A stretch of DNA of 64,000 nt from Limnohabitans sp. Rim8. Its GTDB lineage: Bacteria > Pseudomonadota > Gammaproteobacteria > Burkholderiales > Burkholderiaceae_C. Positions within the stretch are counted from its first letter, which is position 1, and each line of letters opens with the position of its first letter. The notes beneath the pieces were generated by a model. It saw nothing but the letters and a program-made list of their open reading frames with translations, was not told where the DNA came from and did no database searches. Below are positions 1 through 64,000 of the stretch, in pieces. A program made the translations under genes and the position numbers. The stretch spans positions 18,538 through 82,537 of the forward strand of contig CAMDFT010000004.1 of NCBI GenBank assembly GCA_945897795.1. Direction: 5' to 3'.

Positions 1-453
1 GGCTTGTGCCTCTTGGCAACCGAGAATGACTTTGTCCGAAGCCAAACCCAAAATGGCGGCCATGGCACCGATGCCCACGGGCACAGCTTCTTGCATGGCT
101 GCGGCGCGCAGGCGCACCAAGGGCGCAGCTTGCGCCAGTGTCAGCACACCCGAAGCCACCAGAGCGCTGTACTCGCCCAATGAGTGACCGGCCACCACCG
201 ACGGCTTGGCACCACCTTCGGCCAACCAAGCGCGGTAAGCCGCCACCGCCGACACCAACATCACCGGTTGGGTGTTGGTGGTCATGGCCAAAGCTTCTTT
301 GGGGCCTTCGCGGATCAGCTGGGCCAAGTCTTCCCCCAAGGCGTCAGAAGCTTCTTTGAGGGTTTCGAGCACCACAGGGTGGTCGCCCCAGGCGTCCAAC
401 ATGCCCACCGATTGGGAACCCTGACCGGGAAAAACAAAAGCAAATGAAGTCAT
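1..453 (-). CDS. fabD: malonyl-CoA:ACP transacylase FabD (partial, runs off the left edge)
   Basis: Reverse strand reads MTSFAFVFPGQGSQSVGML...VVAGHSLGEYSALVASG; FPGQGSQ and GHSLGEY motifs; followed by fabH-type neighbours. Confidence 0.93.
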   Translation of the reverse strand, partial: MTSFAFVFPGQGSQSVGMLDAWGDHPVVLETLKEASDALGEDLAQLIREGPKEALAMTTNTQPVMLVSAVAAYRAWLAEGGAKPSVVAGHSLGEYSALVASGVLTLAQAAPLVRLRAAAMQEAVPVGIGAMAAILGLASDKVILGCQEAQA

Positions 454-544
454 GTGCAAATTTTGGGTATCTGTAAAGAATCCGAGAAAGTGAAATAGGG
501 CGTGCCGTGCATCACTGACCCGGGCCTGTCAAATCAACAGCGCA

Positions 545-1522
545 TCAATAACGCAAGAGGACTGAGCCCCAAGTGAAGCCCCCGCCCACGCCTTCAAGCA
601 TGAGGGTTTGGCCACGCTGGATGCGCCCGTCGCGCACGGCGGTATCGAGCGCCAGCGGGATGGATGCGGCCGAGGTGTTGCCGTGCTGGTCCACCGTCAC
701 CACCACCTTGTCAGCGCCCAGCTTGAGCTTTTTGGCGGTGCTCTGCATGATGCGGATGTTGGCTTGGTGCGGTATCAGCCAGTCGATGTCGGCTTCGGTC
801 AAGTTGGCCTTGGCCAAGCTGGCGCGAGCGGTTTCGTCCAGCACGCCCACCGCGAGTTTGAACACGGCCTGGCCGTCCATCTTGAGCACGGGATCGCCCA
901 AAATGCCGCCCCGGTTGACGTGCCCCGGTACGCACAAAATGTCTTTGTACTTGCCATCAGCGTGCAAATCGGTCGCCAAAATACCAGGCTGTTCAGACGC
1001 TTCAATCACGACCGCGCCGGCACCGTCACCGAACAACACACAAGTGGTTCTGTCTTTGAAGTCCAAGATGCGGCTGAAAATTTCTGCGCCAATGACCAAC
1101 GCCCGCTTCGCCGATCCGGTCTGGATCATGGCGTCAGCCACCGTCAGTGCATAAATGAAGCCACTGCATACGGCCTGGACGTCAAACGCGGGGCAACCTG
1201 CTGCGCCCAGTTTGTGCTGAACCATGGTCGCCACCGACGGGAACACCATGTCGGGGGTGGACGTGCCCACAATGATCAGGTCGATGTCGCTCGCTGACAA
1301 TCCGGCAGCGTCCAAAGCTTTGCGAGCGGCTTCTGTGGCCAGATCGCTGCAGCCTTGCTCGTCAGCTGCGAAATGCCGGGCACGGATACCCGTGCGCTCA
1401 ACAATCCAGTCGTCGGATGTTTCAACCCCTTGCAAGGCCAACTCGGCGGCCAGGTCGGCGTTGCTCAGGCGTTTTTCTGGCAGGTAGCTGCCGGTGCCAA
1501 TGATGCGTGAATAAATTCTCAT
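545..1522 (-). CDS. fabH: beta-ketoacyl-ACP synthase III
   Basis: 325 aa; [10 protein letters not shown] start, VCSGFIYAL active-site Cys, HQANIRIM and [12 protein letters not shown] motifs. Confidence 0.97.
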
Positions 1523-2583
1523 AGGGGTGTGACCGCTGGTTCTGTCCGCTCGGCCTGCGCGCCCATCAACAAAGGGCCTGCATGCGCGATGCGTTCACGA
1601 ACGCGGTCCAGCAATTGGTTTCGGCCTGCATCATAAGCCCGGTTCAGGGCCGTCTCGAAAGCGATCTCGTCTGCCGATCCGTGGCTTTTGAATACAAGTC
1701 CACGCAAACCCAGCAAGGCTGCGCCGTTGTATCGGCGGTGGTCGACACGATTTTTAAATGCAGATAGAACCGGATAAGCCAAAACTGCAACTATTTTGGT
1801 GAAAATGTTGCGAGAAAACTCATTTTTCAAAAAACCACCGATCATGGTCGCCAGACCTTCGCTCGCCTTCAGCGCCACATTGCCGACAAAGCCATCACAC
1901 ACCACAATGTCCACAGTGCCCTTGAAAATGTCGTTGCCTTCAACATTGCCATAAAAATTCAAATCCCCGGAGTTGCCTGCAGAACGCAGCAATTCGCCTG
2001 TTTTTTTGATAATTTCATTGCCTTTGATGGCTTCTTCGCCGATGTTGAGCAAGCCAACCGTAGGCTGATCCTTGTTTTGCAGAACCGACACCAGAGCTGA
2101 GCCCATGACCGCGAACTGAAGCAAATGCTCGGGTGTGCAGTCCACATTAGCGCCCAAATCGAGCATGGTGGTGCCGCCGCCCTTGAAGTTGGGCATCTGC
2201 CCCGCGATGGCTGGACGGTCAATGCCGTCCATGGTTTTGAGCACGTAACGGGCAATCGCCATCAAGGCGCCCGTGTTGCCCGCCGAAACAGCGGCGGCAG
2301 CCTTGCCATCGCGCACCTGCTCAATGGCCACACGCATGGAAGAGTCTTTTTTCTTGCGCAAAGCCACTTCGAGCGAGTCGTCCGACTCAACCACCTCGGT
2401 AGCGGCCACCACCTCGGCTCGGGGATCGGCAAAACCAACGAGTTCCTCTGCTCGGCCTACCAACAAGAGGCGGGCATCCGAGTGTGTTGACAGAAACCGT
2501 CGGCAAGCCGCCAGCGTGATGCGGGGGCCGTGGTCGCCGCCCATGCAATCGACAGCCAGAGTGATCGGGGTGGGCGAGGTCAT
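1519..2583 (-). CDS. plsX: phosphate acyltransferase PlsX
   Basis: [24 protein letters not shown]...; start placed at the internal ATG (2583) rather than the track start. Confidence 0.95.
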
Positions 2584-2696
2584 GGAATCCTTGGGCTGAA
2601 AACCGGGCAATGCAAAGCAAAAGCCACAAAAACAAAAGCCCGAGGCTACTCAAAAAAGTAGCGCCGGGCCTCTTGAGGCTTGAGGGCTGACGCCGA

Positions 2697-2879
2697 TCAG
2701 GCTTCGGACTTGTTCTTCAGCACTTGGCGGCCACGGTAGAAACCGTTGGGGCTGATGTGGTGACGCAGGTGTGTTTCGCCTGTTGTGGGCTCAACCGCAA
2801 TGCCGGGCACATTCAGGGCATTGTGCGAACGGTGCATTCCGCGCTTGGAAGGCGATTTTTTGTTTTGCTGAACGGCCAT
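2697..2879 (-). CDS. rpmF: 50S ribosomal protein L32
   Basis: 60 aa [22 protein letters not shown]...; classic rpmF-plsX-fabH order. Confidence 0.96.
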
Positions 2880-3019
2880 GATGGCTCCTTGGAAGCTTGT
2901 GGAGGCCGCGCCATTGAAAACGCAGCTTCTGGTTGATGGGAGTGTCACCCGGCAGAACTGGGCGAAGCCATTGAGTATAACCTAAGCTGGGCCTGATGGG
3001 ATACAGACTTTTGGCCTCT

Positions 3020-3568
3020 TTAAGTGGACTTGTCTGTTTTAAGACCCGCAAGAATCCCAAAGGGGTTGGGTCGCTGCGCTGCGACTTCGAATTCTGGGTC
3101 GGCCACAGACATCGGCATCGCTTCGGGGCACTCTTCGTGCAAAGGCACCAGGGGCAAGGACAAAATCAACTCATCTTCGATCAGTGCCAGTGCGTCAAAG
3201 TCGCGGCTGATGACCAGAATGTCTTCTTCAGCCTCATCGTCCAGCGCCATCGCTGTGGCTTCATCGGCGACAAAACGGAAACTCCGTTCGGCCTGCACCG
3301 TCTCCAGCACCGGCGTCAGGCAGCGCTGGCATTGCAGCGGCAAACTCACCGAAGCTTTCAAATCCAGCCAGATCTGGTCAGCGCCGCCAGATTGCGCGAC
3401 CGATCGACCTTGCAGTTGCCAAACCACAGGCCCAGCCAGCAGGTCACTGCCGAACAATTCCTGCGCCAATCGCGGCCAATCGGCCAGCACGCCCTGCCCA
3501 TTCAAGCCGAGCGTGTCACGGGCAAAAGTCACCACATCCAGGTGTTGGAGTTCTATTTTTTTTTCCAT
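3020..3568 (-). CDS. YceD/DUF177 family protein
   Basis: LPLQCQRCLTPVLETV motif and acidic DDEAEEDILV; immediately upstream of rpmF. Confidence 0.85.
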   Translation of the reverse strand: MEKKIELQHLDVVTFARDTLGLNGQGVLADWPRLAQELFGSDLLAGPVVWQLQGRSVAQSGGADQIWLDLKASVSLPLQCQRCLTPVLETVQAERSFRFVADEATAMALDDEAEEDILVISRDFDALALIEDELILSLPLVPLHEECPEAMPMSVADPEFEVAAQRPNPFGILAGLKTDKST

Positions 3569-3618
3569 GGCTGCAGTGTAAGAGAATCACCCATCTGAAT
3601 TTCACCAGGGCCAGCGCT

Positions 3619-4230
3619 TTGACCTCGAACTTGACCCCCTCTGCCCCCACTGTCCGTCCAGTGGTGCTGGGCTCGACCTCGCGTTACCGGCGCGAGCTGC
3701 TCGAGCGCCTGCGCATCCCTTTTACCGTGAGCGCGCCCGGTGTGGACGAAACACCCCAGCTGGGGGAAGCGCCACAGGCCTTGGCCCTGCGGCTGGCCCT
3801 GGCCAAAGCCAGGGCCGTGGCGGCTTTGCACCCCGAGGCGGTGGTGATTGGCTCGGACCAAGTGGCCGATTTGGCGGGCCAACCCTTGGGCAAGCCGGGC
3901 GAACACGCGCGTGCCGTGGCGCAGCTGCGCCAGATGCGCGGCCAGACGGTGATCTTTCAGACCGCGCTGGCCGTGGTTTGCCTGGCCAGCGGCTTTGAAA
4001 AAGTGGACTTGGCCGAGGTCCGCGTCGTGTTTCGCGACCTGAGCAACGAGGAGATCGAGGCGTATTTGCAAGCCGAACAGCCTTACGACTGCGCTGGCAG
4101 CGCCAAAAGCGAGGGCTTGGGCATCGCCCTGCTCGAATCCATCGACAACGACGACCCCACCGCCTTGATCGGACTGCCGCTGATCCGCACCGCCCGTTTG
4201 CTGCGCCAAGCCGGGGTGAAACTGCTGTGA
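3619..4230 (+). CDS. Maf-family nucleotide pyrophosphatase
   Basis: VVLGSTSRYRRELLERL, VIGSDQVADLAGQPLGKPG; TTG start, overlaps next ORF. Confidence 0.9.
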   Translation: MTSNLTPSAPTVRPVVLGSTSRYRRELLERLRIPFTVSAPGVDETPQLGEAPQALALRLALAKARAVAALHPEAVVIGSDQVADLAGQPLGKPGEHARAVAQLRQMRGQTVIFQTALAVVCLASGFEKVDLAEVRVVFRDLSNEEIEAYLQAEQPYDCAGSAKSEGLGIALLESIDNDDPTALIGLPLIRTARLLRQAGVKLL

Positions 4231-5000
4231 ACGCGCCCACGCCACTCAAAGGCCGTCTATTTTTGGTCCCCACGCCACTGGACTTTGGCTGTGCCGAACA
4301 AGCACCCATCACCGAGGTGTTGCCCGCCCTCACTTTGTCCACCGCCGCAGGCATCCAGCATTGGGTGTGCGAGAACGCCAAAAGTACCCGCGCGTTTCTG
4401 AAGCGCGTGGGCGAAATCTACCCCCTTATCGCCCCCCTGCCTGAACAAAGCATCACCGAATTGCCCCGCCATGTGCACAAAAAAGGTGACCACCAATCCG
4501 GCTTTGACGGCAAACCGCTGCTGACGGCCGCCCTGCAGGGCCACGATGTGGGTCTGGTGAGTGAAGCGGGCATGCCCGCTGTGGCCGACCCGGGCAGCTC
4601 GCTGGTGCGGGCCGCACACGATCTGGGCATAGGCGTGGTGCCGCTGGTGGGTCCGGTGTCTTTGTTGCTGGCCTTGGCTGCCAGCGGCCTCAATGGCCAG
4701 AACTTCGCCTTTGTAGGTTACTTACCGCAAGACGCCGCAGAGCGGGCGGCCCGGCTGAAACAGCTGGAGTCTCTGGCTCTCAAAACCGGTCAAACCCAAT
4801 TGTGGATCGAAACCCCTTACCGCAACGCAGCCATGCTCAGCGGCTTGCTGCAAAGCTTGAATGCCAACACCCGGTTGGCCATTGCCAGTGGCTTGACGCT
4901 GCCGACCGCCCATATTCAGAGCCAGACCGTCGCGCAATGGAAAAAGGGCCTCAAAGGCCCTGATGGTCACACGCCCGCGGTTTACGCCATCGGGCCTTGA
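4227..5000 (+). CDS. SAM-dependent methyltransferase, tetrapyrrole methylase/RsmI-like
   Basis: LVSEAGMPAVADPGSSLVRAAHDLGIGVVPLVGPVS and ASGLNGQNFAFVGYLP. Confidence 0.88.
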   Translation: MNAPTPLKGRLFLVPTPLDFGCAEQAPITEVLPALTLSTAAGIQHWVCENAKSTRAFLKRVGEIYPLIAPLPEQSITELPRHVHKKGDHQSGFDGKPLLTAALQGHDVGLVSEAGMPAVADPGSSLVRAAHDLGIGVVPLVGPVSLLLALAASGLNGQNFAFVGYLPQDAAERAARLKQLESLALKTGQTQLWIETPYRNAAMLSGLLQSLNANTRLAIASGLTLPTAHIQSQTVAQWKKGLKGPDGHTPAVYAIGP

Positions 5001-5021
5001 AGCCCAAAAGGGCCTAGCGGC

Positions 5022-6023
5022 TCAGCGCAAGCCCGTGCTGCTGCGCAAGGCACGGACCGAGCCCTCACCCACTGCCGCGCCAAAGCGCTTGACCAAGCGC
5101 TCGGCCACGTTTTCACGCTGCGTGTAATCAATCACATCTGGCGCTTTGACCACATCACGCGCAACGCCATCCAGACTGCCGAGACTGTCGGCCAAACCCA
5201 GATCCACTGCCTGTTGCCCACTCCAGAACAGACCACTGAACATTTCTGGCGTTTCTTTCAGGCGATCGCCACGGCCTTTTTTGACCGCCTCGATGAACTG
5301 TTTGTGAATTTGGTCCAGCATCGCCTGGGCGTGCTTGCGCTGGGGCTCGGTTTGTGGGCTGAACGGGTCGAGGAAACCTTTGTTGGCACCCGCCGTCATC
5401 AAACGACGCTCCACGCCTAATTTATTCATAAGCTCGGTGAACCCAAAGCCGTCCATCAGCACACCAATGCTGCCCACGATGCTGGCTTTGTCCACAAAAA
5501 TTTGATCTGCCGCCGCCGCAATGTAGTAAGCGGCTGAGGCACAGGACTCCTCGACCACAGCATAAATAGGCTTGTTGTGCAAAGCCCTCAATCGGACAAT
5601 TTCATCGTTGATCAGGCCCGCCTGCACCGGGCTTCCGCCGGGAGAATTGATGAGCAAAACCAGCGCCTGGGAGCCCGAATCTTCCAAAGCCAAGCGCATG
5701 GAGGACATGACGTTTTCGGCACTCGCTTCGGTTTCGGAACCAATTTCACCCACGATAGAGACCATGGCCGTGTGCGGCAAGCTCGGGTTGATGGTGGTCG
5801 ACCTGTAACTGAACAGCTGCCAAAAGATCACCGAGAAAAGCACCAACCAAGCCAAGCGCAAACCCACCTTCCAGCGGCGGGCGGTTTTCTGTTCATCCAA
5901 ATTGGCAAAGGCCAAGCGCTCCAAAGTCTGGCGCTCCCACCCCGCATCGCTGCCCGATGTGACTTTGGCTGTTTCTTGGGAGGCTAAGGCGGACGCGTGG
6001 TCCTGGGGGTCTTGCATGTTCAA
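5022..6023 (-). CDS. S49 family (SppA-like) signal peptide peptidase
   Basis: N-terminal TM segment, LINSPGGSPVQAG, SCASAAYYIAAAADQI, SIVGSIGVL. Confidence 0.92.
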   Translation of the reverse strand: MNMQDPQDHASALASQETAKVTSGSDAGWERQTLERLAFANLDEQKTARRWKVGLRLAWLVLFSVIFWQLFSYRSTTINPSLPHTAMVSIVGEIGSETEASAENVMSSMRLALEDSGSQALVLLINSPGGSPVQAGLINDEIVRLRALHNKPIYAVVEESCASAAYYIAAAADQIFVDKASIVGSIGVLMDGFGFTELMNKLGVERRLMTAGANKGFLDPFSPQTEPQRKHAQAMLDQIHKQFIEAVKKGRGDRLKETPEMFSGLFWSGQQAVDLGLADSLGSLDGVARDVVKAPDVIDYTQRENVAERLVKRFGAAVGEGSVRALRSSTGLR

Positions 6024-6403
6024 AATTCAAGCGGTTTTAAGTTGTAGGCAGTATGCCAGTGAACCACGCCGTCCAGCTCCGAAAGGTCTATTTTGACCAA
6101 CCCACCACGGCAGGGGCCGCCCGAACACGCGCCAGTATCCGGTTGGTACGTGGCGCCGTGCGTGGCACACATCAACCAACGCCCGGTATCGTCATAAAAC
6201 CGGTCAGGCTGGTAATCCATCTCCATGGCGACATGGGTGCAGCGGTTCAGGTAGGCGTGCACCTGGTCCTGGTAACGGATGGCAAAGGCACGGCAAGTCT
6301 GCCCAGCGAACACAATGTCAAAGGGCACGGCACGCCCGCCGTTGACCAAGTCGGCGCTGTTGCACAAAGGGACCATGGGCTCCATGAGCGCTCCTTGTTT
6401 CAA
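6020..6403 (-). CDS. Rieske [2Fe-2S] domain protein
   Basis: CTHVAMEMD...CATHGATYQPDTGACSGGPC Rieske ligand motifs. Confidence 0.9.
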   Translation of the reverse strand: MKQGALMEPMVPLCNSADLVNGGRAVPFDIVFAGQTCRAFAIRYQDQVHAYLNRCTHVAMEMDYQPDRFYDDTGRWLMCATHGATYQPDTGACSGGPCRGGLVKIDLSELDGVVHWHTAYNLKPLEF

Positions 6404-7074
6404 GCGTGTTGCAGCAACCAGTCGTGCAATTCGCGCACGCTGTGTGCCACATGACGCGGGTTGAGTACATGGAAGGCCTCAGGCTCGTGGGCCCCATAAC
6501 TCACGCCCACGCTGGCACACCCGGCATTCAGCGCCATTTGCAGGTCGTGTGTGGTGTCGCCAATCATCAAAGTGCGCTCGGGCTCAGCGCCAAATTCGCG
6601 CATCAACTCGTGCAGCATCAAGGGGTTGGGCTTGCCCGCCGTCTCGTCAGCCGTGCGCGAGCCATCGAACACGCCGCGCAACTCGACCGCCTGCAAGGAC
6701 TCGTTCAGGCCGTGGCGGCTTTTGCCGGTGGCCACCGTCAGCCAATGGTGTCGGGCTTTGAGTGCGTCCAGCAAATCCAGTACGCCTTCAAACAGACTGA
6801 TGTCGTGCTGGTGCTGCAGGTAATGGTGGCGGTAGCGCTCCCCCAAGGCCGGGTATTTGTCCTTGGGCACGTCGGGCGCGGCGTGGGCCAGCGCAGGCAG
6901 AAGCGACATACCGATCACATACGAAGCGGCTTCGCGGGTGGGCTCTTGCCCGCCCACGTCCACCACGGCGCGCTGAATGCATCGGGTGATCAGGGCGGTG
7001 GAGTCGAACAGCGTGCCATCCCAATCGAAAGCGATCAGGTCAAACTGGCGGGGTCTGGCGTTGGGCATGGTCAA
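6400..7074 (-). CDS. HAD-IA phosphatase (phosphoglycolate phosphatase-like)
   Basis: LIAFDWDGTLFDSTALI, VATGKSRHGL, MIGDTTHDLQMA; downstream of rluC; start may lie slightly inside. Confidence 0.9.
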   Translation of the reverse strand: MTMPNARPRQFDLIAFDWDGTLFDSTALITRCIQRAVVDVGGQEPTREAASYVIGMSLLPALAHAAPDVPKDKYPALGERYRHHYLQHQHDISLFEGVLDLLDALKARHHWLTVATGKSRHGLNESLQAVELRGVFDGSRTADETAGKPNPLMLHELMREFGAEPERTLMIGDTTHDLQMALNAGCASVGVSYGAHEPEAFHVLNPRHVAHSVRELHDWLLQHA

Positions 7075-8047
7075 TGTAGGCTTTCAATTCGGGAGGTAAA
7101 TCGGCTTGCAGGGCCACGCGCTCGTCCGTCACCGGGTGGTTGAACTGCAAGCGCCAGGCGTGCAAAAACATGCGTTTGAGACCCACACGGGCCCCGGGTT
7201 TAAGCAACTGGCGATTCCACTCGAAATCGCCGTATTTGTCATCCCCCGCAATCGGGTGCCCTTGCGTCGCCAGGTGCACCCGAATCTGGTGGGTGCGCCC
7301 GGTCTTGATGGTCACCTCCAGCAGCGTGGCACCCACCAGGCGTTGCGCCACCTTGACCAGGGTGATCGACCGCATGCCGTCCGGGTCTTCGGGTGTGGTC
7401 ACCCTCACGCGACGCTCACCGTCGGGCAAAAGAAACTTGTGCAAAGGCTGGTCGATCACCTTCAGTTTGGCGGGCCACTCCCCTTTGACCAGCGCCAAAT
7501 AGGTCTTGCCCGTCTCGCGCTCACGAAACTGGTCTTGCAGGTGCTTCAAGGCACTGCGCTTTTTGGCCACCAGCAAAATGCCACTGGTGTCACGGTCCAG
7601 TCGGTGCACCAGTTCCAGCAACTTGGCCTCTGGGCGCGCCTGGCGCAATTGCTCGATCACCCCAAAGCTCACGCCCGATCCACCATGCACCGCCACCCCG
7701 GCTGGTTTGTCGATGGCCATCAGGCTGTCGTCTTCAAAAAGGTAGGGGAATTCGCGCCCGGGTGCTGGCCGCTCGGCTTTTTCGGCGACTTTTTCAGAAA
7801 TCCGCACAGGCGGCAAACGCACCTCGTCGCCGTTTTCGACCCGGGTTTCAGCCGAAGCACGGCCCTTGTTGATGCGCACCTCGCCGCTTCGGATGATGCG
7901 GTAGACGTGGGTTTTGGGCACGCCTTTCAAGTGACGCATCAAAAAGTTGTCCAATCGCTGACCGGCCGACTCTTCGTCCACCAACAACCATTTGACGGCG
8001 GGCGTCGCAGCAGCGGACTTGACCCCTATAATGTGATTCACTGGCAA
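7040..8047 (-). CDS. rluC: 23S rRNA pseudouridine synthase RluC-type
   Basis: S4-like N-terminus, LVHRLDRDTSGILLVAKKRSAL, TGRTHQIRVHL. Confidence 0.93.
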   Translation of the reverse strand: MPVNHIIGVKSAAATPAVKWLLVDEESAGQRLDNFLMRHLKGVPKTHVYRIIRSGEVRINKGRASAETRVENGDEVRLPPVRISEKVAEKAERPAPGREFPYLFEDDSLMAIDKPAGVAVHGGSGVSFGVIEQLRQARPEAKLLELVHRLDRDTSGILLVAKKRSALKHLQDQFRERETGKTYLALVKGEWPAKLKVIDQPLHKFLLPDGERRVRVTTPEDPDGMRSITLVKVAQRLVGATLLEVTIKTGRTHQIRVHLATQGHPIAGDDKYGDFEWNRQLLKPGARVGLKRMFLHAWRLQFNHPVTDERVALQADLPPELKAYIDHAQRQTPPV

Positions 8048-8632
8048 TTGGCTGTAAGTGGTTGATTCAAATGGAAATGAATTCCTGCAAAGCTGGAGTT
8101 TAGTTCACCCCCACCGCACCAAACCAGATGGTCGATGCCACCCCCGGCACGATTTGCAGACTGAAGGCCAACGCCAACAGTGGCAAAACGCCCCGGAGGT
8201 TGAGCCGACGCCCAGAAACCCAGATACGGAATACCCCAAGTTCAGCAGCCCAGTGGGCTGCTGGGCGGATCAAAGCGAGATGGTTGTGTTGTTCGGAACT
8301 TTGCTGATGTACTTGGAACGGCTCACGAAGCCACGCCCCATCGTCATGCTGGGTGCCCGGCAGTTTGTCTTGGACACCGGGGGAAGCCCCCGGCAGTGGA
8401 CGAATCTCTGCACGCCTTTTGCCTCGCCCCATCCACGCGCCACGATCCCCATTCCTGCGCTCACGCGCAGCTGAATGGCGATCAACCTCGGCAATTCCCT
8501 TCGTTTCAGGCGTCAGTTCAGGCAACGTGGGCTTTGCGGTTCTCCAGAATCCGAAGCCGGTTGTGTAAACAGGTTTTCGCGTGCAGACATTTTTCTGCAC
8601 CGAAGCCAAGCTGACAAGAGAAGGAACGCATC

Positions 8633-11600
8633 ATGAAACGGATGCTGATCAACGCCACGCAAGCTGAAGAGCGCCGCCTGGCCATCGTCGATGGACAAAA
8701 ACTCCTCGACTACGAAATCGAAATTGAAGGTCGTGAACAGCGCAAGGGCAACATCTACCAAGCGGTGGTGACCCGGGTCGAGCCTTCGCTCGAAGCCTGC
8801 TTCGTGGACTACGGCGAAGACCGTCACGGCTTTTTGCCGTTCAAGGAAATCTCACGCCAATACTTTGCTGAAGGCGTGTCCGTCAGCCAAGCCCGCATCC
8901 AGGATGTCATCAAAGAAGGCCAGTCCCTCTTGGTGCAGGTCGAAAAAGAAGAGCGTGGCAACAAAGGCGCAGCGCTCACCACTTTCGTCAGCTTGGCGGG
9001 TCGCTACGTGGTGCTCATGCCCAACAACCCACGCGGTGGCGGTGTCAGTCGCCGCATCGAAGGTGATGACCGCGCCGAACTCAAAGAGGCGATGGACCAG
9101 TTGGAATACCCCAAGGGCATGTCCATCATCGCCCGCACGGCAGGCATCGGCCGCTCAGCGCCCGAGCTGCAGTGGGACCTGAACTACCTGCTCAAGCTGT
9201 GGACTGCGATTGACGGCGCCGCTCAGGGCAAAGGCGCTTTCCTGATTTACCAGGAATCCTCGCTGGTCATCCGCGCGATTCGTGACTATTTCAACAACGA
9301 CATCGGCGACATCCTGATCGACACCGACGACATCTACGACCAGGCTCAGCAGTTCATGAGCCACGTCATGCCCGAGTTCGCGTCACGCGTGAAGCGCTAC
9401 CGCGACGACGCGCCACTCTTCAGCCGCTTTCAGATCGAGCATCAGATCGAATCGGCCTATGCCCGCACTGTGCAGCTGCCGTCTGGCGGCGCCATCGTGA
9501 TCGACCACACCGAGGCCTTGGTGTCGGTGGACGTGAACTCGGCCCGCGCCATCAAAGGCGGCGACATCGAAGAAACCGCCACCCGCACCAACCTGGAAGC
9601 CGCTGACGAAGTGGCCCGCCAGATGCGCCTGCGCGATTTGGGCGGTCTGATCGTGATCGATTTCATCGACATGGACGAGAGCAAAAACCGCCGTGACGTG
9701 GAAAACCGCCTGCGCGACGCCCTGCGCCAGGACCGCGCCCGCGTGCAGTTCGGCTCCATCAGCAAATTCGGCCTGCTGGAAATGAGCCGTCAGCGCCTGA
9801 AGCCCGCTTTGAGCGAAGGTGCCTCGATCCCTTGCCCACGTTGCGGCGGCGCTGGCCACATCCGCGACACCGAAAGCTCGGCGCTGCAAATTTTGCGCAT
9901 CATCCAGGAAGAGTCCATGAAGGACAACAGCGCCGCCGTGCACGCCCAAGTGCCCGTCGAAGTCGCTTCTTTCCTGCTCAACGAAAAGCGCTCCGAAATC
10001 GCCAAGATCGAATTGCAGCAACGCATCAATGTGCTGCTGGTGCCCAACAAATCGCTGGAAACGCCGCACTACAAGCTCGAGCGTTTGAAGCACGACGACC
10101 CGCGCCTGGACCGCATCGAAGCCAGCTACAAGATGGCCGAAGAGATCGAAGACGCGACCACCGTGACGCGCCGATCGCAAGAGCCCACCAACAAGCAAAC
10201 ACCGGTCATCAAAGGTGTGCTGCCCGATGCACCCGCGCCGATCGCCCCCGCCAAGCCCGAAGCCCCCGTGGCTGCGGCCAAGCCGGTGGCCAAAGCCGCT
10301 GCAGTAGCCCCAGCGCCAGCACCGGCAGCCGCCGCTTCTGGCGGCTTCTTTGGCTGGTTGAAAAACCTGTTCGGCGGCGCTGCAACCGAGCCCGTGGCCG
10401 CACCAGCAGTCAAGCAAGACGAAAAAGCCCGCGAAGGCCGCCGTGACGGCGAGCGCCGTGAAGGTGGTCGCGAATCAGGCCGTGATGGCCGCCGAGGTGG
10501 TCGCGATGGCCGCCGTGGCGAGCGCAGCGAAGGCTCGGCTGGCGAAGTCCGCGCTCCACGCGAGGGTGGACGCCGTGGTGAAGGCCGAATCGAAGGCCGC
10601 GAAGGCGAAGCCCGTCCCCCACGCGCTGAACGCGGTGAGCGCTCAGAGCGTGGTGAGCGCGGTGAGCGCAGCGAGCGTCCAAACGGTGATCGCCCTGCCC
10701 GTGAAGGCCGTCGCGATGGCCGCTCGAGCCCACGCGGTGACAACTTGGCTGAAGGACAGCGCACCGACAGCCTGAGCGAAGGCCGCAGCGATGCCCAGCC
10801 CGAATTGAATGCCGAAGGCAGCGAAGTGCGCACAGAGCGCGCCCCACGCGAAGGCCGTGACGGTCGCCGCGAACGGGGTGATCGCGGGGGTGATCGCGGG
10901 GGTGAACGCGCAGGTGAAGGCCGCCGTGAGCGTGGCGAGCGCTCTGAGCGCCGCCCGAGCGATGCCACCGATGCCAACACGACTGAACCAGCTTTGGGCG
11001 TAGACGAGACGGCCGACAGCAACGCCTCAGCCGAAGGCTCCAGCGCAAACAGTGAGCGCCGCGAACGCCGCTCGCGTGACCGCTACGGCCGTGACCGCCG
11101 CGAACGCGCTGGCGAAACACGTCAAGACACCGCAGGCGAGCAAGCCTCAGCTGAAGACACCGCCGAGCCCAGCCGCGCAAACGCCGAAGCCCCAGTAGAT
11201 GACCGCCCTGCCCCGCGCTCTTATTTCGAGCGTGCCCAGCAAGCTGCCGCCACATCAGCTCCAGCCTCATCGGCAGCCGCACCTCAAGCCAGTCAGGAAA
11301 CTGAAACTGAAGCTGCGGCCGTTACGCAAGTAGCCACCGTGGTTGAAGCCGCGGCGGCGCCGGTGGTTGAGGCCCTCAGCACTGAACCAGCGCAAGCCCC
11401 AGCAGCACCCGTGGCCGCTGCGCCAGCGCCTGCCGTAGCCCCTGTGGCCACAGCCAGCACAGCGCAGACCGCCAGCACGCCTCCAACCGAAGCAGCCAGC
11501 ACGACCTTGCCTGCCGTGGCCAGCTACACGCTGCCCCTGGACAGTCTGCAGCAAGTCGCTCAAAACTCGGGGCTGGTGTGGGTGAACTCGGACAGCGGCA

Positions 11601-11749
11601 AAGTTGCCGCTGTGCAAGCCGCCATCGCGGCCGAGCCAGCAGCCCTGCGCGTGCCACGCGAGCGTCCACCTGCCGTGGTGGTGGACGAAGGCCCGCTGGT
11701 GTTGGTCGAAACCCGCAAAGACCTGAACTCACTCAAGGTGCCGTTCTGA
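8633..11749 (+). CDS. rne: ribonuclease E
   Basis: [30 protein letters not shown], RNase E/G catalytic core, [10 protein letters not shown] Zn-link, long Arg/Glu-rich disordered C-terminus; divergent from rluC. Confidence 0.97.
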
Positions 11750-11777
11750 TTTGCACCCAACGCGCGAAAGCGCCATG

Positions 11778-11808
11778 AAAAAACCGGGCTCAGGCCCGGT
11801 TTTTTTCT
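11778..11808 (+). terminator. Rho-independent terminator downstream of rne
   Basis: accgggc-tca-g-gcccggt stem followed by TTTTTT. Confidence 0.85.
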
Positions 11809-11821
11809 GCCTGTTCGCGCT

Positions 11822-13117
11822 TCAGTCCCTTGACACCCTCGCGGCGGCCTTCCAGGCAGCGGCCGCCTCCACCGGATCCTGGCGCTGCTCGGCCAATTCG
11901 GCCAAGGCGATCCAGGCTTTGCGCTGAAGCATCGGAGTTTGCAAGTTTTTAACAGCCTGACTCAACAGGCTTTGGGCCTTGCCCCACAGGCGCTGGCGCA
12001 GGCACAGCATGCCAGCCAGGTATTGCAAATGAGCGGCCCGCGGCCGCGACTGCTGAGCGCTTTCCATCCGAGACAACCAGACAAAGGCATCCTCGGCTTC
12101 CAGATCGGGCAAGCAAGCCTCCAAGGCCTGCACCACGCGAAGCAGCTGCGCATCAGACCAAGTCTGGGGGGTGGCTTGCATGGGAATCCACAGGTCTTGC
12201 AGCCAAATTCGGGCCGTAGCGGCAGCGCCGCCGAGCTGCAACCAACGCATGACCGCCTCGGCCGCAACCAGAGGCATCAACCTTTGACCAGGGGTCAGGC
12301 CCTTCCAGACGCGCAGCAAGGCATCGGCATCATGTGTCTGGGACAACAATTCCAAAATGAGGCGGGTCACCAGACTTTCGGCGGCCTCCGAAGAAAACGC
12401 ACGGTGCTTGGCCAGCAAACTGGCGGTTTCAAGGGCCTGCGCTGTCTGACCGGCCAATCGTGCCGCCTTGAGCTGCAGCCGCATGGCCGCCATGCGCCGA
12501 CCCACAGCGGGGGGCAAGGCATGGAGTCGCTCCAGACTGGCCTTGGCATCGCGGTCGTCGAGCGACCACCTGGCAGCGCGCAGCTGCACGCCCTCCAGCA
12601 AAGTTTGGCGCTCGGCCCCAGCGCTCGCTTGCACCTGAGCCAGGGCTTGGTCCAGGTGCTGTTGCCTTTGGGCCCTGTCCTGCAAAGCGTGGCTGGCTTC
12701 AGCGGCCATGATGTGGGCCACAGCTCGCAAAGACACCGCATGGTCCAGCACCACACCGGAGGCCTGTAACAATGTTTCTTTGGAAAGTGTCTGCTCGGCG
12801 GCCTTGCGTGCCCGCAAGTAGCGACCCGCCATCAAATGGCCCATCGAATCGAGCAAAGCCGCATGGCTGGCCCGCTCTTTTTGCTGCAGCCGCCAGCGTT
12901 GCGCGCGTTTAGGCAAAGCCAAAAAGGCTTCAAGTGCACGTTGCGCCAAGACCACCAACAGCACCACTGACAAGACGACCAGGAAAGCAAGGTTCAGTGA
13001 AACGTCTATCCGATTCGGAAACAAAAACAAGGTCACCGTTCCCTGGTTGTTCCCCGCCAACCAGGCCCCTGCAGCCGCCAAGGCAAACAAGGTAATCAGC
13101 CACAAGGCAGCGCGCAT
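11822..13117 (-). CDS. hemY: HemY-like heme biosynthesis protein
   Basis: Two N-terminal TM segments, HemY_N-type sequence, downstream of hemX/hemD/hemC. Confidence 0.85.
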   Translation of the reverse strand: MRAALWLITLFALAAAGAWLAGNNQGTVTLFLFPNRIDVSLNLAFLVVLSVVLLVVLAQRALEAFLALPKRAQRWRLQQKERASHAALLDSMGHLMAGRYLRARKAAEQTLSKETLLQASGVVLDHAVSLRAVAHIMAAEASHALQDRAQRQQHLDQALAQVQASAGAERQTLLEGVQLRAARWSLDDRDAKASLERLHALPPAVGRRMAAMRLQLKAARLAGQTAQALETASLLAKHRAFSSEAAESLVTRLILELLSQTHDADALLRVWKGLTPGQRLMPLVAAEAVMRWLQLGGAAATARIWLQDLWIPMQATPQTWSDAQLLRVVQALEACLPDLEAEDAFVWLSRMESAQQSRPRAAHLQYLAGMLCLRQRLWGKAQSLLSQAVKNLQTPMLQRKAWIALAELAEQRQDPVEAAAAWKAAARVSRD

Positions 13118-13122
13118 CGGGT

Positions 13123-14190
13123 TTACCTTCCTGCCGCAGCGGTGTTCAGCGCTGTCAGCGAAGCTTCGATGCGCGGCAACTCGGCCGTGCGCACCTGCTC
13201 GCTGGTTTGCTCCAGCAACTGCAGCAACTGAGTGGTTCGCCGCGATTGGGGCTCAGCGTAGCGACGCACCAGCACGGCAGCGGCCCCCAAGTCATTGCGC
13301 ACGCCCTCTTTTTGCCGCGCCAGCAAGCCCAAGCGGGCATTGAGCAATTTGAGTTTGAGGTTTTCACGCAAGAAAAAAGCCTGATCGGGCGAGAGCAAAG
13401 CCGCCTCGGGCGCCTCAATACTGCTGACCCGCACCAAACCCTTGATCTGGTCGCCCATTCGGGTCAGGATGGACATCCACCAGGTGGGCGGCGTTTGCGC
13501 ACCCATGACTTCGTCCTGCTGGCGGATCTGGCTTTGCGAGGCACGCGCGGTGTTGGCCAGTGTCAAACCCTCCACCAAGGCGACCCCATCGTCGAGTTTG
13601 ACCATCAAACCGGGTATGTCAAAGGCGGGCAGGTTTTTCAGGCGCTCCAGGTCATTTTCCAGGGCCCGCGATACGGGCATCAGGCGCGGCTGGGCAGCAC
13701 GCTGCACCCTTTTTTGGGCCGACTGCAAGGCCGCCAACAAAGGCTCGGTACTGCCCGTCATCTGGGCTTGCTGTTGCGCAATGCGCAGGGCAGACTCGAT
13801 GTCCACCACCAAGGTTTCATCGCGCGAGCGCGACAGGCTTTGCATCAAATCTTCCAATTGGGTGCGCTGCAAAGCCACCTCGGACAGGCGAGCTTCCATG
13901 AGCGAAACGCGGGCGGTGCTGTCTTGAACGGTTTCCTGCGCCTGTTTTGCCCAGGTTTTGGCCTCCATTGCCTGCAAACCCGTGTCGGCGCTTTGGCGGG
14001 CCAGTTGTTCCTGGATGCGCGAGAGCTTTTGCCACATCAGCACCGACACTGCCAAGGCGATCACCGCCACTGCCCCCAACACAGCCACAAGCCAGCGGGA
14101 GGGTTGAGCAGTCAGCACGGCCTTGGCCGATTCGGGCGCAGGCACAGCCTTGGGTTGGCCGTCGATCACAGCGTCAGTTGGGGTGGTCAT
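13123..14190 (-). CDS. hemX: HemX-like protein (uroporphyrinogen-III C-methyltransferase family)
   Basis: Single TM then coiled coil and FFLRENLKLKLLNARLGLLARQ; hemDXY context. Confidence 0.85.
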   Translation of the reverse strand: MTTPTDAVIDGQPKAVPAPESAKAVLTAQPSRWLVAVLGAVAVIALAVSVLMWQKLSRIQEQLARQSADTGLQAMEAKTWAKQAQETVQDSTARVSLMEARLSEVALQRTQLEDLMQSLSRSRDETLVVDIESALRIAQQQAQMTGSTEPLLAALQSAQKRVQRAAQPRLMPVSRALENDLERLKNLPAFDIPGLMVKLDDGVALVEGLTLANTARASQSQIRQQDEVMGAQTPPTWWMSILTRMGDQIKGLVRVSSIEAPEAALLSPDQAFFLRENLKLKLLNARLGLLARQKEGVRNDLGAAAVLVRRYAEPQSRRTTQLLQLLEQTSEQVRTAELPRIEASLTALNTAAAGR

Positions 14191-15017
14191 GTGAGCGATT
14201 TTATCGACTGCGCTTGTGCGTCAACGCCTGCAGGCACCAGATCCACCCGCCCCCAGCCCGTTTGCCGCAGCCGCTGGGCAATGCGCGGGTGCGTGGCCAA
14301 GGCCCAGGCCTGTGCCAAAGGCAGGCTTGGGCAGACCTGCAAGAGGTGCTGCGCCGCCTCGGAACTGCTGAACAGCCAAGCACTGCCATCGCCCACGGCC
14401 TGCCGCGCCAAATTTTGTTGCACAGGGGTCAACACGGGGGCGTGACGCACATAGGCCATGGCTTGCAAAACCTGCAGGCCCGCGTTTTCAAGTTGCAGCG
14501 CCAGCCAATCTCGTCCGGCAAGTTGCCCCCGGGCATCGGCGCCGCGCACGATCAACACCGAAGGCTTGGACGGGGCCAATGCGCAGGCCACCGCCACCTG
14601 CACCCGCTGCGCCACCAAGGCCCATAGGGCTTCCGAATCGAACTGGGGTGCGTCTTCATGGGGCGAATCGATCAGGCCTTCAGACCAACCCGCTGCCAGC
14701 AAAGCAGCACGGGTGCCAGGGCCCGTCGACCAAGCACGGCAGCTGGGCAGCGGCAAGCCCGCAGGACGGGCCGCCATGAAAAAACGCACGGCATTGGCAC
14801 TGACAAACATCAGGGCCAAATGATCAGGCACCGCCTGCCAAGCCTGCACCAGCGCAGCAGGTTCGGGCAAAGTGGTAATTTCGATCAGGGGCAGGATGTC
14901 ACACACCACGCCTCGCGCCTGCAAGGCATCGGCCCAAGAACGGGCCTCAAGTACGGGCCGGGTCACGATCACCCGCCAAGGGGCAGGGGCCAAAGAACCT
15001 GAAGACGCCAACGCCAT
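14187..15017 (-). CDS. hemD: uroporphyrinogen-III synthase
   Basis: WRVIVTRPVLEARSWADALQARG; start placed at the ATG at 15017 (track ORF extends into hemC). Confidence 0.88.
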   Translation of the reverse strand: MALASSGSLAPAPWRVIVTRPVLEARSWADALQARGVVCDILPLIEITTLPEPAALVQAWQAVPDHLALMFVSANAVRFFMAARPAGLPLPSCRAWSTGPGTRAALLAAGWSEGLIDSPHEDAPQFDSEALWALVAQRVQVAVACALAPSKPSVLIVRGADARGQLAGRDWLALQLENAGLQVLQAMAYVRHAPVLTPVQQNLARQAVGDGSAWLFSSSEAAQHLLQVCPSLPLAQAWALATHPRIAQRLRQTGWGRVDLVPAGVDAQAQSIKSLT

Positions 15018-15031
15018 GTCAGCGCCAGACC

Positions 15032-15949
15032 TCAATGTGCGCCGCCGTCGCGCAAGGCCTGCGCCACGCTCAGGCCCAGTGCCTCGGCGGCTTGCAGGCC
15101 ATCGGTACTGGCTTTCGCATCGGCCGTGACCAAGGTGGTCGCACCTTCCGGGTCGCCCCAGGCCGCTTGCAGCTTGAGCACACCACCCTCGATGGTGGCG
15201 TGCGCCGCCAAAGGCATGGAGCAGCTGCCGCCCATGGCGCGGCTCACTGCCCGCTCGGCCGCCACGCGCCGCCACGAGGGCGCATCGGCCAGCGGCGCCA
15301 GCAGGGCGCGCAAATCGGCCCGGTCACTGCGAATTTCAATGCCCAATGCGCCCTGGCCTGCGGCGGGCAGCATTTGGTCGGTTTCAAAAATGTGGCGAAT
15401 CCGCTCGCTCATCTCCAGACGCTTGAGGCCTGCAGCCGCCAGCACAATGCCCGCGTACTGGCCATCGTCGAGTTTGCGCAGGCGCGTGTCCAGGTTGCCG
15501 CGCAGGGGCTCGATCTTCAAATCGGGTCGCAAGGCCCGCAGCAGAACGGTGCGGCGCAGGCTCGACGTGCCCACCACAGCGCCCTGGGGCAAATCTTCCA
15601 GGCGGGCGTATTGCGGCGAAACCCAAGCATCACGAGGGTCTTCGCGTTCCATCACGCAGGCCAGCTCAAAGCCCTCGGGCATGTCCATGGGCACGTCTTT
15701 GAGCGAATGCACCGCGATGTCGGCATGGCCCTCTTGCAGCGCCACTTCGAGTTCCTTGACAAACAGGCCTTTGCCACCGACCTTGGACAGGCTGCGGTCC
15801 AGAATTTGGTCGCCCTGGGTGGTCATGCCCAGCAACTTGACCGTGCAGCCCAAGCCCTCCAGCAAGGATTTGACATGTTCGGCTTGCCACAAAGCCAAAC
15901 GGCTCTCACGGGTGGCGATAACAATGGCGGGCTTGTGGGTCTCGGTCAC
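15032..15949 (-). CDS. hemC: porphobilinogen deaminase
   Basis: [51 protein letters not shown]. Confidence 0.96.
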
Positions 15950-16113
15950 GGCAGGGTTCCTGAAAAAAATTTGACCCCATCAAAATGAAATCAAATGGTC
16001 ATTTTCTCTCTCCTTTCGATGCTAGCATGGCCTCAAGGTAGATTGACGCCCCTCTTCCCCCTGCTGCGCCCCCACTGCACCCGAAATTTCACATCCTCCG
16101 CCCCCAGCACACG

Positions 16114-18963
16114 ATGAAACAGACCTCGCCAGACAATGCCTTGCCCCCCGCCAAACCCGCCAGCAGCATCCGCGAAAAACGCGACAGCGAGCGGCCCCTG
16201 GTCGAAGACATCCGCTTGCTGGGCCGCATTCTGGGCGATGTGATCCGGGTGCAAGAAGGCCCCGAGGCTTATGAGCTGGTCGAGCAAATCCGCAAGCTCT
16301 CGGTGGCGTTCAGGCGCGACGCCGACCACGAAGCCGACAAGGCCCTGAAAAAGCTGCTCAAGAGCCTGCCAGGCGACCGGGCCGTGAGCGTGATCCGCGC
16401 CTTCACTTATTTCAGCCACCTGGCCAATTTGGCCGAAGACCGCCACCACATCCGCCGCCGCGCCATCCACGAACGTGCGGGCCACACCCAAGAGGGCAGC
16501 ATTGACGTGGCGCTGCAGCGCCTGCGCTGGGCGGGCATCACGCCCAAAAGCATCTCGGACATGCTGGCCACCAGCTATGTCTCGCCCGTGCTCACGGCCC
16601 ACCCCACCGAAGTGCAGCGCCAAAGCATTCTGGACGCCGAGCGCGACATCGCCCACCTGCTGACCGAACGCGACGCCATCAAGGCCCGCGCCGCTGCCGT
16701 CAATGCCGCCAAGGACGCCCTGACGCCCAAAGAACTGGCCGCCAACGAGTTGCAAATGCGCGCCCGCGTGATGCAGCTGTGGCAAACGCGTTTGCTGCGC
16801 TTCACCAAGCTGACCGTGGCCGACGAGATCGAAAACGCGCTGAGTTATTACGAAGCCACCTTTTTGCGCGAAATCCCCAAGCTCTATGCCGAGCTGGAAG
16901 CGGCTTTGCCCGGCCAGCCCATTGCCAGCTTTTTGCGCATGGGCCAGTGGATTGGCGGCGACCGCGATGGCAACCCCAACGTCACCGCGCAAACCCTGCA
17001 GCACGCCTTGACCCGCCAAAGCGATGTGGCCCTGCGCCACTACCTGACCGAAGTGCATTTTCTGGGCGGCGAACTGTCACTGTCGGCCATGCTGGTGCCC
17101 TTTGGCCCCGAGATGCTGGCCTTGGCCAAGCGCTCGCCCGACACCAACGAGCACCGCCAGGACGAACCCTATCGCCGGGCGCTCACAGGCATTTATGCCC
17201 GGCTTGCCGCCACCTTGAAAGGCCTGACAGGTGGTGAAGCCGCCCGCCACGCCGTGGCCCCGCAAAACCCCTACGCCAACGCCGAAGATTTTTTGGCCGA
17301 TTTGCGCACCATCGAAGCGTCTCTGTGCAGCCACCATGCCGAAACTGTGGCCGCCCAACGCCTGCACCCGCTGATCCGCGCCGTGGAGGTGTTTGGCTTT
17401 CACCTGGCGACGGTGGACCTGCGCCAAAGCTCCGACAAACACGAAGAAGTCGTGGCCGAACTATTGACCGCAGCCCGCGTGGAAAAAAATTACAGCCAGC
17501 TCGACGAGCACGCCAAGCAAGCGCTGCTGCTGGACCTTTTGAACGACGCGCGTCCGCTGCGCGTGCCCGGGGCCGATTACAGCGAACTCAGCTTATCGGA
17601 GCTGGCGATCTTTGAGACCGCCCAACGCATGCTGAGCGCCTTTGGCAAACAAGCCATTCGCCACTACATCATCAGCCACACCGAAACTGTGAGCGATTTG
17701 CTGGAAGTGCTGTTGCTGCAAAAAGAAGTGGGCCTGCTGCGCGGCACACTGGACGCGCAAGCGCACAACGACCTGATCGTGGTGCCCCTGTTCGAGACCA
17801 TCGAAGACCTGCGCAACGCCGCACCCATCATGCGCGACTTCTATGCCCTGCCCGGTGTGGCCGGGTTGATCCAGCGCTCGGGCGGCGAACAAGACATCAT
17901 GCTGGGCTATTCCGACAGCAACAAGGACGGCGGCATCTTCACCAGCAACTGGGAGCTGTACCGCGCCGAAATAGCCTTGGTCGAACTGTTTGACCAACTC
18001 AAGGGCAGCCACGGCATCACGCTGCGCATGTTCCACGGCCGGGGCGGTACCGTGGGCAGGGGCGGTGGGCCCAGCTACCAGGCCATCCTGGCGCAGCCCC
18101 CGGGCACCGTGCGTGGGCAAATTCGCCTGACCGAGCAAGGCGAAGTCATCGGCTCCAAATATGCCAACCCCGAAATCGGCCGCCGCAACCTCGAAACCTT
18201 GGTGGCTGCCACTTTGGAAGCCACGCTGCTGCAGCCCACCAAGCCCGCCACCCGCGCCTTTCTGGACGCAGCGGCCGAGCTGTCCGAGGCCAGCATGGGC
18301 GCCTACCGCGCCTTGGTCTACGAGACCCCCGGATTTACCGATTACTTTTTTGGGGCCACCCCGCTGAAAGAGCTGACCCAACTGAACATCGGCTCGCGCC
18401 CGGCCTCGCGCAAAGCGCTTGAAAAAATCGAAGACCTGCGCGCCATTCCCTGGGGCTTCAGCTGGGGCCAGTGCCGCCTGACCCTGCCCGGTTGGCTGGG
18501 TTTTGGCTCGGCGGTGACGGCCTTTTTGGACAAGCCCGATGCCGCCGAGCGCAAAGCCGCGCTGGCCTTGCTGCAAAAGATGTACCGCCAATGGCCGTTC
18601 TTTCGCACCCTGCTGTCAAACATGGACATGGTGCTGGCCAAGAGCGATCTGGCCCTGGCCTCAAGGTATGCCGAACTGGTGAGCGACACCCGCCTGCGCA
18701 AAAAAATCTTCACCGCCATCGAAGCCGAATGGCACCGAACGGCCGATGCGCTCACGCAAATCACCGGCGAGAAAAACCGCCTGGCCAGCAACCCGGCGCT
18801 CGACCGCTCGATTCGCCACCGCTTCCCCTACATCGACCCGCTGCACCACCTGCAGGTCGAGCTGATCCGCCGTTACCGCGCAGGCCTGGCCGACGAGCGC
18901 GTGCAGCGCGGCATTCACATCAGCATCAACGGGATCGCGGCGGGGTTGCGCAACACGGGCTGA
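16114..18963 (+). CDS. ppc: phosphoenolpyruvate carboxylase
   Basis: 949 aa; [51 protein letters not shown]-terminal NTG. Confidence 0.97.
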
Positions 18964-19141
18964 AATCGCCCTGGCACAACCACACATGGGCAAAAAAATC
19001 CACAATTTCAACGTCATACGCATGCCCATGCTCAAACCGAAAACACAAACGCCAACGGTCATTGACACGGATGCTCCATTGGCCAGCCAAATCCCCGGTC
19101 AACCCCTCCAAGCGGTTGGCATGATTAACCTCAACCATCCC
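18926..19141 (-). pseudogene. HigB/RelE-type toxin remnant, C-terminal part only
   Basis: Reverse strand reads LRGMVEVNHANRLEGLTGDLAGQWSIRVNDRWRLCFRFEHGHAYDVEIVDF, like the HigB C-terminus (LKGDRAGQWSIRVNDQWRICFR...DVEIVDYH); N-terminal half absent, hrpA begins at that edge, no HigA antitoxin downstream. Confidence 0.75.
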
Positions 19142-19143
19142 CC

Positions 19144-22100
19144 TCAATGATTCAACTGCCCCCAAGCCTTCTCGAGCCGCTTGATGCTGACCGGCTGTGG
19201 GGTGCGCAACTCTTGCGCGAAGAAGCTCACGCGCAATTCTTCCAGTAGCCAGCGGAACTCCAGCATGCGGGCGTCTTGCGCGCCTTTGCGTTCGGCCACC
19301 AGACGCCAGTAGCGTTGTTCTTGGGGCTTCAATTCCGTCAGGCGCTGGGCGTCGCGGGCGGGGTCGGCGCGGTATTTGTCCAGGCGCTGGGTGATGGCCT
19401 TGAGGTAGCGGGCGTAGTGCTGAAGCTGCGGCCACGGGGTGGCGGCCATGAAGTTTTTGGGCATCAGGCGTTGCAGTTGCGCTGTGCAGTCTGCGGTCGC
19501 GTCGGGGGCATTTTTGGTGTCCTTGATCTTGCGGGTGGCCGCGCCAAACTCCAGCAAGATGGTGCCCGCCAGTCGGGCCACTTCGTTGGCAATCAGCGTG
19601 AGGCGGCCCCGGCCTTCTTCGATGCGGCGCTTAAACGTGATCTCGTCGTTGGGCAGCGGATCGAGCAAAAAGGCGCGGTCGAGCGCCACGTCGATGATCT
19701 GGGTTTTCAGCTCATCGGCGGTGCCCAGCGGCATGTAGGCCACGGCCATTTTTTGCAGGTCGGGGATGTTTTTCTCAAGGTACTTGAGCGCGTCTTTGAT
19801 TTGCAGCGCAAACATGCGGCGCAGGCCAGCGCGGTTTTTGGCGGCGGCCACATCGGGCTCGTCAAACACTTCGATGGTCACGGCGTCTTGCACGTCCACC
19901 AGCGCGGGAAAGCCGATCAGGGTCTGGCCGCCTTTGCTGATTTCCATCAACTCGGGCAGTTCGCCAAAGGTCCAGGCGGTGTAGCGCTGGGGGGCCAAGG
20001 GCTTGGGGGCGGAGGCGGGTTTTGAAGTTGCAGGTGCGCGCTGGCTGGATTGCCGCGCTTCGCTCGCAATGACGGGTGAAGAGCTTGCAGTGGCAGGAGA
20101 CAGGCTTACGTTGCCTTGAGTGACGCTCGCACCAACGGAAGACACTTTCAGCTGCGCCAGCTCCTGAAACGCGCCACGCGCTTTGGCACCCAGCTCGCCC
20201 TTGAGCGCGCCCAGGTTGCGGCCCATGCCCAGTTGGCGGCCATGTTCGTCCACCACCAGCAAGTTCATGAACAGGTGCGGACTCAGCATCTCGTGTTTGA
20301 AGTCGGTGCGCTTAATGTCGAGGCTGGTTTCGTCGCGGGCTTTTTTGAGCAGCACGTCGGTCAGCGATCCGGCACCAAACAGCTCAGGCGCCGACAGCTC
20401 AGCGGCCAAGCGCGTGGCCGACTCGGGCAGCGGCACAAAGCGGCTGCGCGGGCGCTGCGGCAGGCTTTTGAGGAGGGCCTGGATTTTGTCTTTGAGCAGG
20501 CCGGGCACCAGCCATTCACAGCGGTCTTCGCTCACCTGGTTCAGCACAAACAAAGGCACCGTCACGGTCACGCCGTCGCGGGCATCGCCCGGCTCGTGCA
20601 AATACGTGGCCTGGCAATCGGTGCCGCCCAGGCGGATGTGTTTGGGGAAGGTCTGCGTGGTGATGCCTGCCGCTTCGTGGCGCATCAGCTCTTCGCGGCT
20701 CAGCATCAAAAGGCGCGGCTGTTTGGCGCTCTCAGTGCGGTACCAGTTCTCCAACAGACGGCCGCTGCACACGTCGGCAGGCAGTTGCTGGTCATAAAAA
20801 GCGTAGATCAGTTCGTCGTCCACCAACACGTCTTGGCGGCGCGACTTGTGTTCCAGCTCTTCGACCTTGGCGATCATCTTGTGGTTGGCGGCCAAGAACG
20901 GCAACTTGGTCTCCCATTGGTCACCCACCAGCGCTTCGCGGATGAAAATCTCGCGTGCACCGTGCAGGTCCACCCGGCTGTAGGGCGTGCGGCGGCCGCT
21001 GTAGACCACCAGTCCATAGAGCGTGGCCCGCTCCAGCGCCACCACTTCGGCGGACTTCTTTTCCCAATGCGGGTCGAGCAGTTGCTTCTTGAGCAAGTGC
21101 GCGCCGACTTGCTCTAGCCATTGCGGCTCAATGGCCGCGATGCCCCGGCCAAACAGGCGCGTGGTTTCCACCAGCTCGGCCACCACGATCCAGCGGCCTG
21201 GCTTTTTGCTCAGGTGCGCGCCGGGGTGTTTGTGAAACTTGATGCCGCGTGCACCCAGATAGGCTTCTTCGTCTTCGAGCTTGTAGCCCACGTTGCCCAG
21301 CAGACCCGCCAGCATGGACAGGTGCAGCTGCTCGTAACTGGCGGGCTGCGTGTTGATGCGCCACTTGTGCTCGGCCACCACCGTGAGCAGCTGGGTGTGC
21401 GTGTCGCGCCACTCGCGCACACGGCGTATGTTGATGAAGTTCTGACGCAGCAGTTGCTCGTATTGGCGGTTGCTCAGCTTGTGGGTGGGTTGGTGGCTAC
21501 GGCCACCGTCATCGCGAGCAGCGGAGCGAGGTGGCGATCCAGCATGAATCACAACGGATTGCCGCGCTTCGCTCGCAATGACGGAAGGTCTGTCATCGCG
21601 AGGCACGAAGCGATCCATGGTTTTCTGTCCGCTTTTCATGCCCGCACTTGAAATGACGGCAGAACGGGCATGGGTTTCGCCGCCACGGGCGTCGTGAATC
21701 CATTTCCACAGCTTCAGGTAGCCGGTGAACTCGCTCTTGTCGTCGTCAAACTTGGCGTGTTGCTGGTCGGCCTGGGCCTGGGCGTCCATGGGGCGGTCGC
21801 GCACGTCTTGCACGCTCATGGCGCTGGCGATCACCAGCACTTCGTCCAGCGCTTCGCGACCACGCGCTTCCAAAATCATGCGGCCCACACGCGGGTCGAG
21901 CGGCAGGCGGGCCAGCTCTTGGCCAATGGGCGTCAGCTCGTTATCTTCGTCCACCGCGCCCAACTCGGCCAGCAATTGGTAACCGTCGGTGATCGCCCGT
22001 TTGGACGGCGCTTCGATGAACGGAAAGTCTTCCACCACCCCCAGGTGCAGGCTCTTCATGCGCAAGATCACACCCGCCAAGGACGAGCGCAAAATTTCCG

Positions 22101-23301
22101 GATCGGTGAAGCGCGGGCGGCCCGCAAAGTCTTTGTCGTCGTAGAGGCGAATGCAAATGCCGTTGGCCACGCGGCCGCAACGGCCCGCACGCTGGTTGGC
22201 TGCCGCCTGGCTGATCGGCTCGACCATCAATTGCTCAACCTTGCTGCGCAGGCTGTAGCGCTTGACGCGGGCGGTGCCAGCGTCGATCACGTAGCGGATG
22301 CCAGGCACAGTGAGCGAGGTTTCGGCCACGTTGGTGGCGAGAACAATGCGGCGGCCATTCGATGCCTCAAAAATCTGGTCTTGCTCGGCCTGCGACAAGC
22401 GGGCAAACAGCGGCAGCACTTCGGCCCCGCGAGTCAGCGGCTGGTGCGACAGGTGTTTGCGCAAGTGGTCGGCGGCTTCGCGGATTTCACGCTCGCCCGG
22501 CAAAAAAATCAGGATATCGCCCGCTGCCCCGCCCTGCCAGAGTTCGTCCACGCCGTCGGCCATGGCCTCGTTCAGGCCGTAGTCACGCGTTTCTTCAAAC
22601 GGGCGGTAGCGCTGCTCGACTGGAAAGGTGCGGCCAGAGACCATGATCACCGGAGCTGGGCCGTTGCGCGAGGCAAAGTGTTTGGCAAAGCGGTCGGCGT
22701 CAATGGTGGCCGAGGTGACGACGATTTTGAGGTCTGGGCGGCGCGGCAAAATTTGGCGCAAGTAGCCCAGCAAGAAGTCGATGTTCAGGCTGCGTTCGTG
22801 CGCCTCGTCGATGATGATGGTGTCGTAGGCCTGCAGCAGCGGGTCGGTCTGGGTTTCGGCCAGCAAAATGCCGTCGGTCATGAGCTTGACGGAGGCGTTT
22901 TTGCTCAAACGGTCTTGAAACCGCACCTTGAAACCCACGACCTCGCCCAATGGCGTTTTCAGCTCCTCAGCAATGCGCTTGGCCACAGAGCTGGCCGCAA
23001 TGCGCCGGGGCTGGGTGTGGCCGATCATGCGGGCGCGTTCGCCCGGCTTGGCGTTGAGCTTGCCGCGCCCCAGCGCCAGCGCGATTTTGGGCAGCTGCGT
23101 GGTCTTGCCCGAACCCGTTTCACCGCAGACGATGATGACCTGGTGCTGGTCCATGGCGGCCATGATTTCGTCTCGGCGAGCAGAGACCGGCAGGCCTTCG
23201 GGGAAGTCGATTTGGAGGGGGGAGTCGGACAAGGCGAAAACTTCTGTGAAAATCAATGTAAGAACAGCTGGGATTATCCCAGCCCCCAGCATTGACCGCA
23301 C
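19144..23301 (-). CDS. hrpA: ATP-dependent RNA helicase HrpA (DEAH box)
   Basis: VCGETGSGKTTQLPKIAL, DEAHERSLNIDF, SATID, QRAGRCGR; 1385 aa with in-frame repeat insertions. Confidence 0.96.
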   Translation of the reverse strand: MRSMLGAGIIPAVLTLIFTEVFALSDSPLQIDFPEGLPVSARRDEIMAAMDQHQVIIVCGETGSGKTTQLPKIALALGRGKLNAKPGERARMIGHTQPRRIAASSVAKRIAEELKTPLGEVVGFKVRFQDRLSKNASVKLMTDGILLAETQTDPLLQAYDTIIIDEAHERSLNIDFLLGYLRQILPRRPDLKIVVTSATIDADRFAKHFASRNGPAPVIMVSGRTFPVEQRYRPFEETRDYGLNEAMADGVDELWQGGAAGDILIFLPGEREIREAADHLRKHLSHQPLTRGAEVLPLFARLSQAEQDQIFEASNGRRIVLATNVAETSLTVPGIRYVIDAGTARVKRYSLRSKVEQLMVEPISQAAANQRAGRCGRVANGICIRLYDDKDFAGRPRFTDPEILRSSLAGVILRMKSLHLGVVEDFPFIEAPSKRAITDGYQLLAELGAVDEDNELTPIGQELARLPLDPRVGRMILEARGREALDEVLVIASAMSVQDVRDRPMDAQAQADQQHAKFDDDKSEFTGYLKLWKWIHDARGGETHARSAVISSAGMKSGQKTMDRFVPRDDRPSVIASEARQSVVIHAGSPPRSAARDDGGRSHQPTHKLSNRQYEQLLRQNFINIRRVREWRDTHTQLLTVVAEHKWRINTQPASYEQLHLSMLAGLLGNVGYKLEDEEAYLGARGIKFHKHPGAHLSKKPGRWIVVAELVETTRLFGRGIAAIEPQWLEQVGAHLLKKQLLDPHWEKKSAEVVALERATLYGLVVYSGRRTPYSRVDLHGAREIFIREALVGDQWETKLPFLAANHKMIAKVEELEHKSRRQDVLVDDELIYAFYDQQLPADVCSGRLLENWYRTESAKQPRLLMLSREELMRHEAAGITTQTFPKHIRLGGTDCQATYLHEPGDARDGVTVTVPLFVLNQVSEDRCEWLVPGLLKDKIQALLKSLPQRPRSRFVPLPESATRLAAELSAPELFGAGSLTDVLLKKARDETSLDIKRTDFKHEMLSPHLFMNLLVVDEHGRQLGMGRNLGALKGELGAKARGAFQELAQLKVSSVGASVTQGNVSLSPATASSSPVIASEARQSSQRAPATSKPASAPKPLAPQRYTAWTFGELPELMEISKGGQTLIGFPALVDVQDAVTIEVFDEPDVAAAKNRAGLRRMFALQIKDALKYLEKNIPDLQKMAVAYMPLGTADELKTQIIDVALDRAFLLDPLPNDEITFKRRIEEGRGRLTLIANEVARLAGTILLEFGAATRKIKDTKNAPDATADCTAQLQRLMPKNFMAATPWPQLQHYARYLKAITQRLDKYRADPARDAQRLTELKPQEQRYWRLVAERKGAQDARMLEFRWLLEELRVSFFAQELRTPQPVSIKRLEKAWGQLNH
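20047..20075. repeat. palindromic repeat copy GGATTGCCGCGCTTCGCTCGCAATGACGG inside hrpA
   Basis: 29 bp identical to 21556..21584; encodes VIASEARQS in the hrpA frame. Confidence 0.9.
21508..21615. repeat. cluster of three GTCAT(T/C)GCGAG-type palindromic repeats inside hrpA
   Basis: GTCATCGCGAGCAGCGGAGCGAGGTGGCGATCC (21508..21540), inverted GGATTGCCGCGCTTCGCTCGCAATGACGG (21556..21584), GTCATCGCGAGGCACGAAGCGATCC (about 21592..21615). Confidence 0.88.
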
Positions 23302-24665
23302 AAAACGCCCAACAGCCCATGTCCACAGTTTTCAATTTCACCTTCGTGCCCTGGTTCCGGTCAGTGGCGCCTTACATCCACATGCACCGGGGCAAGACCT
23401 TTGTGGTGGGCATCGCGGGCGAAGCGATTGCGGCGGGTAAGCTGCAAAACCTGGCGCAAGACTTGGCGCTGATCCAAAGCATGGGCGTCAAGATCGTGTT
23501 GGTGCACGGGTTTCGACCCCAAGTCAACGAACAGCTGGCCGCCAAAGGCCACACCCCCAAATACTCCCACGGCATCCGCATCACCGACAGCGTGGCGCTG
23601 GACTGCGCCCAAGAGGCGGCGGGCCAACTGCGCTACGAAATCGAAGCGGCGTTCAGCCAAGGTCTGCCCAACACGCCGATGGCCGGCTCCACGGTGCGGG
23701 TGATTTCGGGCAACTTCATCACGGCGCGGCCCGTGGGCATTGTCGATGGCGTGGACTTCATCCACTCGGGCTTGGTGCGCAAGGTGGACGTGGACGGCAT
23801 CATGCGCACGCTGGACATGGGCGCGATGGTGCTGCTTTCGCCCTTTGGCTTTTCGCCAACAGGCGAGGCGTTCAACCTGTCCATGGAAGAGGTGGCCACC
23901 AGCGTGGCCGCCGAGTTGCAGGCCGACAAGTTGATTTTTGTGACCGAGGTGCCGGGCATCCGCATCGAGCCCCATGCCCCGGCCAGTGAAGACAACCCCA
24001 TCGATACCGAACTGCCGCTGGCGGCGGCCAAACAATTGCTGGCTTCGCTGCCCCAGCCTACCGAGCCGACCGACATTGGCTTTTATTTGCAGCACTGCGT
24101 CAAAGCTTGCGAAGAAGGCGTGGAGCGCTCACACATCTTGCCCTTTGCGGTAGACGGCGCTTTGCTTTTAGAGGTGTATGTGCACGACGGCATCGGCACC
24201 ATGGTGATCGACGAAAAACTCGAAGAGCTGCGCGAAGCCACCGCCGATGATGTGGGCGGCATCTTGCAGCTGATCGAGCCGTTTGAGAAAGACGGCACCT
24301 TGGTCAAGCGCGACCGCACCGAGATCGAACGCGATGTGGACCACTACACCATCATTGACCACGACGGCGTGATCTTTGCCTGCGCCGCGCTCTACCCCTA
24401 CCCCGAGAGCAAAACCGCCGAGATGGCGGCGCTCACCGTCTCGCCTCAGTCGCAAGGCCAAGGCGATGGCGAAAAAGTGCTCAAGCGCATCGAGCAACGA
24501 GCACGCGCCATGGGGGTCAAAAGCATCTTTGTACTGACCACCCGCACCATGCACTGGTTCATCAAACGCGGTTTTGTTCAACAAGACCCCGACTGGCTGC
24601 CCGAAGCGCGCAAGCGCAAATACAACTGGGACCGCAAGAGTCAGGTGCTGGTCAAAAAGCTCTGA
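23292..24665 (+). CDS. argA: amino-acid N-acetyltransferase (N-acetylglutamate synthase)
   Basis: Amino acid kinase domain plus C-terminal GNAT; FNFTFVPWFRSVAPYIHMHRGKTFVVGIAGEAI. Confidence 0.95.
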   Translation: MTAQNAQQPMSTVFNFTFVPWFRSVAPYIHMHRGKTFVVGIAGEAIAAGKLQNLAQDLALIQSMGVKIVLVHGFRPQVNEQLAAKGHTPKYSHGIRITDSVALDCAQEAAGQLRYEIEAAFSQGLPNTPMAGSTVRVISGNFITARPVGIVDGVDFIHSGLVRKVDVDGIMRTLDMGAMVLLSPFGFSPTGEAFNLSMEEVATSVAAELQADKLIFVTEVPGIRIEPHAPASEDNPIDTELPLAAAKQLLASLPQPTEPTDIGFYLQHCVKACEEGVERSHILPFAVDGALLLEVYVHDGIGTMVIDEKLEELREATADDVGGILQLIEPFEKDGTLVKRDRTEIERDVDHYTIIDHDGVIFACAALYPYPESKTAEMAALTVSPQSQGQGDGEKVLKRIEQRARAMGVKSIFVLTTRTMHWFIKRGFVQQDPDWLPEARKRKYNWDRKSQVLVKKL

Positions 24666-24974
24666 TCACAGGTCCAGCACCAGCCGCGCCGTCTGGCTGC
24701 GCGAGCAGCAGATCAGCATCTGTGTGTTCGCCTCTTGCTCCTCTGGGGTGAGGAACATGTCCCAATGGTCGGGTTTGCCCGCGACCACTTGGGTCAGGCA
24801 GGTGCCGCACACACCTTGCGAGCAGGAGAACGGCACCTCGTGGCCCGCATCCTGCAGCGCGCTCAAGATGCTTTGCTCTTTGCCCACCTTCAAGGTCTGG
24901 CCACTTTTTTGCAAATGAACTTCGAAGCTGCTATTGGCATCGATGGGGGTCTGTGTCAAGTCTGGGGTACTCAT
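24666..24974 (-). CDS. stand-alone plant-type [2Fe-2S] ferredoxin, like the C-terminal domain of VanB/phthalate dioxygenase reductase
   Basis: VPFSCSQGVCGTCLTQVVAGKPDHWDMFLTPEEQ...MLICCSRSQTARLVLDL; no FNR-type domain in the ORF. Confidence 0.88.
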   Translation of the reverse strand: MSTPDLTQTPIDANSSFEVHLQKSGQTLKVGKEQSILSALQDAGHEVPFSCSQGVCGTCLTQVVAGKPDHWDMFLTPEEQEANTQMLICCSRSQTARLVLDL

Positions 24975-26023
24975 GCGGTGATCTCGGAGGAATTTTCCTG
25001 GGCCAATAAACGGTCGATGATACGGCGCGACTGCACGCCGCCCGAATCGATGTTGAGCATCAAAAGTTTGCGCTCTGGCCATTGGCTGATGTTGGCTTGC
25101 TGCAGCTGAAGCATCTCCATGTCTTCGTTAAAGATGCCGCCCTGGCCTGCGCGGATCTTGTCGGTCAGCGCCGCGTCTTCGGGCTTGAACTGGCGGGCCA
25201 TGCCCCAGTGGTACCAGTGCGAGGTTTCGGTCTCGGGCGTGATGAAGTCGACCACCACGCTGTAGGCCTTGTGCTCAGGTGCTGCGTCAAAACCGCCTTT
25301 GCCGGCCAGAGCCACACCCACGTCGATCATGATGTGGCTGGGGGGCGTGAAGCGGCAAATTTGCCAGCGGTCCACCTTGGCCTGCGGGTCCAGACCGTTG
25401 GCGCTCATGGCCATTTGCCAAAAAGGGGGGGCCTGAATGCCTTGCATGTGGCGCTGCAAGACGACTTGGTCGCCTTCCACCTTGGTTTCGCTGGGAGTCT
25501 CGTCGATCTCGGGCTGGCCGATGCTGTTGGCGTGCACATAGGTCTCGTGCGTCAGGTCCATCAGGTTGTCGATCATCAGGCGGTAATCGGCCTTGACGTG
25601 GTACAGCCCGCCGCCATAAGCCCAGGCCGGGTTGTCAAAGAACTCGAACACCGGCATCTTGGATTCGTCCACCTTGGTCTGGTCACCGGGCCAGACCCAG
25701 ACAAAACCATAACGCTCGACCACGGCATAACTCTTGATGGCCGGAAAGCCGCGCACGCGCTGACCGGGCATCTGCACGGTTTTGCCATCCACACCCATTT
25801 CCAGGCCGTGGTAGCCGCACTGCAAATGGCCTTTGCACACCCGGCCCAGGGACAAGGGCGCGCCCCGGTGCGGACAAAAATCCTCCACCGCTGCCACACG
25901 ACCGTCCGGACCTTTGAAAAAGGCCATTTTTTCGTTGCAGATGGTGCGGCCCAGCGGCTTGCTGCCCAGCGCTTCGATTTCGGCCTCAGTGCAGGCCACA
26001 TACCAAGTGTTTTGGATGAACAT
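24971..26023 (-). CDS. Rieske aromatic ring-hydroxylating oxygenase alpha subunit, VanA-like
   Basis: FCPHRGAPLSLGRVCKGHLQCGYHGLEMG Rieske motif; DNLMDLTHETYVH mononuclear iron ligands. Confidence 0.9.
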   Translation of the reverse strand: MFIQNTWYVACTEAEIEALGSKPLGRTICNEKMAFFKGPDGRVAAVEDFCPHRGAPLSLGRVCKGHLQCGYHGLEMGVDGKTVQMPGQRVRGFPAIKSYAVVERYGFVWVWPGDQTKVDESKMPVFEFFDNPAWAYGGGLYHVKADYRLMIDNLMDLTHETYVHANSIGQPEIDETPSETKVEGDQVVLQRHMQGIQAPPFWQMAMSANGLDPQAKVDRWQICRFTPPSHIMIDVGVALAGKGGFDAAPEHKAYSVVVDFITPETETSHWYHWGMARQFKPEDAALTDKIRAGQGGIFNEDMEMLQLQQANISQWPERKLLMLNIDSGGVQSRRIIDRLLAQENSSEITA

Positions 26024-26062
26024 GTTTCAACCTTTATGGCAAATGAGTTGGATGACTGGCGC

Positions 26063-26629
26063 TCACAAGGCCTTGACCTCTTTGTCCACCAAGATCACCA
26101 GGTCTGCGCCGGTGATCAAGGTGATGCGGTGCTCTGCAGCGTATTCCTCGGCTTTGGTGCTCACTTGCCCCAAGCTGATGCAAACACTGTTGCTGGCCTC
26201 GAGCGCATCGCGGTGGGCCACAAGTTCGCGCAGCGGCTCCAGGCCCATGGCGGCCGCTTTCCAGCGTTTTGCGCTGACCACGGTGCGCACGCCCTTTTTC
26301 TCGAGCAGCATGTCGGCCGCACCGGTGAGGGTTGTGACGCTGTAACCCTGGCGGGTAAAGGCCGAGTCCAGCACCACCGAAAAATCTCTCCAACTCATGC
26401 CACCGAGGCTTTGCAAACCTTTTTCCACCAGCGCTGGACTGGGCAAGTTGCGCTGTCGCCAAAAGGCCATGCAACCGATCACAAAGAACGGGAAGCCCCC
26501 CAACATGCCCACGCCTGCGTACTTCTCGGGCAACAAGGCCCCAGCCGCCAGGGCAACCACAGCCACCAACAAAAAACTGATCCACCACGGCGAACGCAAC
26601 AGCACCGCAAACAGCGATTTCTCGGACAT
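26063..26629 (-). CDS. membrane-anchored Mrr-like restriction-endonuclease-fold protein
   Basis: Two N-terminal hydrophobic helices, then WRDFSVVLDSAFTRQGYSVTTLTGAADMLLEKKGVRTVVSAKRWK; start placed at MSEKSLFAV. Confidence 0.7.
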   Translation of the reverse strand: MSEKSLFAVLLRSPWWISFLLVAVVALAAGALLPEKYAGVGMLGGFPFFVIGCMAFWRQRNLPSPALVEKGLQSLGGMSWRDFSVVLDSAFTRQGYSVTTLTGAADMLLEKKGVRTVVSAKRWKAAAMGLEPLRELVAHRDALEASNSVCISLGQVSTKAEEYAAEHRITLITGADLVILVDKEVKAL

Positions 26630-26693
26630 CTTGAATTTCACACACGCTCCCTGTCGATCAAAAAAGCGGCCTGCATGGCCGCAGGGCACATTA

Positions 26694-27518
26694 TCAAACG
26701 GGTGTGTCGCCAGCCAAGGTGATGCGGTGCATCACCCGGCGAAAACCGTGGTAATCGTTGACCGGGTTGTGCTGGGTGCAGCGGTTGTCCCACACCGCCA
26801 GAGAGTGGGGCTGCCAGACAAAGCGGCAGGTGAACTCGGGCTTGACCTGGTGCTGAAACAGAAAGTTCAGGATGGGCGTGCTTTCGGCATCGGTCATGCC
26901 GACGATGCCCGAGGTGTGGGCGATGTTCACATAAAGGGCTTTGCGCCCGGTTTCGGGGTGGGTGCGCACCAGCGGGTGGTGGGCCAAATACGCTTGGGGG
27001 GCATTGTCTTTGCCATCGCTTTTGATGCGGTCTTCGCGGGTTTTGGACACATCAGCCTTGGCCGAACTGCTGATGCCGACCAGCCCATTTAACAGGGATT
27101 TCATGGTGTCAGAGAGCGTCTCCCAGGCCATGTATTGGTTGGCAAACAAGGTGTCACCCCCATAAGGCGGCACCTCTTTGGCCAGCAGCATCGAGCCCAT
27201 GGGTGGCCGCTCCAAGTAGGTGGTGTCGGAGTGCCAAATGCCACCAAAGTTAACTTTTTCGTGCTCGAGTTTTTTGACTTCGATGACGCAGGGAAAGCCC
27301 TCAAGGCCTTTGACAAAAGGGTATTCGACCGGCTGACCCAGGGTTTGTGCAAAACGCATGAATTGATCAGGCAAAAGGTCTTGTTCACGGAAAAAAATGA
27401 CCTGGTGCTGCAGCAGTGCGGCGCGAATGGCCTGTTGCAGATCGGCCGTGGGGGGCTGGGTCAAATCAACCCCGTACAGCTCAGCGCCCAGTGCGCCTGC
27501 GATTTGTCGAATGATCAT
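26694..27518 (-). CDS. TauD/TfdA-family 2-oxoglutarate-dependent dioxygenase
   Basis: WHSDTTYLERPP...; RFVWQPHSLAVWDNRCTQH; start at MIIRQIAGALGAELYGVDL. Confidence 0.92.
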   Translation of the reverse strand: MIIRQIAGALGAELYGVDLTQPPTADLQQAIRAALLQHQVIFFREQDLLPDQFMRFAQTLGQPVEYPFVKGLEGFPCVIEVKKLEHEKVNFGGIWHSDTTYLERPPMGSMLLAKEVPPYGGDTLFANQYMAWETLSDTMKSLLNGLVGISSSAKADVSKTREDRIKSDGKDNAPQAYLAHHPLVRTHPETGRKALYVNIAHTSGIVGMTDAESTPILNFLFQHQVKPEFTCRFVWQPHSLAVWDNRCTQHNPVNDYHGFRRVMHRITLAGDTPV

Positions 27519-27630
27519 CTTTTCATTGTTGCACAGGCACTTGGGTAAACCCCCATCCGAAATGTCCGCCGCGAGACAAGCGCCGCCGCTGCTTCGTGTC
27601 ATTCTGGACCTCTTGTTTTCTGGAGATGAC

Positions 27631-28599
27631 ATGTTCAATCGTGGTTGGAATTTTTTGGCCCTGTCCTTGGGCTTGTGCATGGTTCAGGGCGCGGCCTTGG
27701 CGCAGGACTTTTTGTCGAAACCCGTGCGTATCGTGGTGCCGCAAACACCGGGCGGCGCATCCGACGCGCTGGCCCGTATCGTGGGTCAAAAGTTGAGCGA
27801 AAAATGGGGCCAGGCGGTGGTGATCGAAAACCGCGCAGGGGCCGGTGGCAATGTGGGCATGGAGCATGTGGCACAAGCCACGGCCGACGGCCACACGCTG
27901 CTGATGAGCTACGCCGGTTCGCACGCCATCAACGCGGCCTTGTACAAAAAACTGCCCTTCGATCCCGAAAAAGATTTTGAGCCCGTGGCCACATTGGCCA
28001 CATTGCCCTTTGTGTTGGTGGTGCGCCCCGACTCGCCCGTCAAAAGCATCAAGGACCTGGTGGACCAAGGCCAGCGCTCGCCTTTGACGTTTGGCTCGGC
28101 AGGCAACGGATCGGTGAACCACTTGCTGGGCGTCATGTTCAATGCCGCAGCCAGCACCAAGCTCGAACACATTCCCTACCGTGGCGCGGCACCGGCCATG
28201 CAGGACCTGATGGGCGGCCAGATCAACATGGTGTTCACCAGTTTGCCTTCGGTATCGGGGGCCATCAAGAGCGGCACCTTGCGCCCGGTGGCGGTGACCA
28301 GCGGGGCGCGTTCGGGCAACTTTCCGAACATTCCCACCATCGCCGAAGGGGGCTTCAAAGAGTTTGATGTGTCGCCCTGGTTTGGTTTGTTTGCCCCGGC
28401 CAAAACCCCGGCGGCCGTGATTCGCCGCATCAACCAAGATGTGCAAGAGGTGCTGAAAACCAAGGACGTGATCGAGCGCTTCAATGCGCAAGGCGCCGAT
28501 GTGCTGATCACCCAACCTGCTGAGTTTGCTGGCATGCTGAAAAAAGACTTGGCCAAATGGAGCGTGGTGGTCAAAGCTTCGGGCGCTCAAATTGACTGA
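27631..28599 (+). CDS. Bug/TctC-family periplasmic substrate-binding protein
   Basis: Signal peptide, KPVRIVVPQTPGGASDALARIVGQKLSEKWGQAVVIENRAGAGGNVG. Confidence 0.93.
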   Translation: MFNRGWNFLALSLGLCMVQGAALAQDFLSKPVRIVVPQTPGGASDALARIVGQKLSEKWGQAVVIENRAGAGGNVGMEHVAQATADGHTLLMSYAGSHAINAALYKKLPFDPEKDFEPVATLATLPFVLVVRPDSPVKSIKDLVDQGQRSPLTFGSAGNGSVNHLLGVMFNAAASTKLEHIPYRGAAPAMQDLMGGQINMVFTSLPSVSGAIKSGTLRPVAVTSGARSGNFPNIPTIAEGGFKEFDVSPWFGLFAPAKTPAAVIRRINQDVQEVLKTKDVIERFNAQGADVLITQPAEFAGMLKKDLAKWSVVVKASGAQID

Positions 28600-28619
28600 C
28601 CCCGACAAGGAAACACCCC

Positions 28620-29594
28620 ATGGACATGAACAAGATTTCTCGCCGCAGCGCTGTGGCCTTGGCGCTGTGCCTGAGCACCGGCGCATTTGCCCAGAACTGG
28701 CCTGACAAGCCGATACGCATCGTGGTGGGGTTTGCGCCCGGTGGTTTCACCGATGTGCTGGCGCGCACCATTGGCCAAAAGCTGCAAGAGCGCTTGGGGC
28801 AGTCGGTGGTGGTGGACAACAAGGCCGGTGCTGCGGGCACCGTGGGCGCCGACATTGTGGCTAAGGCCAGGCCCGACGGCTACACGCTGCTGCTCGGCCA
28901 CAGCAATTCCAATTCGGTGGCCCCGGCGATTTACCCCAAATTGCCTTACGACGTGGTGAAGGATTTCACGCCCATCATCCGTGTGGCGTCCACGCCTTTG
29001 CTGTTGACGGTCAACCCTGGCGTGCCCGCCACCGATGTCAAATCGTTTGTGGCGCTGGCCAAACAAAAGCCCATGGGCCTGAGCTTTGCGTCGTCGGGCA
29101 GCGGCAGCGCACAGCACCTGGCAGCGGCCCGCTTCATGCTGGCCACGCAGACGCAGATGAACCACATTCCCTACAAGGGCAGCGGCCAAGCGATTGTGGA
29201 TTTGCTGTCGGGCCAAGTGAACCTGAACTTTGAAAGTCCACCCAATGTGATGCCGCACTACCAAGCGGGCAAGCTGCGGGTGTTGGCCATCACCAGCGAA
29301 AAACGCTCGCCCCTGATGCCCAATGTGCCCACCTTGGCCGAAGCCGGTGTGCCCAATGCCGAGATGCTGCAGTGGTTTGCCGTGCTGGGGCCCGCCAAGT
29401 TGCCCGCCGACATCACCCGACGCCTGAACACCGAGATTGCCGCGATTTTGAAGCTGCCCGATGTGGCCGAAAAAATCGCTTCGCAAGGCGGTGAAATCAT
29501 TGGCGGCACGCCCGAGTCGTTTGCGGCCTTCATTCCCGAAGACAGCGCTTCCTGGGCCAAGCTGGTCAAAGACGCCAATGTGCGCGTGGACTGA
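28620..29594 (+). CDS. Bug/TctC-family periplasmic substrate-binding protein (second copy)
   Basis: Signal peptide, KPIRIVVGFAPGGFTDVLARTIGQKLQERLGQSVVVDNKAGAAGTVG. Confidence 0.93.
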   Translation: MDMNKISRRSAVALALCLSTGAFAQNWPDKPIRIVVGFAPGGFTDVLARTIGQKLQERLGQSVVVDNKAGAAGTVGADIVAKARPDGYTLLLGHSNSNSVAPAIYPKLPYDVVKDFTPIIRVASTPLLLTVNPGVPATDVKSFVALAKQKPMGLSFASSGSGSAQHLAAARFMLATQTQMNHIPYKGSGQAIVDLLSGQVNLNFESPPNVMPHYQAGKLRVLAITSEKRSPLMPNVPTLAEAGVPNAEMLQWFAVLGPAKLPADITRRLNTEIAAILKLPDVAEKIASQGGEIIGGTPESFAAFIPEDSASWAKLVKDANVRVD

Positions 29595-29597
29595 TGT

Positions 29598-30158
29598 GTG
29601 AAAGCCATTCCCAAAACCACTGACCTGTGCGATGCCTGCGATGAAGCTCAGGCCTGCGCTGTGCTGTTTCAAAGTTACGGCTTGCGACGGTCCTTCACCG
29701 GGCCGATCCGCACCCTGCGCATCCACGAAGACATTGCCTTGATGCGCGACACCGTGAGCCAGCCTGGCCTAGGCCAAGTGCTGGTGATCGACGGCGGTGG
29801 TTCGGTGGCGCGGGCCTTGTTTGGAGACGTGATGGCCGAGCTGGCCTCGCGCAATGGCTGGGCGGGTTTGGTCATTCATGGGGTGGTGCGCGATGCCATT
29901 GAGCTGAATGGCATCGACATTGGCGTGAAGGCTTTGGGCACGGTGCCCAAGCGCGGAAACCGCACCGGTGCGGGCGAGCGCGATGTGCCTGTGCACTTTG
30001 GCGGCGTGACCTTCATGCCCGGTGACCATGTGGTGGTCGATGCCGATGGTGTGATCGTGCTGCCCACAGGTTTGACAGCGGCCGACATTGCCATAGAAGA
30101 CGTGGTGGCGGCGACCGCCGCCTATGCAGCAGGCCCGGCGGCAACACCCAAGCCATGA
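29598..30158 (+). CDS. RraA-like protein (HMG/CHA aldolase family)
   Basis: TTDLCDACDEA, VLVIDGGGSVARALFGDVMAELA, GWAGLVIHGVVRDAIEL; GTG start; ATGA overlap with next gene. Confidence 0.88.
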   Translation: MKAIPKTTDLCDACDEAQACAVLFQSYGLRRSFTGPIRTLRIHEDIALMRDTVSQPGLGQVLVIDGGGSVARALFGDVMAELASRNGWAGLVIHGVVRDAIELNGIDIGVKALGTVPKRGNRTGAGERDVPVHFGGVTFMPGDHVVVDADGVIVLPTGLTAADIAIEDVVAATAAYAAGPAATPKP

Positions 30159-31579
30159 GCCCTCCCACCCTGTACCAGCGCATCGTGGATGCGCACACGG
30201 TGCGGCCGCTGGGGGACAGCGGACAAATTTTGCTGTACGTGGACCGCCAGGTGCTGAACGAATACACCAGCCCACAGGCTTTTGCGGCCTTGCATGCGCA
30301 AGGGCGGAAAGTGTGGCGCCACTCCGCCACTTTTGCGGTAGTGGACCATGTGAACGCCACCACGCCGGTGCGCAATGCACGCACCATGGTGCTGGTCGAT
30401 GCCGACCGCGCCAAACAGGTGAGCACGCTGGCCGAGAACTGCGCGCGGCACGGCATTGAGCTGTTTGACATGCTGGACGAGCGCCAAGGCATTGAGCATG
30501 TGGTGGCCAGCGAGCAAGGCTGGGTGCTGCCGGGCATGGTGATGGCGGCGGGCGACAGCCACACCACCACCCACGGGGCCATGGGGGCTTTGGGTTTTGG
30601 CATTGGCAGCAGCGAGATCGAACACCTGCTGGCCACCCAAACGCTGATTTACCGCCCACAAAAAAACATGCGCGTCACGGTGCACGGCCAACTGCCTGCT
30701 GGGGTGACGGCCAAAGACCTGGTGCTGAGCCTGATCGCGCAGATCGGGGCCGATGGGGCGTCGGGCCATGTGATCGAATACGTCGGCGAGGCGATTCGGG
30801 CCCTGGGCGTGGAAGGCCGCTTGACGCTGTGCAACATGAGCGTGGAGGCCGCTGCGCGTGGCGCCATCGTTGCGCCCGATGACCGGCTGTTTGATTATTT
30901 GCATGGCCGACCCCGTGTGCCGCAAGGCGCGCAGTGGGACGAGGCCGTGGCGCATTGGCGCTTGCTGCGCAGCGACGACGGTGCGGTGTTTGACCGCGAG
31001 GTCAGCCTGAACGCCAGCACACTGGCCCCACGCGTGACTTGGGGCACCAGCCCGGACCAGGGCGTGCCCATCGACGGCGTGGTGCCCGACCCCGCGCACG
31101 AAAGCGACCCACAACGCCAGCGCGGCATGCAACGCGCCTTGGCTTACATGGACTTGCAACCCGGCCAGGCTTTGCAGGGCTTGCCCATCAGCCACGCTTT
31201 CATTGGCTCGTGCACCAACAGCCGCATTGACGACCTGCGCGATGCGGCGCGTTTTCTCAAGGGCCGACGTGTCGCGCCGGGTGTGCGGGCCTTGGTGGTG
31301 CCCGGCTCGTCGATGGTGCGTGCGCAGGCCGAGGCCGAAGGCATTGCCCGCATTTTTGAAGAAGCGGGTTTTGAATGGCGTCAGGCCGGTTGCTCGATGT
31401 GCGTGGCCATGAACGAAGACCACCTGAACGCCGGGGACCGCTGTGCCTCCAGCACCAACCGAAATTTTGAAGGCCGCCAGGGCCTGGGGGCGCGCACCCA
31501 CCTGATGAGCCCCGCCATGGCGGCGGCGGCGGCGGTCACAGGCGCGCTGACCGACTTGCGCAACCTGCCCTGTCATTGA
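30155..31579 (+). CDS. leuC: aconitase-superfamily hydro-lyase large subunit, LeuC-like
   Basis: GDSHTTTHGAMGALGFGIGSSEIEHLLATQ, FIGSCTNSRIDDLRDAA, CSMCVAMNED Fe-S cysteines. Confidence 0.88.
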   Translation: MSPPTLYQRIVDAHTVRPLGDSGQILLYVDRQVLNEYTSPQAFAALHAQGRKVWRHSATFAVVDHVNATTPVRNARTMVLVDADRAKQVSTLAENCARHGIELFDMLDERQGIEHVVASEQGWVLPGMVMAAGDSHTTTHGAMGALGFGIGSSEIEHLLATQTLIYRPQKNMRVTVHGQLPAGVTAKDLVLSLIAQIGADGASGHVIEYVGEAIRALGVEGRLTLCNMSVEAAARGAIVAPDDRLFDYLHGRPRVPQGAQWDEAVAHWRLLRSDDGAVFDREVSLNASTLAPRVTWGTSPDQGVPIDGVVPDPAHESDPQRQRGMQRALAYMDLQPGQALQGLPISHAFIGSCTNSRIDDLRDAARFLKGRRVAPGVRALVVPGSSMVRAQAEAEGIARIFEEAGFEWRQAGCSMCVAMNEDHLNAGDRCASSTNRNFEGRQGLGARTHLMSPAMAAAAAVTGALTDLRNLPCH

Positions 31580-31589
31580 AAGCCCTGGC

Positions 31590-32276
31590 ATGACTTGCGC
31601 ATTTCAAGCCATCTCGACCCTTGCGGGCACCGCCTGTGCCCTGCCCTTGCCGCATGTGGACACCGACCAGATCATGCCCAAGCAATTCCTCAAGGGCATC
31701 GATCGGCAAGGCCTGGCGCAAGGCTTTTTGCACGACATGCGTTTTGATGCATCGGGCCAAGTGCGCCGCGATTTTGTGTTGAACCAAGCGCCGTGGACGA
31801 AGGCGAAATTTTTGATCACAGGTGCCAACTTTGGCTGTGGCTCGAGCCGCGAACACGCGGTATGGGGCATGCGCGAGTTGGGCATCCGCTGCGTTCTGGG
31901 CACCAGCTTTGGCGGCATTTTCAGCGACAACTGCATGCGCAATGGCGTGCCTGCGCTGGTGTTGCCTGCCGCAGAAGTGACGCGCTTGATGGCCCTGGCC
32001 CAAGACCCGCAGCGTTGCCAAATGGCGCTGGACTTGGCAGCCCAAACGCTGCACACCCCGGCCGATGATCAGACCTTGCACTTTGACATCGACCCGCTGC
32101 ACCAAGAGATGCTGCTGCGCGGCCTGGATGCGGTGGGCATGAGCCTGATCCATGCGGCGGACATTCAAGCGTTTGAAGCCCGTTATTTACAGGCCAACCC
32201 CTGGGTGATGCCGCCTCAGAAAAAGCCCCCGCAGAAAAATCCTCCACAAGAGAATTCACATGGTCCATTACTTTGA
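31590..32276 (+). CDS. leuD: aconitase-superfamily hydro-lyase small subunit, LeuD-like
   Basis: DTDQIMPKQFLKGIDRQGL, GANFGCGSSREHAVWGM; proline-rich tail PPQKKPPQKNPPQENS. Confidence 0.88.
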   Translation: MTCAFQAISTLAGTACALPLPHVDTDQIMPKQFLKGIDRQGLAQGFLHDMRFDASGQVRRDFVLNQAPWTKAKFLITGANFGCGSSREHAVWGMRELGIRCVLGTSFGGIFSDNCMRNGVPALVLPAAEVTRLMALAQDPQRCQMALDLAAQTLHTPADDQTLHFDIDPLHQEMLLRGLDAVGMSLIHAADIQAFEARYLQANPWVMPPQKKPPQKNPPQENSHGPLL

Positions 32277-33183
32277 CGAAGCCCGCGTTCAGCAATTGCT
32301 GAGCGTGCCCGATTTGCTGCAAGGCGTGCGCGAAGCCCTGGTGGCGCTGACGCTGGGCCAGGTGCTGCAGCCGCTGCGCATGGTCATGCCCATTGGCGAT
32401 GCCTCAGCCGATGGCCTGCTGTTCTTGAAGCCCGCCCAACTGGGCGATGCGCTGAGCACCAAGCTCATCACCTTGGTGCCCGGCAACGCGCAAAAGGGTT
32501 TGCCCACGCTGCTGAGCACCATTGTGTTGATGGACCCGGCCACCGGCCAGACCCTGGCCGTGATGGAGGGCAACACCATCACCGCCATGCGCACGGCAGC
32601 GGCATCTGCCGTTGCGGCCGATGCGCTGGTGCCGCGTACGCCCCAGGTGGTGGCCATGTTGGGCAGTGGCGTGCTGGCGCGCAGCCACGCGCAAATGCTG
32701 CGGGCGGTGCGCGAGGTCTCCGAGATCCGCGTTTGGAGCCCCACGGCCGCCAACGCGCAGCAGTGCGCACGCGACATTGGCGGTGTGGCCTGCGCCAACG
32801 CCGAAGATGCGGTGCGCGGCGCCGACATCGTGTGCACCGTGACCAACGCCAGCGAGCCAGTGCTGCAAGGCGCCTGGCTCAAGCCCGGCGCTTTTGTCGC
32901 CGCCGTGGGCGCACCCCGCCCCACTTGGCGCGAGTTGGACAACGCCGCCATGCGCCACTGGGTGGTGGCCGACCAACGTGAAGCCGCCGAAAAAGAATCG
33001 GGCGATGTGCTGCTGTCGGGGGCCACCGTAGCGGCCGAGATCGGCGAGATTTTGTGCGGGCGTATTGCGCCACCACCACCGGGCACGACCATCATTTTCA
33101 AATCATTGGGTCAGGCGGTCGAAGACACGGTGGCGGCCCGCTTGGTGTTTCGGGCGGCCTTGGCCGAGGGAAACCGGGGATGA
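32260..33183 (+). CDS. ornithine cyclodeaminase/mu-crystallin family protein
   Basis: TLLSTIVLMDPATGQTLAVMEGNTITAMRTAAASAVAADAL; VAMLGSGVLARSHAQML; overlaps both neighbours. Confidence 0.92.
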   Translation: MVHYFDEARVQQLLSVPDLLQGVREALVALTLGQVLQPLRMVMPIGDASADGLLFLKPAQLGDALSTKLITLVPGNAQKGLPTLLSTIVLMDPATGQTLAVMEGNTITAMRTAAASAVAADALVPRTPQVVAMLGSGVLARSHAQMLRAVREVSEIRVWSPTAANAQQCARDIGGVACANAEDAVRGADIVCTVTNASEPVLQGAWLKPGAFVAAVGAPRPTWRELDNAAMRHWVVADQREAAEKESGDVLLSGATVAAEIGEILCGRIAPPPPGTTIIFKSLGQAVEDTVAARLVFRAALAEGNRG

Positions 33184-34349
33184 ACCGCGCCGATGTGGTG
33201 ATCGTAGGCAGTGGCGTGATGGGCGCGGCCACCGCCTGGTGGCTCACGCGTTTACAGCCGGGCTTGAAAGTGACGCTGGTCGAGTCGGACACGCGATACG
33301 AAAAAGCATCGTCGTCGCTGTCGGCCAGCTCCATTCGTCAGCAATTCACCTGCCCCGTCAACATCCGTTTGAGCCAATTTGGCATCGCGTTTTTGCGCGA
33401 AGCAGAGCAGCACTTGAGCTTGCCCGATCACCCCTTGGCACTGGGTTTGCAAGAGCCGGGCTATTTGTACCTGGCCCAGCGCGAGCAAGCGGCGGCCCTG
33501 CAAACGGCGCACCAGATTCAAAAGCAAGCTGGGGCCGATGTGGCTCTGCTGACGCCCGAGGCTTTGCGCCAACGCTACCCGTGGCTGAATGTGGACGATG
33601 TGGCGCTGGGCAGCCTGGGCTTGAGCGGTGAGGGTTGGTTTGACGGCCCTGCCCTGCACCAGGCGTTTCTGAAAAAAGCCATGGCCCAAGGCGTGCAGCG
33701 GCTGCACGACCGGGTGGTGGGCATGGACCACACGGCCACGCAGATCACGGGTGTTCGCCTGGCCAGCGGTGGCCTCTTGCACGGCGGTCAGGTGGTCAAT
33801 GCCGCAGGCGCCTGGGGCGGCGAAGTGGCCACCATGGCCGGGGTGCAGCTCCCGGTGGTGGGGGCCAGGCGGACGGTGTTTGTGTTGTCATGCCCCGAGC
33901 CCTTGCCGCAGTGCCCTTTGCTGATCGACCCCACGGGTTGGTGGCTGCGGCCTGAGGGTCGGTTTTTGATCAGCGGCGCTGAGCCCTCTCATACCGAGCC
34001 TGGCTTGCCGCTGGAGCCCGACTGGTCCGAGTGGAACGACGAACAATGGGCTTCTCTGGCGCACCGCATTCCGGCTCTGGCCGCGCTGCGGGTGGAGCGC
34101 GCTTGGGCGGGTTATTACGAGATGAACACCTTCGATCACAACGCCGTGATCGGCCCACACCCCGAATTGCGCAACCTGTATTTCATCAACGGGTTTTCAG
34201 GCCACGGCATGCAGCACGCAGCAGGCGCTGGCCTGGCACTGGCCGAGTGGATGCTGCTGGGGCAAGCGCAGACCATCGACGTGCAAGAGCTGGGCTTTGA
34301 GCGCTTGGTACAAAACCGCCCGTTGCGCGAGTTGGCGGTGATCGGCTGA
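33180..34349 (+). CDS. FAD-dependent oxidoreductase, DAO/glycine oxidase family
   Basis: ADVVIVGSGVMGAATAWWLTRLQPGLKVTLVE; GFSGHGMQHAAGAGLALAEWML. Confidence 0.9.
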   Translation: MNRADVVIVGSGVMGAATAWWLTRLQPGLKVTLVESDTRYEKASSSLSASSIRQQFTCPVNIRLSQFGIAFLREAEQHLSLPDHPLALGLQEPGYLYLAQREQAAALQTAHQIQKQAGADVALLTPEALRQRYPWLNVDDVALGSLGLSGEGWFDGPALHQAFLKKAMAQGVQRLHDRVVGMDHTATQITGVRLASGGLLHGGQVVNAAGAWGGEVATMAGVQLPVVGARRTVFVLSCPEPLPQCPLLIDPTGWWLRPEGRFLISGAEPSHTEPGLPLEPDWSEWNDEQWASLAHRIPALAALRVERAWAGYYEMNTFDHNAVIGPHPELRNLYFINGFSGHGMQHAAGAGLALAEWMLLGQAQTIDVQELGFERLVQNRPLRELAVIG

Positions 34350-34351
34350 GG

Positions 34352-34705
34352 CTAAAGGTCTTCCCGGGCTTCGATCTGCAGTCGCTGCACCACCGCGCCC
34401 CGCGTGCCTGCCACAGCGCGGATTCTCAGAGCCGGACCGGCTTCGAGCACCACACGGCAGTGGTAATCGAGCCCATCGGTCTGGCCCGGGCAACTGCTGG
34501 CAATCCGGCGGTGCCATTGCCGCTTGCCATCGATTTCCAGCGTCAACGCGTGCCAGGCCTCGGCGTTGTCTTCGGGCACGCGCACCAGCAAACTCACATC
34601 GATGTCGAACGTGCGTGACCGCTTGAGTGCGCCGGGAATATTGAGCACCGCCACCGCATCGCCCACCTCGATGCGCCACAACTCAGGTTTTGCGGTGGAC
34701 GCCAT
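34352..34705 (-). CDS. hypothetical protein
   Basis: 117-aa ORF tightly packed between annotated genes; family not recognised. Confidence 0.6.
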   Translation of the reverse strand: MASTAKPELWRIEVGDAVAVLNIPGALKRSRTFDIDVSLLVRVPEDNAEAWHALTLEIDGKRQWHRRIASSCPGQTDGLDYHCRVVLEAGPALRIRAVAGTRGAVVQRLQIEAREDL

Positions 34706-34710
34706 GGCCT

Positions 34711-35079
34711 TCAGGCTTGAAGCATGGTCTGAAGTTCGCCGCGGTCAATCAGGCGGCGCAGGTCATTGGCTCCACCGACCAAAGTGCCGCGCACAAAGAC
34801 CATCGGGAAAGTGGGCCATCCCGTCCACATCTTCAGGGCATTGCGCAAACGCCATTGCGAAAAATAGCTGCCGAATTCGATGTATTCATGTGCCACACCC
34901 GCCGCAGTCAAGGCCTTGCGAGCCTTGGCCACAAAGGGGTTGCCGGACAAACCCACGACCACCACTGGATGCTGGGCGATGGCCGTTTGAACTTGCGCAA
35001 CCACAGCCCCATGCCATTGCGCAATGAACGGGCGAATGCTGGGATGGATGGCGGACTCGGCCAGTACAGGTCTGATCAT
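34711..35079 (-). CDS. glutaredoxin-like protein lacking cysteines
   Basis: FVAKARKALTAAGVAHEYIEFG...WTGWPTFPMVFVRGTLVGGANDL; the translated ORF has no Cys. Confidence 0.8.
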   Translation of the reverse strand: MIRPVLAESAIHPSIRPFIAQWHGAVVAQVQTAIAQHPVVVVGLSGNPFVAKARKALTAAGVAHEYIEFGSYFSQWRLRNALKMWTGWPTFPMVFVRGTLVGGANDLRRLIDRGELQTMLQA

Positions 35080-35191
35080 GGGTTCATTTCAAAGGTAGAG
35101 ACGAAGATGTGGCCGCATCACAAAGAGAGTGCACAATGAAAAACGGGTTACAACTTTTAGAGATGTAACCCATTGATTTCATTGGTATAAA

Positions 35192-35268
35192 TGGTCGGCG
35201 TGGCGGGATTCGAACTCGCGACCCCTTGCACCCCATGCAAGTGCGCTACCAGGCTGCGCTACACGCCG
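35192..35268 (-). tRNA. tRNA-Pro (GGG), CCA encoded
   Basis: CGGCGTGTAGCGCAGCCTGGTAGCGCACTTGCATGGGGTGCAAGGGGTCGCGAGTTCGAATCTCGCCACGCCGACCA; full cloverleaf. Confidence 0.95.
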
Positions 35269-35303
35269 ACAAGCTGCAAATTATAGCTTGAATCCAAGCC
35301 TTT

Positions 35304-35765
35304 TCAGACCGTGAGCATCGCGCGAATTTGCAAAAGCTCTTGGTGCACCGACAAGGCCGATTCAAAACCTGGCCGGTACGACGGATGGGGTGTCATGTCA
35401 TGGGCCAGTTCATCTGGCAGCTCGCCATCTGCCGCTTCGATTTCAGCGCTGTTGTCTTCCAGCCCGTCATCCAGAAATGCCCCTGAGCGCATGAGTTGAC
35501 GCTCACTCTGAGTCAACTCCAGCAGCTTGTTTCGTGCGCCGCTGATGGTAAAGCCTTGGTCGTACAAGAGCCCACGTATTCTGCGGATCATCATCACTTC
35601 ATGACGCTGGTAATAGCGGCGGTTACCCCGTCGTTTGACCGGACGAAGTTGCGTGAATTCCTGCTCCCAATACCGCAAGACATGCGGCTTGACGCCACAC
35701 AGCTCACCCACCTCACCAATGGTGAAGTAGCGTTTGGCTGGAATGGCGGGAAGCAAACTGTCCAT
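35304..35765 (-). CDS. MerR-family transcriptional regulator
   Basis: RYFTIGEVGELCGVKPHVLRYWEQEFTQLRPVKRRGNRRYYQRHEV. Confidence 0.92.
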   Translation of the reverse strand: MDSLLPAIPAKRYFTIGEVGELCGVKPHVLRYWEQEFTQLRPVKRRGNRRYYQRHEVMMIRRIRGLLYDQGFTISGARNKLLELTQSERQLMRSGAFLDDGLEDNSAEIEAADGELPDELAHDMTPHPSYRPGFESALSVHQELLQIRAMLTV

Positions 35766-35901
35766 GACTGACAACACGTTATCTGGAAAACCTTGGAGCT
35801 TACTGCAAGTGTGTTCACCTCGTCCAGCCCTGATTTGGGCTTGCAAACGCGTGATCCATTGCGCAGGCGAAAAATACACCTGAATCTGATTCCAAAACAA
35901 A

Positions 35902-35931
35902 AAAGCCTAAGTAGAAATCTACTTAGGCTTT
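35902..35931 (-). terminator. Rho-independent terminator of the tRNA-Ala-Glu-Asp transcript
   Basis: 13-bp perfect stem AAAGCCTAAGTAG/CTACTTAGGCTTT, 4-nt loop, T-rich 3' side on the minus strand, just after tRNA-Asp. Confidence 0.85.
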
Positions 35932-35937
35932 CCGTTT

Positions 35938-36014
35938 TGGCGGAGTGGACGGGACTCGAACCCGCGACCCCCGGCGTGACAGGCCGGTATTCTAACCAAC
36001 TGAACTACCACTCC
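35938..36014 (-). tRNA. tRNA-Asp (GTC), CCA encoded
   Basis: GGAGTGGTAGTTCAGTTGGTTAGAATACCGGCCTGTCACGCCGGGGGTCGCGGGTTCGAGTCCCGTCCACTCCGCCA. Confidence 0.96.
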
Positions 36015-36071
36015 TGATAGCTGAAGCTTTTGCCAGAGAGCTGATGCAAACTGGCCAAGTGCTACAAAACT

Positions 36072-36147
36072 TGGCGACCCTACGGGGATTCGAACCCCGG
36101 TACTCACCGTGAAAGGGTGATGTCCTAGGCCTCTAGACGATAGGGTC
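36072..36147 (-). tRNA. tRNA-Glu (TTC), CCA encoded
   Basis: GACCCTATCGTCTAGAGGCCTAGGACATCACCCTTTCACGGTGAGTACCGGGGTTCGAATCCCCGTAGGGTCGCCA. Confidence 0.96.
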
Positions 36148-36185
36148 ATAACCTGGACGGATTCTTTCGAATCATCTCGACACTT

Positions 36186-36261
<76 letters not shown>

Positions 36262-36336
36262 TTTGGTACAACGTTGCGCATTGCTGCTGGACCGTTATGC
36301 CTCGTTGGTGTCGAGACCCGAATTATAGACAGAAAT

Positions 36337-37746
36337 TCAGGCGTTTTTCAAGCGCTGTAGAATTTTTTCACGGTGACTCAAGGCCAGCACCGCGTCCAGT
36401 GAGGGGGTCTGTGCAGTGCCCATCACCAACACCCGAACCGGCATGGCCAAGAGCGGCATTTTGAGACCGGTTTCAGTCAAGGTTTCTTTGACCATGGCCG
36501 CAATCGATGCCTTGTCCCAAGCACATGCCGCTAACTTGTCGGCCAACAAGGCCAGCGCCGGTTTGACGGCATCGGTCACATGCAAAGTCTTTTCCTCAGC
36601 ATTGGGCACCACGTCCAAATAGAAGGCTGAAATCCATTGCGCCAAAACCACCAGCGTGTCGCAACGGTCTTTGAACAAACCGCAGATGCTGGCCAAGCGC
36701 TCGTCGGCCACCACCGACAACTTGGCCAAGAAAGGCTGAACATGCCGGGCCAGTTCGGCGTCGTCCATGGCCTTGAGGTGTTGGGCGTTGACCCACTTGA
36801 GTTTGGCTTCGTCAAACTGCGCAGCGCTGCGGCCCAAGTGGTCCAGATTGAACCACGCCAGAAACTGCGCGCGGCTGAAAATTTCATCGTCGCCGTGGCT
36901 CCAGCCCAAGCGTGCGAGATAGTTGACCATGGCATCGGGCAAATAGCCTTCGTCGCGGTAGGCGGTCACGGCTTTGGCCCCGTTGCGCTTGCTCATCTTT
37001 TCACCCTGCTCGTTCAGCACTGTGGGCAGATGGGCATACACCGGGGGGACTTTGCCCAGGGCGTGAAAGATGTTGATCTGGCGCGGGGTGTTGTTCACAT
37101 GATCGTCACCACGGATGACGTGCGTGATTTGCATGTCGATGTCGTCCACCACCACACAGAAGTTGTAGGTGGGCGTGCCGTCAGGCCGCGCGATGACCAG
37201 ATCGTCCAGCTCGTCGTTGCTGATCTCGATGCGGCCTTTGACTTTGTCGTCCCAAGCCACCACACCTCCCATCGGGTTATTGAAGCGCAGCACAGGCTTC
37301 ACGCCTTCGGGAATTGCAGGCAAGGTTTTGCCCTCAGCTGGACGCCAAGTGCCGTCATAGCGAGGCTTTTCCTTGTTGGCCATTTGGCGCTCACGCAGCG
37401 CGTCCAAGGCTTCCATGCTCATGTAGCAGGGGTAAACATGGCCTGCGGCAATCAGCTCAGCCAAGACCGCCTTGTAGCGGTCCATGCGTTGCATTTGATA
37501 AAACGGGCCTTCGTCGTGGTTGAGCTCCAACCACGCCATGCCTTCGATGATCACGTCCACAGACGCTTGCGTGGACCGGTCCAGATCGGTGTCTTCGATG
37601 CGCAAAATAAAGTCGCCACCCGTAGCACGGGCAAAGGCCCAGGGGTACAAAGCCGAGCGGATGTTGCCCAAATGAATGAAGCCTGTAGGCGATGGGGCAA
37701 AGCGGGTGCGGGTGCGTGCAGGCGCGCTAGAAAGGGTGTTGGTCAT
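36337..37746 (-). CDS. gltX: glutamyl-tRNA synthetase
   Basis: [38 protein letters not shown]; start near the ATG at 37746. Confidence 0.96.
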
Positions 37747-37747
37747 A

Positions 37748-38959
37748 TCAAAGGGTGTCGAGACCACGGGACAGGTCTTTCTGAATGTCTTGTGGGTACT
37801 CCAAGCCCACCGCCACGCGGATCAGGCCTTGGCCAATGCCTGCAGCTTGGCGCTGCGCTTCGGTCAGGCGACCGTGCGAGGTGCTGGCGGGGTGCGCTAC
37901 CAAGGTTTTGGTGTCGCCCAAGTTGGTGGACAGCGAGAGCATTTGCATCTGGTCCAACACATGAAAGGCCCGCTGCCGTGCTTGTTCAGGGCCATCGGCC
38001 TTCACGTCAAACGAAAGCACCGCACCGCCCAAGCCCGACATCTGGCGCATGGCCAAGTCGTGCTGTGGGTGGCTGGCCAAACCAGGGTAATGCACGCGGG
38101 CCACCGCGGGATGCTTTTCCAGCCACTCGGCCAACATTTGCGCACGGGCTGATTGGGCCCGCATCCGCAGGTCCAGCGTCTCGAGGCCCTTGAGCACCAC
38201 CCAGGCATTGAAGGGCGCGAGCGTCATGCCGCCACTTTTGAGCACGGGCAAAAACTTTTCAGTGATCATCTGCTGTGGGGCGCACAGCGCGCCCGCCATC
38301 ACGCGGCCCTGTCCGTCCAAATACTTGGTGCCCGAGTGCGTGATGATGTCGGCCCCCATCTGTGCGGGTCGTTGCAAAGCGGGCGTGGCAAAGCAGTTGT
38401 CCAGCGCAAACAAAGCGCCTGCGTTGTGGGCGATGTCGGCCAGCGCCTGAATGTCGCACACCTCGGTCAGCGGGTTGGTGGGGGTTTCGGCAAACAACAA
38501 GCGCGTGTTGGGACGGACGGCCGCTTGCCATTCTTTCAAATCGGTTTGCGAAACAAAACTGGACTCCACGCCAAACTTGGCGAGGTCCGAGCCAATCAGC
38601 TTGATGGTCGAGCCAAACATGGAGCGTGAGCACACCACATGGTCGCCCGCCTTCAAGAGCCCCATGCACATCATCAAGATGGCGGACATGCCCGAGGAAG
38701 TTCCCATGGCGGCTTCGGTGCCCTCGAGGGCCGCCAAGCGGATTTCCATGCTGGTGACCGTGGGGTTGCCGTAGCGGCCATAGGTGTAGCCCTCTTCGTC
38801 GCCCGCAAAACGGCGGGCGGCAGATTCGGCTGTGGGTTGCACGTAACCGCTGGTCAAGTACAGCGCTTCGGAGTTTTCGCCATACTGGCTGCGCTCAACC
38901 GCGGCACGCACAGCCAGGGTTTCGATGTGCAAATCGTCAAATCGGGAGGGTTCGGTCAT
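37748..38959 (-). CDS. metZ: O-succinylhomoserine sulfhydrylase
   Basis: Cys/Met PLP enzyme: [56 protein letters not shown]; downstream of purF. Confidence 0.93.
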
Positions 38960-38968
38960 GTTGCGGTC

Positions 38969-40483
38969 TCACACGCTGGCGTTGGGCAAAGCCAAACGCG
39001 AATTGTCTTCATCACCCTCTTCGGCTTGAGGGCGGGTTTGGTTCAAACGGCTGATGTCGTCGGCAGAAATATCGCCCGTCACGTACACCCCATCAAAGCA
39101 AGACGCGTCGAAATCAGACAATGCACCCGCCGCGTTGACACGCGCTTGGGCCACGGCCGTTTTCATGGCGTCCACGTCTTGGTAAATCAGGGCGTCACAG
39201 CCAATGATTTGACGGATTTCTTCGATGCTGCGGCCGTGCGCCACCAGCTCTTGGCTGGTCGGCATGTCGATGCCATACACGTTGGGGTAGCGCACGGGGG
39301 GCGCTGCGCTGGCCATGTAGACCTTGCGCGCACCCGCGTCACGCGCCATCTGAACGATCTCGCGGCTGGTGGTGCCGCGCACAATCGAGTCATCTACCAG
39401 CAGCACATTGCGGCCCTTGAATTCGCTCACGATGGTGTTGAGTTTTTGACGCACCGACTTTTTGCGCACCGCTTGGCCCGGCATGATGAACGTGCGGCCC
39501 ACGTAGCGGTTTTTGACAAAGCCCTCGCGGTAGGGAATGCCCAACAAATGGGCCAATTGCGTGGCGCTGGGCCGGCTCGACTCGGGGATCGGGATCACCA
39601 CATCGATGTCGCTCGGCGGCAGGGTAGAAATGACGCGCTTGGCCAGCGTCTCACCCAGGTTCAAACGGGCTTGGTAGACCGAAATACCGTCCATGGTGGA
39701 GTCGGGGCGGGCCAAGTAAACGTACTCAAAAATGCAAGGGCTCAATTGCGTTTTTTCAGCGCAGGGCTGGGTGTGCATTTGCCCTTCCAGGTCGATAAAA
39801 ATGGCTTCGCCTGGGGCCACATCGCGCTCAAACTGGTGCCCCGTGCCATCCAGCGCCACCGACTCGCTGGCCAGCATGATGGAGCCGTCTTGGCCACGGC
39901 CCATGCACAAGGGACGAATGCCGTGCGGATCGCGAAAAGCCACCAGGCCATGGCCCGCAATCAAGGCGATCACCGCGTAAGAGCCTTTGACACGGCGGTT
40001 CACGCCGCGCACGGCCTCAAACACATCCATGGGTTTGAGCGGCAAACCGCGTGTGGTTTTTTCCAGCTCGTGGGCCAACACGTTGAGCAGGACTTCGGAG
40101 TCGCTGTCGGTGTTGATGTGGCGGTGGTCATTGGAAAACAACTCGGACTTGAGCGCGTGCGCATTGGTCAGGTTGCCGTTGTGCACCAGCACCAGGCCAA
40201 ACGGGGCATTCACATAAAAAGGTTGTGCTTCTTCTTCGCTGAAGGCGTTGCCCGCCGTGGGGTAACGCACCTGCCCCAGGCCGCAGTTGCCCGGCAAGCT
40301 GCGCATGTTGCGCGTGCGGAACACGTCGCGCACCATGCCCTTGGCCTTGTGCATGAAAAACTTGCGGTCCAGCTGCGTGACGATGCCCGCCGCGTCTTGA
40401 CCCCTGTGCTGCAAAAGCAACAAGGCGTCATAAATCAACTGGTTGACCGGAGCGCTGCTGACAACGCCGACAATTCCACACAT
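38969..40483 (-). CDS. purF: amidophosphoribosyltransferase
   Basis: MCGIVGVVSSAPVNQLIYDALLLLQHRGQDAAGI; VLLVDDSIVRGTTSREIVQMARDAGA. Confidence 0.97.
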   Translation of the reverse strand: MCGIVGVVSSAPVNQLIYDALLLLQHRGQDAAGIVTQLDRKFFMHKAKGMVRDVFRTRNMRSLPGNCGLGQVRYPTAGNAFSEEEAQPFYVNAPFGLVLVHNGNLTNAHALKSELFSNDHRHINTDSDSEVLLNVLAHELEKTTRGLPLKPMDVFEAVRGVNRRVKGSYAVIALIAGHGLVAFRDPHGIRPLCMGRGQDGSIMLASESVALDGTGHQFERDVAPGEAIFIDLEGQMHTQPCAEKTQLSPCIFEYVYLARPDSTMDGISVYQARLNLGETLAKRVISTLPPSDIDVVIPIPESSRPSATQLAHLLGIPYREGFVKNRYVGRTFIMPGQAVRKKSVRQKLNTIVSEFKGRNVLLVDDSIVRGTTSREIVQMARDAGARKVYMASAAPPVRYPNVYGIDMPTSQELVAHGRSIEEIRQIIGCDALIYQDVDAMKTAVAQARVNAAGALSDFDASCFDGVYVTGDISADDISRLNQTRPQAEEGDEDNSRLALPNASV

Positions 40484-40522
40484 ACTTTTATCCGTTCAAA
40501 AAATCGATGCACCCGGCCATGT

Positions 40523-41017
40523 TCAAGGCAAATAATCAACCAACGCTTGCGGCAACAACGGCTTGAGGCCCCTGAGCGCGAGGTCCAACCAGGCCGGGCC
40601 CACAGCACCCCGCCACCATTCCTCTTTCGACAAACCCAAGAGTTGCAAGACCACCGTCAAGGCCAACAAGAGCACCACGCCGCGCGCCAAACCAAAAACA
40701 CCGCCGAGCGCTCGGTCCACCGGGCGCAAACCCACGGTTTCCACCAGTTTTTTGACCAGCCAGGACACCAAGCCGGCCGCAAACAAGGCCACGACAAACA
40801 CCAAGGCAAATGCCACCGCGTACTGCACCTGGGCAGCGGCTTCTTTGAGAAAAGGCAAAAATGCCACGGCTTCGGCGGCCCACCACTGCGCCAAGATGAA
40901 GGCAGCCAGCCACCCGGCCAGAGACAGCACCTCGTAAACCAGTCCGCGCCACAAGCCCACCAACATGGAGGCCAACAACACCGCCAACAAAATCCAGTCG
41001 GTCAGGGCTATGGCCAT
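40523..41017 (-). CDS. cvpA: CvpA family membrane protein
   Basis: Multi-TM, LTDWILLAVLLASMLVGLWRGLVYEVLSLAGWL; upstream of purF. Confidence 0.92.
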   Translation of the reverse strand: MAIALTDWILLAVLLASMLVGLWRGLVYEVLSLAGWLAAFILAQWWAAEAVAFLPFLKEAAAQVQYAVAFALVFVVALFAAGLVSWLVKKLVETVGLRPVDRALGGVFGLARGVVLLLALTVVLQLLGLSKEEWWRGAVGPAWLDLALRGLKPLLPQALVDYLP

Positions 41018-41018
41018 G

Positions 41019-41750
41019 TCAGATTCTCAAGACGGCCGCTGGCAACTCGAGTTTGCGAACTTTGGCAGCCGCTTTTTCAGCCTCATCTCGGTTACTGAAT
41101 GGCCCTAACCGAACCCGAGTGGAGGTTTTCCCATCTTTTCCATCCACCACCTGGGTGAAGGTGCTCAACCCCGCCTGCTCCAACTTGCGGCGCACTTCGC
41201 GAACCTTGGCCAGGTCGCTGAAGGCGCCCACCTGAACCACATGCCGTTCGCCCGCAGCCTCAGGGGGCTTGCCATCCAGCAACGCCCGGGCTTTGTTGCC
41301 ATCGTCTTTGGGCTTGGCCGAAGCCTCAACCGGTTGGGTCAAGGGCTCTTGCGCTCGCGTGGGCTCATCCATACGCTCGGGCTTGGCGCTCTGTACCACT
41401 TCTTCTTTCGCATCCAACCCCTCTTGCACGGGCAAAGGTTGGGCTTCGGGCAACAAGGGTTTGGCAGGGCTGGCATCGGCAGGCAAGGCCTGCGTCACTT
41501 TCAAAGGGGCACTGGTGGGACGATCCGGGATCAGGATCGGGGTGTCCACCGCGACAGGGCGCGGTTGCGTGTCAAACATCAAAGGGAAACCGACAACGGC
41601 CAGCAGGACCAAGACCACAGCACCGATCAGGCGATGGCGGGCGCGTCGACGCACCAACTCGACGCTCTCACCCGATCCGGGCGAGACCGTTTCGGCAGAG
41701 GCTGGAGATGAGGCCGCTTGACCCGGAAAACGGAACTTGAAAAACGCCAT
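41019..41750 (-). CDS. SPOR domain protein, DedD-like
   Basis: N-terminal TM, C-terminal VVQVGAFSDLAKVREVRRKLEQAGL...TRVRLGPFSNRDEAEKAAAKV. Confidence 0.92.
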   Translation of the reverse strand: MAFFKFRFPGQAASSPASAETVSPGSGESVELVRRRARHRLIGAVVLVLLAVVGFPLMFDTQPRPVAVDTPILIPDRPTSAPLKVTQALPADASPAKPLLPEAQPLPVQEGLDAKEEVVQSAKPERMDEPTRAQEPLTQPVEASAKPKDDGNKARALLDGKPPEAAGERHVVQVGAFSDLAKVREVRRKLEQAGLSTFTQVVDGKDGKTSTRVRLGPFSNRDEAEKAAAKVRKLELPAAVLRI

Positions 41751-41759
41751 GGCAGGTGC

Positions 41760-43049
41760 TCAGGGGCTGAGGTGTTTGGCTTGCAGACGCGGAATGCCGT
41801 TTTGCAAAACACCGCCCACGGTATAGAAGGAGCCAAAGACGACGATTCTATCAGCCGGGTCTGCGGCTTCGATGGCCGCCTGCAGGGCCTGCATAGGGTG
41901 GGCGTGAGCGCTGGAAGCAACATCTGTGCGGGTGTTTTGTGCCTGCCAAGCGTGCTGCAAATCGGCCGCTTTGGCGGCACGGGGCAAGGGCAAATCGGTG
42001 AAATACCATTTGTCCACCATCGGGTTGACCTTTTGCAGCATGGGCAATAGATCTTTGTCGGCCATGGCCCCAAAAACCGCGTGGGTGGTGGGATAAAAAC
42101 CCATGGCGTCCAGGTTGGCCGCCAGCGCCGCCACCGAATGCGGGTTGTGTGCCACATCCAGCACCAAAACCGGCTGCCCTGGCACGATCTGGAAGCGCCC
42201 GGGCAACTTCACCATGGCCAGACCGTTGCGCACAGCCTGGGCGGCAATGGGAATGCGCTGGCGCAAGGCTTCCAGCGCGGCCAGCACGCCCGCGGCGTTG
42301 ATCAGTTGGTTGGCCCCGCGCAGCGCCGGGTAGGCCATGCCGCTGTAACGGCGATCGCGCCCCGCCCAGGCCCACTGTTGCTTGTCGCCCGAAAAATTGA
42401 AATCCCGGCCAAACAGCCAGAGCTCGGCCCCCACGGCGGCGGCATGATCGATCACGCTTTGCGGTGGCACCGGGTCACTCACGATCACCGGCCGCCCGGC
42501 ACGCATGATGCCCGCCTTCTCGAAACCAATGCGCTCGCGGTCTTTGCCCAAAATGGCCATGTGGTCCAGATCGATGCTGGTGATCACCGCGCAATCGGCG
42601 TCGATGATGTTGACCGCGTCCAGCCGCCCGCCCAAGCCGACTTCCAAAATGGCCACGTCCAAATGGGCCTGAGCCATCAGGCTCAGGATGGCCAGCGTGC
42701 TGAACTCGAAATAAGTCAGGCTGACATCGCCTCGGACCGCCTCGACAGCCGCAAAAGCTTCGGCGAAAGCTTCGGGCGAGGCCGACTCGCCGTGCAGGCG
42801 GCAGCGTTCTTCAAAATCAACCAAATGTGGCGAGGTGTAAACACCTGTGCGGTAACCGGCTTGCAGCAGCACCGCCTCCAGCATGGCGCAGGTCGAGCCC
42901 TTGCCGTTGGTGCCCGCCACGGTGATCACCGGGCAGTCAAAACGCAGCGCCATGCGGTCGGCCACGGTTTTCACGCGGTCCAGCCCCATGTCAATGGCCA
43001 CCGGGTGTAACTGCTCGCACCAGTCGAGCCATTCCTGTAGAGTCTTCAT
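41760..43049 (-). CDS. folC: bifunctional folylpolyglutamate/dihydrofolate synthase
   Basis: VAGTNGKGSTCAMLEAVLLQAGYRTGVYTSPHLV; LDVAHNPHSVAAL. Confidence 0.95.
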   Translation of the reverse strand: MKTLQEWLDWCEQLHPVAIDMGLDRVKTVADRMALRFDCPVITVAGTNGKGSTCAMLEAVLLQAGYRTGVYTSPHLVDFEERCRLHGESASPEAFAEAFAAVEAVRGDVSLTYFEFSTLAILSLMAQAHLDVAILEVGLGGRLDAVNIIDADCAVITSIDLDHMAILGKDRERIGFEKAGIMRAGRPVIVSDPVPPQSVIDHAAAVGAELWLFGRDFNFSGDKQQWAWAGRDRRYSGMAYPALRGANQLINAAGVLAALEALRQRIPIAAQAVRNGLAMVKLPGRFQIVPGQPVLVLDVAHNPHSVAALAANLDAMGFYPTTHAVFGAMADKDLLPMLQKVNPMVDKWYFTDLPLPRAAKAADLQHAWQAQNTRTDVASSAHAHPMQALQAAIEAADPADRIVVFGSFYTVGGVLQNGIPRLQAKHLSP

Positions 43050-43099
43050 AGGCGGCGATTGTCGCCCAGTCTTGTCACATTTAACTTCGTCAAACCCCC

Positions 43100-43444
43100 A
43101 TGGACCCCATTGTTTACGGCATTCCCAATTGCGACACCGTCAAAAAAGCCCGCACCTGGCTGGCCGATCACGGCTTGAACGCGGTCTTTCACGATTTCAA
43201 AAAACAAGGCGTGCCCGAAACGCAGCTGGACACTTGGCTGACCGCTGTGGGCTGGGAAACCCTGCTCAACCGCAAAGGCACCACTTGGCGCAAACTGGAC
43301 GCTGCCGTGCAAACGGGCGTGACGGGCCGCGAAAGCGCCAAAAAGGTCATGCTGGCGCATGCCAGCACCATCAAACGGCCGGTCATTGCCTGGCCCTCGG
43401 GTCGGGTCACCGTGGGCTTCACGCCAGACCAATGGCCTGTCTGA
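43100..43444 (+). CDS. ArsC/Spx-family thioredoxin-like reductase (YffB-like)
   Basis: VYGIPNCDTVKKARTWLADHGLNAVFHDFKKQGV. Confidence 0.88.
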   Translation: MDPIVYGIPNCDTVKKARTWLADHGLNAVFHDFKKQGVPETQLDTWLTAVGWETLLNRKGTTWRKLDAAVQTGVTGRESAKKVMLAHASTIKRPVIAWPSGRVTVGFTPDQWPV

Positions 43445-43537
43445 GAAAAAACAGGGCATCAACTTTACGTTTCAGCCATAAAGAACCGGGCATCCAACGC
43501 TAAACTCGTTCACATTGATTTGACGGAGAAACCGATC

Positions 43538-44197
43538 ATGAAAACCCTGATGACCACATTTTTACTGGCAGCCACCGGTCTGACGCAGGCCCAGGAAGTC
43601 GGCCAAGTGATCTCTCGCACCGCGGTGTACCAACAAGTCGCCGTGCCACGCCAAACCTGCACGCAAACCCCCGTGGCCGTGCAAAACACCACATCCGGCG
43701 CAGGGGCCCTGATGGGCGCCATCGCCGGTGCTGCGGTCGGCAACCAGGTCGGGGGCGGCTCGGGCCGCGCCTTGGCCACCGTGGCCGGCTTCATGGGTGG
43801 CGCCATCTTGGGCGACCGCATCGAAAATCCCGGCAGTCAGATTCAAAATCAAACCACTTGCACCACCCAGACCGTTTACGAAAACCGCTTGAGCGGTTAC
43901 AACGTGGTGTACGAATACGCTGGCAAGCAATACAGCGTGCAACTGCCGCAAGACCCAGGCCCCACCATCCAGTTGCAAGTCACCCCCATCGTCCCGCCCC
44001 TGTCTGCAGCGCCCACGGATACGGTGGTGACCACCACCACCGCGCAGGCCCCCGTCATCACCGAATCCCGTGTGTTGTACGTGCCCACCCCGGTTTACCG
44101 CAGCTACCCCCCGGTCTACACCAACATCAATTTGGGTTGGGGCTGGAGCAATGGCCACGTTCACAGCCGCCGCCACGGCCACGGCCAGTGGCGCTGA
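43538..44197 (+). CDS. glycine-zipper 2TM domain outer-membrane/periplasmic protein
   Basis: Signal peptide; GALMGAIAGAAVGNQVGGGSGRALATVAGFMGGAILGDRIE. Confidence 0.85.
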   Translation: MKTLMTTFLLAATGLTQAQEVGQVISRTAVYQQVAVPRQTCTQTPVAVQNTTSGAGALMGAIAGAAVGNQVGGGSGRALATVAGFMGGAILGDRIENPGSQIQNQTTCTTQTVYENRLSGYNVVYEYAGKQYSVQLPQDPGPTIQLQVTPIVPPLSAAPTDTVVTTTTAQAPVITESRVLYVPTPVYRSYPPVYTNINLGWGWSNGHVHSRRHGHGQWR

Positions 44198-44275
44198 AAG
44201 CCCCTGATCACCGCTCACCGCCGATCCCAGATCCGATCGGCCGTCTGGCCTAAAATGACGGGTTGACCGGCCACC

Positions 44276-44300
44276 AAGGGCGTCTACAGACGCCCTTTTC
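44276..44300 (+). terminator. Rho-independent terminator
   Basis: AAGGGCGTC-TACA-GACGCCCTT followed by TTT. Confidence 0.75.
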
Positions 44301-44340
44301 CATTGACGCGGGATGGACCCGCCCCTTTGAAGCATCACCC

Positions 44341-46021
<1,681 letters not shown>

Positions 46022-46037
46022 TTTTTGCTGTCCCAAT

Positions 46038-46066
46038 GAAAAACGGCCTTCGGGCCGTTTTTTTTG
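46038..46066 (+). terminator. Rho-independent terminator of argG
   Basis: AAACGGCC-TTCG-GGCCGTTT followed by TTTTT. Confidence 0.92.
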
Positions 46067-46082
46067 TCTGGTTCTGTCGCTG

Positions 46083-46250
46083 TTACCGCCTTGTCACTGC
46101 GGCCAGCCGGCCAGCCTCATACTCGCTTCGCTCGCCAAATCGGCTGGTCCGGCAGGCCTCAGTGACAAGGCTACAAGATTGGCCTATTTTGCTTAATGAG
46201 CGGGCCCCCTCCCGGTCCGCAATGGCCTCGGGAGTCCAAAACAAATCCAT
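46083..46250 (-). pseudogene. truncated ParE/RelE-type toxin stub (about 14 native codons, then repeat-derived sequence)
   Basis: ATG overlaps the antitoxin stop (TGATG); reads MDLFWTPEAIADRE then GARSLSKIGQSCSLVTEACRTSRFGERSEYEAGRLAAVTRR*. Confidence 0.7.
46090..46169. repeat. large hairpin element A with conserved apical 31-mer
   Basis: CTTGTCACTGCGGCCAGCCGGCCAGCC ... GGCTGGTCCGGCAGGCCTCAGTGACAAG; about 25 bp paired with two mismatches and a bulge. Confidence 0.88.
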
Positions 46251-46537
46251 CAGCCAGCCGCTTCAAGCTTGCTGCGAGTGGCTGCACGACGCGCCGCGAA
46301 TTGCGCCTCGACATCCGCTGCGGAAACCAGATTTCCGGCATTGGCCGAATCCAGTCCCGCCTGAACCTGCTGACGAAACCAGACCTCATGGTCGGTCGAT
46401 GCCTGTTGTTGCAAAACAAATTCACGCATGAAATCACGGAGCAGTTGTGCACCGCTGCGATCCCGCCCTTTGGCCGCCAAGGTGAACTGTTTTTTCAACG
46501 ATTCCTCGACCCGAAAAGTAAACGTTGCATCACTCAT
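46250..46537 (-). CDS. ribbon-helix-helix (RelB/ParD-like) antitoxin
   Basis: MSDATFTFRVEESLKKQFTLAAKGRDRSGAQLLRDFMREFVLQQQ...HEVWFRQQVQAGLDSANAGNLVSAADVEAQFAARRAATRSKLEAAG. Confidence 0.82.
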   Translation of the reverse strand: MSDATFTFRVEESLKKQFTLAAKGRDRSGAQLLRDFMREFVLQQQASTDHEVWFRQQVQAGLDSANAGNLVSAADVEAQFAARRAATRSKLEAAG

Positions 46538-46591
46538 AGAAGCCTTATGTATTACAAAGAAAGTACATGGTAGCACTTCGCAAAGAATTCA

Positions 46592-46675
46592 GCGCCGGGT
46601 TGGGGCCTGAGAGGATGAGCCGATTTGGCGAGCGAAGCGAGTATGAGGTCGAACGCTCAGACCTCAACCCGGCGC
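46592..46675. repeat. large hairpin element B, same apical 31-mer inverted relative to element A
   Basis: GCGCCGGGTTGGGGCCTGAG ... CTCAGACCTCAACCCGGCGC arms (20 bp, one G-T, one mismatch). Confidence 0.88.
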
Positions 46676-46705
46676 GGCGCGGCAAAGCACCACGAACCGG
46701 AGCTC

Positions 46706-47767
46706 TCAAATGACAACAGGCTCCGGCTCCAACCGAATCCCAAACCGCTCGTACACGCTGGTCTGAATGGCCTTGGCCAGTGTCATCACTTCGCCCCCGG
46801 TGCAAGGGCTCTCGCGACCGCCGCGGTTGACCAGCACCAGCGCCTGCTTTTCATAGACACCGGCATGGCCGACGGTCTTGCCCTTCCAGCCACAGGCGTC
46901 GATCAGCCAGCCTGCCGCCAGCTTGATGCTGCCGTCGGGCATGGGGTAGTGCACCACCTTCGGGTCGCGGGCAATGATGTCGGCGCACTGCTCAGGCGTC
47001 ACCGTCGGGTTCTTGAAGAAGCTGCCTGCATTGCCGATCACCGCCGGATCGGGCAGTTTGGCGCGGCGAATCGCCACCACCCAGTCAAAAATCTGCCGGG
47101 CATCGGGGCTGTGGATGCCGGTCTCGGCCATCTTGCGCTCCAAGTCCAGATAACCCAGCTCGGGTTTCCAGCGCTTGGGCAGCGCAAAGCGCACCCGCAG
47201 GATGACCGCACGGCCCGCCAAGCCCAGGCCATCCGGGCCGTCAGAGCCGACGGAGGCGTGTTTGAACACCGAGTCGCGGTAGCTGAAACCGCATTGCGCC
47301 GCATTCAGACTGAACAGCTCACCGGTAAAAAGGTCCATGGCGTCGAGCGACTCAAAGCGGTCTTGCAGCTCTACGCCATAAGCACCGATGTTTTGCACGG
47401 GCGATGCGCCCACCGTGCCTGGGATCAGCGCCAGGTTTTCCAGGCCGGGGTAACCGTTGTCCAGCGTCCACGCGACCAAGGCGTGCCAGTCCACGCCTGC
47501 GCCCGCCTCGACCACCCAGTGCTTGTCGGTCTCTACCGCCAAACGCATCCCCGGCACCTCGATTTTGAGCACCAGCGCCTTGACGTCGCCGGTGAGCACA
47601 ATGTTGCTGCCGCCGCCCAAGACTTGACGGGGCAAAGTGGCCAAAGTGGGGTCGGCCAGCACGTCCAGCAGGTCGGCTTCGGAGCGCACACGCACCAATG
47701 CCAGCGCCTTGGAGGCGATGCCAAAGGTGTTGTACGGCTGCAAAGGGACGTTTTTCTCCAAGTTCAT
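46706..47767 (-). CDS. murB: UDP-N-acetylenolpyruvoylglucosamine reductase
   Basis: [58 protein letters not shown]. Confidence 0.96.
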
Positions 47768-47807
47768 GGGAGAATTGTCGCATTCTCAACCTCGGACTTT
47801 TACCGCC

Positions 47808-48293
47808 ATGCCCTCGTTTGATACCGTTTGCGAACCCAACATGGCCGAAGTGCGCAACGCTGTTGACACTTCCGCCAAAGAAATCGGCACCCGCTTTGAC
47901 TTCAAAGGCACATCGGCCAAGATCGAGCTCAAAGACAAAGAGATCACGATGTTTGGCGACGCCGAATTTCAACTCACGCAGGTCGAAGACATCTTGCGCA
48001 ACAAGCTCACCAAACGCAATGTGGACGTGCGCTTTCTGGACATTGGCAAGGTGGAAAAAATCGGCGGCGACAAGGTCAAGCAAGTGATCAAGGTGAAAAA
48101 CGGCATCGAGACCGAAGATGCCAAGAAGATCACCAAGTTGATCAAGGAAAGCAAGATCAAGGTGCAAGCGTCCATACAGGGCGATGCGGTGCGTGTGACC
48201 GGAGCCAAGCGCGATGACTTGCAAGAAGCCATGGCGCTGCTGCGCAAAGACATGACCGAGTTGCCGCTGTCCTTCGACAACTTCCGCGATTGA
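47808..48293 (+). CDS. YajQ-family nucleotide-binding protein
   Basis: [41 protein letters not shown]. Confidence 0.95.
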
Positions 48294-48315
48294 TCAGGGT
48301 TGAACCAGCGCTGCT

Positions 48316-49062
48316 TCAGCGCGTGGGCTCGTCCAAAAATCCGCCCGAGCGCAGCGTGACCACCAAGGTGTCGCGCCAGCCGCCCGGTTGTTCGGGCTGA
48401 ATGGGGGTGGTCTCGTGGATCACACGGGTATCGTCCAGCAGCAACACGGACCAAGGTTCACTCAAGGTGAAGCGCTGGCCGCGCGGGCTGTCCATGTCAA
48501 ACACCCGCGTCTCGCCGCCCTTGATGCCATGGCGACCCACCAAAAACACCGCTACCCAGTTCACCCCATCGCGGTGCGCGCCCTCGGGCGTGGGGCGGCC
48601 AATGCCGTCGGTGGTGTCGATGCGGAACTGGTGCGCCTCGGTGAACCAGGTCTGATCGCCCTGCGCGGCTGAGGCCACACGACCCAGCCAGCACAACAAT
48701 TTTTGCCACGCCGCTTGTTGCACCACCTCGGGCGACATCGGTTCAAACCAACGCTGCATGCCGCCGTGCAAAGCGTTGTAAGACAAGGGCTGCCAATGGG
48801 CACGGTGCGGCGTGGCCGCTGTTATGTTGGCCGTGACCTCAAAACTTGCGTGACGGCGTCGGCGGTAGCGCCCACCATCCTTGAGGTACTGGTCTGGCGG
48901 CAAATCGTTCCAACTCGGCTCCAGCGCTTGCAAGTCCGTGATCGGGACACCCGCCAAAGCGCCCACACTCGCGGCATCGAGCACCGCAAAGCCTTGCGCG
49001 GCCAAAGTGGCCTTGAGTTGATCGGGTGCGGTCAAAGGGGGCAGCAGCGTTTGTTGGGGCAT
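48316..49062 (-). CDS. 2OG-Fe dioxygenase family protein
   Basis: RRRRHASFEVTANI, GAHRDGVNWVAVFLVGR, LLLDDTRVIHETTPI; start at MPQQTLLPPL. Confidence 0.85.
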   Translation of the reverse strand: MPQQTLLPPLTAPDQLKATLAAQGFAVLDAASVGALAGVPITDLQALEPSWNDLPPDQYLKDGGRYRRRRHASFEVTANITAATPHRAHWQPLSYNALHGGMQRWFEPMSPEVVQQAAWQKLLCWLGRVASAAQGDQTWFTEAHQFRIDTTDGIGRPTPEGAHRDGVNWVAVFLVGRHGIKGGETRVFDMDSPRGQRFTLSEPWSVLLLDDTRVIHETTPIQPEQPGGWRDTLVVTLRSGGFLDEPTR

Positions 49063-49225
49063 GAAAACGTCCAGGAGATCAGGCAAAGGACGCAAGCATA
49101 ACGCCCAGTCGGTCCTGTTCTGACCAGATGGCACAGCACAAGGGTTTTCAAACCTCAAGGCTGACCTGCGTCAAAGCCCGCAGTCCCATGGCGACCTAAG
49201 CTGTGGCCTCAGAAAAGGACCGACG

Positions 49226-49690
49226 ATGAGCAGACTGCAATGGAGCGACGGCTTGTCGCTGGACATGCCCGGCATGGACGATGAGCACAAAACTTTGGTC
49301 ACCTTGCTGGATCTGGCGCATGAAGCCTCCGATCCGGTTTTGACATCACGCTGGCGCGATCTGGTGCAACACACCGCCCGCGTTTTTGAGCGGGAAGACC
49401 GCTGGATGCACATGACGCAATTTTCTTCAGACCACATCCACAGCACGCAACACAAGGTGGTGTTGAAAGTCATGCAAGAGGGCCTGCGCGTGGGCGAATC
49501 TGGCAACTTGGCACTGATCCGCAACATGGCGGCCGAACTGGGGCAATGGTTCGCCAACCACAGGCAATCCATGGATGCGGCGCTGGCCCTGCACCTGCGC
49601 CGGGTCGGCTATGACCCGGCCACGGGCGTGCTCAGCATGCCCGACGACATCGCCCTTGAGGACTGCGCTAGGTCCTCAATTCAAGCGTAA
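49226..49690 (+). CDS. bacteriohemerythrin
   Basis: DEHKTLV, FEREDRWM, HIHSTQHKVVL, WFANHRQSMDAAL iron-ligand motifs. Confidence 0.88.
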   Translation: MSRLQWSDGLSLDMPGMDDEHKTLVTLLDLAHEASDPVLTSRWRDLVQHTARVFEREDRWMHMTQFSSDHIHSTQHKVVLKVMQEGLRVGESGNLALIRNMAAELGQWFANHRQSMDAALALHLRRVGYDPATGVLSMPDDIALEDCARSSIQA

Positions 49691-50700
49691 CGCTGGCTGG
49701 CCAGCTTGGCCCCTTCGGCCAGGGCCTTGAGCTTGGCCTCGGCCACAGCCCGGCTCATGGGCGCCAGGCCGCAGTTGGTGCAAGCGATCAGGCGGTGCTT
49801 GGGCACGAACTGCAAGGCGCGGCCAATGGTGTCGGCGATTTCTTCAGCGGTTTCGATGGCCGGGTTGGCCACGTCGATCACGCCCACCATCACGTCTTTG
49901 CCTTCGAGCAGCTTCATCATTTCCATCGGCACATGCGAGTGCATGCACTCGAGGCTGACTTGCTGGATGCTGCTCTTGGCCAAGGCCGGAAACACCTTTT
50001 CGTACTGACGCCACTCGTCGCCCAAAGTCTTTTTCCAGTTGTTGTTGGCTTCGATGCCGTAGCCGTAGCAAATGTGGACCGCCGTCGTGCAGGTCAGGCC
50101 ACGCGCGGCGATTTCGAGCGCCTGCACACCCCAGTCGGCCGCGTCGTCCATGTAGACGTTGAAAGCGGGTTCGTCGAACTGGATGATGTCCACGCCATCG
50201 GCCTGCAGCGCCAGCGCTTCTTGGTTGAGCAACTCGGCAAAGGCCATGGCCATCTTGACCTTGTCGCCGTAAAAACGGTCGGCCACGGTGTCCACAATCG
50301 TCATCGGGCCAGGCAAGGTGAATTTGAGTTTTTTCTTGGTGTGGGCGCGGGCCAGCTGGGCTTCAAAAGCATGCACGCGGCCCTTCAGACGCAGCGGCGC
50401 AACGACCTGCGGCACCTGCGCGTCGTAGCGGTTGTTGCGGATGCCCATGGTGACCTTGTTCACAAAGTCGATGCCCTCGACCTGCTCGACAAAGCCGTGC
50501 ACAAAATGCTGACGGGCTTGTTCGCCGTCACCGATCACGTCCAGACCTGCGTCTTCTTGCGCCTTGATCCACAAGAGCGTGGCGTCGGCCTTGGCTTGCT
50601 GCAACTCAGGGCCTTGGGTGGTCCACTGGGGCCAAAGTTTTTCGGTTTCGGCCAGCCAGGCGGGTTTGGGCAAGCTGCCAGCGATTGCAGTGGTGAACAT
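49681..50700 (-). CDS. MetE C-terminal-domain-only methionine synthase-like protein (core-MetE, possibly MesD-type)
   Basis: 339 aa; zinc-site motifs VHICYGYG, SLECMHSH, ACTNCGLAPM; lacks the MetE N-terminal domain. Confidence 0.85.
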   Translation of the reverse strand: MFTTAIAGSLPKPAWLAETEKLWPQWTTQGPELQQAKADATLLWIKAQEDAGLDVIGDGEQARQHFVHGFVEQVEGIDFVNKVTMGIRNNRYDAQVPQVVAPLRLKGRVHAFEAQLARAHTKKKLKFTLPGPMTIVDTVADRFYGDKVKMAMAFAELLNQEALALQADGVDIIQFDEPAFNVYMDDAADWGVQALEIAARGLTCTTAVHICYGYGIEANNNWKKTLGDEWRQYEKVFPALAKSSIQQVSLECMHSHVPMEMMKLLEGKDVMVGVIDVANPAIETAEEIADTIGRALQFVPKHRLIACTNCGLAPMSRAVAEAKLKALAEGAKLASQRYA

Positions 50701-50726
50701 GTCAAAAATCCTGAGGGTTTAAAAAA

Positions 50727-51746
50727 TCAAAGCGTGGAGTTTGCCGTCAATCCAAATTCTTGGGCGAGCAACTCGTAAGAGCGCATTTGCGCTGCAGGGT
50801 CATGCGTCCAGGTGATGACCACCAACTCGTCCACTTCGAGTCGGGCCGCCAATTGGCGCAGCTTGCGGCCCACGGTGGCTGCCGAGCCGATCAAGGCCGA
50901 CTCGCGCAAGCGCTCCAGCGCAAACTGCTCGGCAGGGCTGTAAGCGCGTGCCGCTTCTTCGGGAGGCAGCAGCGCACCGATGCGGCCCAGGTTGCGGTCC
51001 ATCTTCCAGCGGGCACGGCTTTCAAACAGACGCAGTGCTTCTTCGTCGGTGTCGGCTGCCAAAGCCCAGACACAAAGCGCTGCGGATGGCCTTTGCAGGC
51101 CCGCACTGGGTCGGAAAGTTTCTCGGTAAATCTGCAGGGCCTCGTCAGCGCCTTGCCCATCGGTGATGAAGTAAGCAAATGCATAAGGCAGCCCCAAGTG
51201 CGCCGCCAACTGAGCGCCATAGTCCGAACTGCCCAGCATCCAGACGTCGGGCGAGGTCTCCGACTGCGGGTAGGCGTAGACGTTGTGCCCCGGGTGGCCG
51301 GGCGGCAAGTTGTGCCCGCTCACCCAGGCTTGCAGCTCCATCACCTGCTGAGGAAAGCGCTCGGAGGCGTTGCGGTCAGGGTTGAGCAACTGCGCGGTGC
51401 GCCCATCGCTGCCCGGCGCGCGGCCCACGCCCAGATCAATGCGGCCCGGGGCCAAAGCATCGAGCACGCGAAACTGCTCGGCCACCTTGAGCGCCGCGTA
51501 ATGCGGCAGCATCACGCCGGCGCTGCCAATGCGAATGCGCTGGGTGCGGGCGGCAATGGCCGCCATCAGCACTTCAGGGGCGCTGCCCACGATGCTGGGG
51601 TGGCTGTGGTGCTCGCTCACCCAAAAGCGGTGGTAGCCCAAGGCCTCGGCCTTTTCGGCCAACGCCAGGGTCTGGCGAATGGTGGCGTCTTGCCCGCGCC
51701 CTTCGGCGGCGGCAGACTGGTCAAGGACAGACAGTTTCAAGCTCAT
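50727..51746 (-). CDS. LLM-class flavin-dependent oxidoreductase
   Basis: LSVLDQSAAAEGRGQDATIRQTLALAEKAEALGYHRFWVSEHHSHPSIVGSAPEVL. Confidence 0.92.
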   Translation of the reverse strand: MSLKLSVLDQSAAAEGRGQDATIRQTLALAEKAEALGYHRFWVSEHHSHPSIVGSAPEVLMAAIAARTQRIRIGSAGVMLPHYAALKVAEQFRVLDALAPGRIDLGVGRAPGSDGRTAQLLNPDRNASERFPQQVMELQAWVSGHNLPPGHPGHNVYAYPQSETSPDVWMLGSSDYGAQLAAHLGLPYAFAYFITDGQGADEALQIYRETFRPSAGLQRPSAALCVWALAADTDEEALRLFESRARWKMDRNLGRIGALLPPEEAARAYSPAEQFALERLRESALIGSAATVGRKLRQLAARLEVDELVVITWTHDPAAQMRSYELLAQEFGLTANSTL

Positions 51747-53464
51747 GTGGTTTTGGTTTCGGGGGCCAAAGCGGCCATTTCGGCCTCTTGCAGTGCCCGC
51801 CACATGACTTTGCCACTGCCGCTCTTGGGCAAAGCGTCGACAAAAGTCACAGCGCGGGGCATTTTGTAAACCGCCATGTTCTCACGGCACCAGTCGATGA
51901 TGTCTTGCTCGCTGACTTTGCCCTTGTGGTCTTGCCGCAAAACCACCACCGCCTTGACCGACTCCCCCCGATACGCGTCACGGGTACCGATGATGCAAGC
52001 CTCCTGAATGGCCGGGTGGCGAAACATCAGCGCCTCGACCTCTGCAGGCCAGACCTTGAAGCCGCTGGCGTTGATCATCCGCTTCAATCGGTCGGTCATG
52101 AAGAAGTAACCTTCTTCATCGACTCTGCCCATGTCGCCCGAACGGAAAAAACGGAACCCGTCACGCTCAAAGAAAGCGGCTGCCGTGGCTTCGGGCCGCT
52201 TCCAGTAGCCCTTGAACACCTGCGGGCCACTGATCACGATCTCGCCCGACTCGCCAGGTGGCAACTCGGCCAGGGTCTCGGGGTCCACAATGCGCGACTC
52301 CACGCTCATGAACGGAATGCCCAGGCACTGCTTTTTGGGTGCATCGGGGGGATTGGTGTGCGAAGGCGCGGCTGTTTCGGTCAGGCCGTAACCCTCGACA
52401 TAACGCAGCCCGAACTGCTCCAGCAAACGTTGCGCCACCGCCTCCGGCATGGCCGCGCCGCCCCCGCCGATATAAACCAGACTGCTCAGGTCATAGCGGT
52501 CCATGTGCGGGCTGCCCAGCAAGTCGATCACCATGGTGGGGATATTGGTCCAGTGCGTCACGCTCCACTTGGAGATCAAATGCCCTGCCACATCGCGGTC
52601 CCAGCGGGGCATCAGCACCAGGCTGGCCCCGAGCAAAATGCTGGTGTGCATGACACTGACCATACCCGTGATGTGGAACATGGGCACCACGCACAGCGTC
52701 ACGTTTTCAGGCGTGCCATTGCCCCACAAGGCACTGGACATGGCGTTGTGCATGATGGAGCCATGGGTGTGCATGCAGCCCTTGGGCAAGCCGGTGGTGC
52801 CGCTGGTGTAGGGCAAGATGGCCAAGTCATCCGTCTTGGCCTGAGGCGGGGGCAAGTCCACCGTGGGGGCTCCCATCAAATCGGCCCAGGCGTGCAAATG
52901 GCCCGACTCCAGGTTGGGCAAAGGCCGCACCGGCAGCAACCACGGCCGCCAGGCCTCAGGCATGTCTTCGGGGCCGACCGTATTGGGGTCAAACACATCA
53001 GTGAACTGCGTCACCACCAAGTGCTTCAAGCGATCTTCGGGCGGCAAAGCCGCACTGGCCTGGGCCAAATCAGGAGCCAGGTCGGCCGTGGTCACGGCCA
53101 CTTTTGTGTCGGGGTCGGTGATGTAGTGCTTGAGCTCTTCGGCCCGGTTCATCGGATTGACTGGCACCACCACCGCGTCGATGCGCAGAACAGCAAAGTG
53201 CGTGATCACAAGCTGGGGGCAGTTTTGCATGTCCAGCACCACCCGGTCGCCGGCCTGTACACCCAAGGTCTTGAGCTGCCCCGCCAACTGCTCGGCGCTG
53301 GCCATCAACTCCCGGTAGGTCCAAACCCGGCCCATGAAGACCAGCGCGGCTTTCTCGGGGTATCGTAGGGCACTGATGGCCAAGTTCATCCACAAGGATG
53401 TGGCGGGCGCGGTGATCCGGTAGGGCAGACGAGCAGGCCATACAGCAGCGTGAGCGGGCATCAA
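51743..53464 (-). CDS. AMP-dependent synthetase/long-chain-fatty-acid-CoA ligase
   Basis: LPYTSGTTGLPKGCMHTHG; RYVEGYGLTETAAPSHTNP; KVMWRAL. Confidence 0.94.
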   Translation of the reverse strand: MMPAHAAVWPARLPYRITAPATSLWMNLAISALRYPEKAALVFMGRVWTYRELMASAEQLAGQLKTLGVQAGDRVVLDMQNCPQLVITHFAVLRIDAVVVPVNPMNRAEELKHYITDPDTKVAVTTADLAPDLAQASAALPPEDRLKHLVVTQFTDVFDPNTVGPEDMPEAWRPWLLPVRPLPNLESGHLHAWADLMGAPTVDLPPPQAKTDDLAILPYTSGTTGLPKGCMHTHGSIMHNAMSSALWGNGTPENVTLCVVPMFHITGMVSVMHTSILLGASLVLMPRWDRDVAGHLISKWSVTHWTNIPTMVIDLLGSPHMDRYDLSSLVYIGGGGAAMPEAVAQRLLEQFGLRYVEGYGLTETAAPSHTNPPDAPKKQCLGIPFMSVESRIVDPETLAELPPGESGEIVISGPQVFKGYWKRPEATAAAFFERDGFRFFRSGDMGRVDEEGYFFMTDRLKRMINASGFKVWPAEVEALMFRHPAIQEACIIGTRDAYRGESVKAVVVLRQDHKGKVSEQDIIDWCRENMAVYKMPRAVTFVDALPKSGSGKVMWRALQEAEMAALAPETKTT

Positions 53465-53666
53465 AGGGTCTCCTGTTATTGGCCGTCATATTAAGGGCGC
53501 ACCTGACTGGCAGAGGCTTTGCGTTTGTCGCGGACGGGACCGACCCTCAACAAGCAGAAGACATCTTTATGAAATTGTTCCGCTTAATTTGTTTCAAGAT
53601 GTTTCTATAAAGGTAATAAAGTATTCTTTTTATTCCATTTGGTATTTTTATCACTAAAATAAAGTC

Positions 53667-54287
53667 ATGCAAACACATCCCACACCCGATACACCCGAAG
53701 ACTATTGCGGCACCACCTATGCAGCCAAATTGCTTGGGCTGTCCGTGGGCACCATTCAGACTTTGGTGGAAAAAAACGAACTCCAGGCTTGGAAGACCCA
53801 GGGCGGCCACCGCCGCATCTCCATGCCCTCGATTCGCGATTACCAGAAAAAACACAACATGCTGATGAGTCCCAGCGAAATCCGTGAGCACAGGCTGCGG
53901 GTTTTGCTGGTCGAAGACGATCCAGTGACCCGCAACATGGTGCGGGACTTCTGCAACCGCTGCGAAATGCCCGTCGATTGCACGGCCATGTCCTCCGGTT
54001 TGGAGGCCCTCATCGACATGGCCAGCATCCAACCCGATGTGCTGATTGCCGACCTGAACATGCCAGGCGTGGATGGGTTTGAGCTGCTGCGCACCCTCAA
54101 AAACTCAACCCAGTTTCAACGCATGACTTGTTTGGTGATCTCTGCCTTGTCGCAAGAGGAAATCACGGCCCGCGGCGGCTTGCCAGAGGGCACGATCTTC
54201 ATGGCCAAGCCTGTGAATATGCAGTGGTTCAACGGTTTCTTCACTGCTTTGATCGCGGGTCGAAAGCTCGAACACCACGCGGTTTGA
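53667..54287 (+). CDS. orphan regulator: N-terminal excisionase/MerR-like HTH fused to REC domain
   Basis: YCGTTYAAKLLGLSVGTIQTLVEKNELQAWKTQGGHRRISMPSIRDY + RVLLVEDDPVTRNMVRDFC...DVLIADLNMPGVDGFELLRTLK...FMAKPV. Confidence 0.9.
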   Translation: MQTHPTPDTPEDYCGTTYAAKLLGLSVGTIQTLVEKNELQAWKTQGGHRRISMPSIRDYQKKHNMLMSPSEIREHRLRVLLVEDDPVTRNMVRDFCNRCEMPVDCTAMSSGLEALIDMASIQPDVLIADLNMPGVDGFELLRTLKNSTQFQRMTCLVISALSQEEITARGGLPEGTIFMAKPVNMQWFNGFFTALIAGRKLEHHAV

Positions 54288-54417
54288 TCGCTCGGTAGCC
54301 ACCATTTTTCAATACATTTGGTTTCACATTTCAAATTAATCCTCTTCGCAAGCACACCACTCCTTCCCACAATGGAACTCACTGCAGATTTTTGCAGTCA
54401 AACCAAGGAGCGTAAAC

Positions 54418-54801
54418 ATGTTGAAGAAAATCACAGGTGCATTGCTGGCTTTCGGATTCGCAAGCCTGACCTGGGCCCAGCAAATTGATTTGAACAAGGC
54501 CACCGAAGTGGAGCTCGATGCCCTCAAGGGCGTGGGGCCAGTGCTAACCAAGGCGGTGATGGACGAGCGCAAAAAAGCCCCGTTCAAAAACTGGGAAGAT
54601 GCCACCAGCCGTGTCAAAGGCCTGGGCCCCCAAAAGGCCAGCAGTTTGTCCGAGCAAGGTGTGCGGGTGCAAGGCAGTGCTTACAACGTCAAAGCGGCTG
54701 AGACAAAGCCCGCCGCCAAGGACGCAAGCGCCGATAAAGCTGCGGCCAAAGCAGCCAAACCTGCTGATGCAACCGCCAAAACCGCACCTGCCAAAAACTG
54801 A
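54418..54801 (+). CDS. ComEA-like helix-hairpin-helix protein
   Basis: Signal peptide; IDLNKATEVELDALKGVGPVLTKAVMDERKKAPFKNWEDATSRVKGLGPQKAS; Lys/Ala-rich tail. Confidence 0.9.
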   Translation: MLKKITGALLAFGFASLTWAQQIDLNKATEVELDALKGVGPVLTKAVMDERKKAPFKNWEDATSRVKGLGPQKASSLSEQGVRVQGSAYNVKAAETKPAAKDASADKAAAKAAKPADATAKTAPAKN

Positions 54802-54887
54802 AAAAACGCTGTCACACCTGGCCTGCCGACTCGATCGATTCGGCAGGCATGGCCCTTAGCCAGAGGTTTTTGACGCTGCGTAGGCGT

Positions 54888-57800
54888 TCAAGCCTTGCCA
54901 AACCCACCGCCGCCGGGCGTGTGGATCTCAAACACATCCCCCGCCTGCATCTCGACCTGGCCAATGTGCGCCAACTCTTGCACGCTGCCGTCGCTGCGCA
55001 CCACGCGGTTGATGCCCGGCAAGCCGCTGTGCCCGCCCGCCATGCCAAAGGCCGGATGGACGCGCCCGTTGGACAAAATGCCCGCCGTCATCGGCTCCAG
55101 AAAGCGCACACGCCGCACCCCGCCATCGCCACCATGCCAGCGCCCCGCGCCGCCTGAGCCTTGGCGGATCGCATAACTTTCCAGCCGCACCGGAAAGCTG
55201 AACTCCAACACCTCCGGGTCCGTCAGGCGTGAATTGGTCATATGGGTTTGCACCACCGAGGTGCCATCAAAACCACCCACCAACTGGCCTTGCGCGTCGA
55301 AGCGCCCACCCGCACCACTGCCGCCCGAAATCGTTTCGTAATACTGCACCCGCGCATTGCCGAAGGTGAAGTTGTTCATGGTGGGCTGGCTGCCCGCCAT
55401 CACACCCAATGCACCAAACAAGGCGTTGGTGATGCAGGTGGAGGTCTCCACATTGCCCGCCACCACCGAAGCCGGGGGATTGGGGTTGAGCATGGAGCCT
55501 TGAGGAATGATCACCTTGAGCGGCTTCAAGCAACCGGCGTTCAACGGGATGTCGTCGTCCACCAAACTGCGGAACACGTACAGCACCGCCGCCATGCACA
55601 CCGCACGCGGCGCGTTGAAGTTGTTAGGCAGCTGAGCACTGGTGCCGGTGAAATCAATCTCTGCCGTGCGCTCGGAAGCATTCACGCGCACCGCCACCTG
55701 GATCAGCGCCCCGTTGTCCAGCGGCAAAGTGAATTGCCCGTCTTTCAGGCGCGTGATGACACGGCGCACCGATTCTTCGGCGTTGTCCTGCACATGGCGC
55801 ATGTAGGCTTGCACCACGTCCAAGCCAAACTGCTCGACCATGCGGCGCAGCTCCTGCACGCCTTTTTCGTTGGCGGCAATTTGCGCCTTCAGGTCGGCCA
55901 TGTTTTGCGCAGGGTTGCGTGAAGGGTATTCACCGCTTTGCAGCAGCGCCACCATCTCGGCCTCGCGCAGGTGTCCCGCATCGACCAGCTTGACGTTGTC
56001 GATCTGCACGCCCTCTTCTTCGATGCGCGTCGAAAACGGTGGCATGGAGCCCGGCGTCAAGCCGCCCACATCGGCATGGTGCCCGCGTGAGCCGACATAA
56101 AACACTGGGGCAGCGTGACCCTCCAAATACACCGGCGTGATCACCGTGATGTCGGGCAAATGCGTGCCGCCGTGGTACGGGTCGTTCAGCACGAACACAT
56201 CGCCCGGCTGCATGCGGCCTTGGTTCTCCTTGATCACGGTCTGGATGCTCTCGCCCATCGAGCCCAAATGCACCGGCATGTGCGGCGCGTTGGCGATCAA
56301 GTGGCCTTCGGCGCTGAACAGCGCACACGAAAAGTCCAGGCGTTCTTTGATGTTGACCGAGTACGCCGTGTTTTGCAGCTGCAGCCCCATTTGCTCGGCG
56401 ATGTTCATGAACAGGTTGTTGAACACCTCCAGCAGCACCGGGTCGGCCTGGGTGCCTGCAGCATGCTGCACCGCCCGCGCTTGCACGCGCACCAGCAGCA
56501 AATGGTCCAGCGCGGTGAGGCGCGCTTGCCAACCCGCCTCCACCACCGTGGTGGCATTCTTCTCAGCAATGATGGCTGGGCCGTCGATCACGTCACCGGG
56601 GCGCATGTCTTCGCGCACCACCAGCGCGGCATCCTGCCACTCGGCCACGCCTTGGGCATTGGCGGCATACACCTGCACCGTGTCACGACGCGGCACATCG
56701 CGCTGCGGGTGCACGGCCAACACGGCTTCTTCGGGCGCGTCGCCGGGCAGCACCGCCTCGACCGAGACCGCCTCGACCACCAAGGCCTTGCCCTGCATCA
56801 AGAAAGCAAAGCGCTGTCGGTAAGCCACCTCAAAACCGGCCACCAATTGGGCTTGATCGCCCCAAGGCACGACCAGCGCCGAGTCGGTGCCTTCGTAGCG
56901 CAAGTGCGCGCGCTGGCGCAGCTCGATGTGGTCGGCACCTCCGGCATCCACCCCCATTTGCGCCAACAAGGCTTGGCGCGAGGTCTTGCCCAAAGCCTGC
57001 AAACGCTCGGCCATCAAAGGCATGGCCGCTGCATCCAAGCGCCGTTCAATCGATTCCTCGCGCATGACGTTCTGGTCGGCCAAACCCATGCCGTAGGCCG
57101 ATAGCACACCCGCCAGCGGGTGCACCATCACTTGCGACATGCCCAGAGCATCGGCCACCAGACAGGCATGCTGACCGCCCGCACCGCCAAAACATTGCAA
57201 GGTGTAGCGCGTCACGTCGTAACCCCGCGCCACCGAGATTTTCTTGATCGCGTTGGCCATCTGCTGCACCGCGATCTGGATGAAACCATGCGCCACATCT
57301 TCAGCCGCACGCCCGGTTTGTGTGGCCAGTTTTGCAAAATGCCCACGCACCACTTCAGCGTCCAGCGGCTGGTTGGCTTCTGGACCAAACACCGACGGAA
57401 AAAACCTCGGCTGCACCTTGCCCACCATCACGTTCGCATCGGTCACAGCCAGCGGCCCGCCGCGTCGGTAACTGGCAGGCCCAGGGTTAGCCCCTGCGCT
57501 TTGCGGCCCCACTCGAAAGCGCGCACCGTCATAGGCCAGCAAAGACCCGCCGCCTGCGGCCACGGTGTGAATGCTCATCATCGGCGCGCGCATGCGCACA
57601 CCCGCCACCTGGGTTTCAAACTCGCGCTCGAACTGCCCGGCAAAGTGCGACACATCGGTGGACGTGCCGCCCATGTCAAAGCCAATCACCTTATCGTGCC
57701 CCGCCAGCTGCGCCGTGCGGGCCATGCCGACAATGCCGCCCGCTGGGCCGCTCAAAATCGCGTCCTTGCCTGCAAACACCTGCGCGTCCGTGAGGCCGCC

Positions 57801-58550
57801 TGAAGACTGCATGAACATGAGCTTCACACCCGGCATTTCGCTGGCCACCTGGTTCACGTAGCGCCCCAAAATCGGTGACAAATACGCATCCACCACCGTG
57901 GTGTCGCCTCGGCTGACCAGCTTCATCATCGGGCTGGTCTGGTGCGAGGTGCTCACTTGCGTGAAACCCACCTCACGCGCCAGGCGCGCAGCAGCCAACT
58001 CGTGCGCCGTGTGCCGCCAGCCGTGCATGAACACGATGGCCACCGAACGCACCCCTTGCTGGTGCGAATGCTTCAATTGGGTGCGCAAATGCGCCTCATC
58101 CAAGGGCTGCAACACTTCCCCATCCACCGCCACGCGCTCTTGTGCCTCGACCACGGCGCTGTACAGCAACTCGGGCAAAACAATCTGACGGTCAAACAAA
58201 CGCGGGCGGTTTTGATACGCAATGCGCAGCGCGTCGCCAAAGCCCTGCGTGGTCACCAGCAGGGTGGCCTCGCCCTTGCGCTCCAGCAGCGCATTGGTGG
58301 CCACGGTGGTGCCCATCTTCACGCACTCGACCTGTTCGGGTGTGACTGGCTCACCAGCTTTCAGGCCCAGCAAATGACGGATGCCCGCAACCGCTGCGTC
58401 GCGGTATTGCTCTGGGTTTTCGCTCAGCAGCTTGTGCGTGACCAGCGTGCCGTCAGGTCGCTTGCCCACCACGTCGGTGAAGGTGCCGCCACGGTCGATC
58501 CAAAATTGCCAACGGTTTTTGCCAGCGGGTGTGATGGTGGATTCGCTCAT
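54888..58550 (-). CDS. hydantoinase/5-oxoprolinase family protein (fused HyuA-HyuB)
   Basis: 1220 aa; FWIDRGGTFTDVVGKRPDG, GFDMGGTSTDVSHF, FVLNDPYHGGTHLPDITVITPV, GGGGFG. Confidence 0.93.
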   Translation of the reverse strand: MSESTITPAGKNRWQFWIDRGGTFTDVVGKRPDGTLVTHKLLSENPEQYRDAAVAGIRHLLGLKAGEPVTPEQVECVKMGTTVATNALLERKGEATLLVTTQGFGDALRIAYQNRPRLFDRQIVLPELLYSAVVEAQERVAVDGEVLQPLDEAHLRTQLKHSHQQGVRSVAIVFMHGWRHTAHELAAARLAREVGFTQVSTSHQTSPMMKLVSRGDTTVVDAYLSPILGRYVNQVASEMPGVKLMFMQSSGGLTDAQVFAGKDAILSGPAGGIVGMARTAQLAGHDKVIGFDMGGTSTDVSHFAGQFEREFETQVAGVRMRAPMMSIHTVAAGGGSLLAYDGARFRVGPQSAGANPGPASYRRGGPLAVTDANVMVGKVQPRFFPSVFGPEANQPLDAEVVRGHFAKLATQTGRAAEDVAHGFIQIAVQQMANAIKKISVARGYDVTRYTLQCFGGAGGQHACLVADALGMSQVMVHPLAGVLSAYGMGLADQNVMREESIERRLDAAAMPLMAERLQALGKTSRQALLAQMGVDAGGADHIELRQRAHLRYEGTDSALVVPWGDQAQLVAGFEVAYRQRFAFLMQGKALVVEAVSVEAVLPGDAPEEAVLAVHPQRDVPRRDTVQVYAANAQGVAEWQDAALVVREDMRPGDVIDGPAIIAEKNATTVVEAGWQARLTALDHLLLVRVQARAVQHAAGTQADPVLLEVFNNLFMNIAEQMGLQLQNTAYSVNIKERLDFSCALFSAEGHLIANAPHMPVHLGSMGESIQTVIKENQGRMQPGDVFVLNDPYHGGTHLPDITVITPVYLEGHAAPVFYVGSRGHHADVGGLTPGSMPPFSTRIEEEGVQIDNVKLVDAGHLREAEMVALLQSGEYPSRNPAQNMADLKAQIAANEKGVQELRRMVEQFGLDVVQAYMRHVQDNAEESVRRVITRLKDGQFTLPLDNGALIQVAVRVNASERTAEIDFTGTSAQLPNNFNAPRAVCMAAVLYVFRSLVDDDIPLNAGCLKPLKVIIPQGSMLNPNPPASVVAGNVETSTCITNALFGALGVMAGSQPTMNNFTFGNARVQYYETISGGSGAGGRFDAQGQLVGGFDGTSVVQTHMTNSRLTDPEVLEFSFPVRLESYAIRQGSGGAGRWHGGDGGVRRVRFLEPMTAGILSNGRVHPAFGMAGGHSGLPGINRVVRSDGSVQELAHIGQVEMQAGDVFEIHTPGGGGFGKA

Positions 58551-58583
58551 AAGTCGCTCAACAATCAGGATTCAAAAACAGGT

Positions 58584-59117
58584 TCACAAAGAGGCAGCGG
58601 CACGCGCAGCTTGGTCGTACATGCCCGAGAGCACGCGCAGCAATCGGGCCAACTCGCCAATGTCGCGGTTCAAGCCATCGTCGGCTTTCAGGGCGTCAAT
58701 CAAGCAGCTCTCACGGATGTCACGGTAGCGCTGCACATAAGCACGCCCTGCGTCGGTCGCGGCATAGGTCACCTCTTTGCCATGCTTTTGCGACATCACC
58801 ACACCCAAACCTTGCAGCTTCTTCAGGGCGTAATTCACCAAATGCGTGTCTTCGATGTTCATGATGAAACAGATGTCTGCCAGGCGTTTGTCGCGGGCAC
58901 GGTGCGTCACATGGTGCAGCACCAGCACATCGAGTGGCGTCAAATCCTTCAGGCCCGCCGCCGACATGCAGTGGATGATCCAGCGGTGAAAGGCGTTGCC
59001 TGCCACGATCAGGCCGAACTCGAACTCGCTCATCTCGGCGCTGTCGGGCGAGACCAGATGGGCCGAAGAGACGATGGGGTTGGCGTTCGCGATGGCAGTT
59101 GAATTTTTGCGCGGCAT
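58584..59117 (-). CDS. MarR/winged-helix transcriptional regulator
   Basis: LTPLDVLVLHHVTHRARDKRLADICFIMNIEDTHLVNYALKKLQGLGVV; divergent from dctP. Confidence 0.85.
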   Translation of the reverse strand: MPRKNSTAIANANPIVSSAHLVSPDSAEMSEFEFGLIVAGNAFHRWIIHCMSAAGLKDLTPLDVLVLHHVTHRARDKRLADICFIMNIEDTHLVNYALKKLQGLGVVMSQKHGKEVTYAATDAGRAYVQRYRDIRESCLIDALKADDGLNRDIGELARLLRVLSGMYDQAARAAASL

Positions 59118-59329
59118 TGGAGGTGTTCAGACAAGTGAGGACTCAAAGTTTATGTCCGTTGATGACAATTTACCAACAATTTGTTGACATTAAGGGAAAA
59201 CACCGATCACACCCACGCCTCAACTTGCTTACAGTGAACCCCAGCCAGATGCACCCGATGCGCGCGCCAAGCGGGCACCTTTCTTGCACGGCCTGTTTGA
59301 CCGTTCATTCCACATTCACAGGAGTTCTC

Positions 59330-60304
59330 ATGCAACGTCGCGCCCTTCACCTCAGCCTGCTGGCTGGTCTGCTCGCTATCTCCGGCTTCGTGTCGGCCCA
59401 AACCAAATGGGACTTGCCTGCCGCTTACCCAGCCACCAACTTCCACTCGGTCAACATGATCCAGTTCGCGGCTGATGTGGACAAGGCCACGGCAGGCAAA
59501 CTCAAAATCACGGTGCACCCCGGTGCCTCGCTGTTCAAAGCCCCCGAAATCAAGCGTGCCGTGCAAGGTGGGCAAGCTCAGATTGGCGAAATTTTGCTGG
59601 CTGCATTCCAAAACGAATGGCAGATGTTCGGCGCTGATGGCCTGCCCTTTCTGGCCACCAGCTATGACGACTCGATGAAGCTCTACCGTGCCCAGCGCCC
59701 CATCCTGGAAAAGAAACTGGCCGAGCAAGGCATGATGCTGCTGTACGCAGTGGCTTGGCCTCCACAAGGCATTTACAGCAAGAAGCCCATCCAAAGTGCT
59801 GCCGACCTCAAGGGCAGCAAATGGCGCGCCTACAGCCCCTCCACATCGCGCATTGCCGAACTGGTGGGCGCGCAACCCGTGACGGTGCAAGCGGCTGAAC
59901 TCTCGCAGGCTCTGGCCACCGGGGTGGTTGAGTCCAACATGACCTCAGGCGCCACGGGCGTGGACAGCAAACTGTACGAACACCTCAAGTTCTACTACGA
60001 CGTGCAAGCCTGGCTGCCCAAGAACGCCATCATCGTCAACAAGAAAGCCTTTGACGCGCTCGACAAGCCCACCCAAGACGCAGTGGTCAAAGCCGCTGGC
60101 GAGGCCGAGACCCGCGGCTGGACAGCCTCGCGCAAGGTGAACACCGACACCATGGCCGTGCTCAAAGCCAACGGCATGACCATCGAGCCGCCATCGGCGC
60201 AACTGAAGGCCGACATGCAAAAAGTGGGTGAAACCATGGTTCGGGAATGGCTGAGCAAAGCCGGTCCTGAAGGTCAGGCCATGTTGGACGCTTTCCGTAA
60301 ATAA
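59330..60304 (+). CDS. TRAP transporter solute receptor, DctP family
   Basis: Signal peptide MQRRALHLSLLAGLLAISGFVSAQ; KWRAYSPSTSRIAELVGAQPVTVQAAELSQALATGVVESNMTS. Confidence 0.92.
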   Translation: MQRRALHLSLLAGLLAISGFVSAQTKWDLPAAYPATNFHSVNMIQFAADVDKATAGKLKITVHPGASLFKAPEIKRAVQGGQAQIGEILLAAFQNEWQMFGADGLPFLATSYDDSMKLYRAQRPILEKKLAEQGMMLLYAVAWPPQGIYSKKPIQSAADLKGSKWRAYSPSTSRIAELVGAQPVTVQAAELSQALATGVVESNMTSGATGVDSKLYEHLKFYYDVQAWLPKNAIIVNKKAFDALDKPTQDAVVKAAGEAETRGWTASRKVNTDTMAVLKANGMTIEPPSAQLKADMQKVGETMVREWLSKAGPEGQAMLDAFRK

Positions 60305-60315
60305 GCCCACCCAAC

Positions 60316-60350
60316 CCCCTGGTGCGCACAGTGAGCACCAGGGGTTTTTT
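60316..60350 (+). terminator. hairpin plus T-tract between dctP and dctQ
   Basis: CCCCTGGTGC ... GCACCAGGGG TTTTTT. Confidence 0.85.
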
Positions 60351-60371
60351 CTTTGACGCGGAATTTTTCAG

Positions 60372-60872
60372 ATGCGAAAAACCCTGAACGCCCTCTACGA
60401 GGCCTCAGCCTGGTTGGCGGCTTTGCTCATGATCGGCGTGCTGCTGATGGTGCTGTTGTCTGTCGTGAGCCGTTTGCTGCACTTCCATGTGCCCGGCACC
60501 GATGCTTATGCCGGTTATGCCATGGCGGGGGCCGGCTTCATGGCCTTGGCGCACACGCTCAAACGCGGCGAGCACATCCGGGTGACGCTGATTTTGGGTC
60601 GACTCAAGGGCGTGGCACGGCACCGACTGGAACTTTGGGCGCTGACGGTGGCGTCGGTGCTGTCCTTGCTGCTGAGTTTTTTTGCTTGGCGACTGGCCTG
60701 GCAATCGCATCTGTTTCACGACATTTCGACGGGCAGCGACGCCACACCCTTGTGGATTCCGCAGATTTTGATGGGGCTGGGCAGCTCGGTGCTGTCGCTG
60801 GCTTTTCTGGACGAGTGGTGGCTGGAGTGGCGCGGCCAACGCGTGCACGGCCAGGAGGCTGGCCATGAATGA
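60372..60872 (+). CDS. TRAP transporter small permease, DctQ family
   Basis: Four TM segments; RLLHFHVPGTDAYAGYAMAGAGFMALAHTLKRGEHIRV. Confidence 0.9.
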   Translation: MRKTLNALYEASAWLAALLMIGVLLMVLLSVVSRLLHFHVPGTDAYAGYAMAGAGFMALAHTLKRGEHIRVTLILGRLKGVARHRLELWALTVASVLSLLLSFFAWRLAWQSHLFHDISTGSDATPLWIPQILMGLGSSVLSLAFLDEWWLEWRGQRVHGQEAGHE

Positions 60873-62160
60873 CGTGCTGATCACATCGCTGCTGATCGTG
60901 TCGCTGTTCGCCTTGCTGGGCAGCGGTGTCTGGATCGGCCTGACCTTGGCCGGCGTGGCCTGGATCGGCATGGAGCTGTTCTCCACCCGCTCGGCGGGCG
61001 ATGCCATGGCATTGACCATTTGGGGCTCGGCCAGCAGCTGGACTCTCACGGCCTTGCCCTTGTTCGTTTGGATGGGAGAGATTCTGTTCCGTACCAAGCT
61101 CTCCGAAAGCATGTTTCGCGGCCTAGCCCCCTGGGTCAATGCCCTGCCCGGTCGTTTGCTGCACACCAACATTTTGGGCAGTACCATCTTTGCGGCGGTC
61201 TCGGGTTCGTCGGCGGCCACCTGCGCCACCATTGGCAAGATGAGCATCCCCGAACTGACGAAGCGCGGATATCCGGCCGACAAAATTGTCGGCTCTCTGG
61301 GCGGCGCCAGCACTTTGGGCCTGCTCATTCCGCCCTCCATCATCATGATCGTTTACGGCGTTGCCGCTGAGGTCTCGATTGCCAAACTGTTTGTAGCGGG
61401 TGTGATTCCAGGCCTGATGCTGGCGGCTCTCTTCAGTGGCTATTTGGTGATTTGGGCTTTGCGTCACCCCGATCAGGTGCCAGTTGCCGACGAGCGGATG
61501 AGCTTTGGCGAAAAACTGCGTGAATCGCGCCACCTGATCCCCGTGGTTTTGCTGATCAGCGGTGTCATTGGCTCCATTTACACCGGCATCGCCACCGCCA
61601 CCGAAGCTGCGGCCGTGGGCGTGGTGGGTGCCTTGCTGCTGTCGGCTGCGCAGGGCTCGCTCAACTGGGCCACCTTCCGCGAGGCGCTGATGGGCGCCAC
61701 ACGCCTTTACTGCATGATCGCGCTCATCCTGACGGGTGCTGCCTTTCTGACCTTGTCCATGGGCTACATCGGTTTGCCACGGCATTTGGCCGAATACGTC
61801 ACAGCCCTGCAGCTCTCACCTGCGGTGCTGATCATCGCGCTGGCCTTGTTTTACATGCTGCTCGGCTGCTTTCTGGATGGCATTTCCATGATCGTGCTGA
61901 CCATGGGCGTGATCTTGCCCACCGTCACGGCTGCAGGCATCGACCTGATTTGGTTTGGCATCTTTGTGGTCATCGTGGTCGAGATGGCGCAGATCACACC
62001 CCCGGTGGGCTTCAATCTGTTTGTGCTGCAAAGCATGACCCAGCGAGAAATCACCTGGATCGCCCGAGTGTGCATGCCCTACTTTTTCATCATGGCCCTG
62101 GCTTTGGCGCTGCTTTGGTGGTTTCCGGGCTTGGTGACTTGGCTGCCCTCGCGCATGTAA
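60865..62160 (+). CDS. TRAP transporter large permease, DctM family
   Basis: Multi-TM; AAVSGSSAATCATIGKMSIPELTKRGYPADKIVGSLGGASTLGLLIPPS. Confidence 0.95.
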   Translation: MNDVLITSLLIVSLFALLGSGVWIGLTLAGVAWIGMELFSTRSAGDAMALTIWGSASSWTLTALPLFVWMGEILFRTKLSESMFRGLAPWVNALPGRLLHTNILGSTIFAAVSGSSAATCATIGKMSIPELTKRGYPADKIVGSLGGASTLGLLIPPSIIMIVYGVAAEVSIAKLFVAGVIPGLMLAALFSGYLVIWALRHPDQVPVADERMSFGEKLRESRHLIPVVLLISGVIGSIYTGIATATEAAAVGVVGALLLSAAQGSLNWATFREALMGATRLYCMIALILTGAAFLTLSMGYIGLPRHLAEYVTALQLSPAVLIIALALFYMLLGCFLDGISMIVLTMGVILPTVTAAGIDLIWFGIFVVIVVEMAQITPPVGFNLFVLQSMTQREITWIARVCMPYFFIMALALALLWWFPGLVTWLPSRM

Positions 62161-62265
62161 AGAAGTTTTTGCCCCACCGGAAAAATCGTCCAATTGCACT
62201 TGCTTGATCCTCTAAGATAGCCCCTTGTTCGGCCGATACTTGGGCCGAATTTTCTGAGGATTGAT

Positions 62266-63291
62266 GTGTTTAAAAATGTGATGGTTTACCGCATCGGCGA
62301 GGGCTTTGCGCCCGCATTGGCCGATGTGCAAGCGGCGCTGGAGCCGGTTCAGTTTGTGGAGTGTGGTGCTAGCCAGGACAAGTCGATTGGCTGGGTGCCG
62401 CCCCGGGGCGAAGCCCACGGGCCGTTGGTCGAATCGGTCTCGGGTCAGTGGATCATGAAGCTCATGATCGAGACCAAGGCCGTGCCCGGCAATGTGGTGC
62501 GCCGCAAGGTGGATGAACGCATCGCCGAGATCGAGGCTGCCACCGGTCGCAAGCCTGGCAAAAAAGAAAAGCGCGACCTGATGGACGACGCTCTGTTGTC
62601 GCTGCTGCCGCAGGCCTTTGCACGCCAATCCACCGTGCTGGTGTGGATGGACTTGGAGAACCGCCGTCTGGTGCTCAACGCAGGCAGCCAGGGCAAAGCC
62701 GACGAAGTCATGTCGGCGCTGATGAATGTGATGGGCGGCTTGTCTGTGTCCTTGATCCAGACCGTGACCTCGCCGCAAGCGGCCATGACGAAATGGCTCT
62801 TGGCGCAGACGTCCGACGAGTGGCCCGCTGACCTGACGGTGGAGCGCGAAACCGTGCTCAAGTCCACCGGCGAAGACGCCGCCAGCGTGCGCTTCACGCG
62901 CCACCACTTGGCCAACGACGATGTGCGCAAGCATGTGATGGAAGGCAAACTGCCCACGCAATTGGCGCTCAGCTGGGAGGGCCGCGTGGCCTTTGTGTTG
63001 ACCGAGACCCTGCAGCTGAAAAAAGTGCAGTACCTCGATGGCGTGATGGACGAGTCGGGCACCGACAAAAACGAAGACCGCTTTGACGCCGACGTGGCGC
63101 TGTCCACCGGCCTGCTGGGACCGCTGATCGACAGCCTGATCGAGGCCCTGAGTGGCGAGATGGAATTGGGTGCAGCGGCTGCCGACCCAGCACCGCCGAA
63201 CCCGACGCGCACTGTGGTGAATTCGACCCTGCAGACGAGTGCAGCGGGTGCAACGGGCGCAGCAGCGACCGACGAAGACCCGCCGTTTTAA
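62266..63291 (+). CDS. rdgC: recombination-associated protein RdgC
   Basis: MFKNVMVYRIGEGF (GTG start), KREKRDLMDDALLSLLPQAF-like motif, ENRRLVLNAGSQGKADEVMSAL. Confidence 0.94.
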   Translation: MFKNVMVYRIGEGFAPALADVQAALEPVQFVECGASQDKSIGWVPPRGEAHGPLVESVSGQWIMKLMIETKAVPGNVVRRKVDERIAEIEAATGRKPGKKEKRDLMDDALLSLLPQAFARQSTVLVWMDLENRRLVLNAGSQGKADEVMSALMNVMGGLSVSLIQTVTSPQAAMTKWLLAQTSDEWPADLTVERETVLKSTGEDAASVRFTRHHLANDDVRKHVMEGKLPTQLALSWEGRVAFVLTETLQLKKVQYLDGVMDESGTDKNEDRFDADVALSTGLLGPLIDSLIEALSGEMELGAAAADPAPPNPTRTVVNSTLQTSAAGATGAAATDEDPPF

Positions 63292-63325
63292 TCGTCGGTA
63301 AACCCCAAGCGAAAGGACCCACGCC

Positions 63326-63715
63326 ATGCTCACGGTGATCGCGATTTGCCTGGGTGCTTGTGTGGGTGCGCTGTCGCGCTGGCAGCTGGGCCTGTGGCTC
63401 AACCCCAGCACCGCAAGCGCTGGCCTGCTGCCCTGGGGCACCTTGGCGGCCAACCTGATCGGTGGCTATTTGGTCGGTGTGTGCGTGGGCGTGTTCCAGC
63501 AACTGCCCGAGCTGGACCCGGTTTGGCGCTTGGCCCTGGTCACTGGTTTTCTGGGGGCACTCACCACTTTTTCCAGCTTTTCTGCCGAGGTGGTGGCCAT
63601 GCTGCAGCAAGGCCGATTTGCGCTGGCGGCAGGCACGGCCAGTTTGCACTTGTTCGGTTCATTGGCCCTCACGGTGCTGGGACTTAAAACCGTGGGTCTG
63701 CTCTGGGCGCGCTGA
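63326..63715 (+). CDS. crcB: CrcB/Fluc fluoride channel
   Basis: ICLGACVGALSRWQLGLW, GTLAANLIGGYLVGV, LVTGFLGALTTFSSFSAEVV. Confidence 0.94.
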   Translation: MLTVIAICLGACVGALSRWQLGLWLNPSTASAGLLPWGTLAANLIGGYLVGVCVGVFQQLPELDPVWRLALVTGFLGALTTFSSFSAEVVAMLQQGRFALAAGTASLHLFGSLALTVLGLKTVGLLWAR

Positions 63716-63936
63716 TCGAGCGAGGGGCGGATTTGCAACGATAGAAGGCATTGACGCTTTGACACCGAATTCCATAGTTTGGCAAAAGCGTCCCAAGCCT
63801 ACCCACTGGAGAATAGTGGCCCAGAGGAAGGTTTGATACAGCAACCGAATCAACCTATTTCCAGCAGTTGAAGTCTCACAAATCGTCTGCAAGCTAGACT
63901 GGTAGCCAGTTTCAACGGATTTACAGAGGTCACCAA

Positions 63937-64000
63937 ATGGGTGAAGCCAAAAGGCGCCAACGCGCTGTTCAAACGCAAGCTCTTGAGGCCATGGTGGTGG
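63937..64000 (+). CDS. possible start of a CDS cut by the window edge (MGEAKRRQRAVQTQALEAMVV...)
   Basis: ATG preceded by a purine-rich stretch (acagagg), open to window end; only 21 codons visible. Confidence 0.35.
   Translation, partial: MGEAKRRQRAVQTQALEAMVV

Follow-up and report, generated by a model that had tools for sequence, protein, structure and literature searches.

Two hairpins between argG and murB in Limnohabitans sp. Rim8 are read here as two copies of one dispersed hairpin family of about 85 bp, probably the Beta-proteobacterial repeat element (BRE), in which a stem would present a conserved loop, spread would occur by rare transposition, and resident copies would then be kept by selection. 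We give this reading as a whole a probability of about one half. The repeat is scattered through the genomes of freshwater Comamonadaceae, and it is a dispersed palindrome with an unusual anatomy that is apparently under selection. Dispersed palindromes are usually seen as selfish debris or as passive terminators. A single orthologous site separates the parts of this one, with arms that drift and remain paired and a loop that is nearly static, so that the notion of the 'repeat' as a working single-stranded structure becomes testable.

The window is the whole stretch of DNA that was analyzed, 64,000 nucleotides in length, and the features at its argG-murB site are the following.
46039..46066, + strand: ordinary intrinsic terminator of argG, separate from element A and upstream of it, read in the sequence and conserved in relatives.
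46088..46171, − strand (the R strand, the one that tolerates wobble pairs): 84-bp hairpin element A, a 28-bp stem with a loop around the core, matched here by the covariance model.
46116..46140, + strand (the core strand): invariant 25-nt loop core of element A.
46208..46250, − strand, limits approximate: remnant of the partner toxin (MDLFWTPEAIADRE, then lost), from comparison with the ParE toxin of L325 (1722-2000).
46250..46540, − strand: RelB-like antitoxin gene (NCBIfam TA_RelB_antitoxin, E 3e-4, below the cut-off; complete module in L325).
46592..46675, + strand (the R strand): 84-bp hairpin element B, in the orientation opposite to A, from the pairing profile, folding and the covariance model.
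46623..46647, − strand (the core strand): invariant 25-nt loop core of element B.
The limits of element A were taken from the pairing profile over 154 copies, and its R strand from the bias in wobble pairs.

An earlier note on this DNA had described two hairpins with an identical 31-bp apex and unrelated arms. The 31-mers, at 46115-46145 (+) and 46618-46648 (−), are inverted and identical at 31 of 31 positions, where no such match is expected by chance. Compared with shuffled sequence, folding gives z-scores of −7.5 to −9.6 for hairpin A and −3.3 to −4.6 for hairpin B, the inner stem of which is partly mispaired. The identity of the apices therefore stands, but the loop proper comprises only 25-27 nt (CTCATACTCGCTTCGCTCGCCAAAT + CG), and the remainder of the 31-mer is inner stem that agrees by coincidence. 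The description of the arms holds for most of their length, but not for stretches near the apex and the foot, where A and B resemble each other. A role for element A as a terminator was considered and rejected, since argG has its own terminator before A and the divergent pyrG-coaBC site carries the element too.

The family was characterized from 154 dispersed, non-redundant copies of 84-86 bp each, which include tandem and inverted clusters; an arrangement as inverted pairs is frequent. Each element consists of a 28-bp stem of constant length and a nearly invariant loop of 25-27 nt. The arms fall into 40 clusters at 65% identity, and the arm types cannot be aligned with one another. The flanks of the core are self-complementary in nearly all copies, with a self score of 18.7 versus 8.2 for mismatched flanks, and so the combination of self-complementary and unalignable flanks that the earlier note had suggested looking for is found. 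Across the outer stem, the paired fraction per position is mostly 0.6-0.88 through the 28th base from the core, and the end of the stem is sharp, with a fall from about 0.78 to 0.24 at the single position just past that base. When arm types are compared, changes on both sides are seen at all 28 pair positions. In around half of the copies the 3' arm has one unpaired base at a set position close to the apex; on the core strand this base is mostly a T. The loop core is nearly invariant save for one free position and one that is C, A or G, a count biased by the collection of most copies via the core; the argG set described below is free of that weakness. The one free base hints at a GNA-type mini-hairpin, GCGNAGC, within the loop, which was not predicted by folding. 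The few copies that do not pair with themselves are chimeras or are interrupted by runs of N. Three copies (L009 1642, L040 1924 and L106 3749) have two arms that do not match each other and that resemble arms of other types; copies of this kind look like chimeras formed by recombination within the loop between neighboring copies.

The best view of how the element changes in place comes from 30 argG loci that were gathered via the ArgG protein and not via the repeat. Element A lies 3' of argG in 17 of them, and the printed argG spacers that were inspected held one remnant (L212) in addition to loci without the element. Across 16 distinct sequences from this site, 97.1% of stem cells are paired, compared with 24-45% in slid controls, and 13 of the 28 pairs have changed on both sides, that is, by compensatory changes at an orthologous place. 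On average the arms have diverged by 24.2%, as against 21.5% for the fourfold sites of argG from these genomes and 1.3% for the loop, where the recognition of elements with a few loop mismatches tolerated would let badly decayed loops escape. From the agreement between arms and fourfold sites, the retained pairing and the low loop divergence, it follows that the arms drift at a near-neutral rate under a pairing constraint and that the loop is held. With self-pairing flanks, covariation at 28 of 28 pairs and compensatory changes in place, these data favor one of the two explanations offered in the earlier note, a hairpin family with stems under structural selection.

Pairing of drifting arms could also be kept by mutation, if template switching between the arms at replication uses one as the pattern for rewriting the other. 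Such switching is reported to homogenize the arms of inverted repeats and to create and maintain RNA hairpins (PMC8604942, PMC8794818). It leaves the conserved loop, the constant stem length and the strand bias of mismatches (below) unexplained, however, and it should correct away the unpaired base, which persists. The loop was also found in inverted form in none of the 17 argG orthologues. Template switching may contribute, and as the explanation of the pairing it is improbable.

Mismatches in the stem are distributed unevenly between the strands. Read on the core strand, isolated non-Watson-Crick pairs of the outer stem are A.C in 94 cases versus G.T in 22 for intergenic copies, and 79 versus 16 for intragenic copies. 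The bias persists when it is counted by arm cluster (17:0 intergenic, 13:3 intragenic), and base composition predicts roughly equal numbers. Core-strand A.C mismatches are G.U or G.T wobbles when read on the R strand, and the argG-site copies have 21 G.T versus 4 A.C on that strand. This indicates, from sequence comparison, that the R strand, with AUUUGGCGAGCGNAGCGAG(N)AUGAG in its loop, folds as a single-stranded hairpin, since a double-stranded or cruciform role gives no reason for such a bias. The bias does not divide RNA from DNA, and relatedness among the copies was controlled by clustering alone.

Loop sequence, pairing, stem length and a single strand are the constraints of a hairpin that presents its loop, from which we infer a loop-presenting function and a binding partner. 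The stem would act as a rod that presents the loop to a putative binding or processing protein. The acting form would most likely be RNA made by transcription across the element; single-stranded DNA is the other option. Two observations favor RNA: in valS copies the R strand is mostly the coding strand, and transcription of a BRE has been published (PMC3110155), which bears on this element if that BRE belongs to the same family. The element would have spread through rare transposition events, by an enzyme acting on it, and resident copies would then be kept via selection on the loop and on pairing. The divergent pyrG-coaBC copy and the mixed orientations of intergenic copies count against a simple cis role in mRNA. 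Two points count against a selected hairpin as the explanation, namely the patchy presence of the element (15 of 300 genomes of the wider family with the strict pattern) and, as far as folding predictions go, the failure of the GCGNAGC mini-hairpin to appear in them.

Orthologous sites also demonstrate that copies are gained or lost between related species. In the spacer of the divergent genes pyrG and coaBC, about 10 of the genomes sampled carry the element and about 10 others have a compact spacer, shorter by about 180 bp that include the whole hairpin; at argG-murB, both elements are absent from L209. The earlier note had offered as its second explanation a mobile sequence landing in the loops of pre-existing hairpins, and had suggested empty sites in close relatives as a means of telling insertion from divergence. 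In those sites it is the whole hairpin that is absent and not the loop alone, and together with the constant stem length and the fixed unpaired base this speaks against that explanation. In the pyrG-coaBC spacers (L361-L384), a TATAAT-like hexamer adjoining pyrG is found a few bases downstream of the insertion, so that the promoter may have had its upstream part replaced by the element. The orientation of intergenic copies to the genes beside them is not consistent, with the gene calls for copy context being approximate, from a simple codon-usage script.

Copies within valS, the gene for valyl-tRNA synthetase (ValRS), are inserted in frame between STMGW and DYDLYLPSSV in many species, and many other genera have only a short linker at that position. 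The R strand is mostly the coding strand, which reads DLASxASMS, and in five valS genes the element is present as an inverted pair. On a ValRS tree built with the insert removed, the filled state takes nine changes, of which at least five are forced by well-supported branches. Divergence in valS copies is 5.7% in the loop, 38% in the arms and 31% at valS fourfold sites, the loop figure being subject to a loop-based ascertainment bias. An apparently different dispersed repeat, encoding the peptide SVRAEPVEA..., occupies the same valS position in two other genera (L332, L345), and the ValRS loop thus appears to be a permissive site, or hot spot, for such inserts. These copies provide a natural case in which a nucleic-acid element imposes a peptide on an essential enzyme.

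Much of this would also be produced by a purely selfish palindromic transposable element of the REP, RPE or MITE type, in which a trans-acting transposase works on the single-stranded R-strand DNA hairpin and the copies have no function for the host. Consistent with this are the dispersal of the copies, their tandem and inverted clusters, their gain or loss between species at orthologous sites, and in-frame insertion in the permissive ValRS loop with at least five forced state changes; the unpaired base and the preference for one strand are also compatible with a transposase that recognizes hairpins in single-stranded form. A functionless resident copy should lose its loop, yet at argG the loops have diverged by 1.3% in place versus 24.2% for the arms. 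The Y1 transposase genes examined also lack a flanking element and are present with or without it, a Y1_Tnp match being found in 60 of 61 genomes regardless of element presence. An exclusively selfish element is unlikely, if still a serious contender.

Between the two hairpins, at 46172-46591 of the window, lies the partly destroyed toxin-antitoxin locus that the earlier note had recognized. The antitoxin is real and the toxin is truncated: relative L325 has an intact antitoxin and ParE/RelE toxin at the equivalent place, and judged against this pair the toxin remnant beside element A is broken off after about 14 codons. The cargo between the hairpins varies among related species (L319-L329). 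In Limnohabitans it comprises a RelB-like antitoxin with or without a ParE toxin and, in other members of the genus, a DUF4160/DUF2442 (DhiT/DhiA-like) pair, hotdog thioesterase genes or a lipoprotein gene. This differing cargo raises the prospect that the inverted pair is a recombination platform, with hairpins that flank small modules, toxin-antitoxin pairs for example, and allow their exchange, in the manner of attC or pdif sites. About 10 species, however, keep the pair with only a short spacer; other pairs that were noted lie about 130-140 bp apart, core to core, and single copies are common. A shared recombinase was not found, and a permissive intergenic region accounts for the varied cargo equally well. 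The platform is a very improbable explanation. The antitoxin is incidental cargo of this species and does not belong to the element: in about 10 relatives the inverted pair stands without any gene inside it, and in further ones it encloses quite other genes.

The window's genome has four copies with an exact 25-nt core, one more with a 26-nt loop and a sixth, divergent one. In a sample of 61 genomes, mostly of the same genus, the 25-nt core with up to two mismatches occurs in 19; a looser pattern gave hits in 44 of the 61 genomes of the genus, and the reversed-pattern control gave a few as well. In the wider family the element is sparse, and the genomes with the strict pattern come from 9 of 141 genera. 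Across 85,462 species genomes a scan matched 112 stretches, and among the matches listed are Comamonadaceae (Limnohabitans, Rhodoferax, Polaromonas, Hydrogenophaga, Brachymonas), a few other Betaproteobacteria and undetermined MAGs. From other Burkholderiales families the covariance model recovered divergent candidates whose loop retains only GCGAYUU-n-AGCGNAGCG-n-GAGC; on the basis of these sequences they are likely akin to the family. In a sample spanning the phylum, and with a strict pre-filter, the model matched only the two genomes already known to have copies. A generic loop pattern run over 398 genomes of the order gave mainly background matches and was left out of the analysis. Plasmids and phages were searched for the element and gave no match. 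In a small-genome genus of Burkholderiales (G037 and G490; L294, L300, L304, L306, L310 and others) there are 10-14 palindromes per genome with a related loop, GCGACTT..CGAGCGNAGCGAG..GGAGC, several of them near contig ends.

A search of Rfam 15 gave no match at gathering score, the sub-threshold matches being almost all to miRNA models, and nothing relevant was found in the literature on the loop sequence or on palindromes in Limnohabitans. We propose, tentatively and at somewhat less than even odds, that this is a structural element under selection and outside Rfam, with an invariant loop on an arbitrary stem of ruler length, mobile-like spread, and retention by the host via a loop-binding protein in coding and intergenic places alike.

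Several known systems share parts of this anatomy. The attC site of integrons is a single-strand hairpin with paired arms of free sequence, extrahelical bases and toxin-antitoxin cargo; its outer boxes, RYYYAAC and GTTRRRY, are conserved and its apex is variable. Here the conserved part is the loop, the reverse of attC, and the outer ends of the elements inspected lack both boxes. Rickettsia palindromic elements (RPE) are likewise palindromic and inserted in frame in protein genes, and are about 150 bp long with a conserved encoded peptide (PMC10969869). The present element has 84 bp, and only the loop codons are conserved in its valS copies, so that it does not belong with them.

REP sequences are dispersed stem-loops too, with head-to-head and tail-to-tail dimers, a location mainly between genes with some copies in frame, and GT pairs in their stems (Di Nocera et al. 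2013, PMC3733652). The GTAG and CGTC families have stems of 5-13 bp, loops of 2-20 nt and a GTAG or CGTC tag at the foot (PMC3733652), whereas the present element has a 28-bp stem, a conserved loop and free arms. The feet in many copies read CC|GC ... GC|TGCG and carry no such tag. A gene with a Y1_Tnp domain and an open frame of about 240 aa (G000:C97:2816-3145 and homologues) is carried by almost all genomes of the genus. No repeat of the hairpin family was seen in the flanks examined of these genes, and thus the arrangement of REP copies around a RAYT gene is absent from the Y1_Tnp loci examined.

The closest likeness is to BRE, a little-studied repeat, judged from its description (size, GC, hosts and placement) and not from sequence. 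BRE copies measure 75-91 bp, with the bprJ copy spanning 85 bp, and have about 69% GC (Hot et al. 2011, BMC Genomics 12:207, PMC3110155); the present element measures 84-86 bp, with a GC fraction of 0.66-0.74 in most matches listed for the model. Hosts of BRE are Bordetella and Comamonadaceae such as Rhodoferax and Polaromonas, and its copies are chromosomal, clustered and mostly intergenic, with some within genes (PMC3110155). Here too the hosts are betaproteobacterial, including Comamonadaceae, and copies are chromosomal, both intergenic and intragenic, and several per locus. One BRE copy is transcribed as an sRNA in Bordetella pertussis, and BRE was described without a function or structure, the main text having no hairpin anatomy, contrast of loop and arms, or analysis of strand or selection (PMC3110155). 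Hairpins A and B are probably members of this family by these shared properties. If so, the present analysis supplies its anatomy and suggests why similarity searches with the whole element would miss many of its copies.
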